From Natronobacterium texcoconense (lineage in GTDB: Archaea > Halobacteriota > Halobacteria > Halobacteriales > Natrialbaceae), in contig NZ_FNLC01000003.1 of the NCBI RefSeq assembly GCF_900104065.1, positions 1 to 64,000 of the forward strand: DNA of 64,000 nt, in the 5' to 3' direction. A program made the position numbers and the translations under genes. Positions 1 to 64,000 of this stretch are shown here, in pieces (the first letter of the stretch is position 1; each line of letters begins with the position of its first letter). The notes beneath the pieces were generated by a model that was given only the letters and a program-made list of their open reading frames with translations, was not told the DNA's origin and did no database searches.

Positions 1-299
1 ACCGTCTCCGGGCTCTTGCTCTCACAACCCGTACCGATTACTGGCACGGTGGGCCGTTACCCCACCGTCTACCTAATCGGCCGCAGCCACATCCTACAGC
101 GCCGAAGCATTTCGAGCTCTCCGCAGTTCCAGCGTGAGAGCCGTATGCAGGATTAGCCTCAGTTTCCCGAGGTTATCCCGCTCTGTAGGGTAGTTTGGCC
201 ACGTGTTACTGAGCTATCTGCCACGAGTCTGAACTCGTGCGACTAGCATGGCTAAATCGGACTCCAATAGCAATGACCTCCGGCAGGATCAACCGGAAT
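1..299 (-). rRNA. 16S ribosomal RNA, 5' part (cut by window edge)
   Basis: Read on the minus strand, the sequence begins ATTCCGGTTGATCCTGCCGG at position 299, the canonical archaeal 16S 5' end, and runs through recognisable helices such as GTAACACGTGGCCAAACTACC to the window edge at 1. Only about 300 of the usual ~1,470 nt are present; the rest of the operon lies to the left. The leader and promoter lie to the right, at 300-540. This is small-subunit rRNA by sequence identity, not by inference from context. Confidence 0.97.
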
Positions 300-540
300 G
301 CTCTTCCCCCATACGGGGGAGGTCTGGCGGGTGACTGCAAAGAGTCACACCATAATTTTGAGTCCACGTTCGACGACGCCAATCGAGCGGTCGACTGGGC
401 GTCACCGAACTGTCGAGGCTAACATCAGATCCCATCTGTACGGAAGACCGCAGGGGTGGAATCCTCATCTCCTTCGTATTACTCCATAATCCCCGACCAC
501 TACTTAAGGCCGTTGAATCGGGACTCCAGAGGTAGTGAGT
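300..540 (-). promoter_or_regulatory. rRNA operon leader and promoter
   Basis: This is the non-coding stretch upstream of 16S. On the minus strand a TATA-like CTTAAGTA lies at about 501-508, preceded by TTCAACGG, which resembles haloarchaeal rRNA promoters. Transcription would then start near 475-480 and give a leader of about 175 nt. The leader contains hairpin arms next to the gene (CCCCC at 306-310 against GGGGG at 315-319; GTGACT at 331-336 against AGTCAC at 343-348). These could form part of the 16S processing stem; the pairing partner downstream of 16S is outside the window. A second AT-rich box near 565-575 could be an additional upstream promoter. Confidence 0.6.
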
Positions 541-716
541 AACACACAATTTCCCGAATCCGCACGCAGGTAATATTTCGTTCTAAATCATCTCCATACA
601 GACAGTCAATCGATATCGAACGGGTGACCTTGCCGCCGGATCCCGTACAGTCAGTATGGTCTAAACCCTGCTTCCAGAAGTTCACACGGCGAAATCAGCA
701 GGAAGTCGATCCCGAC

Positions 717-945
717 GGGATGGTCCGAATAGCAATCGTCGGGGCCGGAGGATTCACTTGCAATCGTACTTCCCCGCGATTACCGAACTCGCCAGCGAGT
801 TCGACACCGAAGCGGCCATCGACCACGACGAATTCCTCGAGAAGCAGGCCAGTGACGCGTACGCTGCGGTCTACGCCGCGACGCCGAACGGTCCAGAAAA
901 TCATCGACGCCTACAGTACGTTATAACGCGCACGCGACGCGTGGA
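717..945 (+). pseudogene. Gfo/Idh/MocA-type oxidoreductase remnant (N-terminal fragment)
   Basis: From 720 the reading frame gives M-V-R-I-A-I-V-G-A-G-G-F, a Rossmann NAD(P)-binding start typical of Gfo/Idh/MocA sugar dehydrogenases. A frameshift near 756-760 moves to another frame that continues with Y-F-P-A-I-T-E-L-A-S-E-F and then A-V-Y-A-A-T-P-N-G, the second conserved block of the family (usually VYIATPN). A further break follows near 895-905. Only about 75 codons of a normally ~350-residue enzyme are left and no long frame is open, so this is a decaying gene. The xylose-dehydrogenase-like subclass is possible but cannot be judged from this fragment. Confidence 0.65.
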
Positions 946-1228
946 CTCCACGTGATCGGAACGAACAGTCCGGTACCGGTTTCTTTGCCGTTCGATAGCA
1001 TCGTCCCGCAGGACATCTACGTCGGGCGTAGCGATATCGGGATGGAGTATCGGGGGCGACCGGCCAACGAGATACTCGAGGAGTCCGACGACGTCGGCTA
1101 CTGCACTCACTGGAACCGATCCCGAGCCGACAGCGAAGACGTCCGTCGAGAGACAGTGGCTGTCGAGCCAGCGTACGAATCGACAACGTCGCGAACTCGC
1201 CTCGAGATCGGTCGAGATATCGGTTCGA
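946..1228. other. Gap without a supportable gene
   Basis: Open frames exist on both strands (about 107 codons plus, 113 codons minus). Neither has a recognisable domain, a convincing start or the acidic composition of neighbouring proteins. The plus-strand frame 952-1275 contains fairly acidic segments around 1006-1110, so part of this could be another degraded gene next to the oxidoreductase remnant. Nothing firmer can be said. Confidence 0.3.
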
Positions 1229-1474
1229 TCAATCACCGTCATCGTTCCGGGGCCGATCCTCGATCGAGATCGTGATCCCGTCGATGGCTCTCTCGAAGTC
1301 GATGTTCCACATTTGTCCGATTACCAGGAACGCGACGGCGGTCGTCGTAAATCGAATCTCCGGCGGTGGTGGGTCGGCTTCGGGGAAGAACATCGGTCCG
1401 AGGACGATCGCTGCCCAGACGCCAAAGAGGATTAGCGTTGCACCGGTTCGCTCGAGTGAATCTCTGGTAGACAT
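1229..1474 (-). CDS. Small two-helix membrane protein
   Basis: This is an 81-residue protein starting M-S-T-R-D-S-L-E-R-T-G. Two hydrophobic segments are visible, at about residues 10-27 (ILFGVWAAIVLGPMFF) and 40-55 (TTTAVAFLVIGQMW), joined by a Pro/Glu-rich loop (EADPPPPEIR). It has an acidic tail typical of haloarchaeal proteins. I do not recognise a named family. The frame stays open upstream to 1669, but that extension is rich in Arg, Pro and Gln and unlike the body, so the ATG at 1474 is preferred. Function unknown; probably a small integral membrane protein conserved in haloarchaea. Confidence 0.6.
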   Translation of the reverse strand: MSTRDSLERTGATLILFGVWAAIVLGPMFFPEADPPPPEIRFTTTAVAFLVIGQMWNIDFERAIDGITISIEDRPRNDDGD

Positions 1475-1776
1475 GGTGTTTCGGTAGTTTTCGTCGGGTC
1501 CGGCGGACGGCGGAACGGGGAACTGCGGCGTCGATCGAGGCACAATCTGCTGGGACAGACGTTCTCGGTGATTTGGCCGGGTAGAGTGGTCGATATCGCC
1601 GAATCGTCGCTGCTCAAACGGTCGCGATTTCGATTCTGCTGGATCTGATCTGGTTATCTGATGGGCCACGTTCGATATGTGGATCGGGAGTACCGTTAAA
1701 CCGATTTAGAATTCCGAAAGGCAAGCGCATCGTCGAACGATCGGCAGGCTGGGGGGGGACGGAATTTCGTGGAGCC
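1475..1776. other. Intergenic, no gene seen
   Basis: About 300 bases lie between the small membrane protein and the 3' end of the Orc1/Cdc6-like gene. The frames here are spurious. A run of nine G (about 1751-1759) lies just past the Orc1/Cdc6 stop. No RNA gene or repeat was recognised. Confidence 0.4.
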
Positions 1777-2844
1777 TCAGTACAGGAGACGGTCGGCCGA
1801 CGACGACAACTCGAGTCGCGGCGTGACGCTCTCGTCGACCACCCAGTAGGTCCGGTCTCGAGTCGAGCCTTCGTAGTCGACGAGGTCGTATTCCCGGAGT
1901 TTCGGGAACTTCTCGCGGCGCGCTCGTTCGCCGATCGGGCACGCGGGCACGCCTCGATAGACGTCGTCTTTGATCTCGTCGTAGCGGTCGTGCAGTTTCT
2001 CGCCGGAGATTTCGCCGGCCTCGTGAACGATCGCGTACAGCACCTGATGGTGGGTGGGAAGCGACTCGAGGTTCAATTCGCGGACGCGACGCCACGCGCG
2101 TTCTTTGCCGTCCCGGACGTCGTCGGTATGGATTGTAACGTGTTCGCGTTCGTGCGCGACGGTGGCGGCACCCCAGAGCCACTGGATGCCGTTGCGGGCG
2201 ACGCCCGCGACGCCGTCGGCGATGTATCGAAGCTGGTCTCCGGAGACGACGTCGGGCTGGTGGAATCCCTGGCGGGCACGCCGTCTGAGGATTTCGGTCA
2301 GTTCGGGGATGCCGTAGCGCTCGAGTTTGACGTGGCCGCGGTCGAACGAGTGGCCGTCGTCGACGTCGAGTCGCGAGAGCCACCGTTTCTTGTCGTGGGT
2401 GATTACGATGAGCGTCACGTCCCGAAAGCCGAGCAAGTCGCCGACGGCGTCGGTCTCGGGGAGGTCGTCTCCCTCGTCGAGCACGACGACCGTCTCGCGG
2501 TCGATCGCATCATGGAGTTTTCGCCGAACCGAGTCGGTCGCGGTCGTTCGGGGGACCGTCTCGGGGCCGTTCGGGTGGGCCTCGAGGACGGCGCGGTGGA
2601 TGCCGGCGGTGGTCTTGCCGAGACAGTTGACGTGGACGCGGTGGATCGGCCGTCGCGTCTCGAGTCGATCCAGCGCTTTGTGGGCGAACAGCGTCTTGCC
2701 GACGCCGCTCGGCCCGGAGATCAGTACGTCGCCGCTCCCAACCGATCCCGTCACTCGCTCGAAGAGGTCTCGCATCTCGCCTTCGCGATGGAGTAGTTCG
2801 ACGCCGTCGTACCCGTCGTCGAACGCCCTGGGATCAGCGATCAT
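1777..2844 (-). CDS. Orc1/Cdc6-family AAA+ ATPase
   Basis: This is a 355-residue protein of the archaeal initiator family that binds origins and loads the MCM helicase. Walker A GPSGVGKT is at residues 44-51 and Walker B VVVLDEGDD at about 119-127. A lid region follows, then a C-terminal winged-helix region (about 255-345). It is somewhat shorter than typical Orc1 proteins (about 400), so it may be one of the many accessory haloarchaeal paralogues and not a main origin initiator. ATG 2844 was chosen; an in-frame GTG at 2862 would add six residues. I looked for origin recognition boxes upstream (2845-2955) and saw none, so no origin is called. Confidence 0.85.
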   Translation of the reverse strand: MIADPRAFDDGYDGVELLHREGEMRDLFERVTGSVGSGDVLISGPSGVGKTLFAHKALDRLETRRPIHRVHVNCLGKTTAGIHRAVLEAHPNGPETVPRTTATDSVRRKLHDAIDRETVVVLDEGDDLPETDAVGDLLGFRDVTLIVITHDKKRWLSRLDVDDGHSFDRGHVKLERYGIPELTEILRRRARQGFHQPDVVSGDQLRYIADGVAGVARNGIQWLWGAATVAHEREHVTIHTDDVRDGKERAWRRVRELNLESLPTHHQVLYAIVHEAGEISGEKLHDRYDEIKDDVYRGVPACPIGERARREKFPKLREYDLVDYEGSTRDRTYWVVDESVTPRLELSSSADRLLY

Positions 2845-2955
2845 GCGTTCGAATACTATCACGTTCCCTAAAAACGCTGGTTGTCGTTCCGAATCCCGAG
2901 AGCGGGAGACGTCGTGTGAACTGGAAGGCGAGTCCCTCGAGTCAGAGGGCGGCGA

Positions 2956-3291
2956 TCAGTCCTCGGTCCACCACATCAGGTTTTCTTTCTCGGTCCCGCA
3001 GTTCGGGCACGTCCCCGGGAGCCCTTCGTCGATCTTCCCCATCTCGCCACAGTCCGTACACCGCCACATGAGGTGAGCCTCACCAAAGTCGTGTCCGGAA
3101 CGGGAATGCTCGACGCTGAGTGCCCCCATTCCCTCGCGCGTGGTCACGAAGAAGCCGTCTTCTTCCAGACCTCGTACCGTTCCGAGTTCGTCACCGTGTT
3201 CGTCGTAGACTTTCTCTCCGAAATCGATCGAGTCGCGCGTTCGTCCCGATTCTGTTCTCGGCCCGCCGTATTTTTCGTTGGGTTCGTTCAT
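2956..3291 (-). CDS. Rubredoxin-like zinc-ribbon protein (DUF7130-type)
   Basis: This is a 111-residue protein with an N-terminal beta-rich part (about residues 18-75, with DFGEKVYDEHGDELGTVRG, like a PRC-barrel strand pattern). A C-terminal zinc ribbon follows: C-x2-C (WRCTDCGEMG) and, about 14 residues on, C-x2-C (TCPNCGTEKENLMWW). The four cysteines probably hold Zn or Fe, as in rubredoxins. It matches my memory of haloarchaeal DUF7130. The frame remains open upstream to 3384, but that extension is Arg-rich and unlike the rest; ATG 3291 gives a clean acidic start (MNEPNEKYGG). Its role is unknown. Confidence 0.7.
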   Translation of the reverse strand: MNEPNEKYGGPRTESGRTRDSIDFGEKVYDEHGDELGTVRGLEEDGFFVTTREGMGALSVEHSRSGHDFGEAHLMWRCTDCGEMGKIDEGLPGTCPNCGTEKENLMWWTED

Positions 3292-3844
3292 GGGTGGATA
3301 GTGTTGCGCTGTTCGTGCTCGGTTCTCGTCAGGTCGGATGCTGGATCGGGGGACCGACCATACCTGTGCTACGACACCACACACTAAAAGACGCAGGTAG
3401 AAGAAGAGAGCGCAAACACGTTTGAGAGGCCGAATGTAGCGATATATTGTATTTTACTACGAGTCGTGTTTCGTCACTCGCCGGTGGAACAACGACCGAT
3501 TCGAACCGGTTCGGTTGGTCCCAGGTGAGGTCGTTGAGATCATCGAACTGAACGGCGGTCGAACCCGGTAGCTCAGCACGACGGGCACGAGATTGTCGAC
3601 GACAGCGACGACCACAACTGTCCTGCGCGGACGACGGGGAGTCGCCGACGACTCGCGACCGATGGCACGCGACGAGGAAGAGACGGAGAACAATGTGCCG
3701 AATCAGTCGGGATGGGGCCATGCGATGGGCAAATCGGTACCGCTGAGTAGGTTGTCTCGAGAAAACGGAACGAGCGCGACGCTACCGACGGTTGCAGGCG
3801 TCGGCGTTTTCTGCAGGTGGCGGGTACTGGCGGTGGTGGTACCC
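3292..3844. other. Intergenic stretch with a possible gene-end fragment
   Basis: About 550 bases without a convincing gene. In the plus frame ending at the TAG near 3571, the last ~35 codons (from about 3466) look coding-like, including R-L-V-P-G-E-V-V-E-I-I-E-L-N-G-G. The frame has no start and no family match, so it may be the 3' remnant of a lost gene. AT-rich boxes near 3440-3460 could be a promoter but have no clear target. Confidence 0.3.
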
Positions 3845-4288
3845 ATGAGTGAAACACCAACTGACACTGACCCAGGGGCCGATCCGGAGACTGCGCGGAA
3901 CAGAAATGCCCTCAACACGGACACGATGCAGTGGCTGAGCGCGCTCATCGCAGTACTCGGGCTGTACCTGGTCGCGTCGCCGTTTATCTTCGAGGCGACG
4001 GATGCGGCGATCTGGAACGACACCCTCGTCGGGACGGCGATCTTCCTTACCGGCGGGTACAACTTCTATCGCATGAGCAAGGACCGCCTGGCGAGCGTCG
4101 GCGTCGCGTCGTTGACGATCCTGCTCGGACTGTGGGTGCTCGCCTCACCGTTCGTCATCGAAATGGGGAGCAACGAACTCGCGACGGGGACGGCGATCAC
4201 CGGTGCGCTCGTCGCCCTCCTCGCCGCCTACAACGCCTATGCCAACAACAAGGCTGACACGCCCGAACGCGCCACCGCTCGTACGTAA
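3845..4288 (+). CDS. SPW-repeat membrane protein
   Basis: This is a 147-residue protein with a hydrophilic N-terminus (M-S-E-T-P-T-D-T-D) and four predicted membrane segments arranged as two similar halves. Each half carries the motif L-Y-L-V-A-S-P-F or L-W-V-L-A-S-P-F, followed by a Trp or acidic loop and a G-rich helix (LVGTAIFLTGGYNFYRM; ATGTAITGALVALLAAYNAY). This is the SPW domain duplicated in tandem. Function is unknown in the family. The frame is open back to 3593, but ATG 3845 follows a spacer and starts the acidic tail; the upstream part is Arg/Thr-rich shadow sequence. Confidence 0.8.
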   Translation: MSETPTDTDPGADPETARNRNALNTDTMQWLSALIAVLGLYLVASPFIFEATDAAIWNDTLVGTAIFLTGGYNFYRMSKDRLASVGVASLTILLGLWVLASPFVIEMGSNELATGTAITGALVALLAAYNAYANNKADTPERATART

Positions 4289-4488
4289 TCGGCTGGCAGC
4301 GGGCGACTCTCATTTTCGATCAACGTAGACTGCCCTCGAATCGGCAGTGAAAGATTCGTAACAGCCTCCTCGAATCTCACGCCAGTGGACGATAATGGAT
4401 GACCTCGACGGACTCCATCACGGACTCGCGAGACGACAGTTCAGTCCCATCGGCGTCGTGAGCGTCCGTCGATCCGTTGTCTGATGGA

Positions 4489-5628
4489 TTACAGGAGCTG
4501 ATCGGCGATGATGTTCTTCTGGATCTCGCTCGTCCCCTCGTAGATCTTCGTGATCCGGGCGTCGCGGTAGTAGCGTTCGGCCGGATAATCGGTGACGTAG
4601 CCGGAGCCGCCGTGGACCTGGATCGCTTCGTCGGCGACGTCGACCGCGTGCTCGCTGGCGAACAGCTTCGCCATGCTCGAGAACTGGGCCGCGACCTCCT
4701 GGTTGCCTTCTTCGACCTGCGTCGCGGCGCGGTAGGTCAGCGACCGGGCCGCTTCGACGTTCGTCGCCATCTCCGCGAGTTTGTGCTGGATTGCCTGGAA
4801 CTCCGCGATCGGCTGGTCGAACTGCTCGCGTTCGCTGGCGTACTCGAGTGCGGCGTCGAGTGCTCCCTGTGCGGCACCGACGGCCTGGGCAGCGACGCTG
4901 GTCCGTCCGGTGGCGAAGAACTCCATCAGCTGGTAGAAGCCGCCGTCGACCTTGCCGATCACGTTCTCCTCGGGGACGCGGACGTCGTCGAGAATTACCT
5001 CAGCGAGGTCCGACGCGCGGATTCCCAGTTTGTTGTCGATCTTTTCGGTCGTCACGCCATCGGTGTCCATCTCGACGAGGAATGCAGTGATGCCGCGGTG
5101 ACCCTCGCCCGGATTCGTCTTGGCCATGCAGACCCCGACGTCGGCGACGGTGCCGTTGGTGATCCACATCTTGTTGCCGTTGATGACGTAGCCGTCGCCG
5201 TCCTCCTCTGCAACCGTCTCGATGCCGGCGACGTTCGAGCCGTGTGCGGGTTCGGAGATCATCGAACAGGAGGCCGACTCCCCGTTGGCGATCCTGGGAA
5301 GCCACTCCTCTTTCATCCACTCGTCGCCGAACTCGACGATCATGTTCGTCCCGAAGCCGGCGCTACCGACCGCGCTCCCGATTCCAGGATCGGCACGCCA
5401 CAGTTCCTCGGTGACGATCGTCGAGGAGAGTTTGTCCATCCCCGCGCCGTCGTACTCGATCGGAATGTTCGGCGCGACGAAGTCGTACTCCGCGGCTTTC
5501 CGGCGGATCTCTTCGGGATACTTCCCCTCGCGGTCGTACTCCTCTGCGACGGGCTTGATCTCGTTCTCACCGAACTCGCGGACGGCGTCACGAATCGCGA
5601 CGTGCTCGTCTGACAAACTGAAGGCCAT
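4489..5628 (-). CDS. Acyl-CoA dehydrogenase
   Basis: This 379-residue FAD flavoprotein carries out the first step of beta-oxidation, acyl-CoA to trans-2-enoyl-CoA, passing electrons to ETF. Family features are the helical N-terminal domain, a substrate/FAD block near residues 120-170 (MISEPAHGSNVAG; KMWITNG), and the C-terminal motif R-D-A-R-I-T-K-I-Y-E-G-T-S-E-I-Q, whose Glu before GTSE is the usual catalytic base. The length is standard. It lies downstream of, and in the same direction as, the fused hydroxyacyl-CoA dehydrogenase/enoyl-CoA hydratase gene, so both may serve the same fatty-acid pathway. The 165-base gap with AT-rich boxes suggests its own promoter. Confidence 0.93.
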   Translation of the reverse strand: MAFSLSDEHVAIRDAVREFGENEIKPVAEEYDREGKYPEEIRRKAAEYDFVAPNIPIEYDGAGMDKLSSTIVTEELWRADPGIGSAVGSAGFGTNMIVEFGDEWMKEEWLPRIANGESASCSMISEPAHGSNVAGIETVAEEDGDGYVINGNKMWITNGTVADVGVCMAKTNPGEGHRGITAFLVEMDTDGVTTEKIDNKLGIRASDLAEVILDDVRVPEENVIGKVDGGFYQLMEFFATGRTSVAAQAVGAAQGALDAALEYASEREQFDQPIAEFQAIQHKLAEMATNVEAARSLTYRAATQVEEGNQEVAAQFSSMAKLFASEHAVDVADEAIQVHGGSGYVTDYPAERYYRDARITKIYEGTSEIQKNIIADQLL

Positions 5629-5793
5629 ATCGAACGCTCGACCGAGAGTTACAAAATACCTTCGACGATAACAAACGATGGAAGTTATATCCCATTATAA
5701 AGAAACGATGGTAACTAGTGTAGAGTAAGATCTACTGTTGTACGATACCGACCGGATCTCCTCGAGAGGAGTCCCCTGCCGATGGCTCGCGTC

Positions 5794-7752
5794 TTACTTA
5801 CCCTCGAACTCGGGGTCGCGGTCCGCTGCGAACGCGGCGGTCCCTTCCATGACGTCCTCGGTCGAGAGCAACAGCCCGAAACTCTGGCTTTCCATCGTCA
5901 GTGCGGCCTCGAGGTCCGTGTCCTGCCCGCGGTTCATGACCTTCTTGGCGAAGTCCAGCGCGACGGGCGGCCCCTCGAGGATGTCGCCGACGAACTCCTC
6001 GCAAACGTCCTCGAACTCGTCGTCCTCGACGGCGCGGTTGATGAGCCCCCACTCTTCGGCGGTCTCGGCGTCGATGGGCTCACCGCGGAAGACGAGTTCC
6101 TTGGCGCGCGCTTCGCCGATCATGCGGATCGCGCGCTGGGTACCGCCGCCGCCAGGGAGCAGTCCCAGGGTGATCTCCGGGAATCCAAACGCCGAGTCTG
6201 CGGTCGCGATGCGCATGTCACAGGCCAGCGCGAGTTCGTGGCCGGCACCGAGACAGTAGCCGTCGACCTTGGCGATGGTCGGCCGCGGGAAGTCGTTGAC
6301 CGTCTCGAACATCGAGGTAATCTCCCCCGCCTCCCAGGGCTCGAGGCCCGCGAAACCACCGATATCGGCACCGGCGGAGAACGCGCGGTCGCCGGCCCCC
6401 TCGAAGGTGACACACCGGACCGTCTCGAGGTCGGCGGTTTCGAGGACGTGCTCGATCTCGTCCATCAGGTCCTCGCTGAGGGCGTTCATCCGCTCGGGAC
6501 GGTCGAGTTCGATCGCCAGCACCTCGTCGTCCCGGAGGACGTTCAGATTGCGGTACTCGCGGTCACCGCCGTCGTCGCCGTACTCGTAGAAGCCTGCGCC
6601 GGCGTCCTCGCCGGTCTCGCCCGCCTCGACGCGTTCGACGAGATAGTCGGCCGGCGCGAAGCGCGCCTCGCCGGTCTCCTCGTGTAGCTCCTCGAGTTTC
6701 TCGAGAACCGTCTCGAGTCCGAGTTTGTCGGCGCGGCGGCACGGCCCCTCGGGGAAGCCAGCGCCGAGACGCATTCCGGTGTCGACGGCGTCCGGGGTCG
6801 CCACGTCGTCGCCGACGAGTTCGGCGGCCCGGTTTATCATCCGTGCCTCGATGCGGAGCCAGTCGAACTCCTCGGAGGCGTCCTCGTGACCGTAGTCGGC
6901 TCCGTCGCCGTCCTCGTAGTCGTAGTAGCCCTTCCCGGTCTTCTGACCGAGTTCGTCGTCCTCGACTTTCTCCTCCGTGATCGGCGGGATCGGCTGGCCG
7001 GCCTCCTTGCGGACGTGATAGCCGACGTCGATGCCGGTCAGGTCCGCGAGTTCGAACGGCCCCATCGGGTACCCCCGCTCGTGGACCATCGTAGCGTCGA
7101 CCTCGCGAATACCGGCCTCGCCCTCGCTGACCATCCAGGCGGCCTCGTCCCCGAACGGCCCGAGGACCGTGTTGACGACGAACCCGCGGACGTCCTTGCG
7201 GACGTAGATCGGCGTCTTCCCGATCGACTCGACGAACTCGTAGGTCGTCTCCGCGGTCTCGTCAGTCGTCTCCTCACCGTAGATGACCTCGACGAGGTCC
7301 ATCTTCACCGGCGGGTTGAAAAAGTGCATTCCGACGACCTGTTCGGGCCGATCCGTCGCTTCCGCGATGTCCGTAATCGGCAGCGACGACGTATTCGACG
7401 CCAGAATCGCATGATCCGAGGTGAACTCCTCGAGGTCCCCGTAGATGTCCCGCTTGATCTCCAAGTTCTCCGGCGCAGCCTCGATGACGAGGTCCGCATC
7501 CGCGACCGCAGACTCGAGGTCGACCGCCGTCTCGATTCGCTCGAGGATTCCTTCGGGCTCTTCCTCGAGGCGGTCCTTTTCGGCGAGTTTCTCGAGGCTC
7601 CACTCGATGTCCTCGTAGCCGTCTTCGACGATTTCCTGTTCGATATCGCGCATCACGACGTCGTAGCCGGCCATGGCCACGACCTCCGTGATCCCGTGAC
7701 CCATGTTTCCGGCACCGAGAACCGTTACCTGGTCGATGTTGTCAACTGACAT
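5794..7752 (-). CDS. Fused 3-hydroxyacyl-CoA dehydrogenase / enoyl-CoA hydratase
   Basis: This 652-residue bifunctional beta-oxidation enzyme has an N-terminal Rossmann domain (V-L-G-A-G-N-M-G-H-G, residues about 10-20). The HAD catalytic motif VGMHFFNPP follows, then two C-terminal HAD helical domains to about residue 390. A crotonase domain runs from about 395 to 650 (AFSAGADIGGF oxyanion region; GYCLGAGHELALACDMR; FPEITLGLLPGGGGTQRA). The order (dehydrogenase first, hydratase second) is the reverse of bacterial FadB and is common in haloarchaea. It hydrates enoyl-CoA and oxidises the 3-hydroxyacyl-CoA with NAD+, the steps after the neighbouring acyl-CoA dehydrogenase. Confidence 0.92.
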   Translation of the reverse strand: MSVDNIDQVTVLGAGNMGHGITEVVAMAGYDVVMRDIEQEIVEDGYEDIEWSLEKLAEKDRLEEEPEGILERIETAVDLESAVADADLVIEAAPENLEIKRDIYGDLEEFTSDHAILASNTSSLPITDIAEATDRPEQVVGMHFFNPPVKMDLVEVIYGEETTDETAETTYEFVESIGKTPIYVRKDVRGFVVNTVLGPFGDEAAWMVSEGEAGIREVDATMVHERGYPMGPFELADLTGIDVGYHVRKEAGQPIPPITEEKVEDDELGQKTGKGYYDYEDGDGADYGHEDASEEFDWLRIEARMINRAAELVGDDVATPDAVDTGMRLGAGFPEGPCRRADKLGLETVLEKLEELHEETGEARFAPADYLVERVEAGETGEDAGAGFYEYGDDGGDREYRNLNVLRDDEVLAIELDRPERMNALSEDLMDEIEHVLETADLETVRCVTFEGAGDRAFSAGADIGGFAGLEPWEAGEITSMFETVNDFPRPTIAKVDGYCLGAGHELALACDMRIATADSAFGFPEITLGLLPGGGGTQRAIRMIGEARAKELVFRGEPIDAETAEEWGLINRAVEDDEFEDVCEEFVGDILEGPPVALDFAKKVMNRGQDTDLEAALTMESQSFGLLLSTEDVMEGTAAFAADRDPEFEGK

Positions 7753-8424
7753 GGGTAAGGGTGCGTCCGCTATCGGTATAATTCCACCGGAGGTTCGCTA
7801 CAGACGTTCGTATTTAACCCAATAGAACTTCCAAAGATATGCTCTATTACCCCCAGTCCGAATTTCGTTAACAAATTGTGTGGGGTAAAGAGACAGGTTC
7901 GACGATTTAGGGCGTGTTAAGCGGGTCAGTCAGGCCTTCGTAGTTCTCGGGTTCGTCGTAAACGAACGCAGGCATCGAGAGATCCAGTTCGAGCGTGACG
8001 ACGAGTTCCCACATTTTCGAATCCGCGATGGGTACAGAAATCACGACGGTGGCGTCGATCACCACCCTCGTTCGTGCGTCTACTCCAATCCTCTTTCGAC
8101 GCGCTTGCGTCCACTTACGTCGATTGTGTCCGCGATTTCCCGAGCGTCACGCTCTATGAGTCCGCTCTCATTGGTGAGCTCGTCCATCACCTCGAGCGCC
8201 TCGAACTTTCTTCTGGAGAGGTCAAATTAGAACAACAGGATTGGCTCTTCGCGTCCGTTCGTAGAAGAACGCCGGGCGCTGGCGGGCATAAATAAGCGAG
8301 TGTTGCTCCTTCGTCCACTGAACGTGGAGTCATGGCTGAACAGACGAAGTATAGTTACGATATAGGCTGGAGAGGGAACATATTCTAACAGAGTATTAAG
8401 ATTGTCACGGTCACAGATACCGAT
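7753..8424. other. Promoter region and degraded minus-strand coding sequence
   Basis: Position 7753-7906 holds the upstream region of the fused dehydrogenase gene, with AT-rich boxes near 7810-7820 and 7870. From about 8066 to 7907 on the minus strand is a 53-codon open stretch starting GTG-GTG and ending N-Y-E-G-L-T-D-P-L-N-T-P-stop. At about 8100-8230 another minus frame reads F-E-A-L-E-V-M-D-E-L-T-N-E-S-G-L-I-E-R-D-A-R-E-I-A-D-T-I, which resembles a DNA-binding or antitoxin-like helix run. The frames do not join, so this is probably a frameshifted gene I cannot name. A TATA-like CATAAATAAG near 8290 and AT-rich DNA near 8360-8400 probably belong to the transducer gene at 8425. Confidence 0.4.
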
Positions 8425-9909
8425 ATGCAGAATACAATTCCTACTCACGGAGATATACGGGTTGATGCCGAACGTCGTCAGAGTATTGATGGTTCATTAC
8501 TCACAACGGAACTCGGCATCGATCGTAACGAAATCCAGTGGCGGAAATCGTTTACCAACTTCGAGAAGGCCGACGAACGAGCACTCAAAGAGATTAGTGA
8601 TCTAATCGAGACCAAAGCAACGGATCTTCCAGATCGATTAGAGGCGCACGTCCACGAGCACGAGGAGGCACTAGTCTATCTCGACCGGTCCACAAAAGGA
8701 TTCGACCAATTAAAAGATGCCCACTCGTCGTATTTGACGGATCTTGGCCGTGGATCCTATGGGCAGCAGTATTTCGACCAACGAGCTCGTATTGGGCGGA
8801 TTCACGATATGCTTGGACTTGGTCCTGAGGTCTATCTCGGCGCATATAGCGTGTATTTCGGGGGGCTAGTCGAAGCGATCGGGAACGAAATGAAATCACG
8901 ATCGAAACAGGACTCTCTTTCGATCGACGAGACAGTGGACCAGACGCTCGAGTACGTCATGGCGCTGTTCAAATTGATTAATCTCGACCAGCAGGTGGTG
9001 ATGGATACGTACATTCAGTCAGCCAATCAGGAACTCGAAGCGGAACTCGAGCGTCAACAAGCGGTTGCTGATGAGGTCGAGACGAATGTTACAGATGTGA
9101 AAGAGAGTGCTGATGACGTAGCTGATAACAGTGACGAGATCAGTGATCTCGCTCGCTCTCAAGCGGATGCTGTCGAAGATGTCTCGTCTGAAGTCGCAAA
9201 TATGTCTGCGACGATCGAAGAGATCGCAGCGACGACGGATCAGGTTGCCGCGACCAGTGAAAATGCCGAAACCCTTGCAGAAGAGGGACGAAAATCAGCG
9301 ACGGAAGCAATCGGGGTCATGGAACAGGTCGACGAGTCGACCGCTGATGTGAAAGACGATATCACACGACTCGAAAATCGCGTCGATGAAATCGACGAAA
9401 TCGTCGAGGTAATCAATGATATCGCCGATCAAACGAATCTGCTGGCACTCAACGCCTCGATAGAGGCTGCACACGCTGGTAAAGAAGGAGATGGATTTGC
9501 TGTCGTTGCAAATGAGGTGAAGTCCTTGGCTGAGGAATCACAGGAGAACGCGGGCGAGATCGAGGCATTGGTCGATGGCATAAAGACGGATACGACCGAG
9601 ACCGTGTCGAGTCTCGAGGAGATGACCCAGCAAGTAGAGCGAGGAATCGATCAGGTGACCGAATCGATGGAGACGCTCGACGAAATCGTAAACGCCGTTC
9701 GGGAAACGAGTGCTGGCATACGGGAGGTTTCCGAGGCTACCGACGATCAGGCGGATAGTACAGAAGAAGTCGCGACGATGGCTGACGACCTCTACGAACA
9801 ATCGGAGCGCGTCGCTACCAAAATCGAAGAAATCGCAGCTGCCAACGCGAGGCAGGCCGAGAAAATCGACGAAATCAACGAGACCGTTGCTCAACTCGTA
9901 GATAAGTAG
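8425..9909 (+). CDS. hemAT: HemAT-type globin-coupled chemotaxis transducer
   Basis: This 494-residue soluble transducer senses oxygen through haem and signals to CheA/CheW. Residues about 25-190 form a protoglobin/sensor-globin domain; [20 protein letters not shown] carries the probable proximal haem ligand His127. There is no membrane segment. Residues about 205-490 are a methyl-accepting coiled coil, with the conserved hairpin [17 protein letters not shown] and [18 protein letters not shown] near 333-375. Glu/Gln-rich heptads suit methylation. The AT-rich upstream DNA suggests a monocistronic gene. Confidence 0.9.
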
Positions 9910-10033
9910 TGAACTCTCGGTAACATTCGGTCGGGACCCCCTATATTGTCGCCTGGTTACATTCCGTCGACAACTCGGAATATGTACCGCTCAACGTATT
10001 TGATGCGACAGTACCATTGTGATCCTACCGACA

Positions 10034-11216
10034 ATGGATGAGGGTTCTGCTGGACTTCGGCGATGGACACAGCGCTTTACGATCGTGAGCGGACTATCGT
10101 TTCTCGGCTTTTTGTTCACGGCCTCACTCGGTGGTGACCCTCGAGTAGCTGTGATCATCGGGCTGTTCGGGTTCGTCTGTCCGATGATCTTCGGAATGGG
10201 CTATCTCTTGTTGCCTCCGTATTTCGGTCGGACGCTTGTCGATTACCGACTCGCTGGTCTCCATTTCGTTCTCGCGTACATCGGTGTTCCGTTGCTGGTT
10301 CTCGGATGGGTTCGTGACGGAATCGGGACGATATTCACTGTCGGTGCAGTCCTCTGGGCGCTGGGTGTCGCGACGTTCGTCGGGTCACTGCTCGTGACGG
10401 TCGGTCCGGTCTTCGTGTCGAATCCGAGCGAACTCGTTCGCTTCGGCGATCGCCCACAGCGTTCGACCAAACTTGCGACCGCTACGTTGCCGATTGCGAT
10501 CTGTTATCTCCTGGTCGGGACGGTTGGGTTAGTCGCGGTGACGCCCGTACTCGAGGTTGGTTCGGTTACAGTGACACAGGTTCATCACTACCTTGCCGTC
10601 GGCTTCGGTGCGTTACTTGTCTATGCGCTTAGTGCACGCCTGTTGATCGGCTTTTATCACGTGACGCCGCCACGGTTCCTCGTTTGGCTAACTCTTTTTT
10701 TCTGGGGCAGTTGCACCGGTGTTGTTAGGAACGTTCCTTTGGCAGGACCCGTGGTTCACAGTCGGTGGAATCCTGGGGACTGTCGCGATGAGCAGCTATT
10801 TTCTTGTGGTCCTCATTGTTATGATTTCCACCGATCGATCCCGCGTCGAACTTACCGGCATCCTCTGTGGTGCACTCGCGGGTGTCGCCGCCGTCGCGGT
10901 CGCACTTCCGCTGGCTATCGGCGACGGATTACGTGACACGACAGTTCTCCACTGGACCCTGATCCTCGGGGGTTTCTTCCCGCTGACGATCGTCGGCTAC
11001 GCCTACCAGTTCTTCCCTGTTACGACCGGGCGATTCCCCGGTGCGACGACCCGCGGTGTCGCAGCGACGATCGGTCTGTTGGCCGTGGGTGTTACGGTTC
11101 AGACTGCCGGTATCGTCGGTGACGGCTCGACCATTCGATCCGTCGGGATCGTCTGCTCCGCGCTCGGCGGCCTCGGGTACCTGTATCTCCTCACGGGCCG
11201 GTTCATGTTGCAGTAA
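10034..11216 (+). pseudogene. Frameshifted polytopic membrane protein
   Basis: Two overlapping frames make one protein of about 390 residues. The first frame (10034 to about 10700) has seven or so hydrophobic helices and ends ..F-L-V-W-L-T-L-F. The second continues from about 10703 with S-G-A-V-A-P-V-L-L-G-T-F-L-W-Q-D-P-W-F and four to five more helices, ending at 11216. The shift lies in a run of seven T at about 10696-10702. The protein resembles haloarchaeal multi-helix membrane proteins of unknown role, but I cannot assign a family. ATG 10034 was preferred over the GTG at 10019. The break may be a real mutation or a homopolymer sequencing error. Confidence 0.7.
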
Positions 11217-11278
11217 CCGTCTCGAGCGCCGACCGTTCGGGACGACACTTATGCTGTTATTTGTACAACAAAAAACGC

Positions 11279-11752
11279 ATGCCAACGACTGAAGACACTG
11301 CACCGACGTTCACGGCGACGGTCGGCACCAGCGACCACGAATCGTTCAACCTTGAGAACCACCTCGGGGACGGTCCAGTTGTCCTTGCGTTCTTCCCCGG
11401 GGCATTCACACCGCCCTGTACGAACGAGATGGTCGCCCTGCAGGAACGGCACGAGCAGTTCAAGGACGCTGGCGTGACGGTCCTCGGAGTAAGTGCGGAT
11501 TCGCCGTTCTCACAGGGCGCGTTCCGCGAGAAACACGGACTCGAGTTCGACCTCGTCAGCGACATGGCCCGTGAGGCGATCGACGCTTACGACGTCGAGA
11601 CGGATATCCCCGACCTCGGCCTTTACGGCATCGCGAACCGGGCAGTCTTCGTTCTCGATGAGGAGGGTACGATTTCGTATCGATGGGTTGCCGACGATCC
11701 GACGAACGAACCGCCCTACGATGACTTACTCGAGGCTGTCGGATCGGCCTGA
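11279..11752 (+). CDS. Single-cysteine peroxiredoxin (AhpC/TSA, Bcp-like)
   Basis: This 157-residue thioredoxin-fold peroxidase has the active-site motif F-F-P-G-A-F-T-P-P-C-T-N-E-M with the peroxidatic cysteine at residue 47 (Pro-x3-Thr-x2-Cys style). No second cysteine exists anywhere in the protein, so it should work as a 1-Cys enzyme using an external thiol. It reduces peroxides and would act in the cytoplasm. ATG 11279 was chosen: the frame extends to a TTG at 11261, but MPTTED is a normal start. It sits alone between the frameshifted membrane protein and a minus-strand operon, in a region rich in redox and metal genes. Confidence 0.87.
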   Translation: MPTTEDTAPTFTATVGTSDHESFNLENHLGDGPVVLAFFPGAFTPPCTNEMVALQERHEQFKDAGVTVLGVSADSPFSQGAFREKHGLEFDLVSDMAREAIDAYDVETDIPDLGLYGIANRAVFVLDEEGTISYRWVADDPTNEPPYDDLLEAVGSA

Positions 11753-11826
11753 CATTCGGCCGAAATCGTACGTCCAAGAACAAAAGGCTACCTCACTGGC
11801 GGCGGATTTGCCGCCGATCGGTTAGT

Positions 11827-12126
11827 TCACTCTTCGTTCAGTTCCGTCGTAACGTAGTATGGGTCGTCCCACTCCTGCACCCACGTCGGGGCTTCTGGAT
11901 GATCCTGAAGTTGGTTCGCCTCGTATGATTCGTCCGGGTAGACGGTTCCCGCTTCGTCGGTCCCGTCCGCCAGTGGGACGACGTAGGTCACCGGGTCGCG
12001 TTCCGGGGCGGGGATCAACTGCTTTCTGTTCCACTCGTGTGCCTGTGCCGAGGTGTCGGTCCACTTTTGCGGATGAAAGGTCACGGCAATGCCGGTTTCG
12101 TGGTCCACGTCAGTACGTTCGCTCAT
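11827..12126 (-). CDS. Conserved hypothetical protein downstream of the DUF2249 gene
   Basis: This is a 99-residue acidic protein beginning M-S-E-R-T-D-V-D-H-E-T-G-I-A-V. It has no membrane segment and no cysteines, but is rich in aromatic residues (FHPQKW, AHEWNRKQLIP, WVQEWDDPYYV). The start lies 2 bases after the stop of the DUF2249 gene, so the two are almost certainly co-transcribed and possibly translationally coupled. I do not recognise the family; the linkage suggests a shared role with the DUF2249 protein. It is a real gene by composition and spacing. Confidence 0.65.
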   Translation of the reverse strand: MSERTDVDHETGIAVTFHPQKWTDTSAQAHEWNRKQLIPAPERDPVTYVVPLADGTDEAGTVYPDESYEANQLQDHPEAPTWVQEWDDPYYVTTELNEE

Positions 12127-12128
12127 GC

Positions 12129-13160
12129 TTAGAACGGGGGGCCAGAGGATTCAGTCGGTTCCGACGCGGCGGCCGCCGTCTCGGTTTTCCCGATCAGGAC
12201 CCGGAACTCACCCGGCTCCTTCTTGCGGTATTCCCATCGGAACTCCGGACCAGCTTCGGCGTCGAACTGGTGGTATAGCGGTTTGGGATCGTGGTCGTTC
12301 ACCAAGACGAACCCTTCTCCACCGGTCAAGTCGGCGTATGAGTCGAAGATCTTTTCGTGGCGCTGGGCCGGCGGCAGGTCGCGGACATCGAGTTCCTCGA
12401 TGATTTCGAGCGATGTCGATCCGTCGTCGGTCTCGGCGTTGTCGGTTTCACCCCGTTTTGTGATGTGGACGCGACACTCCCCCGGCTTCTGGTCGACGAT
12501 CTCCCACTCGAAAGAGTCGCTGTACTTCTGTTGGAACTCCTGGCGGAGCGGTCGGGGTTCGTGCGGCGCGATAATCTCCATCGTCCCGCCCTCGGGAATC
12601 ATACCGTACCGGTGGTGAATCGTCGGATGCCGTTCCTGTTTCGGGATTTTGCGCACGTCGTAGCTTGTGACGACATCTCCGTCCTCGGCCTCCGACTCGC
12701 CGGTCTTTTCGATCTCGACGCGCCACTCCCCGTCACCTTTATTCTCGTACTCCCAGCCGACTACATCGCCATGCATCGAACTGAGTTCGTGGTACAGTGG
12801 CTTGGGGTCGTGATCGTTCACGAGCACGAACCCCTCGCTGGCATCCAATCCGTTGAAAATTTCGAGCAGGGCTTCGTGGCGACGCTGTGGCTTGAGATCT
12901 CGAACGTCGATCGTCCCGAATTCTCCATCGAGCAAATCGCCGACGCTCAACTGGAGTTTCCGCGGTTCCGCATCGGGATGGTCGTACTCCCACTCGAGCG
13001 CACGGTCGTGTTCGAGCTGGTAGCGGACCAGATACGGATCGACGTCCTCCTCGGCGACTATCTCGAAGGTGTCCCCGGCCCCGGCGTCGTTCAATACCTC
13101 GAAGAGGTACGTTCGATACTCGTCGACAGGTTGCTCGCGAAGGTCGATTTCAGTGGTCAT
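12129..13160 (-). CDS. Four-repeat DUF2249 protein
   Basis: This 343-residue soluble protein is built from four DUF2249-like units: about residues 1-75 (divergent, I-D-L-R-E-Q-P), 79-155 (I-D-V-R-D-L-K-P-Q-R-R-H), 160-238 (Y-D-V-R-K-I-P-K-Q-E-R-H) and 250-325 (L-D-V-R-D-L-P-P-A-Q-R-H). Units 2 and 4 share G-F-V-L-V-N-D-H-D-P-K-P-L-Y-H and an E-W-R-V-E or E-F-R-V-L end. DUF2249 is a TusA-like fold often found near denitrification, copper or hemerythrin genes; no biochemistry is implied here. Four copies in one chain is more than usual. It is followed at once by the 99-residue gene. Confidence 0.85.
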   Translation of the reverse strand: MTTEIDLREQPVDEYRTYLFEVLNDAGAGDTFEIVAEEDVDPYLVRYQLEHDRALEWEYDHPDAEPRKLQLSVGDLLDGEFGTIDVRDLKPQRRHEALLEIFNGLDASEGFVLVNDHDPKPLYHELSSMHGDVVGWEYENKGDGEWRVEIEKTGESEAEDGDVVTSYDVRKIPKQERHPTIHHRYGMIPEGGTMEIIAPHEPRPLRQEFQQKYSDSFEWEIVDQKPGECRVHITKRGETDNAETDDGSTSLEIIEELDVRDLPPAQRHEKIFDSYADLTGGEGFVLVNDHDPKPLYHQFDAEAGPEFRWEYRKKEPGEFRVLIGKTETAAAASEPTESSGPPF

Positions 13161-13369
13161 TTTCGTCGTTGGTTCGAATACTCAGTACGAGCGGATGTCC
13201 CCTGTGCCGAAGCGATTCGGGACGGGCCTCAAAACACGACTAGTGATCCTCCGAGAGACGGAGCCGTATCGCCGAGTCCATCCCTGCAGCCGTCGGTTGG
13301 AGCGATATTAGGATGGATACGAACTCGGTTCGTAGGGAACGAGATGAAGTATTGTACCGTCCCGGTCGA

Positions 13370-13744
13370 TCACCGCTCTGGTTCGAACTCGTCGTTTTGC
13401 AGACCGCGTCGAACTGGATCGTGTTCGGCGTCAGTCGGCGGCGGTGCGACCACGAGTACGGCCTCGAGGCGCTCGTCATCGGCGCGGATGCCGCGATCTT
13501 GTCCGGCCGGTATTGTGACGAGGGATCCCGGTGAGACGTCGTGTTCTTCGTTACCGTCACGGACGATCCCCGATCCTGACTGGACGACGATCGTGACGTC
13601 GCTGTCGGGGGAATGAACCGGGATGAACTGCCCGGGTTCGAAGTAGCCACAGACGGTTTTCGATCGTTCGGTTCGGGAAATTTCTCGGGTGGTGAACTGA
13701 TCGTCGTCGTACGTCCGCTCGTCGCCGATGGTCGTTGCCGGCAT
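13370..13744 (-). CDS. Cupin-domain protein
   Basis: This 124-residue protein has a single cupin barrel at about residues 30-100: F-E-P-G-Q-F-I-P-V-H-S (motif 1, with only one clear His), then P-G-S-L-V-T-I-P-A-G (motif 2). The metal ligands are incomplete compared with the classic G-x5-H-x-H-x3,4-E motif, so a catalytic role is uncertain; a small-molecule or metal sensor is possible. It sits alone between the DUF2249 operon promoter region and a HalOD1 gene. ATG 13744 gives the full barrel. Confidence 0.75.
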   Translation of the reverse strand: MPATTIGDERTYDDDQFTTREISRTERSKTVCGYFEPGQFIPVHSPDSDVTIVVQSGSGIVRDGNEEHDVSPGSLVTIPAGQDRGIRADDERLEAVLVVAPPPTDAEHDPVRRGLQNDEFEPER

Positions 13745-13938
13745 GCCGGACAGTTCTGACTCGACGGGTTCCTATTTTGTGCCGAATATTTTCTTTCTCG
13801 ATTCCCGGCTACGACGAACTATTCTTTCCGCAGATGGCGCCATAGAACGATTCGAATGCTGTCTTTCAACTCCATTTGAACTGAACTATTCGTTCGCTAT
13901 ACGTACAGACTGATCGGAGACCACTGGAAGAAACCGTA

Positions 13939-14211
13939 CTACTGGCTGACGACCAAACCGTCTTCATCCATTCGAATCGAATACTCATCGAGAGCAAACG
14001 AAATCGAGATTGGTTTGTCATCAGTGATGAGTGTATCGAGGGCATCTGGGTTAATATGATCAAACAAGGTGCAGTCAAGTGACATAGACACGTCGAGCGG
14101 ATCAATATTTTCGAGGGTAGCAATAGCTTCGACGATGGCGATACTCGGTTCAGCAGTTGACCAATCGTATTGAGCGCAAACTGAGGTACTCATTGTGTCA
14201 AAATCACCCAT
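13939..14211 (-). CDS. HalOD1 output-domain protein
   Basis: This 90-residue acidic protein matches the haloarchaeal output domain HalOD1, seen in stand-alone form in many haloarchaea. It has an S-I-A-I-V-E-A-I-A-T-L-E-N-I-D-P helix, then D-C-T-L-F-D-H-I-N-P-D-A-L-D-T-L, and an I-S-I-S-F-A-L-D-E-Y-S-I-R-M-D-E-D-G strand pair ending in the typical short tail. The function is not established but is thought to be a signalling output. ATG 14211 is used; an internal ATG at 14193 (MSTSV) would also serve. Confidence 0.82.
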   Translation of the reverse strand: MGDFDTMSTSVCAQYDWSTAEPSIAIVEAIATLENIDPLDVSMSLDCTLFDHINPDALDTLITDDKPISISFALDEYSIRMDEDGLVVSQ

Positions 14212-14316
14212 GACTTCTCATAAGCGGTGAAGATGCATAGTCCACCGCCCGAACCTGTTCATGATCTTCACCTGTCGATTTAGTCCTGACTTGAACTGAT
14301 GTCTCTGTTGAATTCC

Positions 14317-14526
14317 TTAATGAGTTACAGCTTCAGTCGGTGGTTTGAGTAGATGCAAACCCTCCCAAAGTCTCGGTTTTCGGTGTGAAATAAATGAGGT
14401 CGTCGTGCTGCACTCCTTCTCTGCATTTATCATGGTAGGACCATGTGCCAAGCCCATGATTTCGTCGACGGTGGCTCCCAGATTCTCCGCCACAATCTCC
14501 AGGGCCCGGTCGTATTCTCCTGACAT
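14317..14526 (-). CDS. Hypothetical 69-residue protein
   Basis: This short frame begins M-S-G-E-Y-D-R-A-L-E-I-V-A-E-N-L-G-A-T-V-D-E-I-M. The acidic helical first 25 residues look like a real haloarchaeal protein, whereas the last 30 (K-P-R-L-W-E-G-L-H-L-L-K-P-P) are less typical. This could mean a recent frameshift near 14440 that replaced the original end. It follows the 50-residue zinc-ribbon gene by 3 bases and would be its operon partner. I cannot name a family. Confidence 0.45.
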   Translation of the reverse strand: MSGEYDRALEIVAENLGATVDEIMGLAHGPTMINAEKECSTTTSFISHRKPRLWEGLHLLKPPTEAVTH

Positions 14527-14529
14527 AGG

Positions 14530-14682
14530 TTAAGAGATCCGGTGCTGGACGATCGCGTCTGCGCCACATGCCGGACAGGTCTCGGTATCCCTCTCGACAG
14601 TGGTTCCGCAGCGTCGGCACTCGCATACGACCTCTGTCTGGGTTGTCCGGACCAGCAACCGGCTCATCTCTTCAAATAGCAT
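14530..14682 (-). CDS. 50-residue zinc-ribbon protein
   Basis: This small frame reads M-L-F-E-E-M-S-R-L-L-V-R-T-T-Q and then C-E-C-R-R-C-G-T-T-V-E-R (C-x-C-x2-C) and C-P-A-C-G-A-D-A (C-x2-C), ending Q-H-R-I-S-stop. Paired cysteine knuckles ~14 residues apart indicate a zinc ribbon like those of the tiny haloarchaeal zinc-finger proteins. It lies 10 bases after another 50-residue cysteine-bearing gene and 3 bases before the 69-residue gene, all in one direction, so the three probably form an operon. Function unknown; a regulatory or protein-binding role is a guess. Confidence 0.65.
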   Translation of the reverse strand: MLFEEMSRLLVRTTQTEVVCECRRCGTTVERDTETCPACGADAIVQHRIS

Positions 14683-14692
14683 GCTACGGCGG

Positions 14693-14845
14693 TTATTGTG
14701 GGTTCACGTCGTCTCGACACTCGAGGCACTCGGCGTATACTGCCGGTCCCGTCGCTGTTTCGTACTCGAGGAACACGTTGGTTGTCGTAATCTCGGCGGG
14801 ACAGAACGGGTATGTACCGAGAGATAGTGAATTCGTTGTGGACAT
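14693..14845 (-). CDS. 50-residue putative zinc-binding protein (DUF7837-like)
   Basis: The frame starting at ATG 14845 reads M-S-T-T-N-S-L-S-L-G-T-Y-P-F-C-P-A-E-I, then E-Y-E-T-A-T-G-P-A-V-Y-A-E-C-L-E-C-R-D-D-V-N-P-Q. The pattern of a Cys-Pro near residue 15 and C-x2-C near 40 with a YAEC block matches my memory of haloarchaeal DUF7837 zinc-binding proteins. One knuckle is degraded here (F-C-P-A, only one cysteine), so metal binding may be altered. The frame is open to 14950, but that extension is Arg/Pro-rich. It is first in the small operon running to 14317. Confidence 0.6.
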   Translation of the reverse strand: MSTTNSLSLGTYPFCPAEITTTNVFLEYETATGPAVYAECLECRDDVNPQ

Positions 14846-15093
14846 GGGTTCTGAAACTGGTGTGGAAGGGGAATTACGTGTGACTCCGACAGGGTGTGGT
14901 GTGTCTGCCCTTCTACAATCAGTATCGAACCCAGAGCGGGATATATGCAATCCAACTACAGTGAAACTGAAATCACAAATATCAGGACTCGAGACTCCGC
15001 TTCACTAGTATATTCCGAAGTAGCCGTCGCCAGTAGATTCGTTGAGCGACCGAAGAAACAGGTGTCCAAAGAAGAGAAATTCAACAGAGCCTC

Positions 15094-15600
15094 TCACATT
15101 TCAATTCGAGACAATGCCAGTTGTTTCGCGGTATCGGCGTCTGTGAACGGACTCTCGTCGATCACGATCTCCGAGACCCACTTGATGCTCTCCCAGCAGT
15201 CCCGGTCATCATCGAGCGGAACGAGCCGGGCCGGTCCACCGTGTTCGACGGGTAACGGTTCGCCGTCGAGTTCGAGCGCGAGGATGGAGTCTGATAGTCG
15301 GGCTAACGGGAATGAACAGGCGTACTCGCCGTCCATCGCACGGACGAGGCCGTACTCGCTTTCTGCTGTCGGTTCGCTGTGTTCGAGCAGTGTTCCGACG
15401 TGGACGCCGTACCAGGAGAGCCCCTCGGCAACCCACCTCTCGGCGCACGCGAAGTCGTCGGCTGCTGTTTCGGAGGAATAGGATGCGAGGTCGTCTAGAG
15501 TGAAGCGGACCGATCGATCGACCGTACCGCTGATACGAAGCGTCCATTCGGCGGGATCGACGTCCTCAGGAACACCGTGTGGTTTGAGGTCATTCATCAA
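15094..15600 (-). CDS. Molybdopterin-dependent oxidoreductase domain protein (sulfite-oxidase fold)
   Basis: This 168-residue protein corresponds to the Moco-binding domain of the sulfite oxidase/MsrP superfamily: L-R-I-S-G-T-V-D-R-S-V-R-F-T-L-D-D-L, then D-F-A-C-A-E-R-W-V-A-E-G-L-S-W-Y-G-V with the likely molybdenum-ligand cysteine at residue 52, then G-G-P-A-R-L-V-P and the C-terminal K-W-V-S-E-I-V-I. It has no signal peptide and no dimerisation domain, so it is a minimal cytoplasmic version. The substrate is unknown. It is divergent from the multicopper oxidase gene at 15761. Start: two consecutive ATGs at 15600/15597. Confidence 0.85.
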   Translation of the reverse strand: MMNDLKPHGVPEDVDPAEWTLRISGTVDRSVRFTLDDLASYSSETAADDFACAERWVAEGLSWYGVHVGTLLEHSEPTAESEYGLVRAMDGEYACSFPLARLSDSILALELDGEPLPVEHGGPARLVPLDDDRDCWESIKWVSEIVIDESPFTDADTAKQLALSRIEM

Positions 15601-15760
15601 ATCCTTCTACGACGGCTTTGCGTAAGCGGTTGGTTCCGAACATATTTCGACCCCGTCCGAGACTACGTGGATTAGTTTTTGGGCGAACATATTCTCCGCG
15701 TTTCCCGGCAGGTAAGAATCTCAACGACCCACTATTTGCAGGTCTTTCAAATATGCCCAT

Positions 15761-17656
15761 ATGCCTGAACGCACGAAGAGGTCCGGGAAGTCAGTCTCAC
15801 GACGACAACTCCTTCTGGCCTCAGGTGTAGCGAGTGTCTCGGCCCTCGCGGGCTGTACGACGGACGAGAATCCATCTAACACGCACGAAACACCATCGGA
15901 GACCGAAGCGAAGCCGGCAACTGTTGCATCTCACTCGTCACCAGACCTCGAGAAGTGGATCGACGAAGTACCACGCCCGGGAGTCGTAGAGCCGACGGGA
16001 ACGAAGAACGGACAGCCGTACTACGAGATCGAAATGCAGGAGTTCGAGCAGGAACTGCACAGCGACCTGTCGCCGACGACTGTCTGGGGATACGAAGGTC
16101 ACACCCCTGGCCCGACGATCGAAGCCGAACAGGGAGAGCCAATCTACGTGCGCTGGAAGAACGACCTGCCCGACGAGCATCTTCTGCCCGTCGATACGAC
16201 GGTCCACCCGGAGATGATCCCCTACGATATCGACGGCGTTCGAACCGTCACACATCTCCACGGCGGGAACATCGAGTCCGAAAGTGACGGGAAGGCCATG
16301 GGCTGGTTTACCCGGGACTTCGAGAAGACGGGCCCCGTCTTCGAGAAGAAAGATTACTACTACGTCAACGACCAGCCGCCGGCGACCCTGTGGTACCACG
16401 ACCACGCGATCGGCATCACGCGGCTGAACGTCTACGCTGGTCTCGCGGGCTTTTATTTGCTCCGGAGCGATCACGAGCGACAACTCGACCTCCCCGATGG
16501 CGAGTACGACGTCCCCCTTGCTATCCAGGACCGGAGCCTCAACGAGGACGGCTCGCTGTTCTATCCGTCGGCCGTCTCGGAAGAGCGAGGACGCGGACAC
16601 GATTCACACCCTGATCCGAGCATCGTCCCGGAATTCTATGGGGATGTCCCCGTCGTCAACGGAAAAGCCTGGCCGCGGCTCTCGGTCGAACCACGAAAGT
16701 ACCGTTTCCGGCTCCTCAACGGCTCGAACAGTCGCTACTACAACCTCGAACTCGTCGAGTACGACGAAGAATCGAGTGAGGTCGGCGACGACGGCCCGTC
16801 GTTCGTCCAGGTCGGCAACGACGGCGGTCTCCTCTCCGAGCCGGTCGAGTTCGACGATCGTCTCGAGATCGGACCGGGAAAGCGAGCCGACATCGTCGTC
16901 GATTTCAGCGACTACGCGGGGGAGACGCTGTTACTCCACAACGACGCACCGACGCCGTACCGTGGGACGCGGACAGACGACCACATGAAGCCGCTACCCG
17001 AGATCATGCTCGTCGACGTCGAGGGGACCAACGAGGACGCCGATACAGACCCAACACAACTCCCGGACGAATTGACGACGGTTCCCGAGATTCCCGTCGA
17101 GTCGGTAGACACTCACAGACACCTCACGCTCGCCATGGACACCGACGAGCACGGACGGATGAAACACCGTCTCGGAACGAAAGACCAACCGGAGGGATAC
17201 AATCTGGAGGATCCTGTGACCGAGGAACCTACGCTCGGGGAGACTGAGATCTGGAGCATCGCCAACAACACGTCGATGTCTCACCCGATGCACCTCCACC
17301 TCGTCCACTTCCAAGTGCTGGGTCGAGAGCCGCTCTCCGACTACGACTCCTCGGAGGACGGCGTCGATCCGTCCGAACTCGAGTCGCCCGAACCGTACGA
17401 TCTGGGCTGGAACGACGTGGTGTCCGTCGATCCCGGCGAAGTTGTCCACATCGTCGTTCACTTCGGGGAATACGAGGGCGTGTTCAACGACCAGACGGGC
17501 GAGTACATGTGGCACTGCCACATGGTCGAACACGAGGACTATGACATGATGCGCCCCTACCGGGTGCTGCCGGCCGACGGTTCCGATGGTGATGAGCAGG
17601 CTGTGCCCGACGACGGAACGGAGGAACACAGCGAAACAGAACCCGACGACGAGTAA
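15761..17656 (+). CDS. Tat-exported multicopper oxidase (CotA/bilirubin-oxidase-like)
   Basis: This 631-residue three-cupredoxin-domain oxidase couples one-electron oxidation of a substrate (phenolics, Cu(I) or Mn(II) in relatives) to four-electron reduction of oxygen. The N-terminus carries a twin-arginine signal S-R-R-Q-L-L-L-A-S-G-V followed by A-L-A-G-C, so it is probably a lipid-anchored exported protein. All four copper-ligand motifs are present: THLHGG (~165), WYHDHA (~211), HPMHLHLVHF (~509) and HCHMVEHEDYDMM (~586). A Met follows for the type 1 site. The acidic tail is typical of halophiles. Neighbouring HMA and DtxR-like genes suggest a copper-handling role. Confidence 0.93.
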   Translation: MPERTKRSGKSVSRRQLLLASGVASVSALAGCTTDENPSNTHETPSETEAKPATVASHSSPDLEKWIDEVPRPGVVEPTGTKNGQPYYEIEMQEFEQELHSDLSPTTVWGYEGHTPGPTIEAEQGEPIYVRWKNDLPDEHLLPVDTTVHPEMIPYDIDGVRTVTHLHGGNIESESDGKAMGWFTRDFEKTGPVFEKKDYYYVNDQPPATLWYHDHAIGITRLNVYAGLAGFYLLRSDHERQLDLPDGEYDVPLAIQDRSLNEDGSLFYPSAVSEERGRGHDSHPDPSIVPEFYGDVPVVNGKAWPRLSVEPRKYRFRLLNGSNSRYYNLELVEYDEESSEVGDDGPSFVQVGNDGGLLSEPVEFDDRLEIGPGKRADIVVDFSDYAGETLLLHNDAPTPYRGTRTDDHMKPLPEIMLVDVEGTNEDADTDPTQLPDELTTVPEIPVESVDTHRHLTLAMDTDEHGRMKHRLGTKDQPEGYNLEDPVTEEPTLGETEIWSIANNTSMSHPMHLHLVHFQVLGREPLSDYDSSEDGVDPSELESPEPYDLGWNDVVSVDPGEVVHIVVHFGEYEGVFNDQTGEYMWHCHMVEHEDYDMMRPYRVLPADGSDGDEQAVPDDGTEEHSETEPDDE

Positions 17657-17734
17657 CCGCTTACTGGGCCGTGGTTGTCGCTACGAGCGGGCAACATACT
17701 GGAGTCGTGGACCGCGAGACGGGAACCGCCCGCT

Positions 17735-18217
17735 TCACTCGGCACAGGCGGTGACGAAACAACTCCCCGACTCGGGCCGAATCCGATGACACGCGTCCTC
17801 ACGCGGAGAATCGACCTGCCGTTCCAACCTCTCGATTGCTTCGAATGGGAGACTGAACCCGATCCGGTAGGCGGTCTGACCGTCGATCTCGTACCCAAGG
17901 ACGCGATCGAAAAACGACACGACGACGCACTGTCGCCACGCGAGCGATTCGGCGATCGCCGTACCCTGAGCGGTCGTCTTGACGCCGTCGTACTTCTTGT
18001 GGTGGACGAGATCGGTCGCTGACAGCTTCGTCACCATTTCGGTGACGCTTCCAGGTTCGATACCGAGTTCGGCGGCGAGTTCCCCGGTTCGGACGCGGGT
18101 GTCGTTCCGACTCGAGAGCCAGTAAATGGAGAGCAAGTACCTGCCTTCGGTCTCGTTTAGCGACTTGGGGATGGGAGTTCCTCCACCGATATCCGTCGAC
18201 GAATGTGTTGTGGCCAT
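17735..18217 (-). CDS. DtxR/MntR-like metal-dependent transcriptional regulator
   Basis: This 160-residue protein has a winged helix at about residues 16-75 (EGRYLLSIYWLSSRND; VRTGELAAELGIEPGSVTEM; LVHHKKYDGVKTTAQG), the DtxR/IdeR pattern in which the second helix reads pairs of operator half-sites. It is followed by a shortened dimerisation part with C-V-V-V-S-F-F-D-R-V-L-G-Y-E-I and a Cys/His tail (EDACHRIRPESGSC). Such proteins repress metal-transport genes when Mn or Fe is bound; the ligand set is not classic, so the metal is unknown. ATG 18217 chosen; the frame runs up to 18286. It lies opposite the oxidase and HMA genes. Confidence 0.78.
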   Translation of the reverse strand: MATTHSSTDIGGGTPIPKSLNETEGRYLLSIYWLSSRNDTRVRTGELAAELGIEPGSVTEMVTKLSATDLVHHKKYDGVKTTAQGTAIAESLAWRQCVVVSFFDRVLGYEIDGQTAYRIGFSLPFEAIERLERQVDSPREDACHRIRPESGSCFVTACAE

Positions 18218-18489
18218 CGTTCGATCCAATGTAGTGCGGGAATCCGGGAGTTTCGTTTCCCGAATACCTTCGGAGAAACGAGACATAGGGTTGGGCTCTC
18301 CAGTCGTCGAACGGATGTTCTATTAAGTAGTTGTGATGACGTCTTCCGTCGATTCCAAGGGGATCGACGATACTCTGTTCGGCTACCGAGATGGCGGTGT
18401 CAATCACCGTATAAGCGCACTCCGAAACGTGTTCGGGTGTAACGATTCGTGAATAGATGATATACATACGTACGAGGATGGTGATGTCC

Positions 18490-18708
18490 ATGAGCAACAC
18501 GGTTCGTATTCGAGTACGGGACGCGATGTTCGACTGTGAATCGTGTGCGAACACGATCGAACACGTACTGGAGGCGACTTACGGCGTCGAACAGATCGAC
18601 GTCGACGAATCGACCGAACGGGTCGAAATCGATTACGATCCCGATATCGTAGCCCCGACCGAACTCGAGATGACGTTCGAGGCGTGGGGATACACGCCCC
18701 GACCGTGA
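18490..18708 (+). CDS. Heavy-metal-associated (HMA) copper-binding protein
   Basis: This 72-residue ferredoxin-like HMA domain has the metal loop D-A-M-F-D-C-E-S-C-A-N-T-I-E-H-V-L with cysteines 16 and 19. It then has G-V-E-Q-I-D-V-D and V-E-I-D-Y-D-P-D strands and a final F-E-A-W-G-Y-T-P. The usual G-M-T-C-x2-C becomes A-M-F-D-C-x2-C, still a bis-cysteine Cu(I)/soft-metal site. It is probably a cytoplasmic metallochaperone or buffer. Four in-frame ATGs occur between 18457 and 18490; the last gives the family-normal start (MSNTVRIRV). A DtxR-like regulator is divergent upstream. Confidence 0.8.
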   Translation: MSNTVRIRVRDAMFDCESCANTIEHVLEATYGVEQIDVDESTERVEIDYDPDIVAPTELEMTFEAWGYTPRP

Positions 18709-18839
18709 TCGCTTCGTCCGACGAGGCGACGGACATGTGGCTCGATGCCGTCCGGAAGGGGACCATCCAGGACGTTCCCGGTCGAGCTATGAAACCGGGA
18801 TCGAGACCGACGCGACCAGGGAACCGACACGATTCCACC

Positions 18840-19349
18840 ATGACCAGTTCTACATCGAACACCAACACGTATCTCGTCGAAACGAAGCCGGGAACCGAGG
18901 CGTACGTCGATTCGACGCTTAAGAAGTATTACGGGGATCTATTCACCGAGGTATCGATCGCTTCCGCTTCCGACGACACGGCGGGGACCATCCTGATCGA
19001 TTCGGACTACGAACTACCACTAGATGCGATACGCCGGATCAACGATGTCGAACGCGCCGCTCGGGTCGCTCATCGGATATCGGCCGTTGACGGCGAGAGA
19101 CTTGAGGCAATCGAACGGCTGTGTGCGAACGCGGCGGCATCACTGACCGACGGAGGAAGCGTCGAACTGCGAGTACGGGTGGTCCCCGGGACCGACAACG
19201 CGATCACAGCTGCAGAGATCGAACGAGTGTGTCGTGAGGCGCTCTGCAACACTGCAAGTGACGTGACGATCGATGAGGAAACAGCAGACTACAAACTCAA
19301 GGTTGTTAGTGGTGTCAGCTGTGTGTGTCTTTCTATCGTTGAACGATAG
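18840..19349 (+). CDS. Stand-alone THUMP-like RNA-binding domain protein
   Basis: This is a 169-residue protein (M-T-S-S-T-S-N-T-N-T-Y-L-V-E-T-K-P-G). The second half follows the THUMP pattern: a helical lead (LEAIERLCANAAASL), a strand V-E-L-R-V-R-V-V-P-G-T, a helix I-T-A-A-E-I-E-R-V-C-R-E-A-L, then Y-K-L-K-V-V-S-G-V-S-C-V-C-L-S-I-V-E. THUMP domains bind tRNA acceptor ends and are normally fused to modification enzymes; no catalytic domain is present here. The frame is open upstream to 18543 through Arg-rich shadow sequence; ATG 18840 begins the natural composition. The assignment is by pattern only and could be wrong. Confidence 0.6.
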   Translation: MTSSTSNTNTYLVETKPGTEAYVDSTLKKYYGDLFTEVSIASASDDTAGTILIDSDYELPLDAIRRINDVERAARVAHRISAVDGERLEAIERLCANAAASLTDGGSVELRVRVVPGTDNAITAAEIERVCREALCNTASDVTIDEETADYKLKVVSGVSCVCLSIVER

Positions 19350-19489
19350 TTCTCTTCCGTTCGTCTTTCAGCGACTTCGAACAGGGTTCGGAACTGGTGA
19401 CCGCCACGGAATTCGACCCCCATATCAATATGGAGACAAACGTATTCGACATCCTGCTTTTGAGTGGCGAACGCGTACGTGAGCCACGT

Positions 19490-19795
19490 ATGCCAACGAT
19501 TCAATCCCTCTCGGAACTGGAAAGCACCCCTCACGCGAACGTCTTCCCGACGTCGGAACCGAAGACGATCCGGCTGGAACTCGAGGCGGACGAAGCGGTC
19601 GATCGCCACTCGCATCCGGGACGTGACATCGTCTTCCACCTGCTTGAGGGCGAAATCGAACTGGAACTCGACGGCGACACCCACGAGGTCACTGCGGGCG
19701 ACGTCGCCCGCTTCGATGGCGATCAGGACATCGCACCGCGTGCCCTCGAGCCGAGTACAGCACTCATCGTCTTGGCACAGCAGGAGTCAGCGTAG
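19490..19795 (+). CDS. Small cupin protein
   Basis: This 101-residue single-domain cupin has the metal motif A-V-D-R-H-S-H-P-G-R-D-I-V-F-H-L-L-E-G-E (two His, a distal His and a Glu, close to the full cupin motif 1) and the second motif V-T-A-G-D-V-A-R-F-D-G-D-Q-D-I-A-P-R-A. It probably binds a divalent metal. Its substrate is unknown; small cupins of this size in haloarchaea are often stress-linked. ATG 19490 chosen over an upstream frame to 19397 because MPTIQSLSEL begins the fold. It lies 104 bases before the ABCE1-like gene in the same direction. Confidence 0.82.
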   Translation: MPTIQSLSELESTPHANVFPTSEPKTIRLELEADEAVDRHSHPGRDIVFHLLEGEIELELDGDTHEVTAGDVARFDGDQDIAPRALEPSTALIVLAQQESA

Positions 19796-19899
19796 CTCTC
19801 TCCTTTGAACGGCGAACCAGGCGGACGACAAGCCCTACAGTTCGCCGCGTCGGTCGCACGGAACGCTAACCAGAACGAAACACGGCTTCGCACTAATCC

Positions 19900-21693
19900 A
19901 TGACAGACCCGACCGACATCCAGGAGCAAGAGTACGTCGCGATCATCGATCAGGACGAAGTCACCGACGAAGTCAGAGACATCGCGGTCAAGTACGATCC
20001 GCTCAACCGATCGGGGCGCGAGGGGTTTCACGTTACCGATGACGGGGGGTTACATATCGACGACGCCGTCGTCATGCGCGAGCACAAGCTGATCGAGAAG
20101 AAGATTCCCAACGACGCGATCCGGATCGTGCCGCTTCCGGCCGAAACCGGCCAGCTCGTCCACCAGTACGGCGATAACGGCTTCCGGCTCTACGAGCTGC
20201 CGATGCCCGAGGACGAGGCCGTGATCGGCCTGCTCGGGCGCAACGGGATCGGGAAGAGTACGGCACTTCGGGTCCTCGCCGGGGAGATAATTCCGAACTT
20301 CGGACTCGAGGAAGATCCCGACTGGGATCGGGCGGTCGACTCCTTTCGCGGAACGACGCTCCAGACGCACCTCGAGCAGCTTCGTAACGGAGACGTGACG
20401 ACGGCGACAAAACGGCAGCGAGTGGAGGCGCTCGTGGACGAGGCGGCCGCAGACGAGACGGTTCGGGAGCGGCTGGCCGCGTGCTCGAACGGAACTGACG
20501 GAATTTCGGACGAACTCGATTTGACGCCGCTTCTCGACCGGCGGATGGGGGATCTCTCGGGTGGCGAGCGCCAACGTCTCGAGATTGCGACTACGCTGGC
20601 GACCGACGCCGACCTCTACCTGTTCGACGAACCCTCGTCGTTTCTGGATGTCGAACGACGACTGAGCGTCGCCCGGACGATCCGTGACCGGATCACCGAG
20701 ATGGGGGCCGCAGCGGTCGTCGTCGAACACGATCTCGCGACACTCGACCTCCTCGCTGACGGGATCTACATTGCCTACGGGGAGCCGGGTGATTTCGGCG
20801 TCGTCTCCCAGCGTCTCGGGTCCCGCGAAGGTATCAACCAATTCCTCGAGGGTCAGCTCCAGCAGGAAAACGTACAGATCAGGAAGAAATCGATCTCGTT
20901 TCCGGGGCCACGGGAGCGGTCAATCCCCAAGAAGGAGGGAGTCCTCGAGTATCCGGACCTCGAGGTTGGCTTCGAAGAGTTCTCGCTGTCCGTCGAGGGC
21001 GGCACTGCCCACGAGGGCGAGTCGATCGGGATCGTCGGAGCGAACGCCCTCGGGAAGACGACGTTTGCGAAACTGCTCGCTGGGGGCATCGAACCCGACG
21101 TTGGGACCGTCCCCGATCATGCGACCGTCTCGTACAAACCGCAGTACATCGCTCCGGACGGCGACGAGACGGTCCGGGAACGGTTCGTGAAGGTTGCCGA
21201 CGTCCGTTCGCAGGCGTTCGAGACGCAGGTCTCGAAGCCGTTCGATCTCGAGACGCTGTTCGATCGTCCGCTCTCTGCGCTCTCCGGTGGCGAACTCCAG
21301 CGGGTCGCAGTAGCGCTGTGTCTCGCCCGTGAGGCGGATATGTACCTCCTGGACGAGCCGTCGGCGTTTCTCGACGTCAACCGTCGTGTCGCAGTTGCCG
21401 ACCAGCTTCGTCGGTTCGCCCGAAAGCGTGACCGGCCGCTGCTCGTGATCGACCACGACCTCTTCTTGCTCAATCGCGTCTCGGATCGACTGGTGGTCTT
21501 CGACGGCGAATCCGGGACGTACGGGGAGGCAACCGCACCACAGCCCATGCGTGAGGGGATGAACGACTTCCTCTCTTCGCTCGGCGTGACATTCCGCCGG
21601 GACGAGCGAACTGGCCGACCTCGAGTCAACAAACCCGGGAGCCAGCTCGACCGAAAACAGAAACGCTCCGGGGAGTACTACTACACGGGGTGA
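19900..21693 (+). CDS. ABCE1/Rli1-like ATPase lacking the iron-sulfur domain cysteines
   Basis: This 597-residue twin ABC ATPase has the ribosome-recycling ABCE1 layout. NBD1 has Walker A G-R-N-G-I-G-K-S-T (~112), signature LSGGERQRL (~218) and Walker B LYLFDEPSSFLD. NBD2 has GANALGKTT (~381), LSGGELQRV (~461) and MYLLDEPSAFLD. The ABCE1-type tail T-F-R-R-D-E-R-T-G-R-P-R-V-N-K is intact. The N-terminal ~80 residues align with the ferredoxin-like domain (D-P-L-N-R-S-G-R-E; I-P-N-D-A-I-R-I-V-P-L-P) but contain no cysteine: all eight cluster ligands are replaced (for example by E, V, A, D, I, H). Both ATP sites look active. It is likely a paralogue of a canonical Rli1 encoded elsewhere (inference). 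Confidence 0.88.
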   Translation: MTDPTDIQEQEYVAIIDQDEVTDEVRDIAVKYDPLNRSGREGFHVTDDGGLHIDDAVVMREHKLIEKKIPNDAIRIVPLPAETGQLVHQYGDNGFRLYELPMPEDEAVIGLLGRNGIGKSTALRVLAGEIIPNFGLEEDPDWDRAVDSFRGTTLQTHLEQLRNGDVTTATKRQRVEALVDEAAADETVRERLAACSNGTDGISDELDLTPLLDRRMGDLSGGERQRLEIATTLATDADLYLFDEPSSFLDVERRLSVARTIRDRITEMGAAAVVVEHDLATLDLLADGIYIAYGEPGDFGVVSQRLGSREGINQFLEGQLQQENVQIRKKSISFPGPRERSIPKKEGVLEYPDLEVGFEEFSLSVEGGTAHEGESIGIVGANALGKTTFAKLLAGGIEPDVGTVPDHATVSYKPQYIAPDGDETVRERFVKVADVRSQAFETQVSKPFDLETLFDRPLSALSGGELQRVAVALCLAREADMYLLDEPSAFLDVNRRVAVADQLRRFARKRDRPLLVIDHDLFLLNRVSDRLVVFDGESGTYGEATAPQPMREGMNDFLSSLGVTFRRDERTGRPRVNKPGSQLDRKQKRSGEYYYTG

Positions 21694-21848
21694 ATCTCGT
21701 ACCCGTCGTCGACTAACCTTGCCACGTCGGGTGCATGGTCAGTGCCTTCGCTCTCGACGGCCTCGGCAACGCCCTTAAACGAGGTGCAGCGATTACAGAT
21801 TCCCGCAACGAGGTCGCGGTCTTTCGTACGGATCGTCAGTCCTCCTCC
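21681..21848 (-). CDS. Possible small ORF downstream of the 99-residue gene
   Basis: Immediately after the stop at 21852, the minus strand shows GGAGGAGGA (21838-21846) and an open stretch of 52 codons read L-T-I-R-T-K-D-R-D-L-V-A-G-I-C-N-R-C-T-S-F-K, ending D-D-G-Y-E-I-H-P-V-stop at 21681. It has a C-x2-C pair and acidic haloarchaeal composition. No ATG or GTG starts it, so it would need a CTG start, or it is a gene remnant. It overlaps the 3' end of the ABCE1-like gene by 13 bases, tail to tail. Weak call. Confidence 0.3.
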   Translation of the reverse strand, partial: GGGLTIRTKDRDLVAGICNRCTSFKGVAEAVESEGTDHAPDVARLVDDGYEIHPV

Positions 21849-21851
21849 GCC

Positions 21852-22151
21852 CTACGCCTCCGGCGTCGCGACCTGTTCGTCGGTCTCTTTCATGTACTCG
21901 AATGCGATCGACCTGGCCTCCTCGAGCTCCTCGACGAGTGCGAGTTCAGCCGATTCACTCCCATTGACACGGACGAAGTACCCCCAACCGCCGAAACTGT
22001 TCGGCTCATGGACGTCGCTGACTCGGAGCGTTACGTCGCGATCGGCGTGGGTGTACGCGATCCTCGTGTACTCTCGTTCCATGATCGGGTCGTAGGTCGT
22101 TTGCTCGAGCTCGAGTTCCCAGTTTTCGGGGATGGAATTGGATTGCGTCAT
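21852..22151 (-). CDS. Conserved hypothetical haloarchaeal protein
   Basis: This is a 99-residue acidic protein starting M-T-Q-S-N-S-I-P-E-N-W. It is soluble, with a beta-rich centre (Y-T-R-I-A-Y-T-H-A-D-R-D-V-T-L-R-V; G-G-W-G-Y-F-V-R-V-N-G) and a C-terminal helix (ELALVEELEEARSIAFEYM). The pattern of paired strands then a helix resembles haloarchaeal proteins that accompany sensory or stress genes, but no named family is recognised. ATG 22151 is preferred; upstream the frame has Arg-rich shadow sequence to 22460. AT-rich DNA at 22185-22200 may be the promoter. Confidence 0.65.
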   Translation of the reverse strand: MTQSNSIPENWELELEQTTYDPIMEREYTRIAYTHADRDVTLRVSDVHEPNSFGGWGYFVRVNGSESAELALVEELEEARSIAFEYMKETDEQVATPEA

Positions 22152-22302
22152 AGGAGACAATTCGACAGGAAAGGCGATGGTCGTTCTGACGAATATATTC
22201 CAGTTTCCTTTGAAGGTCGCCAGGCACAGTTCTAGCAGCTTCGTATACGAGCTGTCGTAACGACGGACCGCCGTATCTGTGAACTGACTACGAGGATATC
22301 GG

Positions 22303-22611
22303 TCACGCCTCGGTCGTAGCCAGTTCTTCGCGGAGCCACGCTCTTGCAGCCCAGACGCAGTCATCGGCGGTGCGTCGGCTCTCAGGGTGGTTGTCGACGA
22401 GCGTCGTACACGCTGTCTCGAATGCTGCCCGGTTCGGTACTCCGAAGTCGGAGACAGCAACGAACTTCCCCTCCTGATAGTGGTGGAAGACGACGTTGCG
22501 GTCGACGTTCGGGACGCCGTGGTCCGCGAACCATTCGGTCAGGAGTCGTTTCACCTCGCCGGTGACCTGGCTGTTTTTCCGTCCGTTGGCTCGAACGCGG
22601 AGATGGGTCAT
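22303..22611 (-). CDS. Conserved hypothetical protein, 102 residues
   Basis: This soluble protein begins M-T-H-L-R-V-R-A-N-G-R-K-N-S-Q-V. It contains L-L-T-E-W-F-A-D-H-G-V-P-N-V-D-R-N-V-V-F-H-H-Y, then E-G-K-F-V-A-V-S-D-F-G-V-P and a helical C-terminus with one Cys (DDCVWAARAWL). I do not recognise a family. It starts 42 bases after the stop of the acetolactate-synthase-like gene in the same direction, so it may be the last gene of that transcript. Confidence 0.6.
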   Translation of the reverse strand: MTHLRVRANGRKNSQVTGEVKRLLTEWFADHGVPNVDRNVVFHHYQEGKFVAVSDFGVPNRAAFETACTTLVDNHPESRRTADDCVWAARAWLREELATTEA

Positions 22612-22653
22612 CGTCAGTGTGTCGTGAAGGTGTTCGAATGGCTTCGACAGGCA

Positions 22654-24393
22654 CTACGTGAGCGGGACTTCGATTAGGGACATCCCGTCTCCGACGGCGT
22701 CCTCGAGTACCTTGCGGAGTCCCTCTCGTGTCGTCGGTCGGTAGCCGTCGATACCGAAGCTCTCGGCGAACGCGACGAAGTCGGGGTTCGTCAGTTCGGT
22801 GCCGACCGATTCGCCAGTATGGGCTCGCTGTTTGCTCGAGATGAGGCCGTAGTCGTCGTCGGTGAAGACGACGGTCGTGAATTCAGCGTCCAGTCGTGTC
22901 GCGGTCTCGATCTCTGCGGCGTTCATCAGGAAACCGCCGTCACCAGTCACCGTCACGATGTTTTCGTCGACGGCGAGATCGGCGGCCAGCGCCCCCGGAA
23001 CTGCGATCCCCATCGACGCCAGACCGTTCGAGATCACGACGGTATTCGGCTCGTACGTCGGGAACGCACGGGCAATGTCCATCTTATGACTTCCGACGTC
23101 CGAGACGAGGACATCCGATGGATCCATCACCTCCCTGAGGACCGGGAGTACGCCGCGCACGGTAAACGGTTCCTCGGCGGCCGGTGTTCGGTCGACGTCG
23201 TCGACGATTGACGCCCGTAGCGGCTCGTACCACTCCGTCTCGAATGGGAGCCCGTCGGCCCGACAGCGGTCGGTTACCTCCCGGAGCGTCCAGGCGATGT
23301 TCGCGACGACCTCGAGTTCGGGATCGTACACGGCCGAGACTTCCGCGGGCTCGGTGTCGAGGTGGACGAGCGTCGTCTCACCCAGTTCCCAGTCGGCCGG
23401 GTCGTGCTCCGCGATATCGAACCCGACCGAGAGGACAAGATCCGTACGGTGGATTGCCTCGAGTGCTTCGCCGTCTGGACCCGAGTCTAGCGTCAGCAGT
23501 GATCGGGGCGACTCGTCGGAGACGACCCCTTTACCCATGTACGTTGAGACGACCGGAATTCCGGTCTCGTCGACGAACGATCGCACGGCGGTTGCCGCCC
23601 CCGTTCTGATGGCTCCGTTGCCTGCGATCACGACTGGGCGACTCGCCGCCTCGAGTTCGGTCAGCAACCGATCGACCGACAGGGGATCCGGCGGCGTTGG
23701 GTGGACGCGATCCCGGACGGGCAACGGGTCGGCAGACGTTTCCCGCGAGGCGATGTCCTCCGGTAGTTCGAGGTGGGTCGCACCGGGCTTCTCGTGGGCC
23801 GCCGTCTTGAACGCTTTGCGGACGGCCTCGTGGACGACGTCGGGGTCGGTCAACTGTGCATTCCATTTCGTAACTGGCTCGAACGTATCGACGACGTCGA
23901 TCGCCTGATGACTCTCTCGATGTAGTCGCTCGAGTGCCCCCTGTGCGGTGATCGCCACTAGCGGGCTCTTGTCGAGGTGGGCGTCGGCAACGCCTGTCAG
24001 CAGGTTCGTCGCCCCCGGGCCGAGGGTAGCGAGACAGACTCCCGGCTCGCCCGTCAGTCGCCCATGCACGTCAGCCATGAACGCCGCCCCCTGCTCGTGG
24101 CGAGTCGGGACGAACGTGACGTCGGACTCCTCGAGGGCGAACAGCAGTTCCTCCATCTCCTCGCCGGGGAGCCCGAAGACGTGGTCGACACCCTCCCGCT
24201 CGAGGCAGGCCGCCAAGAGCTGGGCGGCGCTTCTCTCGCCCTCGGAGTGACGGTCGTCGTTCGTAGCGTCGTCGGATCGATGGTCGTCGTACATGTCGGT
24301 TTCGTCGGATCGGTGGTAGTCGTCTCCGTTCGCTACGTCGGATCGTCGATCGTTGGCCCCGGTAGGGCCGTTGTCGAGTCGCTGGTCGCTCAT
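22654..24393 (-). CDS. Thiamine-diphosphate enzyme, acetolactate-synthase large-subunit-like
   Basis: This 579-residue ThDP enzyme has a PYR domain (G-L-P-G-E-E-M-E-E; R-H-E-Q-G-A-A-F-M-A-D; L-G-P-G-A-T-N-L-L-T-G), a central FAD/ADP-like domain and a C-terminal PP domain with the cofactor motif G-D-G-G-F-L-M-N-A-A-E-I-E-T-A. It condenses or decarboxylates a 2-oxo acid; acetolactate synthase is the nearest match, but a paralogue with another 2-oxo acid is equally likely. The first ~53 residues are an acidic H-R-S-D-type repetitive tail absent from the family. It begins 1 base after the aldehyde dehydrogenase stop, so the two are one operon. It has no regulatory subunit nearby. Confidence 0.82.
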   Translation of the reverse strand: MSDQRLDNGPTGANDRRSDVANGDDYHRSDETDMYDDHRSDDATNDDRHSEGERSAAQLLAACLEREGVDHVFGLPGEEMEELLFALEESDVTFVPTRHEQGAAFMADVHGRLTGEPGVCLATLGPGATNLLTGVADAHLDKSPLVAITAQGALERLHRESHQAIDVVDTFEPVTKWNAQLTDPDVVHEAVRKAFKTAAHEKPGATHLELPEDIASRETSADPLPVRDRVHPTPPDPLSVDRLLTELEAASRPVVIAGNGAIRTGAATAVRSFVDETGIPVVSTYMGKGVVSDESPRSLLTLDSGPDGEALEAIHRTDLVLSVGFDIAEHDPADWELGETTLVHLDTEPAEVSAVYDPELEVVANIAWTLREVTDRCRADGLPFETEWYEPLRASIVDDVDRTPAAEEPFTVRGVLPVLREVMDPSDVLVSDVGSHKMDIARAFPTYEPNTVVISNGLASMGIAVPGALAADLAVDENIVTVTGDGGFLMNAAEIETATRLDAEFTTVVFTDDDYGLISSKQRAHTGESVGTELTNPDFVAFAESFGIDGYRPTTREGLRKVLEDAVGDGMSLIEVPLT

Positions 24394-24394
24394 C

Positions 24395-25756
24395 TCACTC
24401 CACCCAGACCGTCTTTCGGTTGACGAACTCCGTGATCCCGTCCGCCGCGAGTTCGCGGCCGTAGCCCGACTCTTTGATCCCGCCGAACGGAACGCGGGGG
24501 TCCGACTTCACCAGCTGGTTGACGGAGACACAGCCCGCCTCGAGGTCGTGAGCCAGTCGACGGCCACGCTTGCGATCTGCGGTCCAGATGCTGGCCCCGA
24601 GCCCGAACCGGGTGTCGTTGGCTTTCTCGATCGCCTCGTACTCGTCGGCGACCTCGTAGACTGCTGCCACCGGGCCGAACGTCTCCTCAGCGTCGACCGG
24701 ACAGCCCTCGGGAACGTCTGTGAGGATTGTCGGCGGATAGTACGCACCTTCCCGATCGAGCGGTTCGCCGCCGGTCACCGCGTGTGCACCCGCCTCGAGG
24801 CTCCGTTCGACCTGCTCGTGCAACTCCGTCAGAAACGCCTCGCTTGCCAGCGGACCGACGTCGGTCTCGGCATCCATGGGATCGCCGACAGTCAGGGACT
24901 CGACTTCGGCCACGAATCGATTCACAAACTCGTCGTGGACGTCCGTGTGGACGACAAATCGTTTGGCCGCGATACAGGACTGGCCGGCGTTTTGCATTCG
25001 TGCCTGCGTGCCGACTTCGGCGGCTGCTTCTACGTCAGCATCCTCGAGAACGACGAAGGGATCGCTGCCGCCTAACTCGAGTACGCTCGGTTTCAGTTGT
25101 TCGCCGGCGGTCGCGGCGACCGCCCGGCCCGCTGGACCACTGCCGGTGAGGGTGACACCCCGAACCCGGTCGTCCCCAAGAATGCCGTCGACGAGGTCGG
25201 CATCGATCAACAGTGTGCGGAAGGTGCCTTCCGGAAGGCCGGCCTGCCGGAATGCGTCCTCGATGGCCATCGCACAACCGGGGACGCTGGAAGCGTGTTT
25301 CAATAGGACGACGTTGCCGGCCGTGAGTGCTGGCACGGCAAAGCGGAATACCTGCCAAAACGGATAGTTCCACGGCATGACGGCCAGTAACGGACCGAAC
25401 GGTTCGTAGACAGTCCGAGCGTCTACTCCAGGTGGACTCGGATGGCCCTCAGGTGTGAGATACGCACTCGCGTGTTCGGCGTAGTGCTCACAGACCCAGG
25501 CACACTTCTCAATCTCTGCGAGCGCCCCCGAGATCGGCTTCCCCATCTCGCGGGTGATCTGTTCTGCATACGTACGGTCGTTCTCACGTAGTTCCTCGGC
25601 CACTTCAGTAAGGAGACGTTCGCGCTCCCGGAGCGGTCGTATTCGCCACTCCTCGTAGGCCTCATTCGCGGCCTTTAGGGCGTTGTCGACGTCATCGGCC
25701 GTCTCTATTTCGTACGTTTCCACTCGTTCGCCAGTTGCAGGGTTGATAGCGTTCAT
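24395..25756 (-). CDS. NAD(P)-dependent aldehyde dehydrogenase (succinate-semialdehyde type)
   Basis: This 453-residue ALDH-superfamily enzyme oxidises aldehydes to acids. Motifs are the Rossmann segment with M-P-W-N-Y-P-F-W-Q-V-F-R-F-A, the general-base block L-E-L-G-G-S-D-P-F and the catalytic cysteine in N-A-G-Q-S-C-I-A-A. F-G-P-V-A-A-V-Y and the end motif P-F-G-G-I-K-E-S-G-Y-G-R-E are also present. Short length and N-terminal style match the succinate-semialdehyde dehydrogenase group, though substrate cannot be fixed. It is first in an operon with the ThDP enzyme, which could make a 2-hydroxy-ketone or aldehyde it uses. Confidence 0.88.
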   Translation of the reverse strand: MNAINPATGERVETYEIETADDVDNALKAANEAYEEWRIRPLRERERLLTEVAEELRENDRTYAEQITREMGKPISGALAEIEKCAWVCEHYAEHASAYLTPEGHPSPPGVDARTVYEPFGPLLAVMPWNYPFWQVFRFAVPALTAGNVVLLKHASSVPGCAMAIEDAFRQAGLPEGTFRTLLIDADLVDGILGDDRVRGVTLTGSGPAGRAVAATAGEQLKPSVLELGGSDPFVVLEDADVEAAAEVGTQARMQNAGQSCIAAKRFVVHTDVHDEFVNRFVAEVESLTVGDPMDAETDVGPLASEAFLTELHEQVERSLEAGAHAVTGGEPLDREGAYYPPTILTDVPEGCPVDAEETFGPVAAVYEVADEYEAIEKANDTRFGLGASIWTADRKRGRRLAHDLEAGCVSVNQLVKSDPRVPFGGIKESGYGRELAADGITEFVNRKTVWVE

Positions 25757-25966
25757 CTATTCGGACATATCAGGCGAACGGTTGTGAGGACTCTCGCGAA
25801 TATCCTCGGCACAACGTACTTACAGAATGGGCCCCCGGTCCAACGGGTCTTTTTAAATACAAACCGAATATATACGCGCCAACCTATTCTTAGGTGGGCC
25901 TAAAACAAGGGGGCAACGACGAACCAATCGACGATACTCGGCGATCGGGTTCGTTCACACAACATC
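25757..25966. promoter_or_regulatory. Divergent promoter region between ALDH operon and HTH-10 regulator
   Basis: This 210-base AT-rich gap lies between oppositely directed genes. A clear TATA box TTTTTAAATA at about 25850-25859 is followed by a second AT block (GAATATATAC, ~25866-25875). A short inverted repeat TAGG-TGGG-CCTA lies at about 25891-25902. A position just upstream of the regulator gene suits self-control and control of the ALDH operon by the HTH-10 protein; that is inference. Confidence 0.5.
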
Positions 25967-26629
25967 ATGCCTTACATCGAACTCACCATCACGATGCCGA
26001 CGGACGCGTGGCTCGGTCGACTATCCCGCGAGTACCCCGACCTCCGGTTCCGAGTCCTCGCAGCGACCGTAACTGACGGGGTTGGTGCCGTCCGTCTCGA
26101 GATAATCGGTTCCAACGCGCAGGCAGTCTGTGACAAACTGGAGACACTCGAGTCGGTACCGACACATACTGTCCAGGAGTCGGCCCATCACCGTCGACGC
26201 GTCCAGCTCGAAACGACGACACCACACGTGTTGGGTGCAATCCAGTCAGCCGGGGTCCCGCTAAGTATGCCGTTCGAAATCAGTGATAGCCGGATGACCC
26301 TCGAGACGACGCTGCCACAGGACCAATTGTCGGACCTCGTCGATAGTTTTGATGCGTCCGATATCCAATATAGGCTCCACCGAATCCAGCCAGAGGCCGA
26401 CTCCGATTCCCTGTTGACGGACAGACAGCGGTGGATCCTGCACGAAGCGATCGACCGGGGCTACTACGACACCCCGCGGCGCATTACATTAGTCGAACTC
26501 GCCGAAGAACTCGATATCGCGAAATCGACGTGCAGCGAAACCCTCCACCGCGTCGAAGAACGGGTGCTTAAGCAGTTCGTCACCGGCGACTGCGAACACC
26601 AGCCGGATATCTGTATTCGCGCCGATTGA
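25967..26629 (+). CDS. HTH-10 family (bacterio-opsin-activator-like) transcription regulator
   Basis: This 220-residue regulator has an N-terminal ligand/dimer domain of about 140 residues (M-P-Y-I-E-L-T-I-T-M-P-T-D; R-L-E-I-I-G-S-N-A-Q-A). A C-terminal HTH-10 domain follows: L-L-T-D-R-Q-R-W-I-L-H-E-A, then G-Y-Y-D-T-P-R-R-I-T-L-V-E-L-A-E-E-L-D-I and S-T-C-S-E-T-L-H-R-V-E-E-R-V-L. This is the archaeal winged HTH found in Bat and many haloarchaeal regulators. It is divergent from the ALDH/ThDP operon and is the obvious candidate for its control. The effector is unknown. Confidence 0.85.
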   Translation: MPYIELTITMPTDAWLGRLSREYPDLRFRVLAATVTDGVGAVRLEIIGSNAQAVCDKLETLESVPTHTVQESAHHRRRVQLETTTPHVLGAIQSAGVPLSMPFEISDSRMTLETTLPQDQLSDLVDSFDASDIQYRLHRIQPEADSDSLLTDRQRWILHEAIDRGYYDTPRRITLVELAEELDIAKSTCSETLHRVEERVLKQFVTGDCEHQPDICIRAD

Positions 26630-26861
26630 ACGAGTCTTCCTCCTCTCCGTAGGAGATGATCGCTTCGCGCGCCACAAAATCTAACTGAATTTCGGTGCTA
26701 GACTCATTGAGGCGGTCGAATTTAGGCATGGATACCTCGAATTCCACCGTCTCACTCCTTCAAACGCTACTCTGAACAACGCCATCACTACCCAAAACCA
26801 AAAATAAGGGTGAATCACCGTACCCCATAGATCCGTTGCTCAGAACCGTGCAGTTTCTGGA

Positions 26862-26969
26862 TGGGCCCTGACGGATTCGAACCATCGACCACTCGGTGTC
26901 TCACGCGACCGCACTATCGTACGACCTCGTTATGAGCCGAGCGCTCTAACCAGACTGAGCTAAGGGCCC
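26862..26969 (-). tRNA. tRNA with CAU anticodon (Met), 33-nt intron
   Basis: On the minus strand the acceptor stem is GGGCCCT/AGGGCCC with discriminator A. The D arm reads TAGCTCAGTCTGGTTAGAGC and the T arm GATGG-TTCGAAT-CCGTC. The anticodon arm is CTCGG-CTCATA, then an insertion at 26898-26930, then A-CCGAG, so a 33-nt intron sits between positions 37 and 38, the normal archaeal site cut by the splicing endonuclease. Anticodon at 26932-26934. Elongator tRNA-Met is the default reading; haloarchaeal elongator tRNA-Met carries an intron. A lysidine/agmatidine-modified Ile2 tRNA cannot be excluded. Confidence 0.85.
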
Positions 26970-27010
26970 TTCACTCGGAGGAAAAAGGGGCCGGAAGTTA
27001 ACGTTTACGA

Positions 27011-27795
27011 GGCTAAGTCCCCGTCCTCAAGGAGTCGCTCAAGAATCGAAAATCAGCGAGGAGTACGACGGAGTTATCGGCGTAGACTTCGGCATCAGGT
27101 GGGTGGCAACGTCGGTGGCGTTGCCGTCCCGTAACACCGAGTTCTACGGTAGAGAGATTCGCCGTATCCGCCGACACCATCACGACCTCCGCACTCGTCT
27201 GCAAGAGAAGGGGTGCTACGACACGCTCCAGTCGGTCAAGGCGAAGGAGTACCGCCGAGTGAACGACCGCCTCCACAAAATTTCTCGCGCTATCGTGGAA
27301 GAAGCCAAAGAGCGCAACGCGCTCATCGTGGTCGGGAACCTCGAAGGTATCCAGAATCAAGACCTCGGAGCGGAGATGAATCGTCGGCTCCACTCGATGC
27401 CACACCATACGCTCAAGAACTACATCGAGTATAAGGCGACGTTCGCGGGTATCGCGGTGAAGTCCGTGAACGAGTATATGACGAGCCAAACGTGTTGGCG
27501 GTGTGGGGAGCAGGAAACGACGACTCGGAACGGGAAGGGCCAACACCTGTGTCACGAGTGCGGATTGGACGACAACGCGGACAAGAACGGTGCGACGAAC
27601 ATCGCAAAGAAAGGACTGGGTAAGGACATCGTGTGCCCACTATCCAGTCTCGGCGCAGTCTGTGAACCTGCGCTCGAACCGAGCGGTGCTGACCGAGCCT
27701 CTGCAACAGTACGCTTGCGAGCCGACTTGGAAACCACTGCCTCAACAAAGCGAGCTGTCAGGCGAGCGAAGTAGGCTGAGGTAGTTCACCCCTTA
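27011..27795 (+). mobile_element. IS200/IS605-family (IS1341-type) element remnant
   Basis: The block contains the C-terminal two-thirds of a TnpB gene and no TnpA. The left edge near 27011-27030 (AAGTCCCCGTCCTC) and the right edge near 27769-27790 (AGGCTGAGGTAGTTCACC) resemble ends I associate with haloarchaeal IS1341-type elements. If so, an internal deletion has joined the left end to the middle of tnpB. It starts about 40 bases from the 5' end of the intron-bearing tRNA, with no visible target duplication. Confidence 0.6.
27061..27774 (+). pseudogene. tnpB: TnpB fragment with intact RuvC core and zinc finger
   Basis: The frame runs from E-Y-D-G-V-I-G-V-D-F-G-I-R-W-V-A-T (RuvC-I Asp). It continues through I-V-V-G-N-L-E-G-I-Q (RuvC-II Glu) and the zinc finger C-W-R-C-G ... 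C-H-E-C-G to D-D-N-A-D-K-N-G-A-T-N-I-A (RuvC-III Asp), ending at 27774. About 235 residues remain of the usual ~400; the N-terminal wedge and recognition domains that bind the guide RNA and target are missing. Upstream of 27061 the frame has non-family residues back to the deletion point. The catalytic residues survive, but without the N-terminus it should not be an RNA-guided nuclease. An internal GTG start at 27103 exists. Confidence 0.8.
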
Positions 27796-27878
27796 CTCTC
27801 CGCCTCGTACACTCGAGCACACAGCTCTCGAGCCCACCGGCGACGGGTCTATGTGGCAGGCGGCCGAACGAAGAGTGA

Positions 27879-28190
27879 ATGCCGGATCGTCGTCGCCTCG
27901 AGCGGTTCCTTCGTTCGAAACTCCAGGAAGCAGGCGAGCAGTACGAACAGCTACGTGAGTCGACCGACGGCCAGCTCGAGGACGCACGCGAGGCCTACGA
28001 AGTGGCGAAAAACGCCCGCGGGTTGCCGTCGGACGAGGAGGGACGGGTCAGGATCGTCTGTCGGCGCTACGCCGAACAGCGGGCGGCGATGCTCGACGAC
28101 CAGTACCGGCCGGCCTGTTACGAGGCGGGACACCCGGACTGTGAGGGGTGTGCGGAGGACGTCCACGAGGGTCGGATCGAGACCTGGTAA
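27879..28190 (+). CDS. DUF7091-type conserved haloarchaeal protein
   Basis: This 103-residue acidic soluble protein begins M-P-D-R-R-R-L-E-R-F-L-R-S-K-L-Q-E-A-G-E-Q-Y. A helical first half is followed by R-I-V-C-R-R-Y-A-E-Q-R-A and a Cys/His-rich end C-Y-E-A-G-H-P-D-C-E-G-C-A-E-D-V (possible metal site with three Cys and one His) finishing R-I-E-T-W. This matches my memory of DUF7091, a family of unknown function seen across Halobacteria. It sits alone between the TnpB remnant and the 3' end of the oxidase operon, tail to tail with it. Confidence 0.72.
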   Translation: MPDRRRLERFLRSKLQEAGEQYEQLRESTDGQLEDAREAYEVAKNARGLPSDEEGRVRIVCRRYAEQRAAMLDDQYRPACYEAGHPDCEGCAEDVHEGRIETW

Positions 28191-28223
28191 CCGCAAAGCG
28201 AAGTTTTTTTCGAGATCAGTCGA

Positions 28224-28427
28224 CTATCCCGAGTTCGGCTCGGCGCCGTTCTCTGGCCAGACTGCCCAGAGAAGGACAGCGGCGATCATCGCAACGGCGA
28301 GTACGATCGACTCGAGGACGGTCAGTTCGACGTGGAACCACGCCAGTACCGTCCGGAGTTCGACCACGATGGGGACGATGAAAGCCACGAGTATGAGCAA
28401 CGCGGCTTTCGAGATTCGCAACTCCAC
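28224..28427 (-). CDS. Small membrane subunit at the end of the ba3 oxidase operon
   Basis: This 67-residue protein has two hydrophobic helices (A-L-L-I-L-V-A-F-I-V-P-I-V-V and S-I-V-L-A-V-A-M-I-A-A-V-L-L-W-A-V-W). Its ATG overlaps the stop of the catalytic subunit gene by one base, so it is translated with it. In the described Natronomonas ba3 oxidase, small hydrophobic subunits are encoded beside CbaA/CbaB; by position this is one of them (CbaC-like), but sequence alone does not prove it. Confidence 0.72.
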   Translation of the reverse strand: MELRISKAALLILVAFIVPIVVELRTVLAWFHVELTVLESIVLAVAMIAAVLLWAVWPENGAEPNSG

Positions 28428-30187
28428 TACCGGATCACCTCACCGACGGACGGAAGCGAGTCGACGAGGACCGTCTGGGCGGTCGAGATTGCCACGTCGA
28501 TGGTCACGGGGAAGCCGCTGATCTCGTATCCGAAGAGGCCGCCACGTTCGACGATGCTCAGGATCGGGAACGTGTACGCGAAGATCACGAGCACGATCGC
28601 GATGGCCGTCCAGAGCTTCATGTTGTCCAGCACGAGCGGCGCGTCTTCGGGACCCGACAGCGTATCGGCGTAGCCGTTGGCAGGAACGCCGCCATTGCGA
28701 CTTCCGAGGACGGTCGCGACCATGATCGTGAGGAACAGCGCGACCGAGAGACCCAGCAGGATGCCGCCGAGAACGACCTGTGCGTCGAGTTCGGCGACGG
28801 AGCCGACGCCAGCCTCGAAGGAGAATTCCTCGTACTGGGGTTCTGCGGTTCGGCGGGGAATACCCAGGAGTCCGCCGCGGTGCATCGCGTTGCTCATGAA
28901 CGTCATCCCGACGAACCACAGCAGGACCTGGACGAGTGCAAGCGAGCGGTTCCAGAGTCGCTTGCCGGTAACCTGCGGAACGAACCAGTAGGCCGCGGCC
29001 ATGAACGTCAGCGCGACGGCCGTCCCGACGGTCAGGTGGAAGTGACCGACGACCCAGAAGGTGTTGTGCACGAGGTAGTTGATGTTCATGCCGGCGTTGA
29101 TCATCCCCGAGAAGCCGGCGGCGGCGAACATCAGGCCGGCCAGCGCCATCCCGGTGAAGACGGGGTCGCGCCACGGAAGTGCCTTGAGCCAGCCGAAGTA
29201 GCCCTCACCACCGCGCTGTCGGCCACCGTGTTCCATGCTGGCGACGACGGTAAACGCGGTCAGCAGGCTCGGCAGCAGGAGGAACATCGTGTTCGTCATC
29301 GCGATGAACTTGAACCCTTCAGAGATGCCCGGGTCCAGATACTGGTGGTGGATCCCGGTCGGCACCGAGAGAATCAGGAAGAGGACGAACACGACGCGGG
29401 CGAGCGGATCGCTGAACAGCTTGCCGCCGGAGAGCTTCGGCAGCATGATGTACCACATCATGTACGCCGGCATGAGCCAGAAGTAGACGACCGGGTGGCC
29501 GAAGAACCAGAACAGCGTCCGGGTCAGCGTCGGGTTGATCCCGTCGACGATGCCGAGCGTCCAGGGGAGGATGAAAAACAGGAGCGCTGCGGCGACGCCG
29601 AGGGTAGCGAGATACCACATGATCGTCGTCGTCACGACCATGAACGTCGGCAGCGGGATGCGTTCACCGGGGTTCTCGGACCGCCAGGCCCACCAGGTGC
29701 GCAGCCAGTCGAAGCCGGCAACCCACGTCCCGACGACGAACAGCACGAGACCCACGTAGAACAGCGGGTGAGCCTCGAGTGGCGCGTAGAACGTAAAGAG
29801 CACGGACGCGCTCATGTCGATGACGTCGGTGAAGCCGGCGAACATCGTGATCCCGGCCAGCAGCGTCCCGAGCGACATCAGGCCGTACCAGCCCCACGCG
29901 AAGCGCATGCTCTTCAGTTCGCGATCGAGGCTCGTCGTGACCGCCCACGTGAAAAGGCCCACGAGGAAAAAGATCGTGAACACGATCGCGAGCAAGACGC
30001 CGTGGATCGTGAGCACGGTGTAGTAGTCCGTCGAGTCGATAAACCGGACCACGTCGGCACGGTGGAGTACCTGGATCACGCCGAAGAGTGCGCCGATACC
30101 GAGCGCGATGAACGAACTCCAGAACGCGGCGTGGATCAGCTTCGCTTCACTCGGGAAGTCGTCGAGGTAGACGTTCTCGCTATTCAT
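28427..30187 (-). CDS. cbaA: ba3-type cytochrome oxidase subunit I
   Basis: This ~586-residue haem-copper oxidase catalytic subunit is in the membrane, with about 13-14 helices. It reduces O2 to water and conserves energy as a proton gradient. Ligands visible are the low-spin haem His in T-I-H-G-V-L-L-A, the CuB His plus cross-linked Tyr in F-F-G-H-P-V-V-Y-F-W-L-M-P, the CuB pair in G-I-H-H-Q-Y, and the haem pair in V-G-H-F-H-L-T-V-G. The B-type family and operon match archaeal ba3 oxidase. ATG 30187 (MNSENVYL) is chosen; the frame extends to 30196. It overlaps the end of cbaB by 8 bases, indicating coupled translation. Confidence 0.93.
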   Translation of the reverse strand: MNSENVYLDDFPSEAKLIHAAFWSSFIALGIGALFGVIQVLHRADVVRFIDSTDYYTVLTIHGVLLAIVFTIFFLVGLFTWAVTTSLDRELKSMRFAWGWYGLMSLGTLLAGITMFAGFTDVIDMSASVLFTFYAPLEAHPLFYVGLVLFVVGTWVAGFDWLRTWWAWRSENPGERIPLPTFMVVTTTIMWYLATLGVAAALLFFILPWTLGIVDGINPTLTRTLFWFFGHPVVYFWLMPAYMMWYIMLPKLSGGKLFSDPLARVVFVLFLILSVPTGIHHQYLDPGISEGFKFIAMTNTMFLLLPSLLTAFTVVASMEHGGRQRGGEGYFGWLKALPWRDPVFTGMALAGLMFAAAGFSGMINAGMNINYLVHNTFWVVGHFHLTVGTAVALTFMAAAYWFVPQVTGKRLWNRSLALVQVLLWFVGMTFMSNAMHRGGLLGIPRRTAEPQYEEFSFEAGVGSVAELDAQVVLGGILLGLSVALFLTIMVATVLGSRNGGVPANGYADTLSGPEDAPLVLDNMKLWTAIAIVLVIFAYTFPILSIVERGGLFGYEISGFPVTIDVAISTAQTVLVDSLPSVGEVIR

Positions 30188-30965
30188 CGTCCTCACCTCC
30201 GTCGTCGCCGTCAGTCACAGTCACCTGGCCGCTCTCCTCGTAGTCGTCGACGGTGACCGTCCAGTCGTGGTCGCCCTCGCCGAGGTCGGCGGCGTCGACG
30301 GTGAACGTCACCGTCTCGCTGTCGGCGACGGTCACGTCTTCCTCGAACTGCTCGCCGCCGACGTCGGCGGTGACGGTCGTCTCGAGGTCCTCGAGCATGC
30401 CGTTCTCGACCGTGGCAGCGACCTCGATTTCCTCGCCGGAGGTGACCTCGCCGGGTGCATCGACGGAGAGTTCGGTCATGTCGAACTCGTCTTCGGGGAC
30501 GACTTCGACGGTCCCCTCCATGTCGTGGTGGTACTGGCCACAGTACTCGTTGCAGACGACGCCGTATTCGCGGGGTTCGTCGAACTCGACGGTCATCGAG
30601 GAGACCTCGCCGGGGATGACCATCGTGTTGACGTTCGTCCCGACGAGGCTGAAGCTGTGAATGACGTCGGGACTCGTGACATAGAAGGTTACTTCACTGT
30701 TTTCGGGCACCTCGATCGTGTTCGGGTTGTAGGTCCAGGTCTGGGCGCGGACGTAGGCCTCGTACTCGTTCTCACCGACCTGGACGACGCCTGGATCGCC
30801 GAACTGTTCGTGATCGTTGATCTCGTTCGGGTCGAGGGTGTCCTCGCTGTCGTCGACCATCGCGATTCCGAGGCCGACGGAGCCGTAGGTGATCGTCGCG
30901 ATGAAGCCGACGATCAGGACCATCGCCGCGACCAGCCAGAGTTTTTCGTAGGTGTGAATGTTCAT
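30180..30965 (-). CDS. cbaB: ba3-type cytochrome oxidase subunit II with C-terminal extension
   Basis: This 261-residue protein has one N-terminal membrane helix (residues ~8-32), then the periplasm-side cupredoxin with the binuclear CuA site: V-I-H-S-F-S-L and V-V-C-N-E-Y-C-G-Q-Y-H-H-D-M (Cys-x3-Cys-x3-His, Met). It accepts electrons from a halocyanin or similar donor and passes them to subunit I. Beyond the CuA domain (~170) lies an extra ~90-residue beta-sandwich-like segment (V-D-A-P-G-E-V-T-S-G-E-E-I-E-V, CARDB/Ig-like) not present in bacterial ba3 subunit II. It overlaps the preceding small gene by 4 bases (ATGA). Confidence 0.92.
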   Translation of the reverse strand: MNIHTYEKLWLVAAMVLIVGFIATITYGSVGLGIAMVDDSEDTLDPNEINDHEQFGDPGVVQVGENEYEAYVRAQTWTYNPNTIEVPENSEVTFYVTSPDVIHSFSLVGTNVNTMVIPGEVSSMTVEFDEPREYGVVCNEYCGQYHHDMEGTVEVVPEDEFDMTELSVDAPGEVTSGEEIEVAATVENGMLEDLETTVTADVGGEQFEEDVTVADSETVTFTVDAADLGEGDHDWTVTVDDYEESGQVTVTDGDDGGEDDE

Positions 30966-31198
30966 GCGAGCCCCACCCCCGTTCCGATCCAGCCGACGAC
31001 TGTCGGATCGTTACCGAGGAACTCGACGAAGTACATGAACAGCCACAGCAGTACCAGTATGAGGAAGTACAATGCAATCAACGCGAGCGTTCCCACCGGA
31101 TCGTACTCGTCGTGGCCGATCTCACGAATTACGGGTTTATCATGACCGGCCTCACGAGTGGGTTGCTCGGACTCTCTTGACTCTGTCGCCGAACTCAT
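30962..31198 (-). CDS. Small single-helix oxidase subunit leading the ba3 operon
   Basis: This 78-residue protein has a charged N-terminus (H-D-K-P-V-I-R-E-I-G-H-D-E-Y-D-P) and one strong helix (T-L-A-L-I-A-L-Y-F-L-I-L-V-L-L-W-L-F-M-Y). It ends T-G-V-G-L-A and overlaps cbaB by 4 bases. First gene of the four-gene minus-strand operon, it corresponds by position to the small CbaD-type subunit that complements the short subunit II helix set. The name is by context. Confidence 0.7.
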   Translation of the reverse strand: MSSATESRESEQPTREAGHDKPVIREIGHDEYDPVGTLALIALYFLILVLLWLFMYFVEFLGNDPTVVGWIGTGVGLA

Positions 31199-31298
31199 AC
31201 GGTCGAGTAGGGAACAGACAGGACTTACGAGCAGTTCTCGTTCTTATCGGTTGGGAACCAATCCACGTTTTAAGTATCCTCTATACCCAGGTACCGAC
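31199..31298. promoter_or_regulatory. Divergent promoter between oxidase operon and copper-assembly operon
   Basis: The 100-base gap between opposite transcripts contains a TATA box TTTTAAGTATCC at about 31267-31278, about 25 bases before ATG 31299. The plus-strand mRNA should therefore be nearly leaderless. The minus-strand promoter for the oxidase operon must lie in the same gap, although its TATA element is less clear. Shared control of oxidase and its assembly genes is likely. Confidence 0.55.
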
Positions 31299-31505
31299 AT
31301 GGCGTTTGAAAGTCTCACACCGCGTCGAGCGCTCATCGTTGGCCTCCTGGCACTCCTTCCCGTATCGTGGTACGGGCTCGCAGGTTCGTTGAGCGCGGGC
31401 GTCGTCTCCGCGATAAACGTCCTGATTATCCTCACCTGTCTGTTCATCGCGTTCACCCCGGTCGAAGGCCATCACGCTCACGGATCGGACGGATCGTCGT
31501 CGTAA
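31299..31505 (+). CDS. Cytochrome ba3 oxidase-associated small membrane subunit
   Basis: This 68-residue protein has two helices (A-L-I-V-G-L-L-A-L-L-P-V-S-W-Y-G-L and V-V-S-A-I-N-V-L-I-I-L-T-C-L-F-I-A-F) and a His-rich tail (P-V-E-G-H-H-A-H-G-S-D). It resembles proteins annotated as cytochrome-ba3 oxidase subunit in haloarchaea, and the histidine tail could bind copper. It starts the plus-strand operon with the exporter-like and P-type ATPase genes, 6 bases before the next gene. ATG 31299 was chosen because of the promoter spacing. Confidence 0.7.
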   Translation: MAFESLTPRRALIVGLLALLPVSWYGLAGSLSAGVVSAINVLIILTCLFIAFTPVEGHHAHGSDGSSS

Positions 31506-31511
31506 CTTCAC

Positions 31512-32336
31512 ATGTTCGAACTCGAGGTACTCGCACACGCCCACGACCATGGAGCGACGGCGATGGCCGCCGAGAACGTCGACCTCGCGGTGTTCCTGCT
31601 CGTCGGCCTGCTTGCGGGCGCACACTGTCTGGGAATGTGTGGCCCACTCGTAACGACGTACGCCGATCGAATGAGCAAGGGAGCCGAATCGAAACGCAGG
31701 GGCGAGAACCGCCTCTCCCTGTTCGAGGTCCGCCAGCACGGACTGTTCAACCTCGGTCGTGCAGCGAGTTACGCGGCGATCGGCGGCCTGTTCGGTCTCC
31801 TCGGTGGCCTGGCGTTTACCTCGGTCGACGTCGTCTCGAGCAGCGGGAACGCTGTCAGGGGAGCGATGGGAATCCTCGTCGGAATCGCGATCATCGCGAG
31901 CGGACTGTACTACCTCCGTGGCCAGGCCGGTCTCCCACACGGACTTCCCGTCGTCGGCCCCCTCTTCCGCTGGCTCTCGGGACTGCTCGCGAGTCGGGTC
32001 GATCGACTCGCCGGTTCGCCAGGGATCGTCGGGCTGGGAGCGGTCCACGGGCTGCTCCCGTGTCCGATCATCTACCCGGCGTACATGTACGCCTTCGCGC
32101 TCGGCGATCCGATCCGCGGCGCGCTTTCGCTCGGGATCCTCGGACTCGGGACGATTCCGACGCTGTTTCTCTACGGAACGTTGCTGAACTCGATCGAAAC
32201 GTCGACTCGAGTTCGGCTCCACCGGGCCCTCGGCCTCGGGTTCATCCTGCTCGGCTACATCCCCTTGCAACACGGCCTGATGCTGTACGGCATCCCCCTC
32301 CCGCATCCGCCGTTGCCGTTCTACCAGCCGCTGTAA
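31512..32336 (+). CDS. TauE/SafE-like (DsbD/UreH-type) membrane protein, oxidase copper assembly
   Basis: This 274-residue six-helix membrane protein has the hallmark [11 protein letters not shown] near residue 36 (two cysteines in the first helix), an N-terminal His-rich start (H-A-H-D-H-G), a middle charged loop, and the second-half repeat [14 protein letters not shown]. Bacterial relatives lie next to CcoI-type copper ATPases and are needed for cbb3 oxidase biogenesis. Here it lies between a ba3 subunit and a copper ATPase, so a role in copper handling for the oxidase is the best inference. Named in databases as sulfite exporter TauE/SafE; sulfite export is unlikely. Confidence 0.82.
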
Positions 32337-32358
32337 CGATCGTCCCGTCTCCCGACAC

Positions 32359-34788
32359 ATGACGGACCACCCCTCACTCCCCGACCCGGACGCCACCACC
32401 AATAGCGACGCGACCGTAGTGAACGACGACGAATCGGGCGCGTGCAGCCTCTGTTCGCTCCCAACGGCGGACAACCCCGTTACCGCTCCCGACGTCGACG
32501 GCACCTTCTGTTGTCAGGGGTGTCTCGAGGTCTCCCGAACGGTCGACGCTGTCGACGACGTCGACGCCGACGAGGTCCAGGGTCGACTCGACGAGTCCGA
32601 CGCCACCGACCTCGACGATCTCGAGGGCGAGGACGCTTACCTCGCGGTCGAGGGGATGCACTGTTCGACCTGCGAGGCCTTTCTCGAGACGACGGCAGAA
32701 TCCGAAGCCGGCGTCCTCGGCGCACAGGCAAGCTACGCGACCGAAACCGTGCGACTTGTGTACGATTCGGATCGGCTCGCGGAAGACGACCTGCCGGAGG
32801 TCGTCTCGGGATACGGCTACACCGCACGGGATCGTGCGACCGACGAGAGCGAGTCGAGCGGCGACCAGGCGCTCGTGAAGTTCCTGATCGGCGGCGGCCT
32901 GTTCGGGATGATGGTGATGGTATGGTATGCCGTCTTCCTCTATCCGACCTACTTCGGCTACGAACCGGTTGCCGACTTCGGGAGTTACGACGGCTACTAC
33001 GTCTCGGTGAACATCTGGCTGATGACCTCGTTCGTCCTTTTCTACACGGGGTATCCGATCCTTCGGGGTGCATACGTCAGCCTGCGAGCGGGGATGCCGA
33101 ACATGGACTTGCTCGTGACGACGGCCGCCGTCGGTGCCTACGCCTACAGCACGCTCGCGATGGTGCTCGGCCGGACCGACCTCTACTTCGACGTCAGCGT
33201 CGCCGTCGTTCTCGTCGTCACTGCTGGCACGTATTACGAAGAGCGGATCAAACGCCGCGCCACGAACCTCCTCTCGGACCTGACCGAACAGCAGGTCGAC
33301 GAAGCGCGTCTCGAGGACGGCGAGACGGTTTCGCTCGAGATGGTCGAACCTGGGGATCGACTGCTCGTGCGGCCAGGAGAGCGGATCCCGCTGGACGGCG
33401 AACTGCTCGAGGGGGAAGCCGCCGTCGACGAGTCGCTGGTGACGGGCGAATCCCTGCCGGTCGAGAAGGAACCGGGCGACCCCGTCCGCGGCGGCACCGT
33501 CGTCACCGACACGCCGGTCGTGATCGAGGTCGGCGAGGACGCCGAGAGCACCCTCGATCGACTCGTCTCCTTGCTGTGGTCGATCCAGAGTTCCCGGCCG
33601 GGCGTCCAGCGACTCGCGGACAAACTGGCGACGATCTTCGTGCCGCTCGTACTCGTGCTGGCGACGGCTGCGACCGTGATTTTACTCGCGACTGGCTCCC
33701 CTCTCTCGACGGCCCTGCTCGTCGGACTGACAGTCGTGATCGTCTCCTGTCCCTGCGCGCTGGGGCTGGCGACGCCGCTTGCGATCGCCTCGGGCGTCCA
33801 GGCAGCCGCGAAACGCGGGATCGTCGTCGCCGCGGAGACGCTCTTCGAGGAAGCACCCGACGTGGACGTCGTCGTCCTCGACAAGACCGGGACGCTCACG
33901 ACGGGGACGATGACCGTCACAGCGATTCACGCAGGGGGAGACGAGAACGCCCTGCTCCGGCGGGCCGGTGCCGTCGAACGACTCTCGGAGCACCCGATCG
34001 CAGCGGCGGTCGCGGACGCAGCCGTCGAGAGAAACGACGAGAACGCCGACCTCGAGACCAGCGTCGAAACGTTCGAACGCGACTCGCGCGGCGTCAGCGG
34101 CGTCGTCGACGGTGACCGCGTCGTCGTCGGCCACCCGGACTACCTCCGCGAGTCCGGACTGACGATTCCGGACGCGCTCGAGCCCCGGATCGACGACGCT
34201 CGAGCGGCCGGCGACGTCCCGGTCGTCGTCGGCTGGGACGGGCGGGCCCGCGGCGTGATCGTCGTGGGCGACTCCCCGCGCGAAGAGTGGAAATCGGCGG
34301 TCGACGCGCTGGCCGAGGACCGCGAGGTCGTCGTCCTCACGGGCGACGAAGGGGCTGCAGCAGATCGGTTCCGTGCCGTCGACGGCGTGAGCGAGGTCTT
34401 CGCCGGCGTTCCACCCGAAGCGAAGGCCGAGACGGTCAGACGACTCCGTGCTCGCGGCACCGTCGCGATGGTCGGCGACGGGAGCAACGACGCCCCTGCG
34501 CTCGCGGCGGCGGACGTCGGAATCGCGATGGGCAGCGGGACGAAACTCGCGACCGATGCGGCCGACGCCGTCATCGTCGGCGACGACCTCGAGTCAGTCA
34601 CCGAGACGTTCGAGATCGCCGGTGGGACCAACAGCCGGATCCGACAGAACCTCGGCTGGGCCTTCTTCTACAACGCGGTCGCGATCCCACTCGCGATCAC
34701 TGGACTGTTGAACCCGCTGTTCGCGGCACTCGCGATGGCGACGAGCAGCCTGCTGGTCGTGATCAACTCCGCACGATCGATCCGGTAA
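32359..34788 (+). CDS. Copper-transporting P1B-type ATPase (oxidase-assembly type)
   Basis: This 809-residue pump has an N-terminal cysteine cluster (C-S-L-C; C-C-Q-G-C, a CcoI/FixI-style metal domain), then an HMA domain with G-M-H-C-S-T-C-E (~95). Eight membrane helices follow, with S-C-P-C-A-L-G-L-A as the ion site, T-G-E-S-L-P-V actuator loop, phosphorylation motif D-K-T-G-T-L-T, S-E-H-P-I and [13 protein letters not shown] plus double N-terminal metal domain indicates Cu(I). It exports copper across the membrane, here probably to load the CuA/CuB sites of the neighbouring ba3 oxidase, as FixI/CcoI does. It is 23 bases after the exporter-like gene. Confidence 0.92.
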
Positions 34789-34796
34789 CCAGTCCG

Positions 34797-35036
34797 CTAC
34801 TCCTCTGGCCTCTCGTCGGCGGTGACGACCCGCTCGACGACCTTCCGTTCGCCGTCCTCGTAGACGTAGGTCTCGTCGTCGGCTTCGTCTCGGGTTCGGC
34901 GGTGACTGCCGTCACAGAACGGGAACGACTCGGAGAGGCCACACTGACAGACCGCGACGTCACCGTTCTCGTCGTCGATATCGGACGGGTCGAGTTTCCG
35001 CGGGCCACTCTCCTCGAGTTCGACGAGTCGCGTCAT
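34797..35036 (-). CDS. CDGSH iron-sulfur protein
   Basis: This 79-residue protein has the [2Fe-2S] mitoNEET-like motif C-Q-C-G-L-S-E-S-F-P-F-C-D-G-S-H (three Cys and one His ligands). The flanks (MTRLVELEESGPRKLD; YEDGERKVVERVV) are like those of the short archaeal CDGSH proteins. The role is redox or cluster storage; no partner is evident. It is tail-to-tail with the copper ATPase, 8 bases apart. Confidence 0.88.
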   Translation of the reverse strand: MTRLVELEESGPRKLDPSDIDDENGDVAVCQCGLSESFPFCDGSHRRTRDEADDETYVYEDGERKVVERVVTADERPEE

Positions 35037-35142
35037 AGGGGGTCTCCGGCTGCCAGCGGCAAAATTCCCCCGTTCGGCTCGTGAGCGCGGAACGATATCG
35101 ACAAGTTACTTGTTCGTCGTGCGCAAGGACAGATCGAAGACA

Positions 35143-35433
35143 ATGAGTCCGTACGCCGAGGCGCCGACCGCGATCGCACTCGCCGTCGTCAAGACGCTCA
35201 TACTGCTCGTCGGTAGCCTCATCACGTTCTTCGCGTTCAAGGCTTATCGTCGAACCCGACAGCGATCGCTCGGCTTGCTCGCGGTCGGCTTCGGGTTCGT
35301 CACCCTCGGGCTGGTACTCGCCGGAATGCTGTACGAACTGCTCGACGTCCCGCTGATGACCGGGATCTTCCTCGAGAGTCTCCTGATGCTCGCCGGCTTT
35401 CTCGTGATCGCGTACTCGCTGTACGTCAGTTGA
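35143..35433 (+). CDS. DUF7521-type small membrane protein
   Basis: This 96-residue protein has three hydrophobic helices: A-I-A-L-A-V-V-K-T-L-I-L-L-V-G-S-L-I, then G-L-L-A-V-G-F-G-F-V-T-L-G-L-V-L-A, then F-L-E-S-L-L-M-L-A-G-F-L-V-I-A-Y-S-L. The K-A-Y-R-R-T-R-Q-R-S-L loop after helix one and the length match haloarchaeal DUF7521 proteins, often beside small regulators. Function unknown. ATG 35143 was chosen; the frame is open to 35110 with a Lys/Arg-rich extension. Its stop abuts the stop of the convergent DUF2071 gene. Confidence 0.72.
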   Translation: MSPYAEAPTAIALAVVKTLILLVGSLITFFAFKAYRRTRQRSLGLLAVGFGFVTLGLVLAGMLYELLDVPLMTGIFLESLLMLAGFLVIAYSLYVS

Positions 35434-36129
35434 TCACGGCTCGAGGCGTTTGCTTTCGGACGCGACCGTCTCGACCCCAGGGCTGTAGAGGTATCGCGGT
35501 TCGCTCTCCGGCGTCGCGAACCCGTTGGCCCGAAAAACCTCGTCGGGTTCGATTTCGGCAGTCGCGTCGTACAGCGGCCACGGCTCGTGCTCGACGACGG
35601 CGTACCGGAGCTCGCCGCTCGGCGATTCCGTGTAGTACCGGTCTCGAGCCGTAAGGAAGAACTCGAGCGATCCCGCATCGGCGTGATACCGGTCGCCAGT
35701 CGGTCCGTACGTCGAATCGAACCGGAGGGGTCTCGCACCGGGATGACGACGGCGACTCTCGAACCTGACACGGTAACCGACGACCTCGAGCGCGATCCGC
35801 GCGTAGTAGTACGGCAAGTGATGGAACGCTCGAGCGCCGAGTACGGCCAGCACCCCCTGTGCATCGAGGCTGAAGAAGTAGACGCCCGGCCTACCCTCGT
35901 AGGTAACGTACGTCCGGAGGTTGAGTTCTGGCAGCGGTAGTCCCACGCCGGACGGAGCGCGTTTCGGCCGAACGTCGACGTTCGTGAACGGAACCACCGA
36001 GAGCCACGCCCGTCCGTCGTGGGTGTCGACCTCGAGGGCGTCGGGGAGACGTGCCTGCACGACGTCGGGGTCGACCGGCCAGTTGGCGAAGAGGACGTGC
36101 CGCCAGCCCATGTTGAGGGAACCAAGCAT
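35434..36129 (-). CDS. YqjF-type DUF2071 protein
   Basis: This 231-residue soluble protein has the family start M-G-W-R-H-V-L-F-A-N-W-P-V-D-P-D-V-V-Q-A-R-L-P, the V-P-F-T-N-V-D-V-R-P strand, and Y-F-F-S-L-D-A-Q-G-V-L-A-V-L-G-A-R-A with L-P-Y-Y-Y-A as in YqjF. The acetoacetate-decarboxylase-like fold is known for relatives; the biochemical role is unknown. An in-frame ATG six codons later (36111) matches the usual start even better. It is a single gene ending exactly next to the preceding membrane protein's stop. Confidence 0.85.
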   Translation of the reverse strand: MLGSLNMGWRHVLFANWPVDPDVVQARLPDALEVDTHDGRAWLSVVPFTNVDVRPKRAPSGVGLPLPELNLRTYVTYEGRPGVYFFSLDAQGVLAVLGARAFHHLPYYYARIALEVVGYRVRFESRRRHPGARPLRFDSTYGPTGDRYHADAGSLEFFLTARDRYYTESPSGELRYAVVEHEPWPLYDATAEIEPDEVFRANGFATPESEPRYLYSPGVETVASESKRLEP

Positions 36130-36264
36130 TTCAGTGGTGTTACAACTCGAGGGAAGGTTAGTGTGGTGGACAGTGGTATATCCAGACGTCCCGGACCCTG
36201 GACAGCTACGTCCGATACTCGCTACCTGAAAGCCGATCGCCGAAGAAACGATATTCGGGCGGCA

Positions 36265-36593
36265 TCACTCGATATAGCTCTCGATTTCAGCAATGACAGT
36301 ATCGACGAACTCCGCCGTGACCCGGCCCTGCCACGCAACGATATCTTCAGTTCTCGGAGAATGGACTGCCCATGGAGAGACGAACGATTCGCGAGGGACA
36401 CCCCCCACTTCCCAGACGTCGGATGACAGTTCGATCGAGGGTTCGTACTGCTTGGTCGAGATTGCGACGGCGAGATGCTGTTCGCCGTCGAACGGGTGCG
36501 TCTCGTTGTTCACTACGAGCCATGGCCGCTGTTTCTCGGCACCGAGTTTGAACGGATCTGACTCCGCACGACGTCACCGCGCTCCGGTTGCAT
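36265..36593 (-). pseudogene. PemK/MazF-type toxin gene with frameshift
   Basis: The start at 36593 reads M-Q-P-E-R-G-D-V-V-R-S, the classic PemK-like opening. One base is then missing near 36563, and the next frame continues D-P-F-K-L-G-A-E-K-Q-R-P-W-L-V-V-N, V-A-I-S-T-K-Q-Y-E-P-S-I-E-L and G-G-V-P-R-E-S-F-V-S-P-W, ending I-E-S-Y-I-E-stop at 36265. Without the shift, the first frame stops after 26 codons. An internal GTG at 36513 would give an 82-residue product lacking the N-terminal strand. The ATG is 3 bases after the antitoxin gene stop, so they formed one toxin-antitoxin operon. Confidence 0.78.
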
Positions 36594-36596
36594 CGA

Positions 36597-36971
36597 TCAG
36601 TTTCCCTCGTCGGATGCCCGCTCGCTCGGATGGAACGTGTCAGGAGCGGCTTCCTGCCACTCGTCCGGATCGATTCCGCCATCGGACTCGTCGAGCCGTT
36701 GGGTAGCAGTGTGAAGATCGTACGCGGCAGCTACTCGCTCAGTATCGTCAGTGATAGCCCAGTACTCTCCCTTATGACGGACGAGATTTCGCTCTTTCAG
36801 TCTCGAGAGAGCCGTCCCGACGGTGTTCGGATCCTCGTCGATCGCGGTGGCGATTTCGGATCTGGTAAATGCCTTGTCGCGCTGTCCGTACAGAAACGTG
36901 ACTACCTGTTCGGGGACGCTCGGCCCCTGTGGCAACTCGCCGGATTCGAAATCGTCGATACTCACCGGCAT
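36597..36971 (-). CDS. MarR-like winged-helix antitoxin/regulator paired with PemK-type toxin
   Basis: This 124-residue protein has an N-terminal region (M-P-V-S-I-D-D-F-E-S-G), then a winged helix at about 25-85: V-V-T-F-L-Y-G-Q-R-D-K-A-F-T-R-S-E-I-A, D-P-N-T-V-G-T-A-L-S-R-L-K-E-R-N-L-V-R-H-K-G-E-Y. A tail (E-W-Q-E-A-A-P-D-T-F-H-P-S-E-R) follows that could mask the toxin. Short wHTH genes directly upstream of PemK-like genes are common in haloarchaea. It likely represses its own operon. The partner toxin is frameshifted here. Confidence 0.78.
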   Translation of the reverse strand: MPVSIDDFESGELPQGPSVPEQVVTFLYGQRDKAFTRSEIATAIDEDPNTVGTALSRLKERNLVRHKGEYWAITDDTERVAAAYDLHTATQRLDESDGGIDPDEWQEAAPDTFHPSERASDEGN

Positions 36972-37152
36972 GGTCCGTAATTAGCGTGCTGACGTAATCA
37001 GTGTAGTGGTGTACTTTCTGGATATAGAAATAGCTTCCAATCGCCAGATTCCTTGAGGAACATCTTTCTATACGAACGAGGCTTCGCTCATATCAGGTGT
37101 AGTGCATCCAAAACAGTGTCAGGGGACACTATCCGACGAGTGAATCAAAAGA
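36972..37152. other. Intergenic before tRNA-Thr
   Basis: No gene seen. AT-rich stretches at about 37005-37035 and 37060-37080 may carry the promoter of the antitoxin-toxin operon (minus strand). Confidence 0.35.
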
Positions 37153-37224
37153 AGCCTAGGCCGGGATTTGAACCCGGGCTCTCGTCCTTACCAAGGACGC
37201 GCTTTACCGCTAAGCTACCCAGGC
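37153..37224 (-). tRNA. tRNA-Thr (GGU)
   Basis: On the minus strand, acceptor GCCTGGG/CCTAGGC, D arm with TAGCTTAGCGGTAAAGCG, anticodon arm CGTCC-TTGGTAA-GGACG giving anticodon GGT, short variable loop and T arm CCCGGGTTCAAATCCCGG. Total 72 nt with discriminator T, no intron and no encoded CCA. Confidence 0.93.
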
Positions 37225-37319
37225 ACGCATTATACCGTTACCCGGAGCCATCTTTATGGCTTTCGATTCAACTCGGTTGTGCGTCGGTGTGTCGCGGTGC
37301 ACTCGTGCGATCGTGGAGG

Positions 37320-38117
37320 TCACGGATCCGTCGCCGACGTCGCTCGATCGGTCGTGTGATCCTCGAGCGACTGCTCGGACGGCGAACGGTCGAATCCGGC
37401 GAGACAGTCCTCGGCGGCGGGAAACGACGTGCCGGCGGCGTCGGCGATCTCGTCGGCGGCTGCGAGCAGCCGTGGTGTCGGCGTTTCGCCGGCCGCGGCC
37501 GCACCGGTGCGGACGGCCAGTTCGAGGACGTCCCGTTCCAGGTTGGCGTCGATCTCTGTGGCTCGAGCGGACTGGTCGCTGCCCTCGCCGACGATCGTAT
37601 CGCGTCTCGTCTGATCCCGGCCGAAGGCCCGGACGGTTCGGACCGCTTTCCCGGCCGCGTCGGTGCGTGCGAGCAGGTAGAACCCGCGTGCCACGAGGAT
37701 GTCGGCTGCGAGGATCTCGAGGTCGGGTTCGACGTTTGCCTCGTCGTGGTCGTCGTCCCGCCAGGGTTCGTCATGGGCGAGCGTGCGTGTGAGTCGGAGC
37801 CCTTCGTAGATGAGCTGGACGCCTGCGGCGTGGGAGACCACGCCATCGACGTCGTCGGTTTCGCGGCGTTCGGCCGTCTTCCCGTCGGCGGAAACTGCGG
37901 GTGCGTCGCCCGTCGATTCCTCGAGTGAGGAGTTCACGTTCGCGCTGGTGCCGCCGGTAGTCTCCGGAGCGACGGCAGCGGCGCTCTCGAGGGTCAACAC
38001 GGCGGGAACCATCGATGCCCGCTCGAGAACGGACTCGATCAGGTCGTACAACCGCGGTGGTTCAACGTCCGCGACGGCCTCGGAAGCGGCACGCCGACAG
38101 GTGTCGGCCTTCTCCAT
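37320..38117 (-). CDS. DUF7114-type haloarchaeal protein
   Basis: This 265-residue acidic, mostly helical protein begins M-E-K-A-D-T-C-R-R-A-A-S-E-A-V, then S-M-V-P-A-V-L-T-L-E-S-A-A-A-V-A and H-A-A-G-V-Q-L-I-Y-E-G-L-R-L-T-R-T-L. Next come D-L-E-I-L-A-A-D-I-L-V-A-R-G-F-Y-L-L-A-R-T and repeated short Glu/Asp-rich linkers. The helical blocks resemble a prenyl-synthase-like fold without DDxxD catalytic motifs, in line with haloarchaeal DUF7114. Function unknown. ATG 38117 chosen; the long open frame to 38858 upstream is the antisense of the crotonase gene. Divergent from that gene by 60 bases. Confidence 0.75.
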   Translation of the reverse strand: MEKADTCRRAASEAVADVEPPRLYDLIESVLERASMVPAVLTLESAAAVAPETTGGTSANVNSSLEESTGDAPAVSADGKTAERRETDDVDGVVSHAAGVQLIYEGLRLTRTLAHDEPWRDDDHDEANVEPDLEILAADILVARGFYLLARTDAAGKAVRTVRAFGRDQTRRDTIVGEGSDQSARATEIDANLERDVLELAVRTGAAAAGETPTPRLLAAADEIADAAGTSFPAAEDCLAGFDRSPSEQSLEDHTTDRATSATDP

Positions 38118-38177
38118 TGGCGGGCCCTTACGAGGGAGGAGGCAAAGACCTTTGGAAACGCCCGGTCGACTCCTGCC

Positions 38178-38888
38178 ATGATCGAGGTCGAATCCGACAC
38201 CGACCGATCGATACGTACCGTCACGCTCGCCCGTCCGGAGGCCAGAAACGCCCTGACGATCGATGCTCTCGAGGAACTCGAGGCGGCGATCGACGACGTC
38301 GAGGAACCCGTCGTCTACCTCCGTGGGGCAGGCCCGGCGTTCTGTGCGGGTGCCGACCTCGAGACAGTGAGCGACCTGGACGGAGACGAGGAGCGAGCCG
38401 AGGCGTTCGCCCGACTCGGCCAGCGAGTCGCCCGGACGATCGAGGACACGCCAGCCATCGTCGTTGCGGGAATCGACGGCGCAGCGCGAGGTGGCGGACT
38501 CGAACTCGCACTCGCCTGTGACGTCCGCGTCGGGACGCCCGACTCGACCTACGGCGAACCCGGCGTCAGTTTCGGTCTGTTCGGTGCCTGGGGTGGGACC
38601 GTCCGACTTCCCCGTATCGTCGGCGAGGGTGACGCGCTCGAACTGGCGCTCACCGGGCGGAGTATCGACGCCGAGACGGCGCTCCGGATGGGGCTGATCT
38701 CGCGGATCGAGTCGAACCCGCGGACGGTCGCGGAAGAGATTGCAGCCAACGCCGACGATACGCTGACCGTCCTGAAGCGACGGCTCCGGGACGACGCGGG
38801 CCGGACGACCCAGGAGGAACGCGAGGCGGAGGCGTTCGTCGACCTCGTCGCGGCTCACGCCGACGACGTCGACGCTCTCCTCGAGTGA
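38178..38888 (+). CDS. Enoyl-CoA hydratase/isomerase family protein
   Basis: This 236-residue crotonase-fold protein begins M-I-E-V-E-S-D-T-D. The oxyanion-hole segments are F-C-A-G-A-D-L-E-T-V and G-A-A-R-G-G-G-L-E-L-A-L-A-C-D-V-R-V. The hydratase catalytic region Y-G-E-P-G-V-S-F-G-L-F-G-A-W-G-G-T has one typical Glu, so the reaction (hydration, isomerisation or other CoA chemistry) cannot be settled. Family length is normal for short haloarchaeal paralogues. It is not in an operon with other beta-oxidation genes. Confidence 0.88.
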   Translation: MIEVESDTDRSIRTVTLARPEARNALTIDALEELEAAIDDVEEPVVYLRGAGPAFCAGADLETVSDLDGDEERAEAFARLGQRVARTIEDTPAIVVAGIDGAARGGGLELALACDVRVGTPDSTYGEPGVSFGLFGAWGGTVRLPRIVGEGDALELALTGRSIDAETALRMGLISRIESNPRTVAEEIAANADDTLTVLKRRLRDDAGRTTQEEREAEAFVDLVAAHADDVDALLE

Positions 38889-38944
38889 ACACGACGTGTG
38901 ATGGATCCATCATATTTTTCTCGGTGTAAAGAGACGAGAAGACG

Positions 38945-39484
38945 ATGCCCGATTCGACGTTTCTCCCCGGCGACCGCGTCGACCTCCGACCGATCGAGGA
39001 AGACGACCTCGAGTTCCTCCGGGACGCGATCAACGATCCACAGGTCTGGCGGCCGATCGGCGGTTCGCACCCGCTGAACCTCGAGCAGGAACGGGAGTTC
39101 TTCGAGAACGTCGTCTGTGGCGACGACGGCGTTCACTTGCTGATCACCGCCGACGACTCGCCCGTGGGGACGATCGGACTCCGCGAGATCGACTGGGAGT
39201 CCGGCACGGCCGAGGTCGGCTACTGGATCGAGCCCGACGAACACGGCCAGGGCTACGGCTCCGAAGCCGCGGAGCTGGTCGTCGGATACGCTTTCGACCA
39301 GCTCGGTCTCCATCGTATCAGAGCCCACGTCTTCGAGTTCAACGACGCCTCGCAGCGGCTCCTCGAGTCGATCGGTTTCACCAGGGAAGGCACCGAGCGA
39401 GAGTCGCAGTTCATCGACGGCGAATACTGGGATACCTACTGGTACGGACTGCTCGAGGACGAGTGGCGAGCGGACGAATCGTAG
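38945..39484 (+). CDS. GNAT-family N-acetyltransferase (RimJ/RimL-like)
   Basis: This 179-residue acetyl-CoA-dependent acetyltransferase begins M-P-D-S-T-F-L-P-G-D-R-V-D-L-R-P-I-E-E-D-D. The acetyl-CoA loop is E-H-G-Q-G-Y-G-S-E-A-A-E-L (Q-G-x-G pattern) after V-G-Y-W-I-E-P, and L-H-R-I-R-A-H-V-F-E-F-N-D-A-S-Q-R-L-L-E-S-I-G-F is the RimJ/RimL-type C-terminal block. Substrates in this group are protein N-termini or small molecules; none can be assigned. The stop is adjacent to the nadE stop (tail to tail). Confidence 0.88.
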   Translation: MPDSTFLPGDRVDLRPIEEDDLEFLRDAINDPQVWRPIGGSHPLNLEQEREFFENVVCGDDGVHLLITADDSPVGTIGLREIDWESGTAEVGYWIEPDEHGQGYGSEAAELVVGYAFDQLGLHRIRAHVFEFNDASQRLLESIGFTREGTERESQFIDGEYWDTYWYGLLEDEWRADES

Positions 39485-40279
39485 TCAGTCCAGCTGCTCT
39501 GGCGCCGGCGGAACCGTCCGCTTGTGTTCGCTGCGCTCGTACATGCCGCGGACCTTCTCGACCGTCTCCTCGTCGATGCCGAGTTCTCGAGCGGTTGCAG
39601 CGACCGACAGCGGGCCGTCGACGTGGGTCGCGAGGATCGAGTCGAGTGTCTCGTAGCTAACCCCCATCTCCTCCTCGTCGGTCTGGTCGGCCCACAGCTC
39701 CGCCGTGGCGGTCTTGGCTGCCAGTTCCTCGGGAACACCGACGTGGCGCGCGAGTTGGCGGACCTGTGCCTTGTAGAGGTTCCCGATCGGATGACAGTCG
39801 ACCGCGCCGTCGCCGTACTTCGTGAAGTAACCGACCGCTGCCTCGCTGCGATTGCCGGTCCCCAGGACGAGTCGGTCCTCGTGGTTCGCGACGAGGTAGT
39901 TCAGGACGGCACGCACACGTGCTCGAGCATTGCCAACGGCAACGTGGTCGCCCTCGGCGTCAGGGTAGGCCTCGAGCAACGAGTCGACGATCGGTTCGAT
40001 CTCGATGACGTCGTAGCTCATCTCGAGGTCCTGTGCGACTCGCTCGGCGTCGCTCATGTTGTCGTCGCCGCTGACACGGGCCGGGAGAACGAGCCCGTGG
40101 ACGTTCTCGGCACCGAGTGCTTCGACGGCCAGATGAGCGGTGAGCGTGCTGTCGATGCCACCAGAGAGACCGAGAACGGCTCCGTCAGTGCCTGCGGCGT
40201 CGACTCGTTCCTGAATGAACGAGGTAATGTGGTCGTGTCGCCGATCCAGTTCCGCCTCCGAGAACCGAAGGTCGATCAT
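39485..40279 (-). CDS. nadE: NH3-dependent NAD+ synthetase
   Basis: This 264-residue N-type ATP-pyrophosphatase converts nicotinic acid adenine dinucleotide, ammonia and ATP to NAD+. The P-loop is L-G-L-S-G-G-I-D-S-T (~38-47), with G-T-G-N-R-S-E-A-A-V-G-Y-F-T-K-Y-G-D-G and the C-terminal substrate loops of the family. It has no glutaminase domain, so free ammonia is used. Normal length. The gene stands alone, convergent with the GNAT gene. Confidence 0.95.
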   Translation of the reverse strand: MIDLRFSEAELDRRHDHITSFIQERVDAAGTDGAVLGLSGGIDSTLTAHLAVEALGAENVHGLVLPARVSGDDNMSDAERVAQDLEMSYDVIEIEPIVDSLLEAYPDAEGDHVAVGNARARVRAVLNYLVANHEDRLVLGTGNRSEAAVGYFTKYGDGAVDCHPIGNLYKAQVRQLARHVGVPEELAAKTATAELWADQTDEEEMGVSYETLDSILATHVDGPLSVAATARELGIDEETVEKVRGMYERSEHKRTVPPAPEQLD

Positions 40280-40552
40280 TTAGTGACGTCTACACGTGGA
40301 ACCGTCTAATATCCTGCCCTCGAGTTCGATCAATGGACGTATGGGCAGTTTTGACAGGAAAGCGGAGAACGAACGCTACGTTGAAGTGGAATCGGCGGGT
40401 AGAATGATGTACGCTCGAATGCGCCGCAGTGAGGCGAACAGGGTTCGTCGAACGACGGCGCACAAACGAACGTAGTGCGGCAGTGCGCCGGTGGTGAGCA
40501 AATCCGTCGGATTTGCGAGCCACGGGGCACGAGCGAACGAAGTGAGCGAAGT
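40280..40552. other. Intergenic with partial tRNA-Gly 5' repeat and hairpin
   Basis: The sequence GTGCGCCGGTGGT (the 5' start of tRNA-Gly) appears at 40483-40495 and again at 40551-40563. Between them lies a hairpin GCAAATCCG-T-CGGATTTGC at about 40498-40516. No gene is present. The repeat suggests local duplication or recombination at the tRNA 5' end. Confidence 0.5.
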
Positions 40553-40623
40553 GCGCCGGTGGTCTAGTGGTAGGACATGAGCTTCCCAAGCTCATAGCCC
40601 GGGTTCAATTCCCGGCCGGCGCA
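40553..40623 (+). tRNA. tRNA-Gly (CCC)
   Basis: Acceptor GCGCCGG/CCGGCGC with discriminator A, D arm TCTAGTGGTAGGA, anticodon arm TGAGC-TTCCCAA-GCTCA giving CCC, T arm CCGGGTTCAATTCCCGG. It is 71 nt with no intron. A 9-bp hairpin (GCCGCTCGC/GCGAGCGGC, 40629-40652) follows directly. Confidence 0.93.
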
Positions 40624-40666
40624 CTTCTGCCGCTCGCAAATTCGCGAGCGGCGAATGCGTAATCGA

Positions 40667-40749
40667 GGGAATTGAACCACGCGAGTCGCAGCATGCGAGC
40701 AAAGTGAGCGTGACCGTCTCGCCATCGGGTTCAGTTCCCAGTCGGTGCA
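40667..40749 (+). repeat. T-arm-mirrored hairpin element behind tRNA-Gly
   Basis: GGGAATTGAACC at 40667-40678 is the reverse complement of the tRNA-Gly T-arm (GGTTCAATTCCC). GGTTCAGTTCCC at 40728-40739 is a direct copy with one change, followed by AGTCGGTGCA, a degenerate copy of the tRNA 3' end (GGCCGGCGCA). The two arms can pair 11 of 12. The 49-base interior has smaller repeats (GCGAGC / GTGAGCG). The same arrangement occurs behind both tRNA-Asp genes. Confidence 0.65.
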
Positions 40750-40917
40750 TGACTCGCCATTTCGAGGACAGTCAGTGAGAGTCAGCCGTGCTGTCGTCCA
40801 GTGGAAGACGGGAACAGGCACTCGAGTGCCGGGCGGGAATCGTGTCCCGATTCCCCGTACCACACGGGGTTCGATTGAAAAGCCTTAATACTATCACCGG
40901 GATACGTTGAGTTGCAA

Positions 40918-40990
40918 GCCCGGGTGGTGTAGTGGCCCATCATACAACCCTGTCACGGTTGTGACGCGGGTTCAAATCCCGCCTCGGGCG
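40918..40990 (+). tRNA. tRNA-Asp (GUC), first copy
   Basis: Acceptor GCCCGGG/CTCGGGC with discriminator G, D arm TGTAGTGGCCCATCA, anticodon arm with CTGTCAC giving GTC, T arm GCGGGTTCAAATCCCGC. It is 73 nt, identical to the copy at 43861. A TATA-like CTTAATAC at about 40884-40891 lies about 30 bases upstream and is the probable promoter. Confidence 0.94.
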
Positions 40991-41065
40991 TCTTCTTCCG
41001 CGAACAATACCAGCGAGCACCGCGTAGCGTGTGCTTGCCACCCGTGAGCGGCAAAGACGGAAAAA

Positions 41066-41145
41066 GGGATTTGAACCAGGGAGCACGCAGCCGAGCGAAG
41101 CGAGGTCGTGCGACCGCGGTTCAAATCCCGCCTCGAGCGTCTTCT
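41066..41145 (+). repeat. T-arm-mirrored hairpin element behind tRNA-Asp copy 1
   Basis: GGGATTTGAACC at 41066-41077 is the exact reverse complement of GGTTCAAATCCC at 41118-41129, which is itself the tRNA-Asp T-arm sequence. The direct copy continues GCCTCGAGCGTCTTCT, a near copy of the tRNA-Asp 3' end and flank. The 12-bp outer stem encloses a second stem GCACG / CGTGC. No gene is present here. Confidence 0.7.
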
Positions 41146-41276
41146 CGGATTTCTAATTCGCGAGCGGAGATGCTATCAACCGGTTTATTAGTACTGGTCG
41201 GGACGATCCTGAATATTTGTTACAGTAGTACGGTGGGGGCCAATAGAGTTAATGACGAGATATGACACAAGGTAGT

Positions 41277-43676
41277 ATGGACCAACGAGAGGAATCTGAT
41301 AACTCCCCTCTCCGGGAAATTTACGATACGCTCCGGGGACGGTACTTCTTCAAAATTACTGCCGCAATACTCGTTGTGACGGTTTTGCTCCTCGGTGCAG
41401 GATACGTGACGTTCGCGCAGGCACAGGCAAGCGTTCAAGACGATGCAGAAGAGACGCTGGTCAACGCCGCGGACCGAGAGGTGCAGGGGCTCGACCAGTT
41501 CGTTAGCGAACGAAACAACGACGTCGCTCGTCTTTCGGGAAGTGCAGAACTTCGAAACGAAGACGACGAGGAGATTCGGGAGGTACTGGAGGCGAACCTC
41601 GAGCAACTCCCGATGGAGGTCGAGGCGATCCATTATTACAACATGGAGACGAACCGCGTCGAGGTTAGCACCGAGAACAGTCTCGAGGGACAGACGGTCG
41701 ACGAGGCTGATCGGTCGTGGGCTGTCGATCCCGACGATATCGGGAACGCGCTGGCGGTGCGATCGTTCGAACCGTACGAGACGGACGATGGGCCGCGGAT
41801 CGGATTCGTGAGCCCGATTTCGGGCCAGACGAGTCACGCAGTCGTCGTTACTGTCGACCTCGCCGAACGGAGCGATCTGCTGACCTCGCCCGTCGACGGC
41901 GGCGTCATCGAAGTCGTCTCGACTGACGGGCAGGTGGTGCTGGCCGAAGAACCCGACGACATCCTCACCGAGTTCCAGTTACTCGACGAACTCCCACATC
42001 TCGAGGAAGACGGGGCGCTCGCCCATCTCGCGGAGGACGACGACGCGACGGGCGAAGTAGAGACGGTAGCTGGCACGCACGATCGTATCGACGACGATCA
42101 GGCGGTCGTCGCGACGATCCCGCTCGAGGAGACGTCGTGGACCGTCGCTGTCGTCGCTCCCCACGGAGCGGTGTTCGACACCGTCGGCGACGTCACCCAG
42201 AACATCCTGATTCTGATCGGGATCGCACTGCTTGGCTTCGTCGCCGTCGGTGCGGTCATTTCGCGAGACATCAGCACCTCCCTCGACGAGATGACCAGCT
42301 ACGCAGAGGAGATCGAGAGTGGGAACCTCGAGGTGACGATCGATCAGTCCCGGCGGGACGAGTTCGGTCAACTGGCGGGCTTGTTTGCCCGCATTCGGGA
42401 TACGATGAGCGAGCAGCTGGCGGAAGTCGAAACGCAGGCCAAGGAAGCCGAGCAGGAACGAAAGCGCGCTCAGGAAGCCAAAGACGAGGCTGAACAGGCT
42501 CAGGCAGAGGCACAGCAGGCCAAAGCCGAAGCCGAAGAGCTCAGCCAGCACCTCGAGCAGAAGGCCGAAGAGTACCGCGTTGCGATCGAAGCTGCGGCGG
42601 ACGGTGATCTGACCCAGCGGCTGGATACGACCAGCGAGAGTCAGGCGATGGTCGATATTGGGAACGCGTTGAACGGGATGCTGGCCGACGTCGAGCAACT
42701 CGTCGTTCACATCCAGCGTGTCACTGCCGAACTCGACGAGGAGAGCGACGAGGTAACTGCCTCGACGGAGGAGATCGAAGCCTCGAGTGCGGAAGTCGCT
42801 GGCAGTGTCGAGGAGATTTCGGTCGGTGCGAAGCAACAGAGCGAGCAGCTTTCGACGGCGGCGACGGAGATGAGCGATCTTTCGGCGACCGTCGAGGAGA
42901 TCGCGTCGTCGTCGGATGCAGTTGCGGAGCAGATGGCGCAGGCTTCGGAGTGGGGACAGGACGGCCAGCAGGCGGCGGCCGATACCATCGAGACGATGGA
43001 CGAGATCGAATCGAAGGCGACCGATACCGTCGAGGAGATGGAGGCGCTTCAGGACGAGGTCGAACGGATCGGCGAGGTCGTCGATCTGATCGACGACATC
43101 GCGTCGGAGACGAATCTGCTCGCGATGAACGCCTCGATCGAGGCGGCGAACGCGGCCGACTCCGGTGACGGGTTCGCGGTCGTCGCCAACGAGGTCAAGT
43201 CGCTGGCCGAGGAAACGGCGGAGGCGACCCAGGAGGTCGAACGGCTCGTCGAGACGGTCGAAGAGTCGACGGAGTCCGTCGCAGCGGACGTCTTCGAGAT
43301 GCAGTCCGGCGTCGAGAACGGGAGAGAAACCATCGACGAGACGGTCGACACTTTAGAGCGGATCGTCGACGCAGTCGAGGACGCCAACGCGAGCGTCCAG
43401 TCGATCAACGAAGCGACTGACGATCAGGCCGATTCCGCCCAGGAGGTTGCGTCGATGGTCGACGACGTCACGGAGGTCAGTGAGCGGACGGCGGACGAAG
43501 CCCAGAACGTGTCGGCTGCCGCCGAACAGCAGACGAGCGCGATCCAGGAAATCGCCGGCAACGCCGAGTCGCTTTCGGGGCGTGCCGAAGAGCTCCAGAC
43601 GCTAGTCGGTCGGTTCAGCACGACGGAAGTCGACGACACCGACGAAGACAACGATCTCGTCGCGGTCGACGACTGA
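41277..43676 (+). CDS. Membrane chemotaxis transducer with dCACHE-like sensor, first copy
   Basis: This ~799-residue protein has TM1 at about 24-45 ([15 protein letters not shown]), a ~260-residue extracellular double-CACHE-like sensor, and TM2 at about 309-330. A HAMP and a long Glu/Ala/Gln coiled coil (~375-430) follow, then a second HAMP-like unit and a methyl-accepting signalling domain with [16 protein letters not shown] and [12 protein letters not shown]. It signals to CheA/CheW. ATG 41277 (MDQREE) matches the paralogue's N-terminus and sits about 27 bases after TATA-like GAGTTAATGA; ATG 41262 is also possible. The stimulus is unknown. Confidence 0.9.
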
Positions 43677-43757
43677 TACGGATTGCTGTAACGATTTACC
43701 GGCGCAATCGCCGCTCGTGTCGCGGTTGCGCCGGAAATGACTTACAGTAAACCGTAT
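43676..43757. repeat. ~82-bp palindrome at transducer gene end, copy 1
   Basis: The element begins at the last base of the stop codon. Outer arms ATACGGATTGCTGTAA and TTACAGTAAACCGTAT pair 14 of 16, and inner arms CCGGCGCAATCGC / GCGGTTGCGCCGG pair nearly fully. The same structure follows the paralogue at 46874. It could act as a transcription terminator/RNA stabiliser or be a REP/MITE-like repeat. Confidence 0.8.
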
Positions 43758-43860
43758 GAACTGCACCCGACTTCGGTCACGATCTGTCATCCTGCAGGCG
43801 ATTCGAACTCACTCGAGAACAAAACCCTTAATACTGTCACCGGGAAACGATGGGATGCGA

Positions 43861-43933
43861 GCCCGGGTGGTGTAGTGGCCCATCATACAACCCTGTCACG
43901 GTTGTGACGCGGGTTCAAATCCCGCCTCGGGCG
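43861..43933 (+). tRNA. tRNA-Asp (GUC), second copy
   Basis: Identical over 73 nt to the tRNA-Asp at 40918, with the same TATA-like element CCTTAATACTGTCACCGGGAA upstream (about 43826-43846; the other copy reads CTTAATACTATCACCGGGAT). Anticodon GTC. Both copies look functional. Confidence 0.94.
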
Positions 43934-44008
43934 CTTCTTCGATTACTAATCCGTGAGCGACCGGCGTGGCCGTGTCGCGAACACTCTGAATCGAAGAGCG
44001 ACAGGACC

Positions 44009-44100
44009 GGGATTTGAACCCTGGAAGACGCAGCGGTCGAGTGGGACGAGACCGATCGTCTTCCTTCGGTTCAAATCCCGCCTCGGGCGTCTTCTTCCGC
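44009..44100 (+). repeat. T-arm-mirrored hairpin element behind tRNA-Asp copy 2
   Basis: GGGATTTGAACC at 44009-44020 and GGTTCAAATCCC at 44068-44079 form a perfect 12-bp outer stem derived from the tRNA-Asp T-arm. Inside, GGAAGACG pairs with CGTCTTCC and CGGTC with GACCG, giving a long interrupted hairpin. The direct arm runs on as GCCTCGGGCGTCTTCTTCCGC, the tRNA-Asp 3' end plus flank. Confidence 0.72.
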
Positions 44101-44154
44101 GGACAATACCAGCGAGCACCGCGTCGCGTGTGCTCGCTACCCCTGAGCGGCAAA
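44068..44154 (+). repeat. 87-nt direct repeat of tRNA-Asp copy 1 3' end and flank
   Basis: This block matches 40969-41055 base for base apart from about five substitutions. It starts at the T-arm, includes the tRNA 3' end and discriminator, and continues into non-coding flank ending AGCGGCAAA. The equal length of both copies indicates duplication with little drift. The two copies bracket the first transducer gene and tRNA-Asp copy 2, like the direct repeats at the edges of tRNA-integrated elements. Confidence 0.8.
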
Positions 44155-44450
44155 TCCGGCCTCGAGCGGATTTCTGCCGCAATCCGGTTCCCAAAACGAA
44201 CTTTCGAGCGGTCAGGGTGCTGTAGCGCGACCGCTCGAGTAGCCGCGGTATTGATCGATGATCGACTGTCGTCTCGTGAGGGACTGTAGCCCTCTCGAGT
44301 GGGATCGAAACGGGTTGACTTCGGCCACGGGATGTAATCTCACTCGCGGTAACGAGTATCATTCTCAAATATAGGAATAAAGATAATTGATACAGAAACA
44401 CATTCACGGGAGCCATCAAGCTTAATGAATTCATCTGATATTAGCAATTT
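44155..44450. promoter_or_regulatory. Upstream region of transducer copy 2
   Basis: Non-coding, increasingly AT-rich toward 44450. A TATA-like AAGCTTAATG at about 44416-44425 is about 27-30 bases before ATG 44451, consistent with a leaderless transcript. No other feature is seen. Confidence 0.45.
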
Positions 44451-46874
44451 ATGGGAACGAGAGACGACGGGGTTGATGGGGCGTCCAGTCGGAGCGTGTA
44501 CGACAGGCTCCGGGGACGATACTTCTTCAAGATCGCCGCAGCAATTCTCGTACTGACGGTCGTACTGATCGGTGCCGGGTACGTCACGTTCGCCGAAGTG
44601 CAAGCGAGCGTCGAGAACGACGCCGAGGAGACGCTGCTGAACGCGGCCGACCGCGAAGCGGAGGGGATCGATGACTTCGTTCGGGAGCGCAACGACGACG
44701 CTGCCCGTATCTCGGGGAGCGTCAGTTCGACGGATACTCACGAAGACGAGATCCGTAGCGAGTTACTGCAGAACCTCGAGATGTTACCAGGCGAAGTCGA
44801 GTCGATCCACTACTACGATCTCGAGTCGGATACGATCGAGGTGAGCACGCACGTTACGAACGAGGGTGAGCGGTTCGACGAGTCGGATCGGCCGTGGGCG
44901 GTCGATCCAGATGCGTTCGACGGCATACACGATGTGCGGTCGTTCGAACCGTACGATGCCGGGGGTGGCGTCCGGATGGGGTTCGTCAGTCCGGTCGTGG
45001 GCGAGTCTGATCACGCGATCGTCGTCACGGTCGATCTCGCCCAGCGTAGCGACGTGTTGACCGCACCCGTCGACGGTGGCCTCATGGAAGTCGTCTCGAC
45101 GGAGACGGGACAGGTGACCCTCGGCGAGGAGACGGACGCAATCCTCGAGGAGTACCACCTGCTCGACGACCTCGAACATCTCGAGAACGGTGCGGATCTC
45201 GAGCCACGAACCGACGGAATCGAACTCACGGGTGCTGCCGACGAGGATACTGACGCGGACGTGGTTCACGACCGAATCGAGGACGATCGGGCGGTCGTCG
45301 CGACCGTGCCGATCGACGAGAAGCCGTGGGCTGTGACCGTCGTCGCGCCCCACGGGACGGTGTTCGACACCGTTGGCGACGTCACCAGAAGCATCGTGGC
45401 ACTGATCGGGATCGCGGTCGTCGGCTTCGTCGCCGTCGGCGCGGTCATCTCTCGCGACGTCAATAGTTCCCTCGAGGAGATGACGGGCTACGCCGAGGAG
45501 ATCGAAGCCGGCAACCTCGAGGTGACGATCGATCAGTCGCGACAGGACGAGTTCGGCCAGCTCGCGTCGCTGTTCGCCCGCATCCGGGATACCTTGCAGG
45601 AACGGCTGGCCGAGGTCGAGCGACAGGCCGAAGAAGCCGAGCAGGAACGCGAACGCGCCCAGGAAGCCAAAGACGAGGCTGAACAGGCTCAGGCGGAAGC
45701 ACAGCAGGCCAAGGCGGAGGCAGAAGAGCTCAGCCAGCACCTAGAGGAGAAAGCCGAGGAGTACAGCGAGACGATCGAGGCTGCGGCGGACGGTGACCTA
45801 ACTCGGCGGCTCGATACGACCAGCCGAAGTCAGGCGATGACCGACATCGGCACGGCAGTGAACGCGATGCTGGCCGACGTCGAACAGCTCGTCGTTCGCA
45901 TCCAGCGCGTGGCTGGTCAGGTCGACGAGCAAAGCGACGACGTGACTGCCTCGACGGAGGAAATCGAAGTCTCGAGCGCCGAGGTCGCCGAGAGTGTCGA
46001 GGAGATTTCGGCTGGTGCGGAGCGCCAGAGCGAGCAACTCGCGACTGCGGCGAGCGAGATGAGCGATCTCTCGGCGACAGTCGAGGAGATCGCGTCCTCG
46101 TCCGATACGGTCGCCGATCAGGTGGCACAGGCGGCTGACTGGGGTCAGGATGGACAGGAGACGGCTGCCGAGGCGATCGAGACGATGGACGATATCGAGG
46201 ACGAGGCCGCCGACACCGTCGACGAAGTGGAGTCCCTCCGGAACGAGGTCGAGCGCATCGGCGAGATCGTCGACCTGATCGACGACATTGCCGCGGAGAC
46301 GAACCTCCTTGCCCTGAACGCCTCGATCGAAGCCGCGGCTGCCGGAGAGGAAGGAGACGGGTTCGCAGTCGTCGCCGACGAGGTCAAGACCCTGGCAGAG
46401 GAGACCGCGGAAGCGACCCAGGAAGTCGAGCGGCTCGTCGAGACGGTCGAAACGTCCACCGAGTCGGTCGCCGACGACGTCTTCGCGATGCAGGCTGGCA
46501 TCGAGGACGGTCGGGAGACGATCGACGAGACGGTCGATACTTTAGGGCGGATCGTCGACGCGGTCGAGGACGCCAACGCCAGCGTCCAGTCGATCAACGA
46601 GGCCACGGACGACCAGGCGGAGTCGACCCAGGAAGTTGCGTCGATGGTCGACGACGTGACGGCGGTCAGCGAGCGAACAGCCGACGAAGCAGGGAGCGTC
46701 TCGGCTGCGGCCGAAGAACAGACCAGCGCGATCAAGGGTATCGCCGACAGCGCCGAGTCGCTGTCGGGTCGTGCCGACGAACTGCGGACGCTCGTCGGCC
46801 GCTTCGAGACCGCCGAAGCCGACGACCCTATCGAGAACGACGAGCCGACCGAACTCGTAGCGAGCAACGACTGA
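44451..46874 (+). CDS. Membrane chemotaxis transducer with dCACHE-like sensor, second copy
   Basis: This 807-residue paralogue of the transducer at 41277 has the same TM1-sensor-TM2-HAMP-coiled coil-HAMP-signalling layout. The signalling half is nearly the same ([30 protein letters not shown]). The sensor half is clearly diverged but shares blocks such as V-R-S-F-E-P-Y and G-F-V-S-P-V-V-G. This looks like tandem duplication followed by sensor specialisation. The start MGTRDDG aligns with M at 41277 of the other copy. A palindrome follows the stop at once. Confidence 0.9.
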
Positions 46875-46953
46875 TACGGATTGCTGTAACGATGTACCGG
46901 CACAACCGCGACCCGGAGGCGGTTGCGCCGAAATGACCGGTAGTAAACCGTAC
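46874..46953. repeat. ~80-bp palindrome at transducer gene end, copy 2
   Basis: The same structure as at 43676: it begins at the last base of TGA with ATACGGATTGCTGTAACGAT, has an inner CCGGCACAACCGC / GCGGTTGCGCC stem, and ends GTAAACCGTAC. Sequence identity with copy 1 is highest in the arms and lowest in the loop, as expected for a conserved hairpin. Confidence 0.8.
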
Positions 46954-47130
46954 GACGGTCCGACAGTCACCGATCGGGGGACGGCTCAGCGACTCGGACC
47001 TAATAAGAATATATTTCCGGCCAAAAGTTAATTATACGGTAACCAGTTGGGGACCGTCGTATATCGGCGGGAGATCGTTCGGGGGTCGGCGACGAGCACC
47101 GACGATCGCCACAGCAGACTACGCAGATCT

Positions 47131-49329
47131 ATGACGAAGATTACCGTCCTTGTCGTCGACAACGAACCTGGGTTCGCGGAACTGGCCTGTGAGATGCTCG
47201 AGCGCGAGCGCGACGCGATCGATGCCGAACCAGCGACGAGTGCAGACGAAGCCCTCGATCGCCTCGAGGCCGCCGGAGAGCCGCCGATCGACTGTATTGT
47301 CAGCGACTACGAGATGCCGCGGATGACCGGCCTCGATCTGCTCGAGCGCGTTCGAACGGAAAATCCCGACCTGCCTTTTATCCTCTTTACCGGCAGAGGG
47401 TCCGAAGCGGTCGCGAGCGAGGCGATCGACGCCGGCGTGACACACTACTTGCAGAAGAAAACAGGCGGCGAGCAGTACACCGTCCTGGCCAACGAGGTCG
47501 TCAACGCCGTCGAGCAGTATCGGACCGAGACCGAACTCCGGGAGAACGAACGACGGTACCAGCGGACGGTAACGGCGTTACACGAGACGACGCGAGAGTT
47601 GATGCGAGCCGAGAGTAAAGCCGAGATCTACCGGACGGCAGTCGAGACCGTCCGAGAGGTACTCGACGTTCCCGTCGTCGTGGCCTACGCGTTCGACTCG
47701 AGCGAGGGTGTTCTCGAGTTGACCGCGTCGACGGGACGACCGACGGAGACGAACGCGGGTGGCAGAACGAATCAGACCGCAGAGTCGTGTCCCGACTCCG
47801 AACCGACGGCCACAGGAACCGCTGTCGTCGATCCGATTCAGCGGTTCGAGCGTGGCGAGGGAGTCGTCTGGGAGGCCTTTTCGGAAGGGGAAAGTGCTAC
47901 CTGCGGGGCGGATTCCGGTACCGTTACCGCGACTGATGCCACGAACCCGGCTTCACCCGACCGGAGCGAGTTGATCGTTCCACTGGGTATCCACGGCGCG
48001 CTGGTTGCCGGAACGGACGACGCCGACGGCTTCGACGAGACGATGACCGAACTGTTGCACGTGCTGTCGGCAAACACCGAAGCGGCCCTGGATCGTGCCG
48101 AACGCGAGGAACTGCTCCGGGAGCGCGACCGGATGCTGACCCGCCAGAACGAGGAACTGAGCCGCCTCAACCACACGAACGGGATCGTCCGCGACATCAA
48201 CCACGGGATCGCACAGGCGTCGACGCGATCGGAGATCGAAACGACCGTCTGTGAACGGCTCGCCGACACCGACCGGTATCAGTTCGCCTGGATCGCAAAC
48301 ACCGACGAGCCACCGAAGCCGACGACGTGGATCGGCGTCGACGCGACCTACGTCGATCTGATCCGTGGGGATGGCAACTGTGCTCCCGAAATCGGGCTCG
48401 TTCGCGACGCCCTCGAGAGCGAACAGGTCCAGGTCGTAGAGGACGTCCTCGAGGCCGACGACTGGAACCAGCGTCGGAAGGAGGCGCTGACCCACGGCTA
48501 CCAAACCGTGCTCGCAGTCCCGCTTGCCGACGACGAGCGGCGATACGGCTCCCTGGTCGTCCACGTCGACGGCGTCGACTCGATCGGCGACGGCGAGCGG
48601 GACGTCTTCGCCGAACTCGGGGAGACCATCGGCTACGCGATCCGGGCGGTCGAGCGAACGCGGGCGATGCTCGTCGACGGCCGTCTCGAACTCGAACTCG
48701 AGTGTCGGGACGATCGACTCCTGCTCAACCGGCTCTCGGATCGCATCGACGGCCGGGCGACCCTCGAGGGGATGATCGACCGTGGCGACGAGGAAGTCGT
48801 CAGTTTCGTTACCGTTCCGGACACTGTCTCGCCGACCGCGCTCGAGCAGGAGTCGGCGGCCGTCGAACGGGTCACGGTCGTCTCGGAGAGCGACGACGAA
48901 CAGTTGCTCGAAGCGACCACCGACTCGAGGCCGGTTCTGGAGGTGTTACACAGCTACGACGTCAGGCTTCGGACAGCCGCCGCGGAGGGGGGAGTGACGA
49001 CGATCGTTCTGGCGGTCCCCCAGGGGATCGACACTCGCGAACTCGTCGAGGCGATCAAGGCCGAGTACCCCGAAACGTCGCTTCAGGCCCGCCGGGAGAC
49101 GACGGCCACGCCTTCGGCTCGAAACCTCGATACGTATCTCGAGCAGCGACTGACCGACAGGCAGTTCGAGGCGTTGCAGGCGGCACACTACGGCGGCTTT
49201 TTCGCCTGGCCACGCGAGACGACGGCCGAGGAACTCGCCGAGGTACTGTCGGTCTCCCCGCCGACCTATCACTACCATCTCCGGGCCGCAGAGCGAAAAC
49301 TCGTCTCGCTCGCGTTCGACGAACTCTAA
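47131..49329 (+). CDS. Bat-like multidomain regulator: receiver, GAF domains, HTH-10
   Basis: This 732-residue protein starts with a response-regulator receiver domain (V-V-D-N-E-P at 8-13; phospho-Asp59 in I-V-S-D-Y-E-M-P-R-M-T-G). Two GAF-type sensor regions follow (about 155-310 and 340-500; A-W-I-A-N-T-D-E-P; V-L-A-V-P-L-A-D-D-E-R-R-Y-G-S), then a bacterio-opsin-activator linker domain. A C-terminal HTH-10 ends the protein (L-T-D-R-Q-F-E-A-L-Q-A-A-H-Y-G-G-F-F; E-L-A-E-V-L-S-V-S-P-P-T-Y-H-Y-H-L-R-A-A-E). It should bind DNA in response to a phosphorelay and small ligands; no histidine kinase is beside it. ATG 47131 chosen by domain start; the frame runs back to 47047. Confidence 0.9.
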   Translation: MTKITVLVVDNEPGFAELACEMLERERDAIDAEPATSADEALDRLEAAGEPPIDCIVSDYEMPRMTGLDLLERVRTENPDLPFILFTGRGSEAVASEAIDAGVTHYLQKKTGGEQYTVLANEVVNAVEQYRTETELRENERRYQRTVTALHETTRELMRAESKAEIYRTAVETVREVLDVPVVVAYAFDSSEGVLELTASTGRPTETNAGGRTNQTAESCPDSEPTATGTAVVDPIQRFERGEGVVWEAFSEGESATCGADSGTVTATDATNPASPDRSELIVPLGIHGALVAGTDDADGFDETMTELLHVLSANTEAALDRAEREELLRERDRMLTRQNEELSRLNHTNGIVRDINHGIAQASTRSEIETTVCERLADTDRYQFAWIANTDEPPKPTTWIGVDATYVDLIRGDGNCAPEIGLVRDALESEQVQVVEDVLEADDWNQRRKEALTHGYQTVLAVPLADDERRYGSLVVHVDGVDSIGDGERDVFAELGETIGYAIRAVERTRAMLVDGRLELELECRDDRLLLNRLSDRIDGRATLEGMIDRGDEEVVSFVTVPDTVSPTALEQESAAVERVTVVSESDDEQLLEATTDSRPVLEVLHSYDVRLRTAAAEGGVTTIVLAVPQGIDTRELVEAIKAEYPETSLQARRETTATPSARNLDTYLEQRLTDRQFEALQAAHYGGFFAWPRETTAEELAEVLSVSPPTYHYHLRAAERKLVSLAFDEL

Positions 49330-49514
49330 TTAATTAGTACCGAACACTGTCCATCGCTAACTGGTTATAGATTATATTTAACCAGTATGGACTCGTAGGA
49401 TGAAGTGGCGATTTGCGGTATTTGTCGCCACCCCCCAATCCCCAATTTCCCCCACCCCTTTGGTACGACGTCCTCAGCGACCGCTTCGTCTCGAGTCGGC
49501 ACAGCAAAACCAGG
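49330..49514. other. Intergenic between convergent genes
   Basis: AT-rich (TTATAGATTATATTTAACC, about 49364-49382), then a C-rich tract CACCCCCCAATCCCCAATTT (49430-49449). No gene was recognised; it may hold transcription ends of both neighbours. Confidence 0.3.
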
Positions 49515-50270
49515 TCAGTTCGATCCCGACTCGACGCGACGGTCCCACTCGATCCACTCCTGTTCCCAGCCAGAACGAGACTCGAGACGTTTTCGGGCAC
49601 GTTCCCGGTCCTCGCGTTCCGTCCGATTTCGCTCGACGGCACCCGACTGCTCGCCCTCGACGAGCAACGGAGCGAACGAGACGGCGTCGAACCCCTGGCG
49701 TTCGTCCTCGGGCGTCGTCGAGACGAGTCGCTGTCGCTGGGTGCCACGCGGGAAGACGAGTCGGCCGTCCTCGGCCAGTTGCTCGAGCAACGCTCGCGGC
49801 GGGTCGACGACGGCCGCCTCGAGCAGGATGCGATCGAACGGGGCGTACTCCGGCAGGCCGTTCGCGCCGTCGCGACGGTCGACGAGCACGGCGTCGTACC
49901 CTGCCCGCCCCAGGTTCTCGCGGGCCAGCGCGACCAGCGGTCGGGCGATGTCGACGGCGTGGACGTTCGTCTCGTCGGTCAGTTCCGCGGCGATCGCGGC
50001 CGTATAGCCGACGCCGGCGCCGACGATCAACACGCTGTCGCCGTCCTCGATGGAAAGCGCCTCGAAGAGTCGCGCGACCGTGCTCGGCGAGAGAACGCGC
50101 GTCCCGAGGGCGTCGTGTTCGCGGTCGGCGTAGGCTGCCCGCTCGTCGTCGAGAAACTCGTGACGCGGGGCGTCTCGCATGGCGAGGGCGACGGCCTCGT
50201 CCTCGAGTACCTCCTTCGGCGGCGAGGTGAGGCCGTCGACCATGTCGTCCCGTAGTACCGCGGGCTCCAT
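49515..50270 (-). CDS. Protein-L-isoaspartate methyltransferase-family paralogue
   Basis: This 251-residue SAM-dependent methyltransferase-fold protein begins M-E-P-A-V-L-R-D-D-M-V-D-G-L. The PIMT-like entry A-P-R-H-E-F-L-D-D-E-R-A-A-Y-A-D and motif I V-L-I-V-G-A-G-V-G-Y-T-A-A-I are present, but the substrate region differs from true PIMT next door (V-L-S-P-S-T-V instead of I-S-A-P-H-M-V). It may be a diverged paralogue with another target. The start follows the pcm stop by 41 bases in the same direction. The acidic C-terminal tail is longer than in Pcm. The upstream frame to 50525 is antisense overlap. Confidence 0.78.
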   Translation of the reverse strand: MEPAVLRDDMVDGLTSPPKEVLEDEAVALAMRDAPRHEFLDDERAAYADREHDALGTRVLSPSTVARLFEALSIEDGDSVLIVGAGVGYTAAIAAELTDETNVHAVDIARPLVALARENLGRAGYDAVLVDRRDGANGLPEYAPFDRILLEAAVVDPPRALLEQLAEDGRLVFPRGTQRQRLVSTTPEDERQGFDAVSFAPLLVEGEQSGAVERNRTEREDRERARKRLESRSGWEQEWIEWDRRVESGSN

Positions 50271-50311
50271 AGTCGGGGTATCGCTCCGGGCGTAATCAAT
50301 GGCGCGCTTGC

Positions 50312-50974
50312 CTACCCGCGCATCCGAACGAACCGAACGCCGCCGTGTTCGGTCCGCTCGAGGCTCCCGTCCGCCCGCTTGGTGGCTTTCACGAGCGTCT
50401 GGAACCCGCTCCCGATCGGCGCCAGGATTCGACCGCCAGGACGGACCTGCTCGACGACCGGGTCGGGAAGTTCCGCCGTCGCACAGGTGAAGTAGGCTGC
50501 ATCGTAGGGGGCGTGCTCGGCCCACCCCTTTCGGCCGTCGCCGACCCGAACCGAGACTTCGCCATAGCCCGTCTCCTCGAGACGCTTACGGGCGTCTTCC
50601 GCCAGTTCCTCGCCGTACTCGACGCTGTAGACGTGCGCCGCACCGACGAGTTCGGCAGTGACGGCGGCGTGGTAGCCACAGCCGGTTCCGATCTCGAGGA
50701 CCGACTCCCCCGCCTCGAGTGCCAGCCTGTCGGCCATGATCGCGACCATGTGCGGCGCGCTGATCGTCTGTCCCTCACCGATCGGCAACGGCCGGTCCGC
50801 GTAGGCGTCGCCGCGTCGATCCGACGGGACGAACTCGTGGCGCGGCACCGACTCGAGCGCCTCGAGGACGCGGTCGTCGTCGACGCGGGAGGCGACGGTC
50901 CCGACCATCCGCTTGCGGGCGGTTTCGTAGTCGTCGCCGTCGCCGGGGTCGTCGGACCCGAAGCGATCGAACAT
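50312..50974 (-). CDS. pcm: Protein-L-isoaspartate O-methyltransferase
   Basis: This 220-residue repair enzyme methylates L-isoaspartyl residues in damaged proteins with SAM. Family blocks are V-P-R-H-E-F-V-P, G-Q-T-I-S-A-P-H-M-V-A-I-M, motif I V-L-E-I-G-T-G-C-G-Y-H-A-A-V, and L-V-K-A-T-K-R-A near the end. Length standard. It is the first gene of a pair with the diverged paralogue. Confidence 0.93.
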   Translation of the reverse strand: MFDRFGSDDPGDGDDYETARKRMVGTVASRVDDDRVLEALESVPRHEFVPSDRRGDAYADRPLPIGEGQTISAPHMVAIMADRLALEAGESVLEIGTGCGYHAAVTAELVGAAHVYSVEYGEELAEDARKRLEETGYGEVSVRVGDGRKGWAEHAPYDAAYFTCATAELPDPVVEQVRPGGRILAPIGSGFQTLVKATKRADGSLERTEHGGVRFVRMRG

Positions 50975-51370
50975 GATCGACAGTACGCGCTCGCAGGCAA
51001 TAGGTAGTGGGCCAGAATTACGGAGAGGTCAGGAAAGCGACGACTCGAGGTCGTCCCGGTCGACGGACCGGAAACTCGTGGCGCGCGCAGTCGGGTCGCC
51101 GAGCGACGTGCGAGGCGACCCTGCCGAATTCGTGCGAGGGGTGAGGAGCGCAGAGGCGACGGTTCGAGCACCGCAGACGGCTGGGGAGGGTGAAGGTCGG
51201 GCGGGACTGAAAGGGGCCGGCCGGTCGGGGAGGGTGGTGGCCGGTAGCACCGCAGGCGAGCGACGCGAGCCGAGGAGCGCACGCCGCCAGCCGACTCGAG
51301 CGGCCCGGGGGGCTTTCTGGGTGGTGGAAGTTCGTGCGTTGTCGGTTGCAGCTATCCAGAGAGAAACCGA
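50975..51370. other. GC-rich structured intergenic region, no gene
   Basis: A 396-base GC-rich gap with frames lacking starts or families. It contains short inverted repeats (CCGGTC / GACCGG near 51057-51071) and the motif GGACTGAAAGGGGCC at about 51204-51218, also seen in the 61.4-62 kb gap. It lies between the pcm start and the zinc-finger gene stop, so it can hold an RNA or a long leader. Confidence 0.45.
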
Positions 51371-52039
51371 CTACCAGGCAGACCAGGCGCTGGTCTGCTC
51401 GTCGTAGGCGTAGATCCGTTTGGCGTCTTTCGCGAGTACCGTGTCGCCTTCCACCTCGTAGCGGTCCCGTTCGTAGTCCGAGGCATCGGTCCGGACGACG
51501 AAGGCGTCGATTTCGAATTCGTCGTCGCCGAACTCCTCGACCGCGCCGACCTCGAACTCGTAGTCGCCGGGGACGTAGACCGTCGTGGAGCGGCTGTCGT
51601 CCCGGGAGCCATCCTGCGGGTGGATCGTCACGTTGACCGCGACGTTGTCGACCTCGCGGGTCCAGACGGTCTCGACCTTCTCGGCGGGCGCTTCCTCGAC
51701 ACGCCTGTGACCCTCGAGTTCGACGCTCGTGACTCGGACGGTCGAGAGCACTTCCTCGGTCTCGAGGATGAACTCGTCGCCGACCTCGACGGTCTCGTCT
51801 TCCGGCGTCGTGACGTTCGCCGTGAAAGACTCGCCTTCCTGGGAGATGACGACGTCCAGGGTGACCTCGGCCGTTTTCTCGGGCTGTACCTTGTGGACGT
51901 GGTTACACTCGCTGCAGCGGACGGTAACGGTCCCGCCGCCTTCGGTCGCGGTGAGGACCTCGTGGACGGTCTCGAGCTCCGGCGAGCACGACGGGCAGGG
52001 TGTCGGGACCCGATCCGGCAACTCAGGTGAATCGCTCAT
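51371..52039 (-). CDS. HVO_0476-type zinc-finger protein
   Basis: This 222-residue protein has an N-terminal zinc ribbon (T-P-C-P-S-C-S-P and V-R-C-S-E-C-N-H-V-H, two C-x2-C knuckles 23 residues apart), followed by a beta-rich body of repeated strands (V-E-V-G-D-E-F-I-L-E-T-E-E; Y-V-P-G-D-Y-E-F-E-V-G) ending W-S-A-W. It matches the conserved haloarchaeal HVO_0476 family. It is likely a translation- or transcription-related zinc protein, but the role is unproven. Confidence 0.82.
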   Translation of the reverse strand: MSDSPELPDRVPTPCPSCSPELETVHEVLTATEGGGTVTVRCSECNHVHKVQPEKTAEVTLDVVISQEGESFTANVTTPEDETVEVGDEFILETEEVLSTVRVTSVELEGHRRVEEAPAEKVETVWTREVDNVAVNVTIHPQDGSRDDSRSTTVYVPGDYEFEVGAVEEFGDDEFEIDAFVVRTDASDYERDRYEVEGDTVLAKDAKRIYAYDEQTSAWSAW

Positions 52040-52100
52040 AGCACTCCGTAGCGGTTACGTACCTAAAAGGCGATTGGACCTGTCTTGATACCGTTTCGGA

Positions 52101-53048
52101 CTACGCCTCGGGTAGCTCGACTTCCTCGCCGTCGGCGTACACCGTCGGCTCCCGCAGGATACCGTCGAGGTGGATCGGTGCCTCGACGTCCCCGCCGATC
52201 CCCGCGTCGTCGCCGATGGCGATGTGAACGGTGCCGCCGGCCTTCTCGTCTAACAGGACGGAGCCGACGAGTTCCGTGACCGCGACGTTCGTTCCGATAC
52301 CAAGTTCCGCGAGGTTGTACGCGGCGTCGCCGACCTCATCAGCGGCTCCCTCGACCGTCTCGCGGATCTCGTCGTCCGAAATGTCCGTGACGAGGCCGTC
52401 CTCGACCTCGAACGTGAGTTGCTGGCCGTCCTCGAGCAGGCCGTGCGGACGCATCGTCCCGTCGACGACGAAGGTGCCGTCGGCACTCGAGGGGCTGACG
52501 AACACCTCGCCGGCGGGGAGGTTAGACATCTCGCCGCCGTCGTGGACGATGCCGGTGTCCTGAAGCCACTCGCGGTCGGCGACCTGGAACGTGATGTCGG
52601 TGCCGGCGTCGGTCGTCACGCGGACCTCGTCGGCGTCGGCGACCTGATCGTGGAGGTCCTGAGAGTGAGCCGCGATCGACTCGTAGTCGGCGTCGAGGCC
52701 GGTCGTGAACACCTCCTCGGTGATCCCCGGAAGGGTCGCGACGCGGGCACCTTCCTCGTTGGCGTCGGTTCGGGCACGGGTGTGGCTCAGGCTCTTGGTC
52801 GTCGGTGCGAGGACGACGTCGGCCCCGGCCATCGCCGACGCGACCGGTTCTGGCGGCTCGCTGCCGTGAGTCTCCCCCGGCGGGTACCGAACGACGACGG
52901 CGTCGTCGGTGATCTCGCTCGCGACCTCGTAGATCGCCTCGCCGATCGGCTCCCGTTTGTCGTCGGTGACGACGGCACAGCTTTCGTCGCTCTCGAGTGC
53001 GAGGCACTGTCGAACCGCTGTCTCGGCGGCGGCACGGAGTTCGCTCAT
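52101..53048 (-). CDS. Aminopeptidase (M29/leucyl-aminopeptidase-like)
   Basis: This 315-residue protein is labelled aminopeptidase in many haloarchaeal genomes. An alpha/beta N-terminal domain (V-V-V-R-Y-P-P-G-E-T-H) is followed by a metallo-domain with the expected acidic/His clusters: I-A-A-H-S-Q-D-L-H-D, L-P-A-G-E-V-F-V-S-P, L-A-E-L-G-I-G-T-N, and G-G-T-V-H-I-A-I-G-D-D-A and A-P-I-H-L-D-G-I-L. The E-V-F-V-S-P and H-I-A-I-G-D blocks are characteristic of M29 enzymes. It would need a divalent metal. Single gene, divergent from the PAP2 gene. Confidence 0.82.
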   Translation of the reverse strand: MSELRAAAETAVRQCLALESDESCAVVTDDKREPIGEAIYEVASEITDDAVVVRYPPGETHGSEPPEPVASAMAGADVVLAPTTKSLSHTRARTDANEEGARVATLPGITEEVFTTGLDADYESIAAHSQDLHDQVADADEVRVTTDAGTDITFQVADREWLQDTGIVHDGGEMSNLPAGEVFVSPSSADGTFVVDGTMRPHGLLEDGQQLTFEVEDGLVTDISDDEIRETVEGAADEVGDAAYNLAELGIGTNVAVTELVGSVLLDEKAGGTVHIAIGDDAGIGGDVEAPIHLDGILREPTVYADGEEVELPEA

Positions 53049-53146
53049 GGTCGTACGTGTGCCCGTAGAGCCGATAGTTCTTGCCTTCTTTCCCCGCAGA
53101 GACGGCTGCGATACCGTTTTGACACTCCCGACGGGAACGTACGATC

Positions 53147-54073
53147 ATGACCGGAGCCGGATCTGCAGTCGACGACGTTCTGTTCGACGAATCGACGAAC
53201 GAGGCGGTCAGAAACACGCTGCCGGACGTCGGAATTGCGTTTTTCGAACTCGTCACGCATCTGGGCGACGGGACGGTGTTGATCCTGTTCGCGACGCTTC
53301 TGTACTGGTTCGGCAGCGAGTCACGTCGGCGACAACGGGCGCTCGTGATCGCTATCGGGATCGCAGCACTCGCGGTCAGCGCCGGTATGAAAGGAATCTT
53401 CCTCGAGCCGCGACCGACGCTTGCCGGCGACTACGGCGGCTATAGCTTCCCGAGCGCACACGCGATGGGAGCGGCCGCGTTCTACGGGACGATTGCCGTC
53501 GTCGGCGATATCTGGACGAAACGGACGCGATACGCCGTCGCCGGGGCGATCATCCTGCTGGTCGCCACGTCGCGGGTCGTCATCGGCGTCCACTTCGTGG
53601 GCGACGTCCTCGTCGGGACAGTTCTCGGACTGGTACTCGTCGCCGCGCTCACTCGCGACGGGGCCGATCCCGGATTCGTCTTCGGCGTCGCGTTCGCCAT
53701 CGCCGCCGTCGCCTACGGACTCGGCTCGAGGGAGTTTACGACGATGAGCGTCGGCGCGGCCGTCGGCGGCGCAATCGCCTGGCAGTACGTCACGACCCGG
53801 CCCGCAGATCCGCATGGCGCCGCGATCCTCGTTCTCGGCGTGTTGACGCTACCGGCGTTGCTCGCGCTCCGACTGGTCGAGGGAATCTGGGATCCCGCGA
53901 TCCACGAGATCTTCGAGATCGTCGGCTATGCAGCGGCGGTGGGCGCAGTGCTCGTCGTTCCGATCGTCGCCGAACGACTGAACGGGTGGTCGACCGTCCA
54001 GTGGCTCCAGATACACCTCCCCTTCAGCGGCCGGACGATCGATTCGGATCAGCTTGTGACAAGAGAAAAATAA
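53147..54073 (+). CDS. PAP2-family membrane phosphatase
   Basis: This 308-residue integral membrane protein has about eight helices. The PAP2 active-site motifs are K-G-I-F-L-E-P-R-P (motif 1), F-P-S-A-H-A-M-G-A (motif 2 with catalytic His) and S-R-V-V-I-G-V-H-F-V-G-D-V-L-V-G (motif 3 with His and Asp). It dephosphorylates lipid or prenyl phosphates on the outer face. The extra C-terminal helices are unusual compared with minimal PAP2 enzymes but common in haloarchaea. No operon partner. Confidence 0.9.
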   Translation: MTGAGSAVDDVLFDESTNEAVRNTLPDVGIAFFELVTHLGDGTVLILFATLLYWFGSESRRRQRALVIAIGIAALAVSAGMKGIFLEPRPTLAGDYGGYSFPSAHAMGAAAFYGTIAVVGDIWTKRTRYAVAGAIILLVATSRVVIGVHFVGDVLVGTVLGLVLVAALTRDGADPGFVFGVAFAIAAVAYGLGSREFTTMSVGAAVGGAIAWQYVTTRPADPHGAAILVLGVLTLPALLALRLVEGIWDPAIHEIFEIVGYAAAVGAVLVVPIVAERLNGWSTVQWLQIHLPFSGRTIDSDQLVTREK

Positions 54074-54156
54074 CCGGCTGAAAACTCCATACCGAGTAAA
54101 TATCACGCGAGAAAGCTCGAAACGGTTATCCGGCTCGGTGGAAGACACCCGGGTAC

Positions 54157-55170
54157 ATGATACAGGTCGCGATCAACGGGTACGGGACGATCGGCAAACG
54201 CGTCGCGGACGCCGTCCGGCTCCAGCCCGACATGGAAGTAGCGGGCGTCGCGAAGACGCGCCCGAACTTCGAGGCCGAGGCCGCTCTCGAGAAGGGGTTC
54301 GATCTCTACGCTGCCGTCGAGGAACGCGCGGATCAGTTCGACGAGGCTGGCCTCGAGATCGCCGGTCCCGTCGAGGAGCTCGTCGACGCGGCGGACGTCG
54401 TCGTCGACGCAACGCCGTCGGGTATCGGTGCGAAGAACAAGTCGATGTACGAGGAGTACGACACGCCCGCACTCTACCAGGGTGGCGAGGACGCCGACAT
54501 CGTCGACGTCAGCTTCAACGCCCGATCGAACTACGAGGACGCGACGGGTGCCGACCACGTCCGCGTCGTCTCCTGTAACACGACCGGGCTCTCGCGAGTT
54601 ATCGCACCTCTGCGCGAAGCCTACGGCGTCGAGAAGGTCCGCGCCACGCTCGTCCGGCGCGGCGGCGACCCCGGCCAGACCTCGCGCGGTCCGATCAACG
54701 ACATCCTGCCGAACCCGGTTACCATCCCCTCCCACCACGGCCCCGACGTCGAAACCATCTTCGACGATCTGGACATCGACACGCTCGGGATGAAGGTTCC
54801 GGCGACGCTGATGCACATGCACAGCTTGAACGTGACCCTCGAGGAGGAGGTCGACGCCGACGACGTTCGCGAGTTGTTCGCCGACGAATCACGGCTATTC
54901 CAGATTCCCGCACACTTCGACATCGACGGCAGCGGGAAACTCAAGGAGTACGCCATGGACGCGGGTCGACCGCGAGGCGACATCTGGGAGAACTGCATCT
55001 GGGAAGAATCCATCTCGACGGTCGGGACGGACCTCTATCTCTTCCAGGGCATCCACCAGGAGAGCGACGTCGTCCCCGAGAATATCGACGCCATCCGTGC
55101 GATCACCGGCGAGGCCGACGCCGGAGAGAGCATCGCGACGACCGACGAGACGATGGGCATCGGACTCTAA
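54157..55170 (+). CDS. gap: Type II glyceraldehyde-3-phosphate dehydrogenase
   Basis: This 337-residue archaeal NAD(P)-dependent GAPDH carries out a central glycolysis/gluconeogenesis step. Rossmann motif [11 protein letters not shown]; catalytic Cys139 in [28 protein letters not shown] and M-H-M-H-S-L-N-V as in archaeal type. Length standard. It is monocistronic, with AT-rich DNA (AATATCACGCGAG) upstream. In haloarchaea this type is usually the gluconeogenic one. Confidence 0.94.
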
Positions 55171-55435
55171 GTCCCGTTCCACGACGACTTCGGGATTCAA
55201 TCGGTCGATATCGGCGAGGTACTGTTGCAATCTGAGAGCGACCCGCTCGAGTCGGACCGGCGTCCACCCGATGGGAGACGAGTGAGGGTGGAGACGATCC
55301 GGGTATCCGGAACCGAGAACCCGCGAGCAGCCACTGTTGCAGTGACGACACGTCCGAACAGAACCACTGTTTCCCACCTGCCGAAAACCGCTCACCGTCA
55401 GAAAGTTTTTGCCACGCGGGGAACTATCCAGTGAC
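55171..55435. promoter_or_regulatory. Hsp20 upstream region
   Basis: A 265-base gap before the small heat-shock gene. An AT-rich AGAAAGTTTTTGCC box lies at about 55400-55413, about 25-35 bases before ATG 55436, which would serve as the promoter element. No gene seen. Confidence 0.35.
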
Positions 55436-55843
55436 ATGCGTCGAGACGACCGCGACGAACCCTTCGACGACCTCTTTCGTGAGATCGAACGAATGATGAA
55501 CGAAATGATGAATGGTGCCGATACTAACGTCAACTTCGACTCCCCCGGTCCGAGCAACAGCGAGAACGGCTTCGGGGCCGACACCCACGTCGACATCCAC
55601 GACACCGACGAGAAGATCCGCGTCATCGCCGACCTCCCCGGTGTCGAAAAGGACAACATCGAACTCGAGTGTGACGGCAAGTCCCTGACTATCTCCGCGA
55701 GCAGCGACCACCGCCAGTACGACGAACGCGTCGATCTCCCCCGCCGCGTCAACGAACACACTGCCTCCGCAACCTACAACAACGGCGTTCTCGAGGTCGT
55801 CTTCGAGCCAGCCGAACAGTCCTCGGGCATCAGTCTCGAGTAA
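55436..55843 (+). CDS. Hsp20/alpha-crystallin small heat-shock protein
   Basis: This 135-residue chaperone has an N-terminal Met/Glu-rich part (F-D-D-L-F-R-E-I-E-R-M-M-N-E-M-M-N), an alpha-crystallin domain from about 45 to 128 (I-R-V-I-A-D-L-P-G-V-E-K-D-N-I-E-L; Y-N-N-G-V-L-E-V-V-F) and a short tail with I-S-L-E replacing the usual I-x-I motif. It binds unfolded proteins in heat or salt stress. ATG 55436 is the start of the real N-terminus; the frame is open to 55409. Confidence 0.92.
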   Translation: MRRDDRDEPFDDLFREIERMMNEMMNGADTNVNFDSPGPSNSENGFGADTHVDIHDTDEKIRVIADLPGVEKDNIELECDGKSLTISASSDHRQYDERVDLPRRVNEHTASATYNNGVLEVVFEPAEQSSGISLE

Positions 55844-55882
55844 CGCGGGCGTCGCGGTCGTCCCCGGTCGATTCCGGGGACC

Positions 55883-56764
55883 CTATTTATTTCCTTCCGT
55901 GTCCGCCCTCGTCCGTATCGCAGCCGCGAGCCTGTCGTAAAACCCCGACTCGTACTTCGTCTCCTCGTCGATCGTCGGCCGGGCGTTCGTCTCGTTGACC
56001 ACCAGTCGACCGTCTGTCTCGAGCAAGTCCACGCCGACGAACGGGATCTCGAGTTCGGCTGCGACCGATTCGGCCAGTTCCCGGTACTCCACGGGGAGGT
56101 CGACACCGGTCGCCTCGGCACCGCGATGGACGTTGTGTTTCCACTGGCCCTCGGCGATGGCCTCGTCGGGAAGCCGTCGTTCGACCGCACCGACGTACTC
56201 ACCCTCGAGGACCATCACCCGATAGTCGGTCGCGTCCGGCAGGTATTCCTGGACGAGAAACGACCGGTCGCCCGTTGCCTGGTAATCGTGAACCAGCGAG
56301 AGGTAGTCACAGATCCCCAGAAAGGAATCGAGGTCGCCCGCCTTCGCGACGCCGACGCCCCTCGTCGTCGAGTTCGGTTTGACGACGACCGGTGGCTCGA
56401 ACCGCTCGAAGACCGACGCCAGTTCGTCCTCGGCGACGTCGTTCGAGACGTAGACCGACCTCGGGACGGGAAGGTCGGCCCGCTCGAGTCGCGCAAGCAC
56501 TTCGGCCTTGTTCCGCGAAGTCAGTACGGTCTGGTGGTCGTTGAGCCACGGCACCTCGAGCAACGCGTCGGCCACCCCACCCTCCATCAGCCGACCGGGA
56601 TAGACGAAGCCGACGTCGTACTTGTCGGGCCCCCACGGTGGCTCCGTCAGGTCAACCACGCGCTCGCTCGCGGGCACGTGATGAACGCGGATGCCGCGTT
56701 CCTCGAGCGGGTCGCGCATCCGCCGGAACGTCTCCTGGTCGTTTGCGACCGCGAGATCGATCAT
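55883..56764 (-). CDS. RimK-like ATP-grasp ligase
   Basis: This 293-residue ATP-grasp enzyme of the RimK/glutathione-synthetase superfamily ligates an amino acid (often Glu) to a carboxylate. The ATP-binding block is V-V-V-K-P-N-S-T-T-R-G-V-G-V (residues ~129-142), Q-E-Y-L-P-D-A-T-D-Y-R-V-M-V is the second, and V-N-E-T-N-A-R-P-T-I-D is the metal-binding end. The target is unknown; haloarchaeal paralogues include coenzyme-F420 and lysine-carrier ligases, but neither is implied. ATG 56764 chosen; the longer frame is the structured intergenic region. Confidence 0.82.
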   Translation of the reverse strand: MIDLAVANDQETFRRMRDPLEERGIRVHHVPASERVVDLTEPPWGPDKYDVGFVYPGRLMEGGVADALLEVPWLNDHQTVLTSRNKAEVLARLERADLPVPRSVYVSNDVAEDELASVFERFEPPVVVKPNSTTRGVGVAKAGDLDSFLGICDYLSLVHDYQATGDRSFLVQEYLPDATDYRVMVLEGEYVGAVERRLPDEAIAEGQWKHNVHRGAEATGVDLPVEYRELAESVAAELEIPFVGVDLLETDGRLVVNETNARPTIDEETKYESGFYDRLAAAIRTRADTEGNK

Positions 56765-57091
56765 ACCGGGAGTGGGGTGTAGATCGGTAAAAAGGTGGGC
56801 GAGATCACAACCCGACCACAGCGACGGCCGAGAGTGCGACTCGAGCAGAGGCGAGAGTCGCACGATCCGGGGGAAGGCAGGCAACTGCCAAGTTACTGGC
56901 CGCGAGTGAGAGAAGCGAACGAGCGGGCCGACGACCGATGTGACCGAACGACTGCGCGGCGCGGAGCGCCGCGAGATGCGAACGGCGTAAGCCGTGAGCT
57001 ACGGGAGTGAGGGAACGGAGGGAGGAGTGCTTTTAATCGAATTTTTGCCGAGGGTGCGCCTTCGGCGCACCCGCAGCGCAAAACTTCGTTT
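56765..57091. repeat. Structured intergenic region with repeated hairpin block
   Basis: A 9-bp hairpin GTGCGACTC / GAGTCGCAC lies at 56834-56863 and continues GATCCGGGGGAAGGCAG. The ~50-bp block 56832-56881 repeats almost exactly at 61646-61695. Further hairpins are CGCGGCG-CGGAG-CGCCGCG (near 56956-56974), ACGGC-GTAA-GCCGT (near 56980-56993) and GGGTGCGCC-TTC-GGCGCACCC (57052-57072) next to the L10e stop. No protein gene. Confidence 0.6.
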
Positions 57092-57622
57092 CTATGCGAT
57101 AAGCTGCTCTTCGCCCTTCTCGACCACGATACGGCACGGCGGCGTGATCTTGTTGTAGGCGCGGCGGAACGCTTCCTTGGCGAAGTCGGCGTCGTCGACG
57201 TCACACCAGATGGTGAAGATGCGGTCACCGGCGTCGATACGCGCGGCGGTGCCGACGATCTTCCCGAACGACTGGCGCATCCCGTCGGAAACACGGTCTG
57301 CACCCGCACCGGTCGCCTGCTTGTTCTCCCGGATGACGTGGTGGGGGAACTTGCGCAGGATCATCTTGTAGTTGCCCTCGCCGGCGTTTTTCAGCATGTG
57401 ACGGTTGGCCGAGAGACGCGAGGACTCGAGCGATCCGTGACGGATCTGGACCTCTTCCTCGGTGACGAGGCTGATCTGGACGGGGTAGTCTTCGGGGTCG
57501 GCCCCGATGTCGCCCATCTTGTGCTGTGCGATCTTCGATCCTGGGATCCCAGTAATGTATTCGCGGCGCGTGTAAGCTGGCTTACTGATCTCCCGATACA
57601 TTGAGGCGGGTTTGTCGGACAT
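57092..57622 (-). CDS. rpl10e: Large-subunit ribosomal protein L10e/uL16
   Basis: This is the 176-residue archaeal L10e (bacterial L16 counterpart). It has the expected start [22 protein letters not shown], the centre [22 protein letters not shown] and G-M-R-Q-S-F-G-K. It sits in the 50S central protuberance region at the tRNA and GTPase centre and is essential. A winged-helix gene lies 67 bases upstream in the same direction. Confidence 0.95.
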
Positions 57623-57689
57623 GGTTGTGGTTACTTACGAAAACGGAGGCCTACCGTGCGGATAAAGGCTTCGAAGCGCAGTCTTCGAG

Positions 57690-57923
57690 TCAGCGGCCGG
57701 CCGCTGCGTACGTCGTGCCCGTTTTCTCGACGAGCCCTTCGCTCGAGAGCTGGTTGAGAACGCTCAGGATTGCGATTTTCTTCATCGCCAGCCCGTCGGT
57801 CAGATCGGTCGCCGTCGCACCGTCGGTCGCCTCGAGGTAGAGGTAGACGAGTTTCGCCTGCGGGGACTCGAGTTCGGCGGGGAGCTGGTCGGTCGGATCG
57901 ATCGTAAGCTGTGGGTCCATCAT
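57690..57923 (-). CDS. Small TrmB-like winged-helix protein upstream of L10e
   Basis: This ~77-residue protein (M-M-D-P-Q-L-T-I-D-P-T-D) is almost only a winged helix: S-P-Q-A-K-L-V-Y-L-Y-L-E-A-T, A-T-A-T-D-L-T-D-G-L-A-M-K-K-I-A-I-L-S-V-L, G-L-V-E-K-T-G-T-T-Y-A. TrmB-family regulators have such N-terminal domains. Its place 67 bases before the L10e start, same strand, is seen in other haloarchaea in my memory and suggests a regulatory or co-expression link, unproven. Start: ATG 57923 or 57920; the frame extends to 57938. Confidence 0.78.
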   Translation of the reverse strand: MMDPQLTIDPTDQLPAELESPQAKLVYLYLEATDGATATDLTDGLAMKKIAILSVLNQLSSEGLVEKTGTTYAAAGR

Positions 57924-58265
57924 ATCTTCTCGAACCACGATCTCGTATATAAGCCTATGTTGCAGTGGCTGGATACTGCCTAGTCTATATTATCGTGATT
58001 ATATGGAACAGTACAGGTATCGTGAAATGAATATAGGGGCGACTGAAACGGTTAACGCACCGATCGAACTCGTTGCAGTTCTCACTTCTCACTCGCTCCA
58101 AACTGTGCTGCCGTCCTGCGATCGGGCACGAACTGACGGGCAGTGCAGTAGTCGAGGTGAATCGATGCCAGCGGGCCAGTGACCGACTCGAGGGGACGCG
58201 AGGACGAGACGGCTAAATCGTCTCCTGTCGGCGTGTTTAAGGGCTTTCCACCGCTAGCATAGGGC
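57924..58265. other. Intergenic between divergent genes
   Basis: AT-rich at 57940-58030 (TCTCGTATATAAGCC, and TATATTATCGTGATTATATGG), which should hold the promoters of the minus-strand wHTH/L10e pair. The part from 58080 is GC-rich without a gene. The site-2 protease gene follows at 58266, with TTTAAGGGCTTT at about 58237-58248 as a possible TATA box. Confidence 0.45.
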
Positions 58266-59459
58266 ATGATGAAGAGTTTCCGGATCGGCTCCCTGTTCGG
58301 GATCCCGATCAAACTCGATCTCACGTTCTTGTTGATCCTTCCGGTGTTCGCGTATCTCATCGGGATCCAGCTCGAGGAGGTCGTCGGCATCCTCAACCTG
58401 ACGATGAACGCCGGGATCGACGTTGGCGCGCTCACTGCCGAGTGGTGGCTCCCCTATCTCGTCGGGCTGGTCGCCGCAATCGGGCTGTTCGTCGGCGTCG
58501 TCTTGCACGAACTCGGCCACTCGCTGACCGCCCAGCGGTACGGGTTCCCGATCGACTCGATCACGCTCTGGCTGCTCGGGGGGATCGCCGCCCTCTCGGA
58601 GATGCCCGAAGACTGGCGACAGGAGTTCAACATCGCCATCGCCGGACCGATCGTCTCCGTACTCGTCGGAATCGGATCGTACGCACTCTTCTTGCTCACG
58701 CCCGAGGCGTTCAACGGGACGCGCTTCGTGCTCGGCTATCTCGCAATCTTGAACGTCGCACTCGCCATCTTCAACATGGTTCCGGCGTTCCCGATGGACG
58801 GCGGCCGGATCCTGCGGGCACTGCTCGCTCGCAGCCAGCCCTACGCCCGTGCGACCCAGCAGGCCGCGAGCATCGGGAAGATATTCGCGCTCTTCATGGG
58901 GCTGTTCGGTCTGTTCGCGCTCAACATCATCCTCATCGCCGTCGCCTTCTTCGTCTACATCGCCGCCTCGAGCGAGGCCCAGCAGGTGACGATGAAAGCC
59001 GCCTTCCAGGACGTCACCGTTGCCGACATCATGACGCCTGCGGGTGATCTCCACACCGTCGAACCCGGGACCTCGATCGCCGAACTCGTCCAGCGGATGT
59101 TCGCCGAACGCCACACGGGGTATCCGGTCGTGGAGGACGACAGCTGGGGCGACAAACAGCTGATCGGACTCGTGACGCTCGACGACGCCCGTGAAGTCGA
59201 TCCCGTCGAGCGCGACGCCTACGAGGTCGAGGACGTGATGACGACCGACCTCGAGACGATCACGCCCGACTCCGATGCGATGACTGCGATCGAACGCATG
59301 CAGCAAAACGGCATTGGACGACTGCTCGTCGTCGAGGGCGACGACCTCGTCGGGCTGATCTCCCGGACCGACCTGATGACTGCCTTCGACATCGTCCAGC
59401 AAAGCGGCGGTCCGGTCCGACAGCACGAACAGATCCAGCCGGTCGGTGGGATGGACTAA
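58266..59459 (+). CDS. Site-2-type intramembrane metalloprotease with two CBS domains
   Basis: This 397-residue M50-family protease has about six membrane helices. The zinc motif is H-E-L-G-H at residues 81-85; the second active-site element is N-M-V-P-A-F-P-M-D-G-G-R-I-L (~170). From about 260 there are two CBS domains (V-A-D-I-M-T-P; V-E-D-V-M-T-T-D) that may sense adenine nucleotides. Such enzymes cut membrane-bound regulators inside the bilayer. Two ATGs (58266, 58269) start it. It stands alone before an ABC exporter operon. Confidence 0.9.
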   Translation: MMKSFRIGSLFGIPIKLDLTFLLILPVFAYLIGIQLEEVVGILNLTMNAGIDVGALTAEWWLPYLVGLVAAIGLFVGVVLHELGHSLTAQRYGFPIDSITLWLLGGIAALSEMPEDWRQEFNIAIAGPIVSVLVGIGSYALFLLTPEAFNGTRFVLGYLAILNVALAIFNMVPAFPMDGGRILRALLARSQPYARATQQAASIGKIFALFMGLFGLFALNIILIAVAFFVYIAASSEAQQVTMKAAFQDVTVADIMTPAGDLHTVEPGTSIAELVQRMFAERHTGYPVVEDDSWGDKQLIGLVTLDDAREVDPVERDAYEVEDVMTTDLETITPDSDAMTAIERMQQNGIGRLLVVEGDDLVGLISRTDLMTAFDIVQQSGGPVRQHEQIQPVGGMD

Positions 59460-59562
59460 GCCGCTCGATCGGCGGCGGAAACCGCCGTGTACGTTACTCT
59501 TTCGGCCGTCTCGAGTGCCGAGACCAACATTCTTAACCCCGGTCGGGGCCGACGATGTGGCG

Positions 59563-60597
59563 ATGCCACCGGCCATCGAGACCGTCGATCTCGTGAAGGA
59601 GTACGGCGACCTGCGGGCCCTGCAGGAACTCTCGCTGACCGTCGAGGAAGGCGAGTTCTTCGGGCTGCTCGGTCCCAACGGCGCAGGCAAGACGACGTTC
59701 ATCAACACGTTAGTCGGCCTCGTCCGCAAGACCGGCGGCGAAGCGCGGGTCTTCGGCTACGACGTCGAGGAAGACTACAGGGAGGCCCGCGATGCGATCG
59801 GAGTCGCTCCCCAGGAGTTCAACGTCGACCGCTTCTTCCCGATCAAGGAGGTTCTGATGCACAAGGCCGGTTACCACGGCGTCCCCGAAGAGGAGGCCGC
59901 CGAACGAGCCGACGAGGTGCTCAAACGAGTCGGTATCTACGACAAGCGAAACGAGCGGTTCGACTGGCTCTCCGGCGGGATGAAACGCCGACTGTTGCTC
60001 GCTCGAGCGCTCGTCACCGATCCCGACCTGCTAATTCTGGACGAACCGACCGCCGGGGTCGACGTCCAGTTGCGCCACGACCTCTGGGAACTCGTCACCG
60101 AACTCAACGAGGAGGGGACGACCGTCCTGCTGACGACTCACTACATCGAGGAGGCCGAACGGCTCTGTGACCGCGTCGCGATCATGAACGAGGGCCGGAA
60201 GGTGACCGTCGCGACGCCGGACGAACTCAAGACACGCGGCTCCGATACGATCTCGGTCCGCCTCGAATCCTCGGTCTCCGCCGCAGCAACCGACCTCGAG
60301 GGAGAACTCGGCGCGTACGCCCACGAGGTGTCGGCGGGAGCCGCCGGCGAGCAACTCGAGGTTCGCGTCGACGACGGCGGGTCGACCGCACCGCGACTAC
60401 TCCACGACCTCGAGGCAGCGGGCTACGAGATCGCCGACCTCGAGATTTCGCGGACGTCGCTCGAGGAGATTTTCGTGGATCTCACCCGCAGCGAGGACCG
60501 GACGGTGACGCGGTCGTCGGCTGCGAGTGCAGGCGAGGGTGATGACGCTGGCGACGACAGCGATGCGGAACGCGAACAGGAGGGGATCGCTCGATGA
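59563..60597 (+). CDS. ABC exporter ATP-binding protein
   Basis: This 344-residue ABC ATPase has Walker A G-P-N-G-A-G-K-T-T (37-45), signature L-S-G-G-M-K-R-R-L (~136), Walker B L-L-I-L-D-E-P-T-A-G-V-D and switch His in T-T-H-Y-I-E-E-A. The C-terminal extension (~235-344; domain DUF4162-like, ending in acidic repeats) is typical of drug or polysaccharide exporters of the CcmA/NodI type. It overlaps the permease gene by 4 bases. ATG 59563 chosen; upstream frame to 59446 is the end of the preceding gene. Confidence 0.9.
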   Translation: MPPAIETVDLVKEYGDLRALQELSLTVEEGEFFGLLGPNGAGKTTFINTLVGLVRKTGGEARVFGYDVEEDYREARDAIGVAPQEFNVDRFFPIKEVLMHKAGYHGVPEEEAAERADEVLKRVGIYDKRNERFDWLSGGMKRRLLLARALVTDPDLLILDEPTAGVDVQLRHDLWELVTELNEEGTTVLLTTHYIEEAERLCDRVAIMNEGRKVTVATPDELKTRGSDTISVRLESSVSAAATDLEGELGAYAHEVSAGAAGEQLEVRVDDGGSTAPRLLHDLEAAGYEIADLEISRTSLEEIFVDLTRSEDRTVTRSSAASAGEGDDAGDDSDAEREQEGIAR

Positions 60598-61397
60598 TCT
60601 CGGTCGGCTTCCGTGCGCTGTTCCGTCGCGAAGTCCTTCGGTTTATCCGCCGACCGAAGAACACGTTCATGCCGCCGGCGATCACGAACGTGCTCTACTT
60701 CGCGGTCTTCGGGGTCATCCTCGGCGGACGGATCGACAGTCCGGTCGAAGGGGCGGACTTCGGTTACATCCTCTTTCTGATCCCCGGACTCGTCGTGCTG
60801 GGTACGATCTCGAACGCCTTCGAGAACGCCTCGTTCTCGATCTTCCACGGCCGGTGGAACGAGTACATCCACGAGACGCTGACCTCGCCGCTGTCGTACG
60901 CCGAAATGGTGGTCGCGTACGTGGGCGCGAGTGCAGTCCGAGGGTTGATCGTCGGCGTCATCGTCGCCGTCATCGGCGCGCTGTTCGTCCCGCTCAGCGT
61001 CGAGAACGGACTCTTCCTCGTCGCCACGATGGTCGTCATCTCCGCGCTGTTTGCCGGCTTCGGAATCATCGGTGGCCTCGTCGCACGGGATTTCGACGAC
61101 CTGACCGTGATGAACCAGTTCATCCTGCGGCCGCTGGTGTTCTTCGGCGCGGTCTTCTACTCGCTGACCATGCTCGAACCGGTCTGGCAGTACGTCTCCC
61201 TGCTGAATCCGATGGTCTACATGGTCGACAGCGTCCGGTACGGGCTGCTAGGCTACTCCGATATGGTCCACGTCGCGCCGGCAGCCTACGCCGAGTTCGC
61301 ACCGTACGCGTCGCTCGCAGTGCTGAGCATCCTGACTGCGGTCGTGATCGCGATCGACGTGTATCTCTTCAAGATCGGATACGGACTGACGGACTAG
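60594..61397 (+). CDS. ABC-2 type exporter permease
   Basis: This 267-residue membrane protein has six to seven helices of the ABC-2/NodJ type. It begins M-I-S-V-G-F-R-A-L-F-R-R-E-V-L-R-F-I-R-R-P, with F-V-P-L-S-V-E-N-G in the middle, and ends in a helix A-S-L-A-V-L-S-I-L-T-A-V-V-I-A-I-D-V. It pairs with the overlapping ATPase gene (60594 inside 60597) and forms a complete two-gene exporter. Substrate unknown; drugs, lipids or surface polymer precursors are typical for the family. Confidence 0.88.
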   Translation: MISVGFRALFRREVLRFIRRPKNTFMPPAITNVLYFAVFGVILGGRIDSPVEGADFGYILFLIPGLVVLGTISNAFENASFSIFHGRWNEYIHETLTSPLSYAEMVVAYVGASAVRGLIVGVIVAVIGALFVPLSVENGLFLVATMVVISALFAGFGIIGGLVARDFDDLTVMNQFILRPLVFFGAVFYSLTMLEPVWQYVSLLNPMVYMVDSVRYGLLGYSDMVHVAPAAYAEFAPYASLAVLSILTAVVIAIDVYLFKIGYGLTD

Positions 61398-61977
61398 AAC
61401 GGGTCGTCGACTCTCATCTCTTTCCACAAGGCCACCTACTCACCAGATACGAATGATCGAGTATCGACAACGATGTCGAAGAAACCGTTCTCGGAAGACA
61501 GATAGAAAGCCCCTGGCCCCGTTCAGTCCCACCCAGGACCTCGCCCTCCCCATCCGACTCGCTCACTCCGTTCGCTCGTCCCTCGCGAGTGACTGAGCCG
61601 CCCTCGCTTTTGCTCGGACGGCTCACCAGCGCGCCCAGCGGCCGGGAGTGCGACTCGAGCAGAGGCGAGAGTCGCACGATCCGGGGGAGGGCAGGCTCTC
61701 CCTGGCGTCTTGGCGAGCGAAGCGAGCCGAGACTCGGAAGACGCATGTGCGTCTTCCGGCGGACTGAAAGGGCGATGGCGCTGTCGCGCAGCGCGTGGTC
61801 GTCTCAGCGACCACTATCCGCGCGAGCCAGGATATGTCGCTGCGCGACCGCGACAGCGGCGAGGGCTTTCGTCGCGTTCTCGTCTACTGATTCGATCCCC
61901 TCGATTCGAATTCCCTCACCAAAACCCGACAGAAACGATATTCGAGCGGCATACTCGAACGCGCTCGAGCGACGAAA
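61398..61977. repeat. Long structured intergenic region with several hairpins
   Basis: A 580-base gap without a gene between convergent transcripts. The block 61646-61695 repeats 56832-56881 (hairpin GTGCGACTC/GAGTCGCAC at 61648-61677). A perfect 11-bp hairpin CGGAAGACGCA-TG-TGCGTCTTCCG is at 61735-61758. GGACTGAAAGGGCG follows, then GTCGCGCAGCG (61783-61793) pairs with CGCTGCGCGAC (61838-61848) around an inner stem GTGGTCG-TCTCAG-CGACCAC (61795-61814). These suggest a folded RNA or mobile repeat. Confidence 0.62.
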
Positions 61978-62994
61978 TTACGCCTCGTACTCGGCCACCT
62001 TTACGAGTTGTTTGCCGATGTTGTCGCCTTCGAAGAGTCCCAGGAACGCGTCGGGGGCGTTCTCGAAGCCCTCGACGACGTGTTCGCGGTACTGGACGTC
62101 ACCGTTCTGAACGAACCTCGAGAGGCGCTTTAGCGCCTGACCCCACCGCTGCTGGTAGTCGCTGACGAGGAACCCCTCGACGGTCGCGCGGGATTCGATG
62201 AGTTTCGCGAGTTTTCGGGGGCCGGTCGGGACGTCGGTCGCGTTGTAGAGTGCGATCTGGCCGCAGACGGCGACGCGGGCGTCGACGTTCAGCCGCGGCC
62301 AGACGGCGTCCGTGATCGGGCCGCCGACGTTGTCGAAGTAGCAGTCGACGCCGTCGGGACAGGCGTCGTCGATCGCACCGGAGAGGTCGTCGGTCTCCCT
62401 GTAGTTGATCGCCGCGTCGAAGCCGAGGTCGTCGGTGAGCCAGTCGACTTTCGCCTCGCTGCCGGCGGTGCCGACGACGCGTGCGCCCGAGAGTTTAGCG
62501 AGTTGGCCGACCACGGAGCCGACCGCACCGGCCGCGGCGGAGACGACGACCGTGTCGCCAGGCATCGGCTCACAGACGTCGTTCAGCCCCCAGTAGGCCG
62601 TCACGCCGGGCATTCCGAGGACGCCAAGCGCCGTCGAAATCGGGCCGTGGTCGGGGTTCACTTCCTGGAGGTCGCCGGCGTCGGCGACGGCGTGTTCGGC
62701 CCACAGGAGTTCGCCGGTGACGATATCGCCCTCGTCGAACGCCGCGCTGTTAGACTCGAGTACTTCGCCGACGACGCTGGCTTGCATCGGGTCGCCGACG
62801 TCCCACGGTTCGGCGTAGGATTCGGCGTCGCGCATCCGACCGCGCATGTAGGGGTCGACCGACTGGTAGAGCGTCTTCACGAGTATCTCGTTCGGGCCGG
62901 GCTCGGGTCGATCGACGGTCACGAGTTCGAAGTTGTCATGGGTCGGTTCGCCGACGGGACGGCTGGCGAGTCGCCACTGGCGTGTCTGAGCCAT
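61978..62994 (-). CDS. Zinc-free MDR-family NADP(H)-dependent oxidoreductase
   Basis: This 338-residue protein of the prostaglandin-reductase/leukotriene-B4-dehydrogenase group (medium-chain reductase without zinc) has Y-Q-S-V-D-P-Y-M-R-G-R-M-R-D near residue 48. The cofactor motif is V-S-A-A-A-G-A-V-G-S-V-V-G-Q-L (~140), with Y-F-D-N-V-G-G and the C-terminal E-G-F-E-N-A-P-D-A-F-L-G-L-F. It reduces enones or quinones with NADPH. Single gene with AT-poor flanks. Confidence 0.9.
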   Translation of the reverse strand: MAQTRQWRLASRPVGEPTHDNFELVTVDRPEPGPNEILVKTLYQSVDPYMRGRMRDAESYAEPWDVGDPMQASVVGEVLESNSAAFDEGDIVTGELLWAEHAVADAGDLQEVNPDHGPISTALGVLGMPGVTAYWGLNDVCEPMPGDTVVVSAAAGAVGSVVGQLAKLSGARVVGTAGSEAKVDWLTDDLGFDAAINYRETDDLSGAIDDACPDGVDCYFDNVGGPITDAVWPRLNVDARVAVCGQIALYNATDVPTGPRKLAKLIESRATVEGFLVSDYQQRWGQALKRLSRFVQNGDVQYREHVVEGFENAPDAFLGLFEGDNIGKQLVKVAEYEA

Positions 62995-63147
62995 ACCGAA
63001 AGGTGAACGCGCCGACAGGTGAAGATTTGGCTCCCGGCACTCCCCCGTTCGCGACTCACGGTCCGCGTCGCAAACGCTCGAAGACCGACGTTCCCACCCC
63101 TCGAGAGCGCATCGAACCTTTTTGCTCCTGTCCGTGTAAGTTCGGCT

Positions 63148-63849
63148 ATGGGAACGACTCGCAAGTTCCTCGAGGAGCTACTTGCCGGCAACCAGCGCCA
63201 CGTCGAGTCCCTCCCCGACGATTACTTCGCCGAGGTTCAGACGAGCCAGCATCCGGAGACGGTCGCGATCTGTTGCTCCGACTCGCGAGTCCCACAGGAA
63301 CACATGTGGGGGTTCGATCATCCGGGAGTGGTCTTCACGCCGAGTAATATCGGTAACCAGGTCTGGGACGAGGACGACGGCGAGCGGATCGTCGACGGCG
63401 GGGTGCTGTATCCGATTCACCACACCGACACCGACGCCGCAGCCGTCGTCGGTCACACGGGCTGTGGGGCCGTCACCGCGGCCTATCGGGTCGCGACCGG
63501 CGGAGAGCTACCCGGCCCGCAGGGTGTCGACAAGTGGGTCGAGATGCTCGTTCCCGTCATCGAAGAGGCCCTCGAGAGCGACCTGATCGACCGCAGCGTG
63601 GCCGACGAGCGGGTGATCGACCAGCTCGTCGAGTACAACGTCGACTACCAGGCGGGGTTCCTCCGCGAATCAGAGGACGTCCCGGACGACGTCGACGTCT
63701 ACGGCTTCGTCTACGACTTTCAGGGAGTGTACGGCAACGAGTACGGGCGGGCGTACCTGGTCAACGTCAACGGCGAGACCGACTCCGAGCGGATCGGCGA
63801 GTTGATTCCCGACGAGTTCGCGACGGCGACCGAGAGCCTGCTGTACTGA
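63148..63849 (+). CDS. Beta-class carbonic anhydrase
   Basis: This 233-residue zinc enzyme converts CO2 and bicarbonate. Zinc ligands are Cys43 in A-I-C-C-S-D-S-R and His103/Cys106 in G-H-T-G-C-G-A-V, with Asp45 and Arg47 as the active-site pair. Length matches plant-like beta enzymes. ATG 63148 chosen, since the upstream frame to 63019 is Arg-rich shadow. It helps supply bicarbonate for carboxylation or pH balance in the cytoplasm. Confidence 0.93.
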   Translation: MGTTRKFLEELLAGNQRHVESLPDDYFAEVQTSQHPETVAICCSDSRVPQEHMWGFDHPGVVFTPSNIGNQVWDEDDGERIVDGGVLYPIHHTDTDAAAVVGHTGCGAVTAAYRVATGGELPGPQGVDKWVEMLVPVIEEALESDLIDRSVADERVIDQLVEYNVDYQAGFLRESEDVPDDVDVYGFVYDFQGVYGNEYGRAYLVNVNGETDSERIGELIPDEFATATESLLY

Positions 63850-63893
63850 CCGAGGTCGGTATCGTTTTGTCACTCGTGGCGAAACGATCGACT

Positions 63894-64000
63894 ATGCGGA
63901 ACCGTTTCGAGTCCGACGTCGGCTTTTACTACGCTGTCGGCGCGTTCACGATCACGATCTTCGTCGTCGGACTGGCCGTGCTCACCGTGGTCGCGCCGGC
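63894..64000 (+). CDS. Membrane protein N-terminus, cut by window edge
   Basis: ATG 63894 opens a frame reading M-R-N-R-F-E-S-D-V-G-F-Y-Y-A-V-G-A-F-T-I, followed by a hydrophobic helix (T-I-F-V-V-G-L-A-V-L-T-V-V-A-P-A) running to the window end. Only about 35 residues are visible. The start, 44 bases after the carbonic anhydrase stop, suggests a possible operon. Nothing more can be said. Confidence 0.6.
   Translation, partial: MRNRFESDVGFYYAVGAFTITIFVVGLAVLTVVAP

Follow-up and report, generated by a model that had tools for sequence, protein, structure and literature searches.

A cluster-free ABCE1 homologue of haloarchaea and its candidate role in ribosome recycling

Few proteins of archaea and eukaryotes are as highly conserved as ABCE1, and the reason why this mechanical ribosome splitter carries oxygen-sensitive, apparently non-redox clusters is an open question. 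Its eight cysteines have been described as conserved (PMC7196836, PMC6656783, PMC4523923), and its FeS domain or clusters as essential (PMC7196836, PMC4523923, PMC8153317). The window analysed here, the whole stretch of 64,000 nucleotides from Natronobacterium texcoconense, holds a gene for an ABCE1-type protein that has none of the cluster ligands. What is this protein, where did it come from, and could it split ribosomes? A search of the open-access literature returned no description of a cysteine-free ABCE1; mention elsewhere is possible.

Gene, fold and ribosome-contact residues

The gene starts with ATG and encodes 597 amino acids. The NCBIfam model NF009945 (RLI/PRK13409) matched residues 12-596 with 671.7 bits (cut-off 469), whereas ABC-F models of the EttA, VmlR and Lsa kind gave at most 164.9 bits, far under their cut-off. 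The best PDB matches in HMMER searches were Pyrococcus ABCE1 (3bk7, 3j15), aligned over residues 13-595. The full ABCE1 architecture described in the initial annotation was thus confirmed from end to end, including both ATP sites and the C-terminal tail. The features of the gene are as follows.

19900..21693, +: cluster-free ABCE1/Rli1 homologue, 597 aa (ORF, NF009945, PDB matches)
19930..20139, +: ferredoxin-like N-domain, aa 11-80, ligands replaced by V21, V25, A29, D33 and V58, H62, I65, I69 (alignment, model)
20236..20262, +: NBD1 Walker A, GRNGIGKST, K119 (motif conservation)
20323..20388, +: ABCE1-specific helix-loop-helix (HLH) insert in NBD1, aa ~142-163 (3bk7 alignment; model helices 142-148 and 153-162)
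20554..20577, +: NBD1 signature, LSGGERQR (motif conservation)
20614..20634, +: NBD1 Walker B region, LYLFDEP, E244 (motif conservation)
20728..20730, +: NBD1 H-loop, H277 (motif conservation)
21037..21063, +: NBD2 Walker A, GANALGKTT, K386 (motif conservation)
21280..21303, +: NBD2 signature, LSGGELQR (motif conservation)
21343..21363, +: NBD2 Walker B, YLLDEPS, E486 (motif conservation)
21454..21456, +: NBD2 H-loop, H519 (motif conservation)
21616..21690, +: ABCE1 C-terminal tail and hinge 2 (RPRVNKPGSQLDRKQK...), R575 and S581 kept (3bk7 alignment)

About 100 ABCE1s were aligned. At the eight ligand positions, where canonical haloarchaeal copies have cysteine without exception, the window protein shows V V A D / V H I I. 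All eight [4Fe-4S] cysteines are replaced, as had been noted at first for the ligands of both clusters, and the first ligand loop is one residue shorter than the canonical one. The protein has two cysteines in total, both beyond the N-domain. HMMER aligned its N-terminus with the ferredoxin domain, and the N-domain of a one-cluster homologue, described below, bridges the canonical and the cluster-free forms with 48% and 52% identity. Together with the structural superposition, these data agree with the earlier assignment of this region to the ferredoxin domain and not to something else. Nearly the same ligand replacements are fixed in the 25 related proteins taken into the tree. Comparison of eight pairs gave a dN/dS of 0.03-0.15 for the N-domain versus 0.10-0.21 for the nucleotide-binding domains (NBDs), the N-domain being lower in seven of the eight, and about 0.1-0.18 for the whole protein. 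The shared replacements and the purifying selection on the N-domain indicate that the loss of the ligands goes beyond chance. Since all eight cysteines are replaced throughout its family, the window protein is a cluster-free variant inside the ABCE1 superfamily clade and not a canonical ABCE1.

The ATP sites are conserved. The Walker A lysines, signature serines, Walker B glutamates, H-loop histidines and Q-loop glutamines were invariant in the six groups compared, from canonical to cluster-free. The HLH insert, the hinge regions and the conserved C-terminal tail are all present according to the alignment with 3bk7 and the helices of the model, and N324 is kept as well as R575 and S581. At the Walker B of NBD1, the canonical haloarchaeal Rli1 of the same genome reads DEITPYLD instead of the usual DEPSSYLD and a euryarchaeal relative is likewise altered (DEITSYLD), while the cluster-free form keeps DEPSS.

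The AlphaFold model of the window protein had a mean pLDDT of 86.7 (about 90 in the N-domain), and its N-domain showed the strand-helix-strand pattern expected of a ferredoxin-like domain. Model residues 9/11-597 superposed on structures of post-splitting ABCE1 on 30S or 40S (6tmf, 6zvj and 7a1g), the match beginning at residues 1-4 of those chains. Z was 37.8-43.1 and rmsd 2.9-3.6; the highest Z was that with 6tmf (43.1, rmsd 3.6, 570 residues). Contact residues were taken from the post-splitting complex (PMC7196836) and from the K60-uS12 crosslink (PMC5105147). The uS12-facing P25 and R28 are mostly kept, and K60 is largely kept in the cluster-free forms. The h44-contact loop is both shortened and altered in the cluster-free form (K15 to E, N17 to R, E19 to I), and N70 is changed to P or R; in yeast, the corresponding N74 shows synthetic lethality with N326 (PMC7196836). 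From fold, selection and contacts we infer a lever-arm mechanism that persists with a re-packed core.

Distribution and stepwise loss of the clusters

The genome of the window (4.0 Mb, 99.4% complete) contains a canonical Rli1 with all eight cysteines at G000:C4:72923-74725, which shares 46% identity with the window protein and is the only other ABCE1. The cysteine-bearing copy expected elsewhere in the genome by the initial annotation was thus found, and the window gene is not the sole ABCE1. A Pelota gene is also present in this genome. A zero-cluster accessory copy was detected in 20 of the 392 sampled genomes of the order, the copy in one of these carriers (G229) ending short of the N-domain at a contig end, and the four other genomes of the genus to which the window belongs lacked it. 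Each of the 24 haloarchaeal carriers checked has a canonical copy as well, and all eight cysteines are kept in those canonical copies that were examined. The carriers include Natrinema, Natrialba, Haloferax denitrificans, Haloarcula, Halorubrum, Haladaptatus, Haloplanus and Natronomonas; several copies are plasmid-borne, some strains have two, and the databases annotate the genes simply as 'RLI'. A few copies are incomplete: G394:C3:227189-228967 has an internal TGA, G219:C4:132210-133607 matches residues 1-467 only, and G229:C5:6877-8268, at the contig end, lacks its N-terminal part. In two Thermoplasmatota genomes, a protein closely related to that of the window occurs together with a second ABCE1; in one of them, SW_10_69_26, the first is a zero-cluster form and the second has all eight cysteines.

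Four deep-branching haloarchaeal genomes (G044, G046, G059, G071) have a one-cluster ABCE1 as the single ABCE1 found. Its ligand columns read C C C D / V H S C, except in G044, which has C C C D / V H C C. The form retains C1, C2, C3 and C8, which in the classical ferredoxin pattern are the ligands of cluster I. This assignment fits the statement that C25 and C61 of yeast Rli1 ligate different clusters (PMC4523923).

Exactly one ABCE1, without any ligand cysteine, was found in 20 of 28 Nanohaloarchaeota genomes; it is the sole ABCE1 found in 20 of the 21 with a full-length match, and G645 has an eight-cysteine ABCE1. The ligand positions are I A V D / V H A Y, slightly varied, in 18 of the 20 forms and V V A D / V H I I in the two from Ca. 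Nanohalalkaliarchaeum NHA21 and QJJ-7. A full-length match was absent in seven of the 28 genomes, six of which (G646-G651) gave no ABCE1 match at E ≤ 1e-15; in these six, ABCE1 is either absent or too diverged. Pelota was detected in two (G649, G650) of the three no-ABCE1 genomes tested. Among the genomes with a cysteine-free ABCE1, Pelota was above the cut-off in 12 of 12 tested, and an additional weaker aRF1-like match was obtained in 11 of these 12. In 19 of the 20, the ABCE1 gene is preceded upstream by a gene for a KH-domain protein. Contamination of the nanohaloarchaeal assemblies by haloarchaeal DNA was ruled out: the EF-2 genes of the NHA21 and QJJ-7 genomes group with other Nanohaloarchaeota, the GC content of the ABCE1-bearing stretch equals that of the EF-2 locus, and the synteny is common to 17 other genomes.

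A tree was built from the ATPase domains alone to keep the ligand columns from influencing the topology. All three cluster-deficient kinds (haloarchaeal zero-cluster, nanohaloarchaeal and one-cluster) formed one clade with support of 100/100, apart from canonical haloarchaeal Rli1 (100/99), and the nanohaloarchaeal and one-cluster forms were sisters (100/98). In this tree, without the N-domain, the window protein did not group with canonical haloarchaeal Rli1. The original description as an ABCE1 paralogue that lost its cysteines is thus incomplete: the protein is not a haloarchaeal duplicate shorn of its cysteines but belongs to an ancient separate clade, and the window gene was probably acquired laterally.

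The cluster-II site replacements (D, V, H) are common to all three cluster-deficient kinds, which suggests that cluster II disappeared once and cluster I afterwards. A topology in which cluster I was lost only once, with all zero-cluster forms in one clade versus the one-cluster form, fitted worse without being rejected (AU p = 0.083); more than one loss of cluster I is the probable course. Joining the two haloarchaeal subgroups, zero-A (to which the window protein belongs) and zero-B, in one clade was not rejected either (AU p = 0.2). Their N-domains are 72% identical versus 53% for the NBDs, which favours a common origin of the zero-A and zero-B N-domain. In the EF-2 tree, the one-cluster genomes were sister to other haloarchaea, a position that resembles that of Halorutilales/Afararchaeaceae (PMC13082222), to which they may belong. 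Since ABCE1 crosses the species tree, it is simplest to assume that the gene was transferred between nanohaloarchaea and haloarchaea, with passage from the former to the latter the presumed direction.

Genomic neighbourhood and proposed function

The redox and metal neighbourhood reported around the window gene was recovered, with the peroxiredoxin, multicopper oxidase, HMA protein, DtxR-like regulator and cupins in place.

11261..11752, +: peroxiredoxin (AhpC/TSA), recurs in the islands
12129..13160, -: DUF2249 protein with four domains, recurs in the islands
13370..13744, -: cupin protein, recurs in the islands
15761..17656, +: multicopper oxidase, a neighbour at this locus that does not recur
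17735..18286, -: DtxR/MntR-like metal-dependent regulator
18457..18708, +: heavy-metal-associated (HMA) protein
19490..19795, +: cupin directly upstream of the ABCE1 gene on the same strand (homologues near 9 of 19 related copies)

The upstream cupin probably starts at 19490 and not at 19397, its homologues being about 101 aa long. The ORF at about 18819-19349 (+), initially called a THUMP protein, has no Pfam match; it encodes a small conserved protein with short homologues in 6 of 19 related islands. A 99-aa acidic protein at 11827-12126 (-), also without a Pfam match, recurs in 5 of 19 zero-A islands.

We compared 19 zero-A loci with 20 canonical rli1 loci of matched genomes. The CGCGG peptide recurred at 11 of the zero-A loci, DUF2249, the upstream cupin and an SdhB-like protein at nine each, the 1-Cys peroxiredoxin at eight, a second copy of TrpRS at six, ferredoxin and HMA at five each, and KorB at four; some of these loci carry a closely similar island and hence are not independent events. 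None of the recurrent families occurred at the 20 canonical loci. Zero-B loci lacked the zero-A island genes, with the exception of one ferredoxin. The universal stress protein was dropped as an island marker because it also lies near canonical genes. The mobile island of the Haloprofundus pMHR1-2 type (L112), with related islands, carries second copies of TrpRS, SdhB-like protein, 2-oxoacid:ferredoxin oxidoreductase and ferredoxin, and also CGCGG rSAM peptides and DUF2249 proteins.

On the explanation that we consider probable as a whole, the window gene product would be an ABCE1-type twin ATPase that splits ribosomes. Its N-terminal lever domain would keep the ferredoxin fold and the small-subunit docking site, held by ordinary protein packing in place of the two [4Fe-4S] clusters. 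ATP-driven closure of both ATP sites would swing the cluster-free domain into the uS12/h44 cleft and split the 70S ribosome with aRF1 or Pelota, as canonical ABCE1 does. In this lineage, cluster II would have been lost first, with the one-cluster form surviving, and cluster I later, probably more than once; the enzyme would be the resident sole ABCE1 of most Nanohaloarchaeota and would have spread laterally to haloarchaea, where it would serve as an accessory copy on plasmids and islands. There it would most likely stand in, without need of Fe-S, for a canonical Rli1 that oxidants, metals or lack of iron have inactivated. In favour of this explanation are the intact catalytic motifs, the sole-copy status and conserved synteny in Nanohaloarchaeota, the one-cluster intermediate, the clade support, the low dN/dS of the N-domain, the largely kept uS12 contacts, the predicted fold and the island association. 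The cluster-free ABCE1 is probably active in ribosome recycling, while the stress role in haloarchaea is plausible at somewhat less than even likelihood.

The suggestion that a cluster-free ABCE1 works when copper or peroxide destroys the clusters is in line with the sensitivity of yeast Rli1, the clusters of which are a target of oxidants and copper (PMC8153317, PMC5654725) and which is impaired by these agents and by loss of cluster ligands (PMC4523923, PMC5654725, PMC8153317). It gains support from the recurrence at zero-A loci of peroxiredoxin, DUF2249, cupin, HMA, TrpRS, SdhB-like protein and ferredoxin (5-9 of 19 each); the neighbourhood supports, but does not show, such a role for zero-A. 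Because the zero-B copies lack the redox island, the stress role may not be general. In yeast, mutating the ligands of both clusters together was lethal with or without oxygen (PMC4523923), so that canonical ABCE1 does need its clusters, and this counts against the cluster-free splitter. The changed h44 loop, the replacement of N70 and the incomplete state of some haloarchaeal copies weigh on the same side.

A changed role of the haloarchaeal accessory copies, which might bind 30S and serve in anti-association or hibernation, or be competitors of canonical Rli1, while splitting ribosomes inefficiently, is rather unlikely. These copies are patchy, often plasmid-borne and always beside a canonical copy, they keep the uS12-docking residues with an altered h44 loop, and removal of the FeS domain from ABCE1 alters both its conformational dynamics and its affinity for the ribosome (PMC6656783). 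On the other side, neither the two catalytic glutamates nor any ATP-site motif varies, and the nanohaloarchaeal relatives are the sole ABCE1, so the cluster-free members of the clade probably do the housekeeping job. Since this separate clade supplies the only ABCE1 found in most Nanohaloarchaeota, ability to recycle becomes more likely, and hibernation or quality control, offered initially as the alternative, less likely as the ancestral function. It is improbable that the gene mainly serves mobile elements and not as a stress stand-in, be it as cargo by which plasmids or islands maintain translation in their host or as part of a conflict or defence system. The plasmid location in several strains, the two copies in some, and the other duplicate housekeeping genes of the islands (TrpRS, SdhB-like, KorAB) fit this idea; the long-term purifying selection speaks against it. 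A defence function was rejected, PADLOC giving only generic ABC ATPase similarity (mad3), and no N-domain relative was found on viral contigs.

The initial annotation had considered that the gene might be the only ABCE1, with a second gene supplying the cysteine domain. A canonical copy is present, and no stand-alone eight-cysteine FeS domain was found in the 16 genomes searched, including the genome of the window, one-cluster genomes and 12 nanohaloarchaeal genomes; the search matched only ABCE1s themselves in the genome of the window and in one-cluster genomes, and in nanohaloarchaea it gave at most a weak match to the cysteine-free ABCE1. Because the window protein, moreover, keeps its own N-domain, which is predicted to fold, a split ABCE1 is very improbable. 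Less probable still is decay, with the gene as a pseudo-paralogue of canonical Rli1 from which drift removed the cysteines: truncation or a stop codon in a few copies would fit this, but the low dN/dS of the whole protein and the N-domain, the near-identical replacements in 25 proteins, the separate 100/100 clade and the full set of catalytic residues all oppose it.

Implications and comparison with known systems

The natural series of two-, one- and zero-cluster ABCE1s opens the role of the clusters to direct test. Should cluster-free members prove able to split ribosomes, the clusters would be structural or regulatory additions and not part of the power stroke; that cluster-free relatives are the only ABCE1 found in most nanohaloarchaea suggests that clusters may not be universally needed. 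The family would also supply an ABCE1 without ligand cysteines for labelling, for which the eight cysteines have been named an obstacle (PMC6656783), and is a candidate case of translation machinery made iron-independent. With slightly more confidence than doubt, we would extend this to Fe-S-independent archaeal recycling by an enzyme that is the sole recycling ATPase of most Nanohaloarchaeota, lost its clusters stepwise and was passed to haloarchaea and halophilic Thermoplasmatota as a stand-in.

Compared with canonical ABCE1/Rli1 (P. abyssi 3bk7, archaeal post-splitting 6tmf, yeast Rli1), the window protein shares the twin ATPase, HLH insert, hinges, C-terminal tail, N-domain fold and uS12-contact residues, whereas it has none of the eight Fe-S ligands, a shorter first loop and changed h44-contact residues, and in haloarchaea the cluster-free form is accessory and patchy. 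The engineered truncation of S. solfataricus ABCE1 likewise has no Fe-S clusters, but it deletes the whole FeS domain, whereas the window protein keeps a domain that is predicted to be folded and is more conserved than the ATPase domains. ABC-F proteins (EttA, VmlR, Lsa) are also twin ABC ATPases on ribosomes but lack an FeS-like N-domain. The zinc-free 'C-minus' paralogues of bacterial ribosomal proteins are metal-free stand-ins; although the proteins are unrelated, in both cases a cofactor-free paralogue of a translation component stands beside the cofactor-bearing one.
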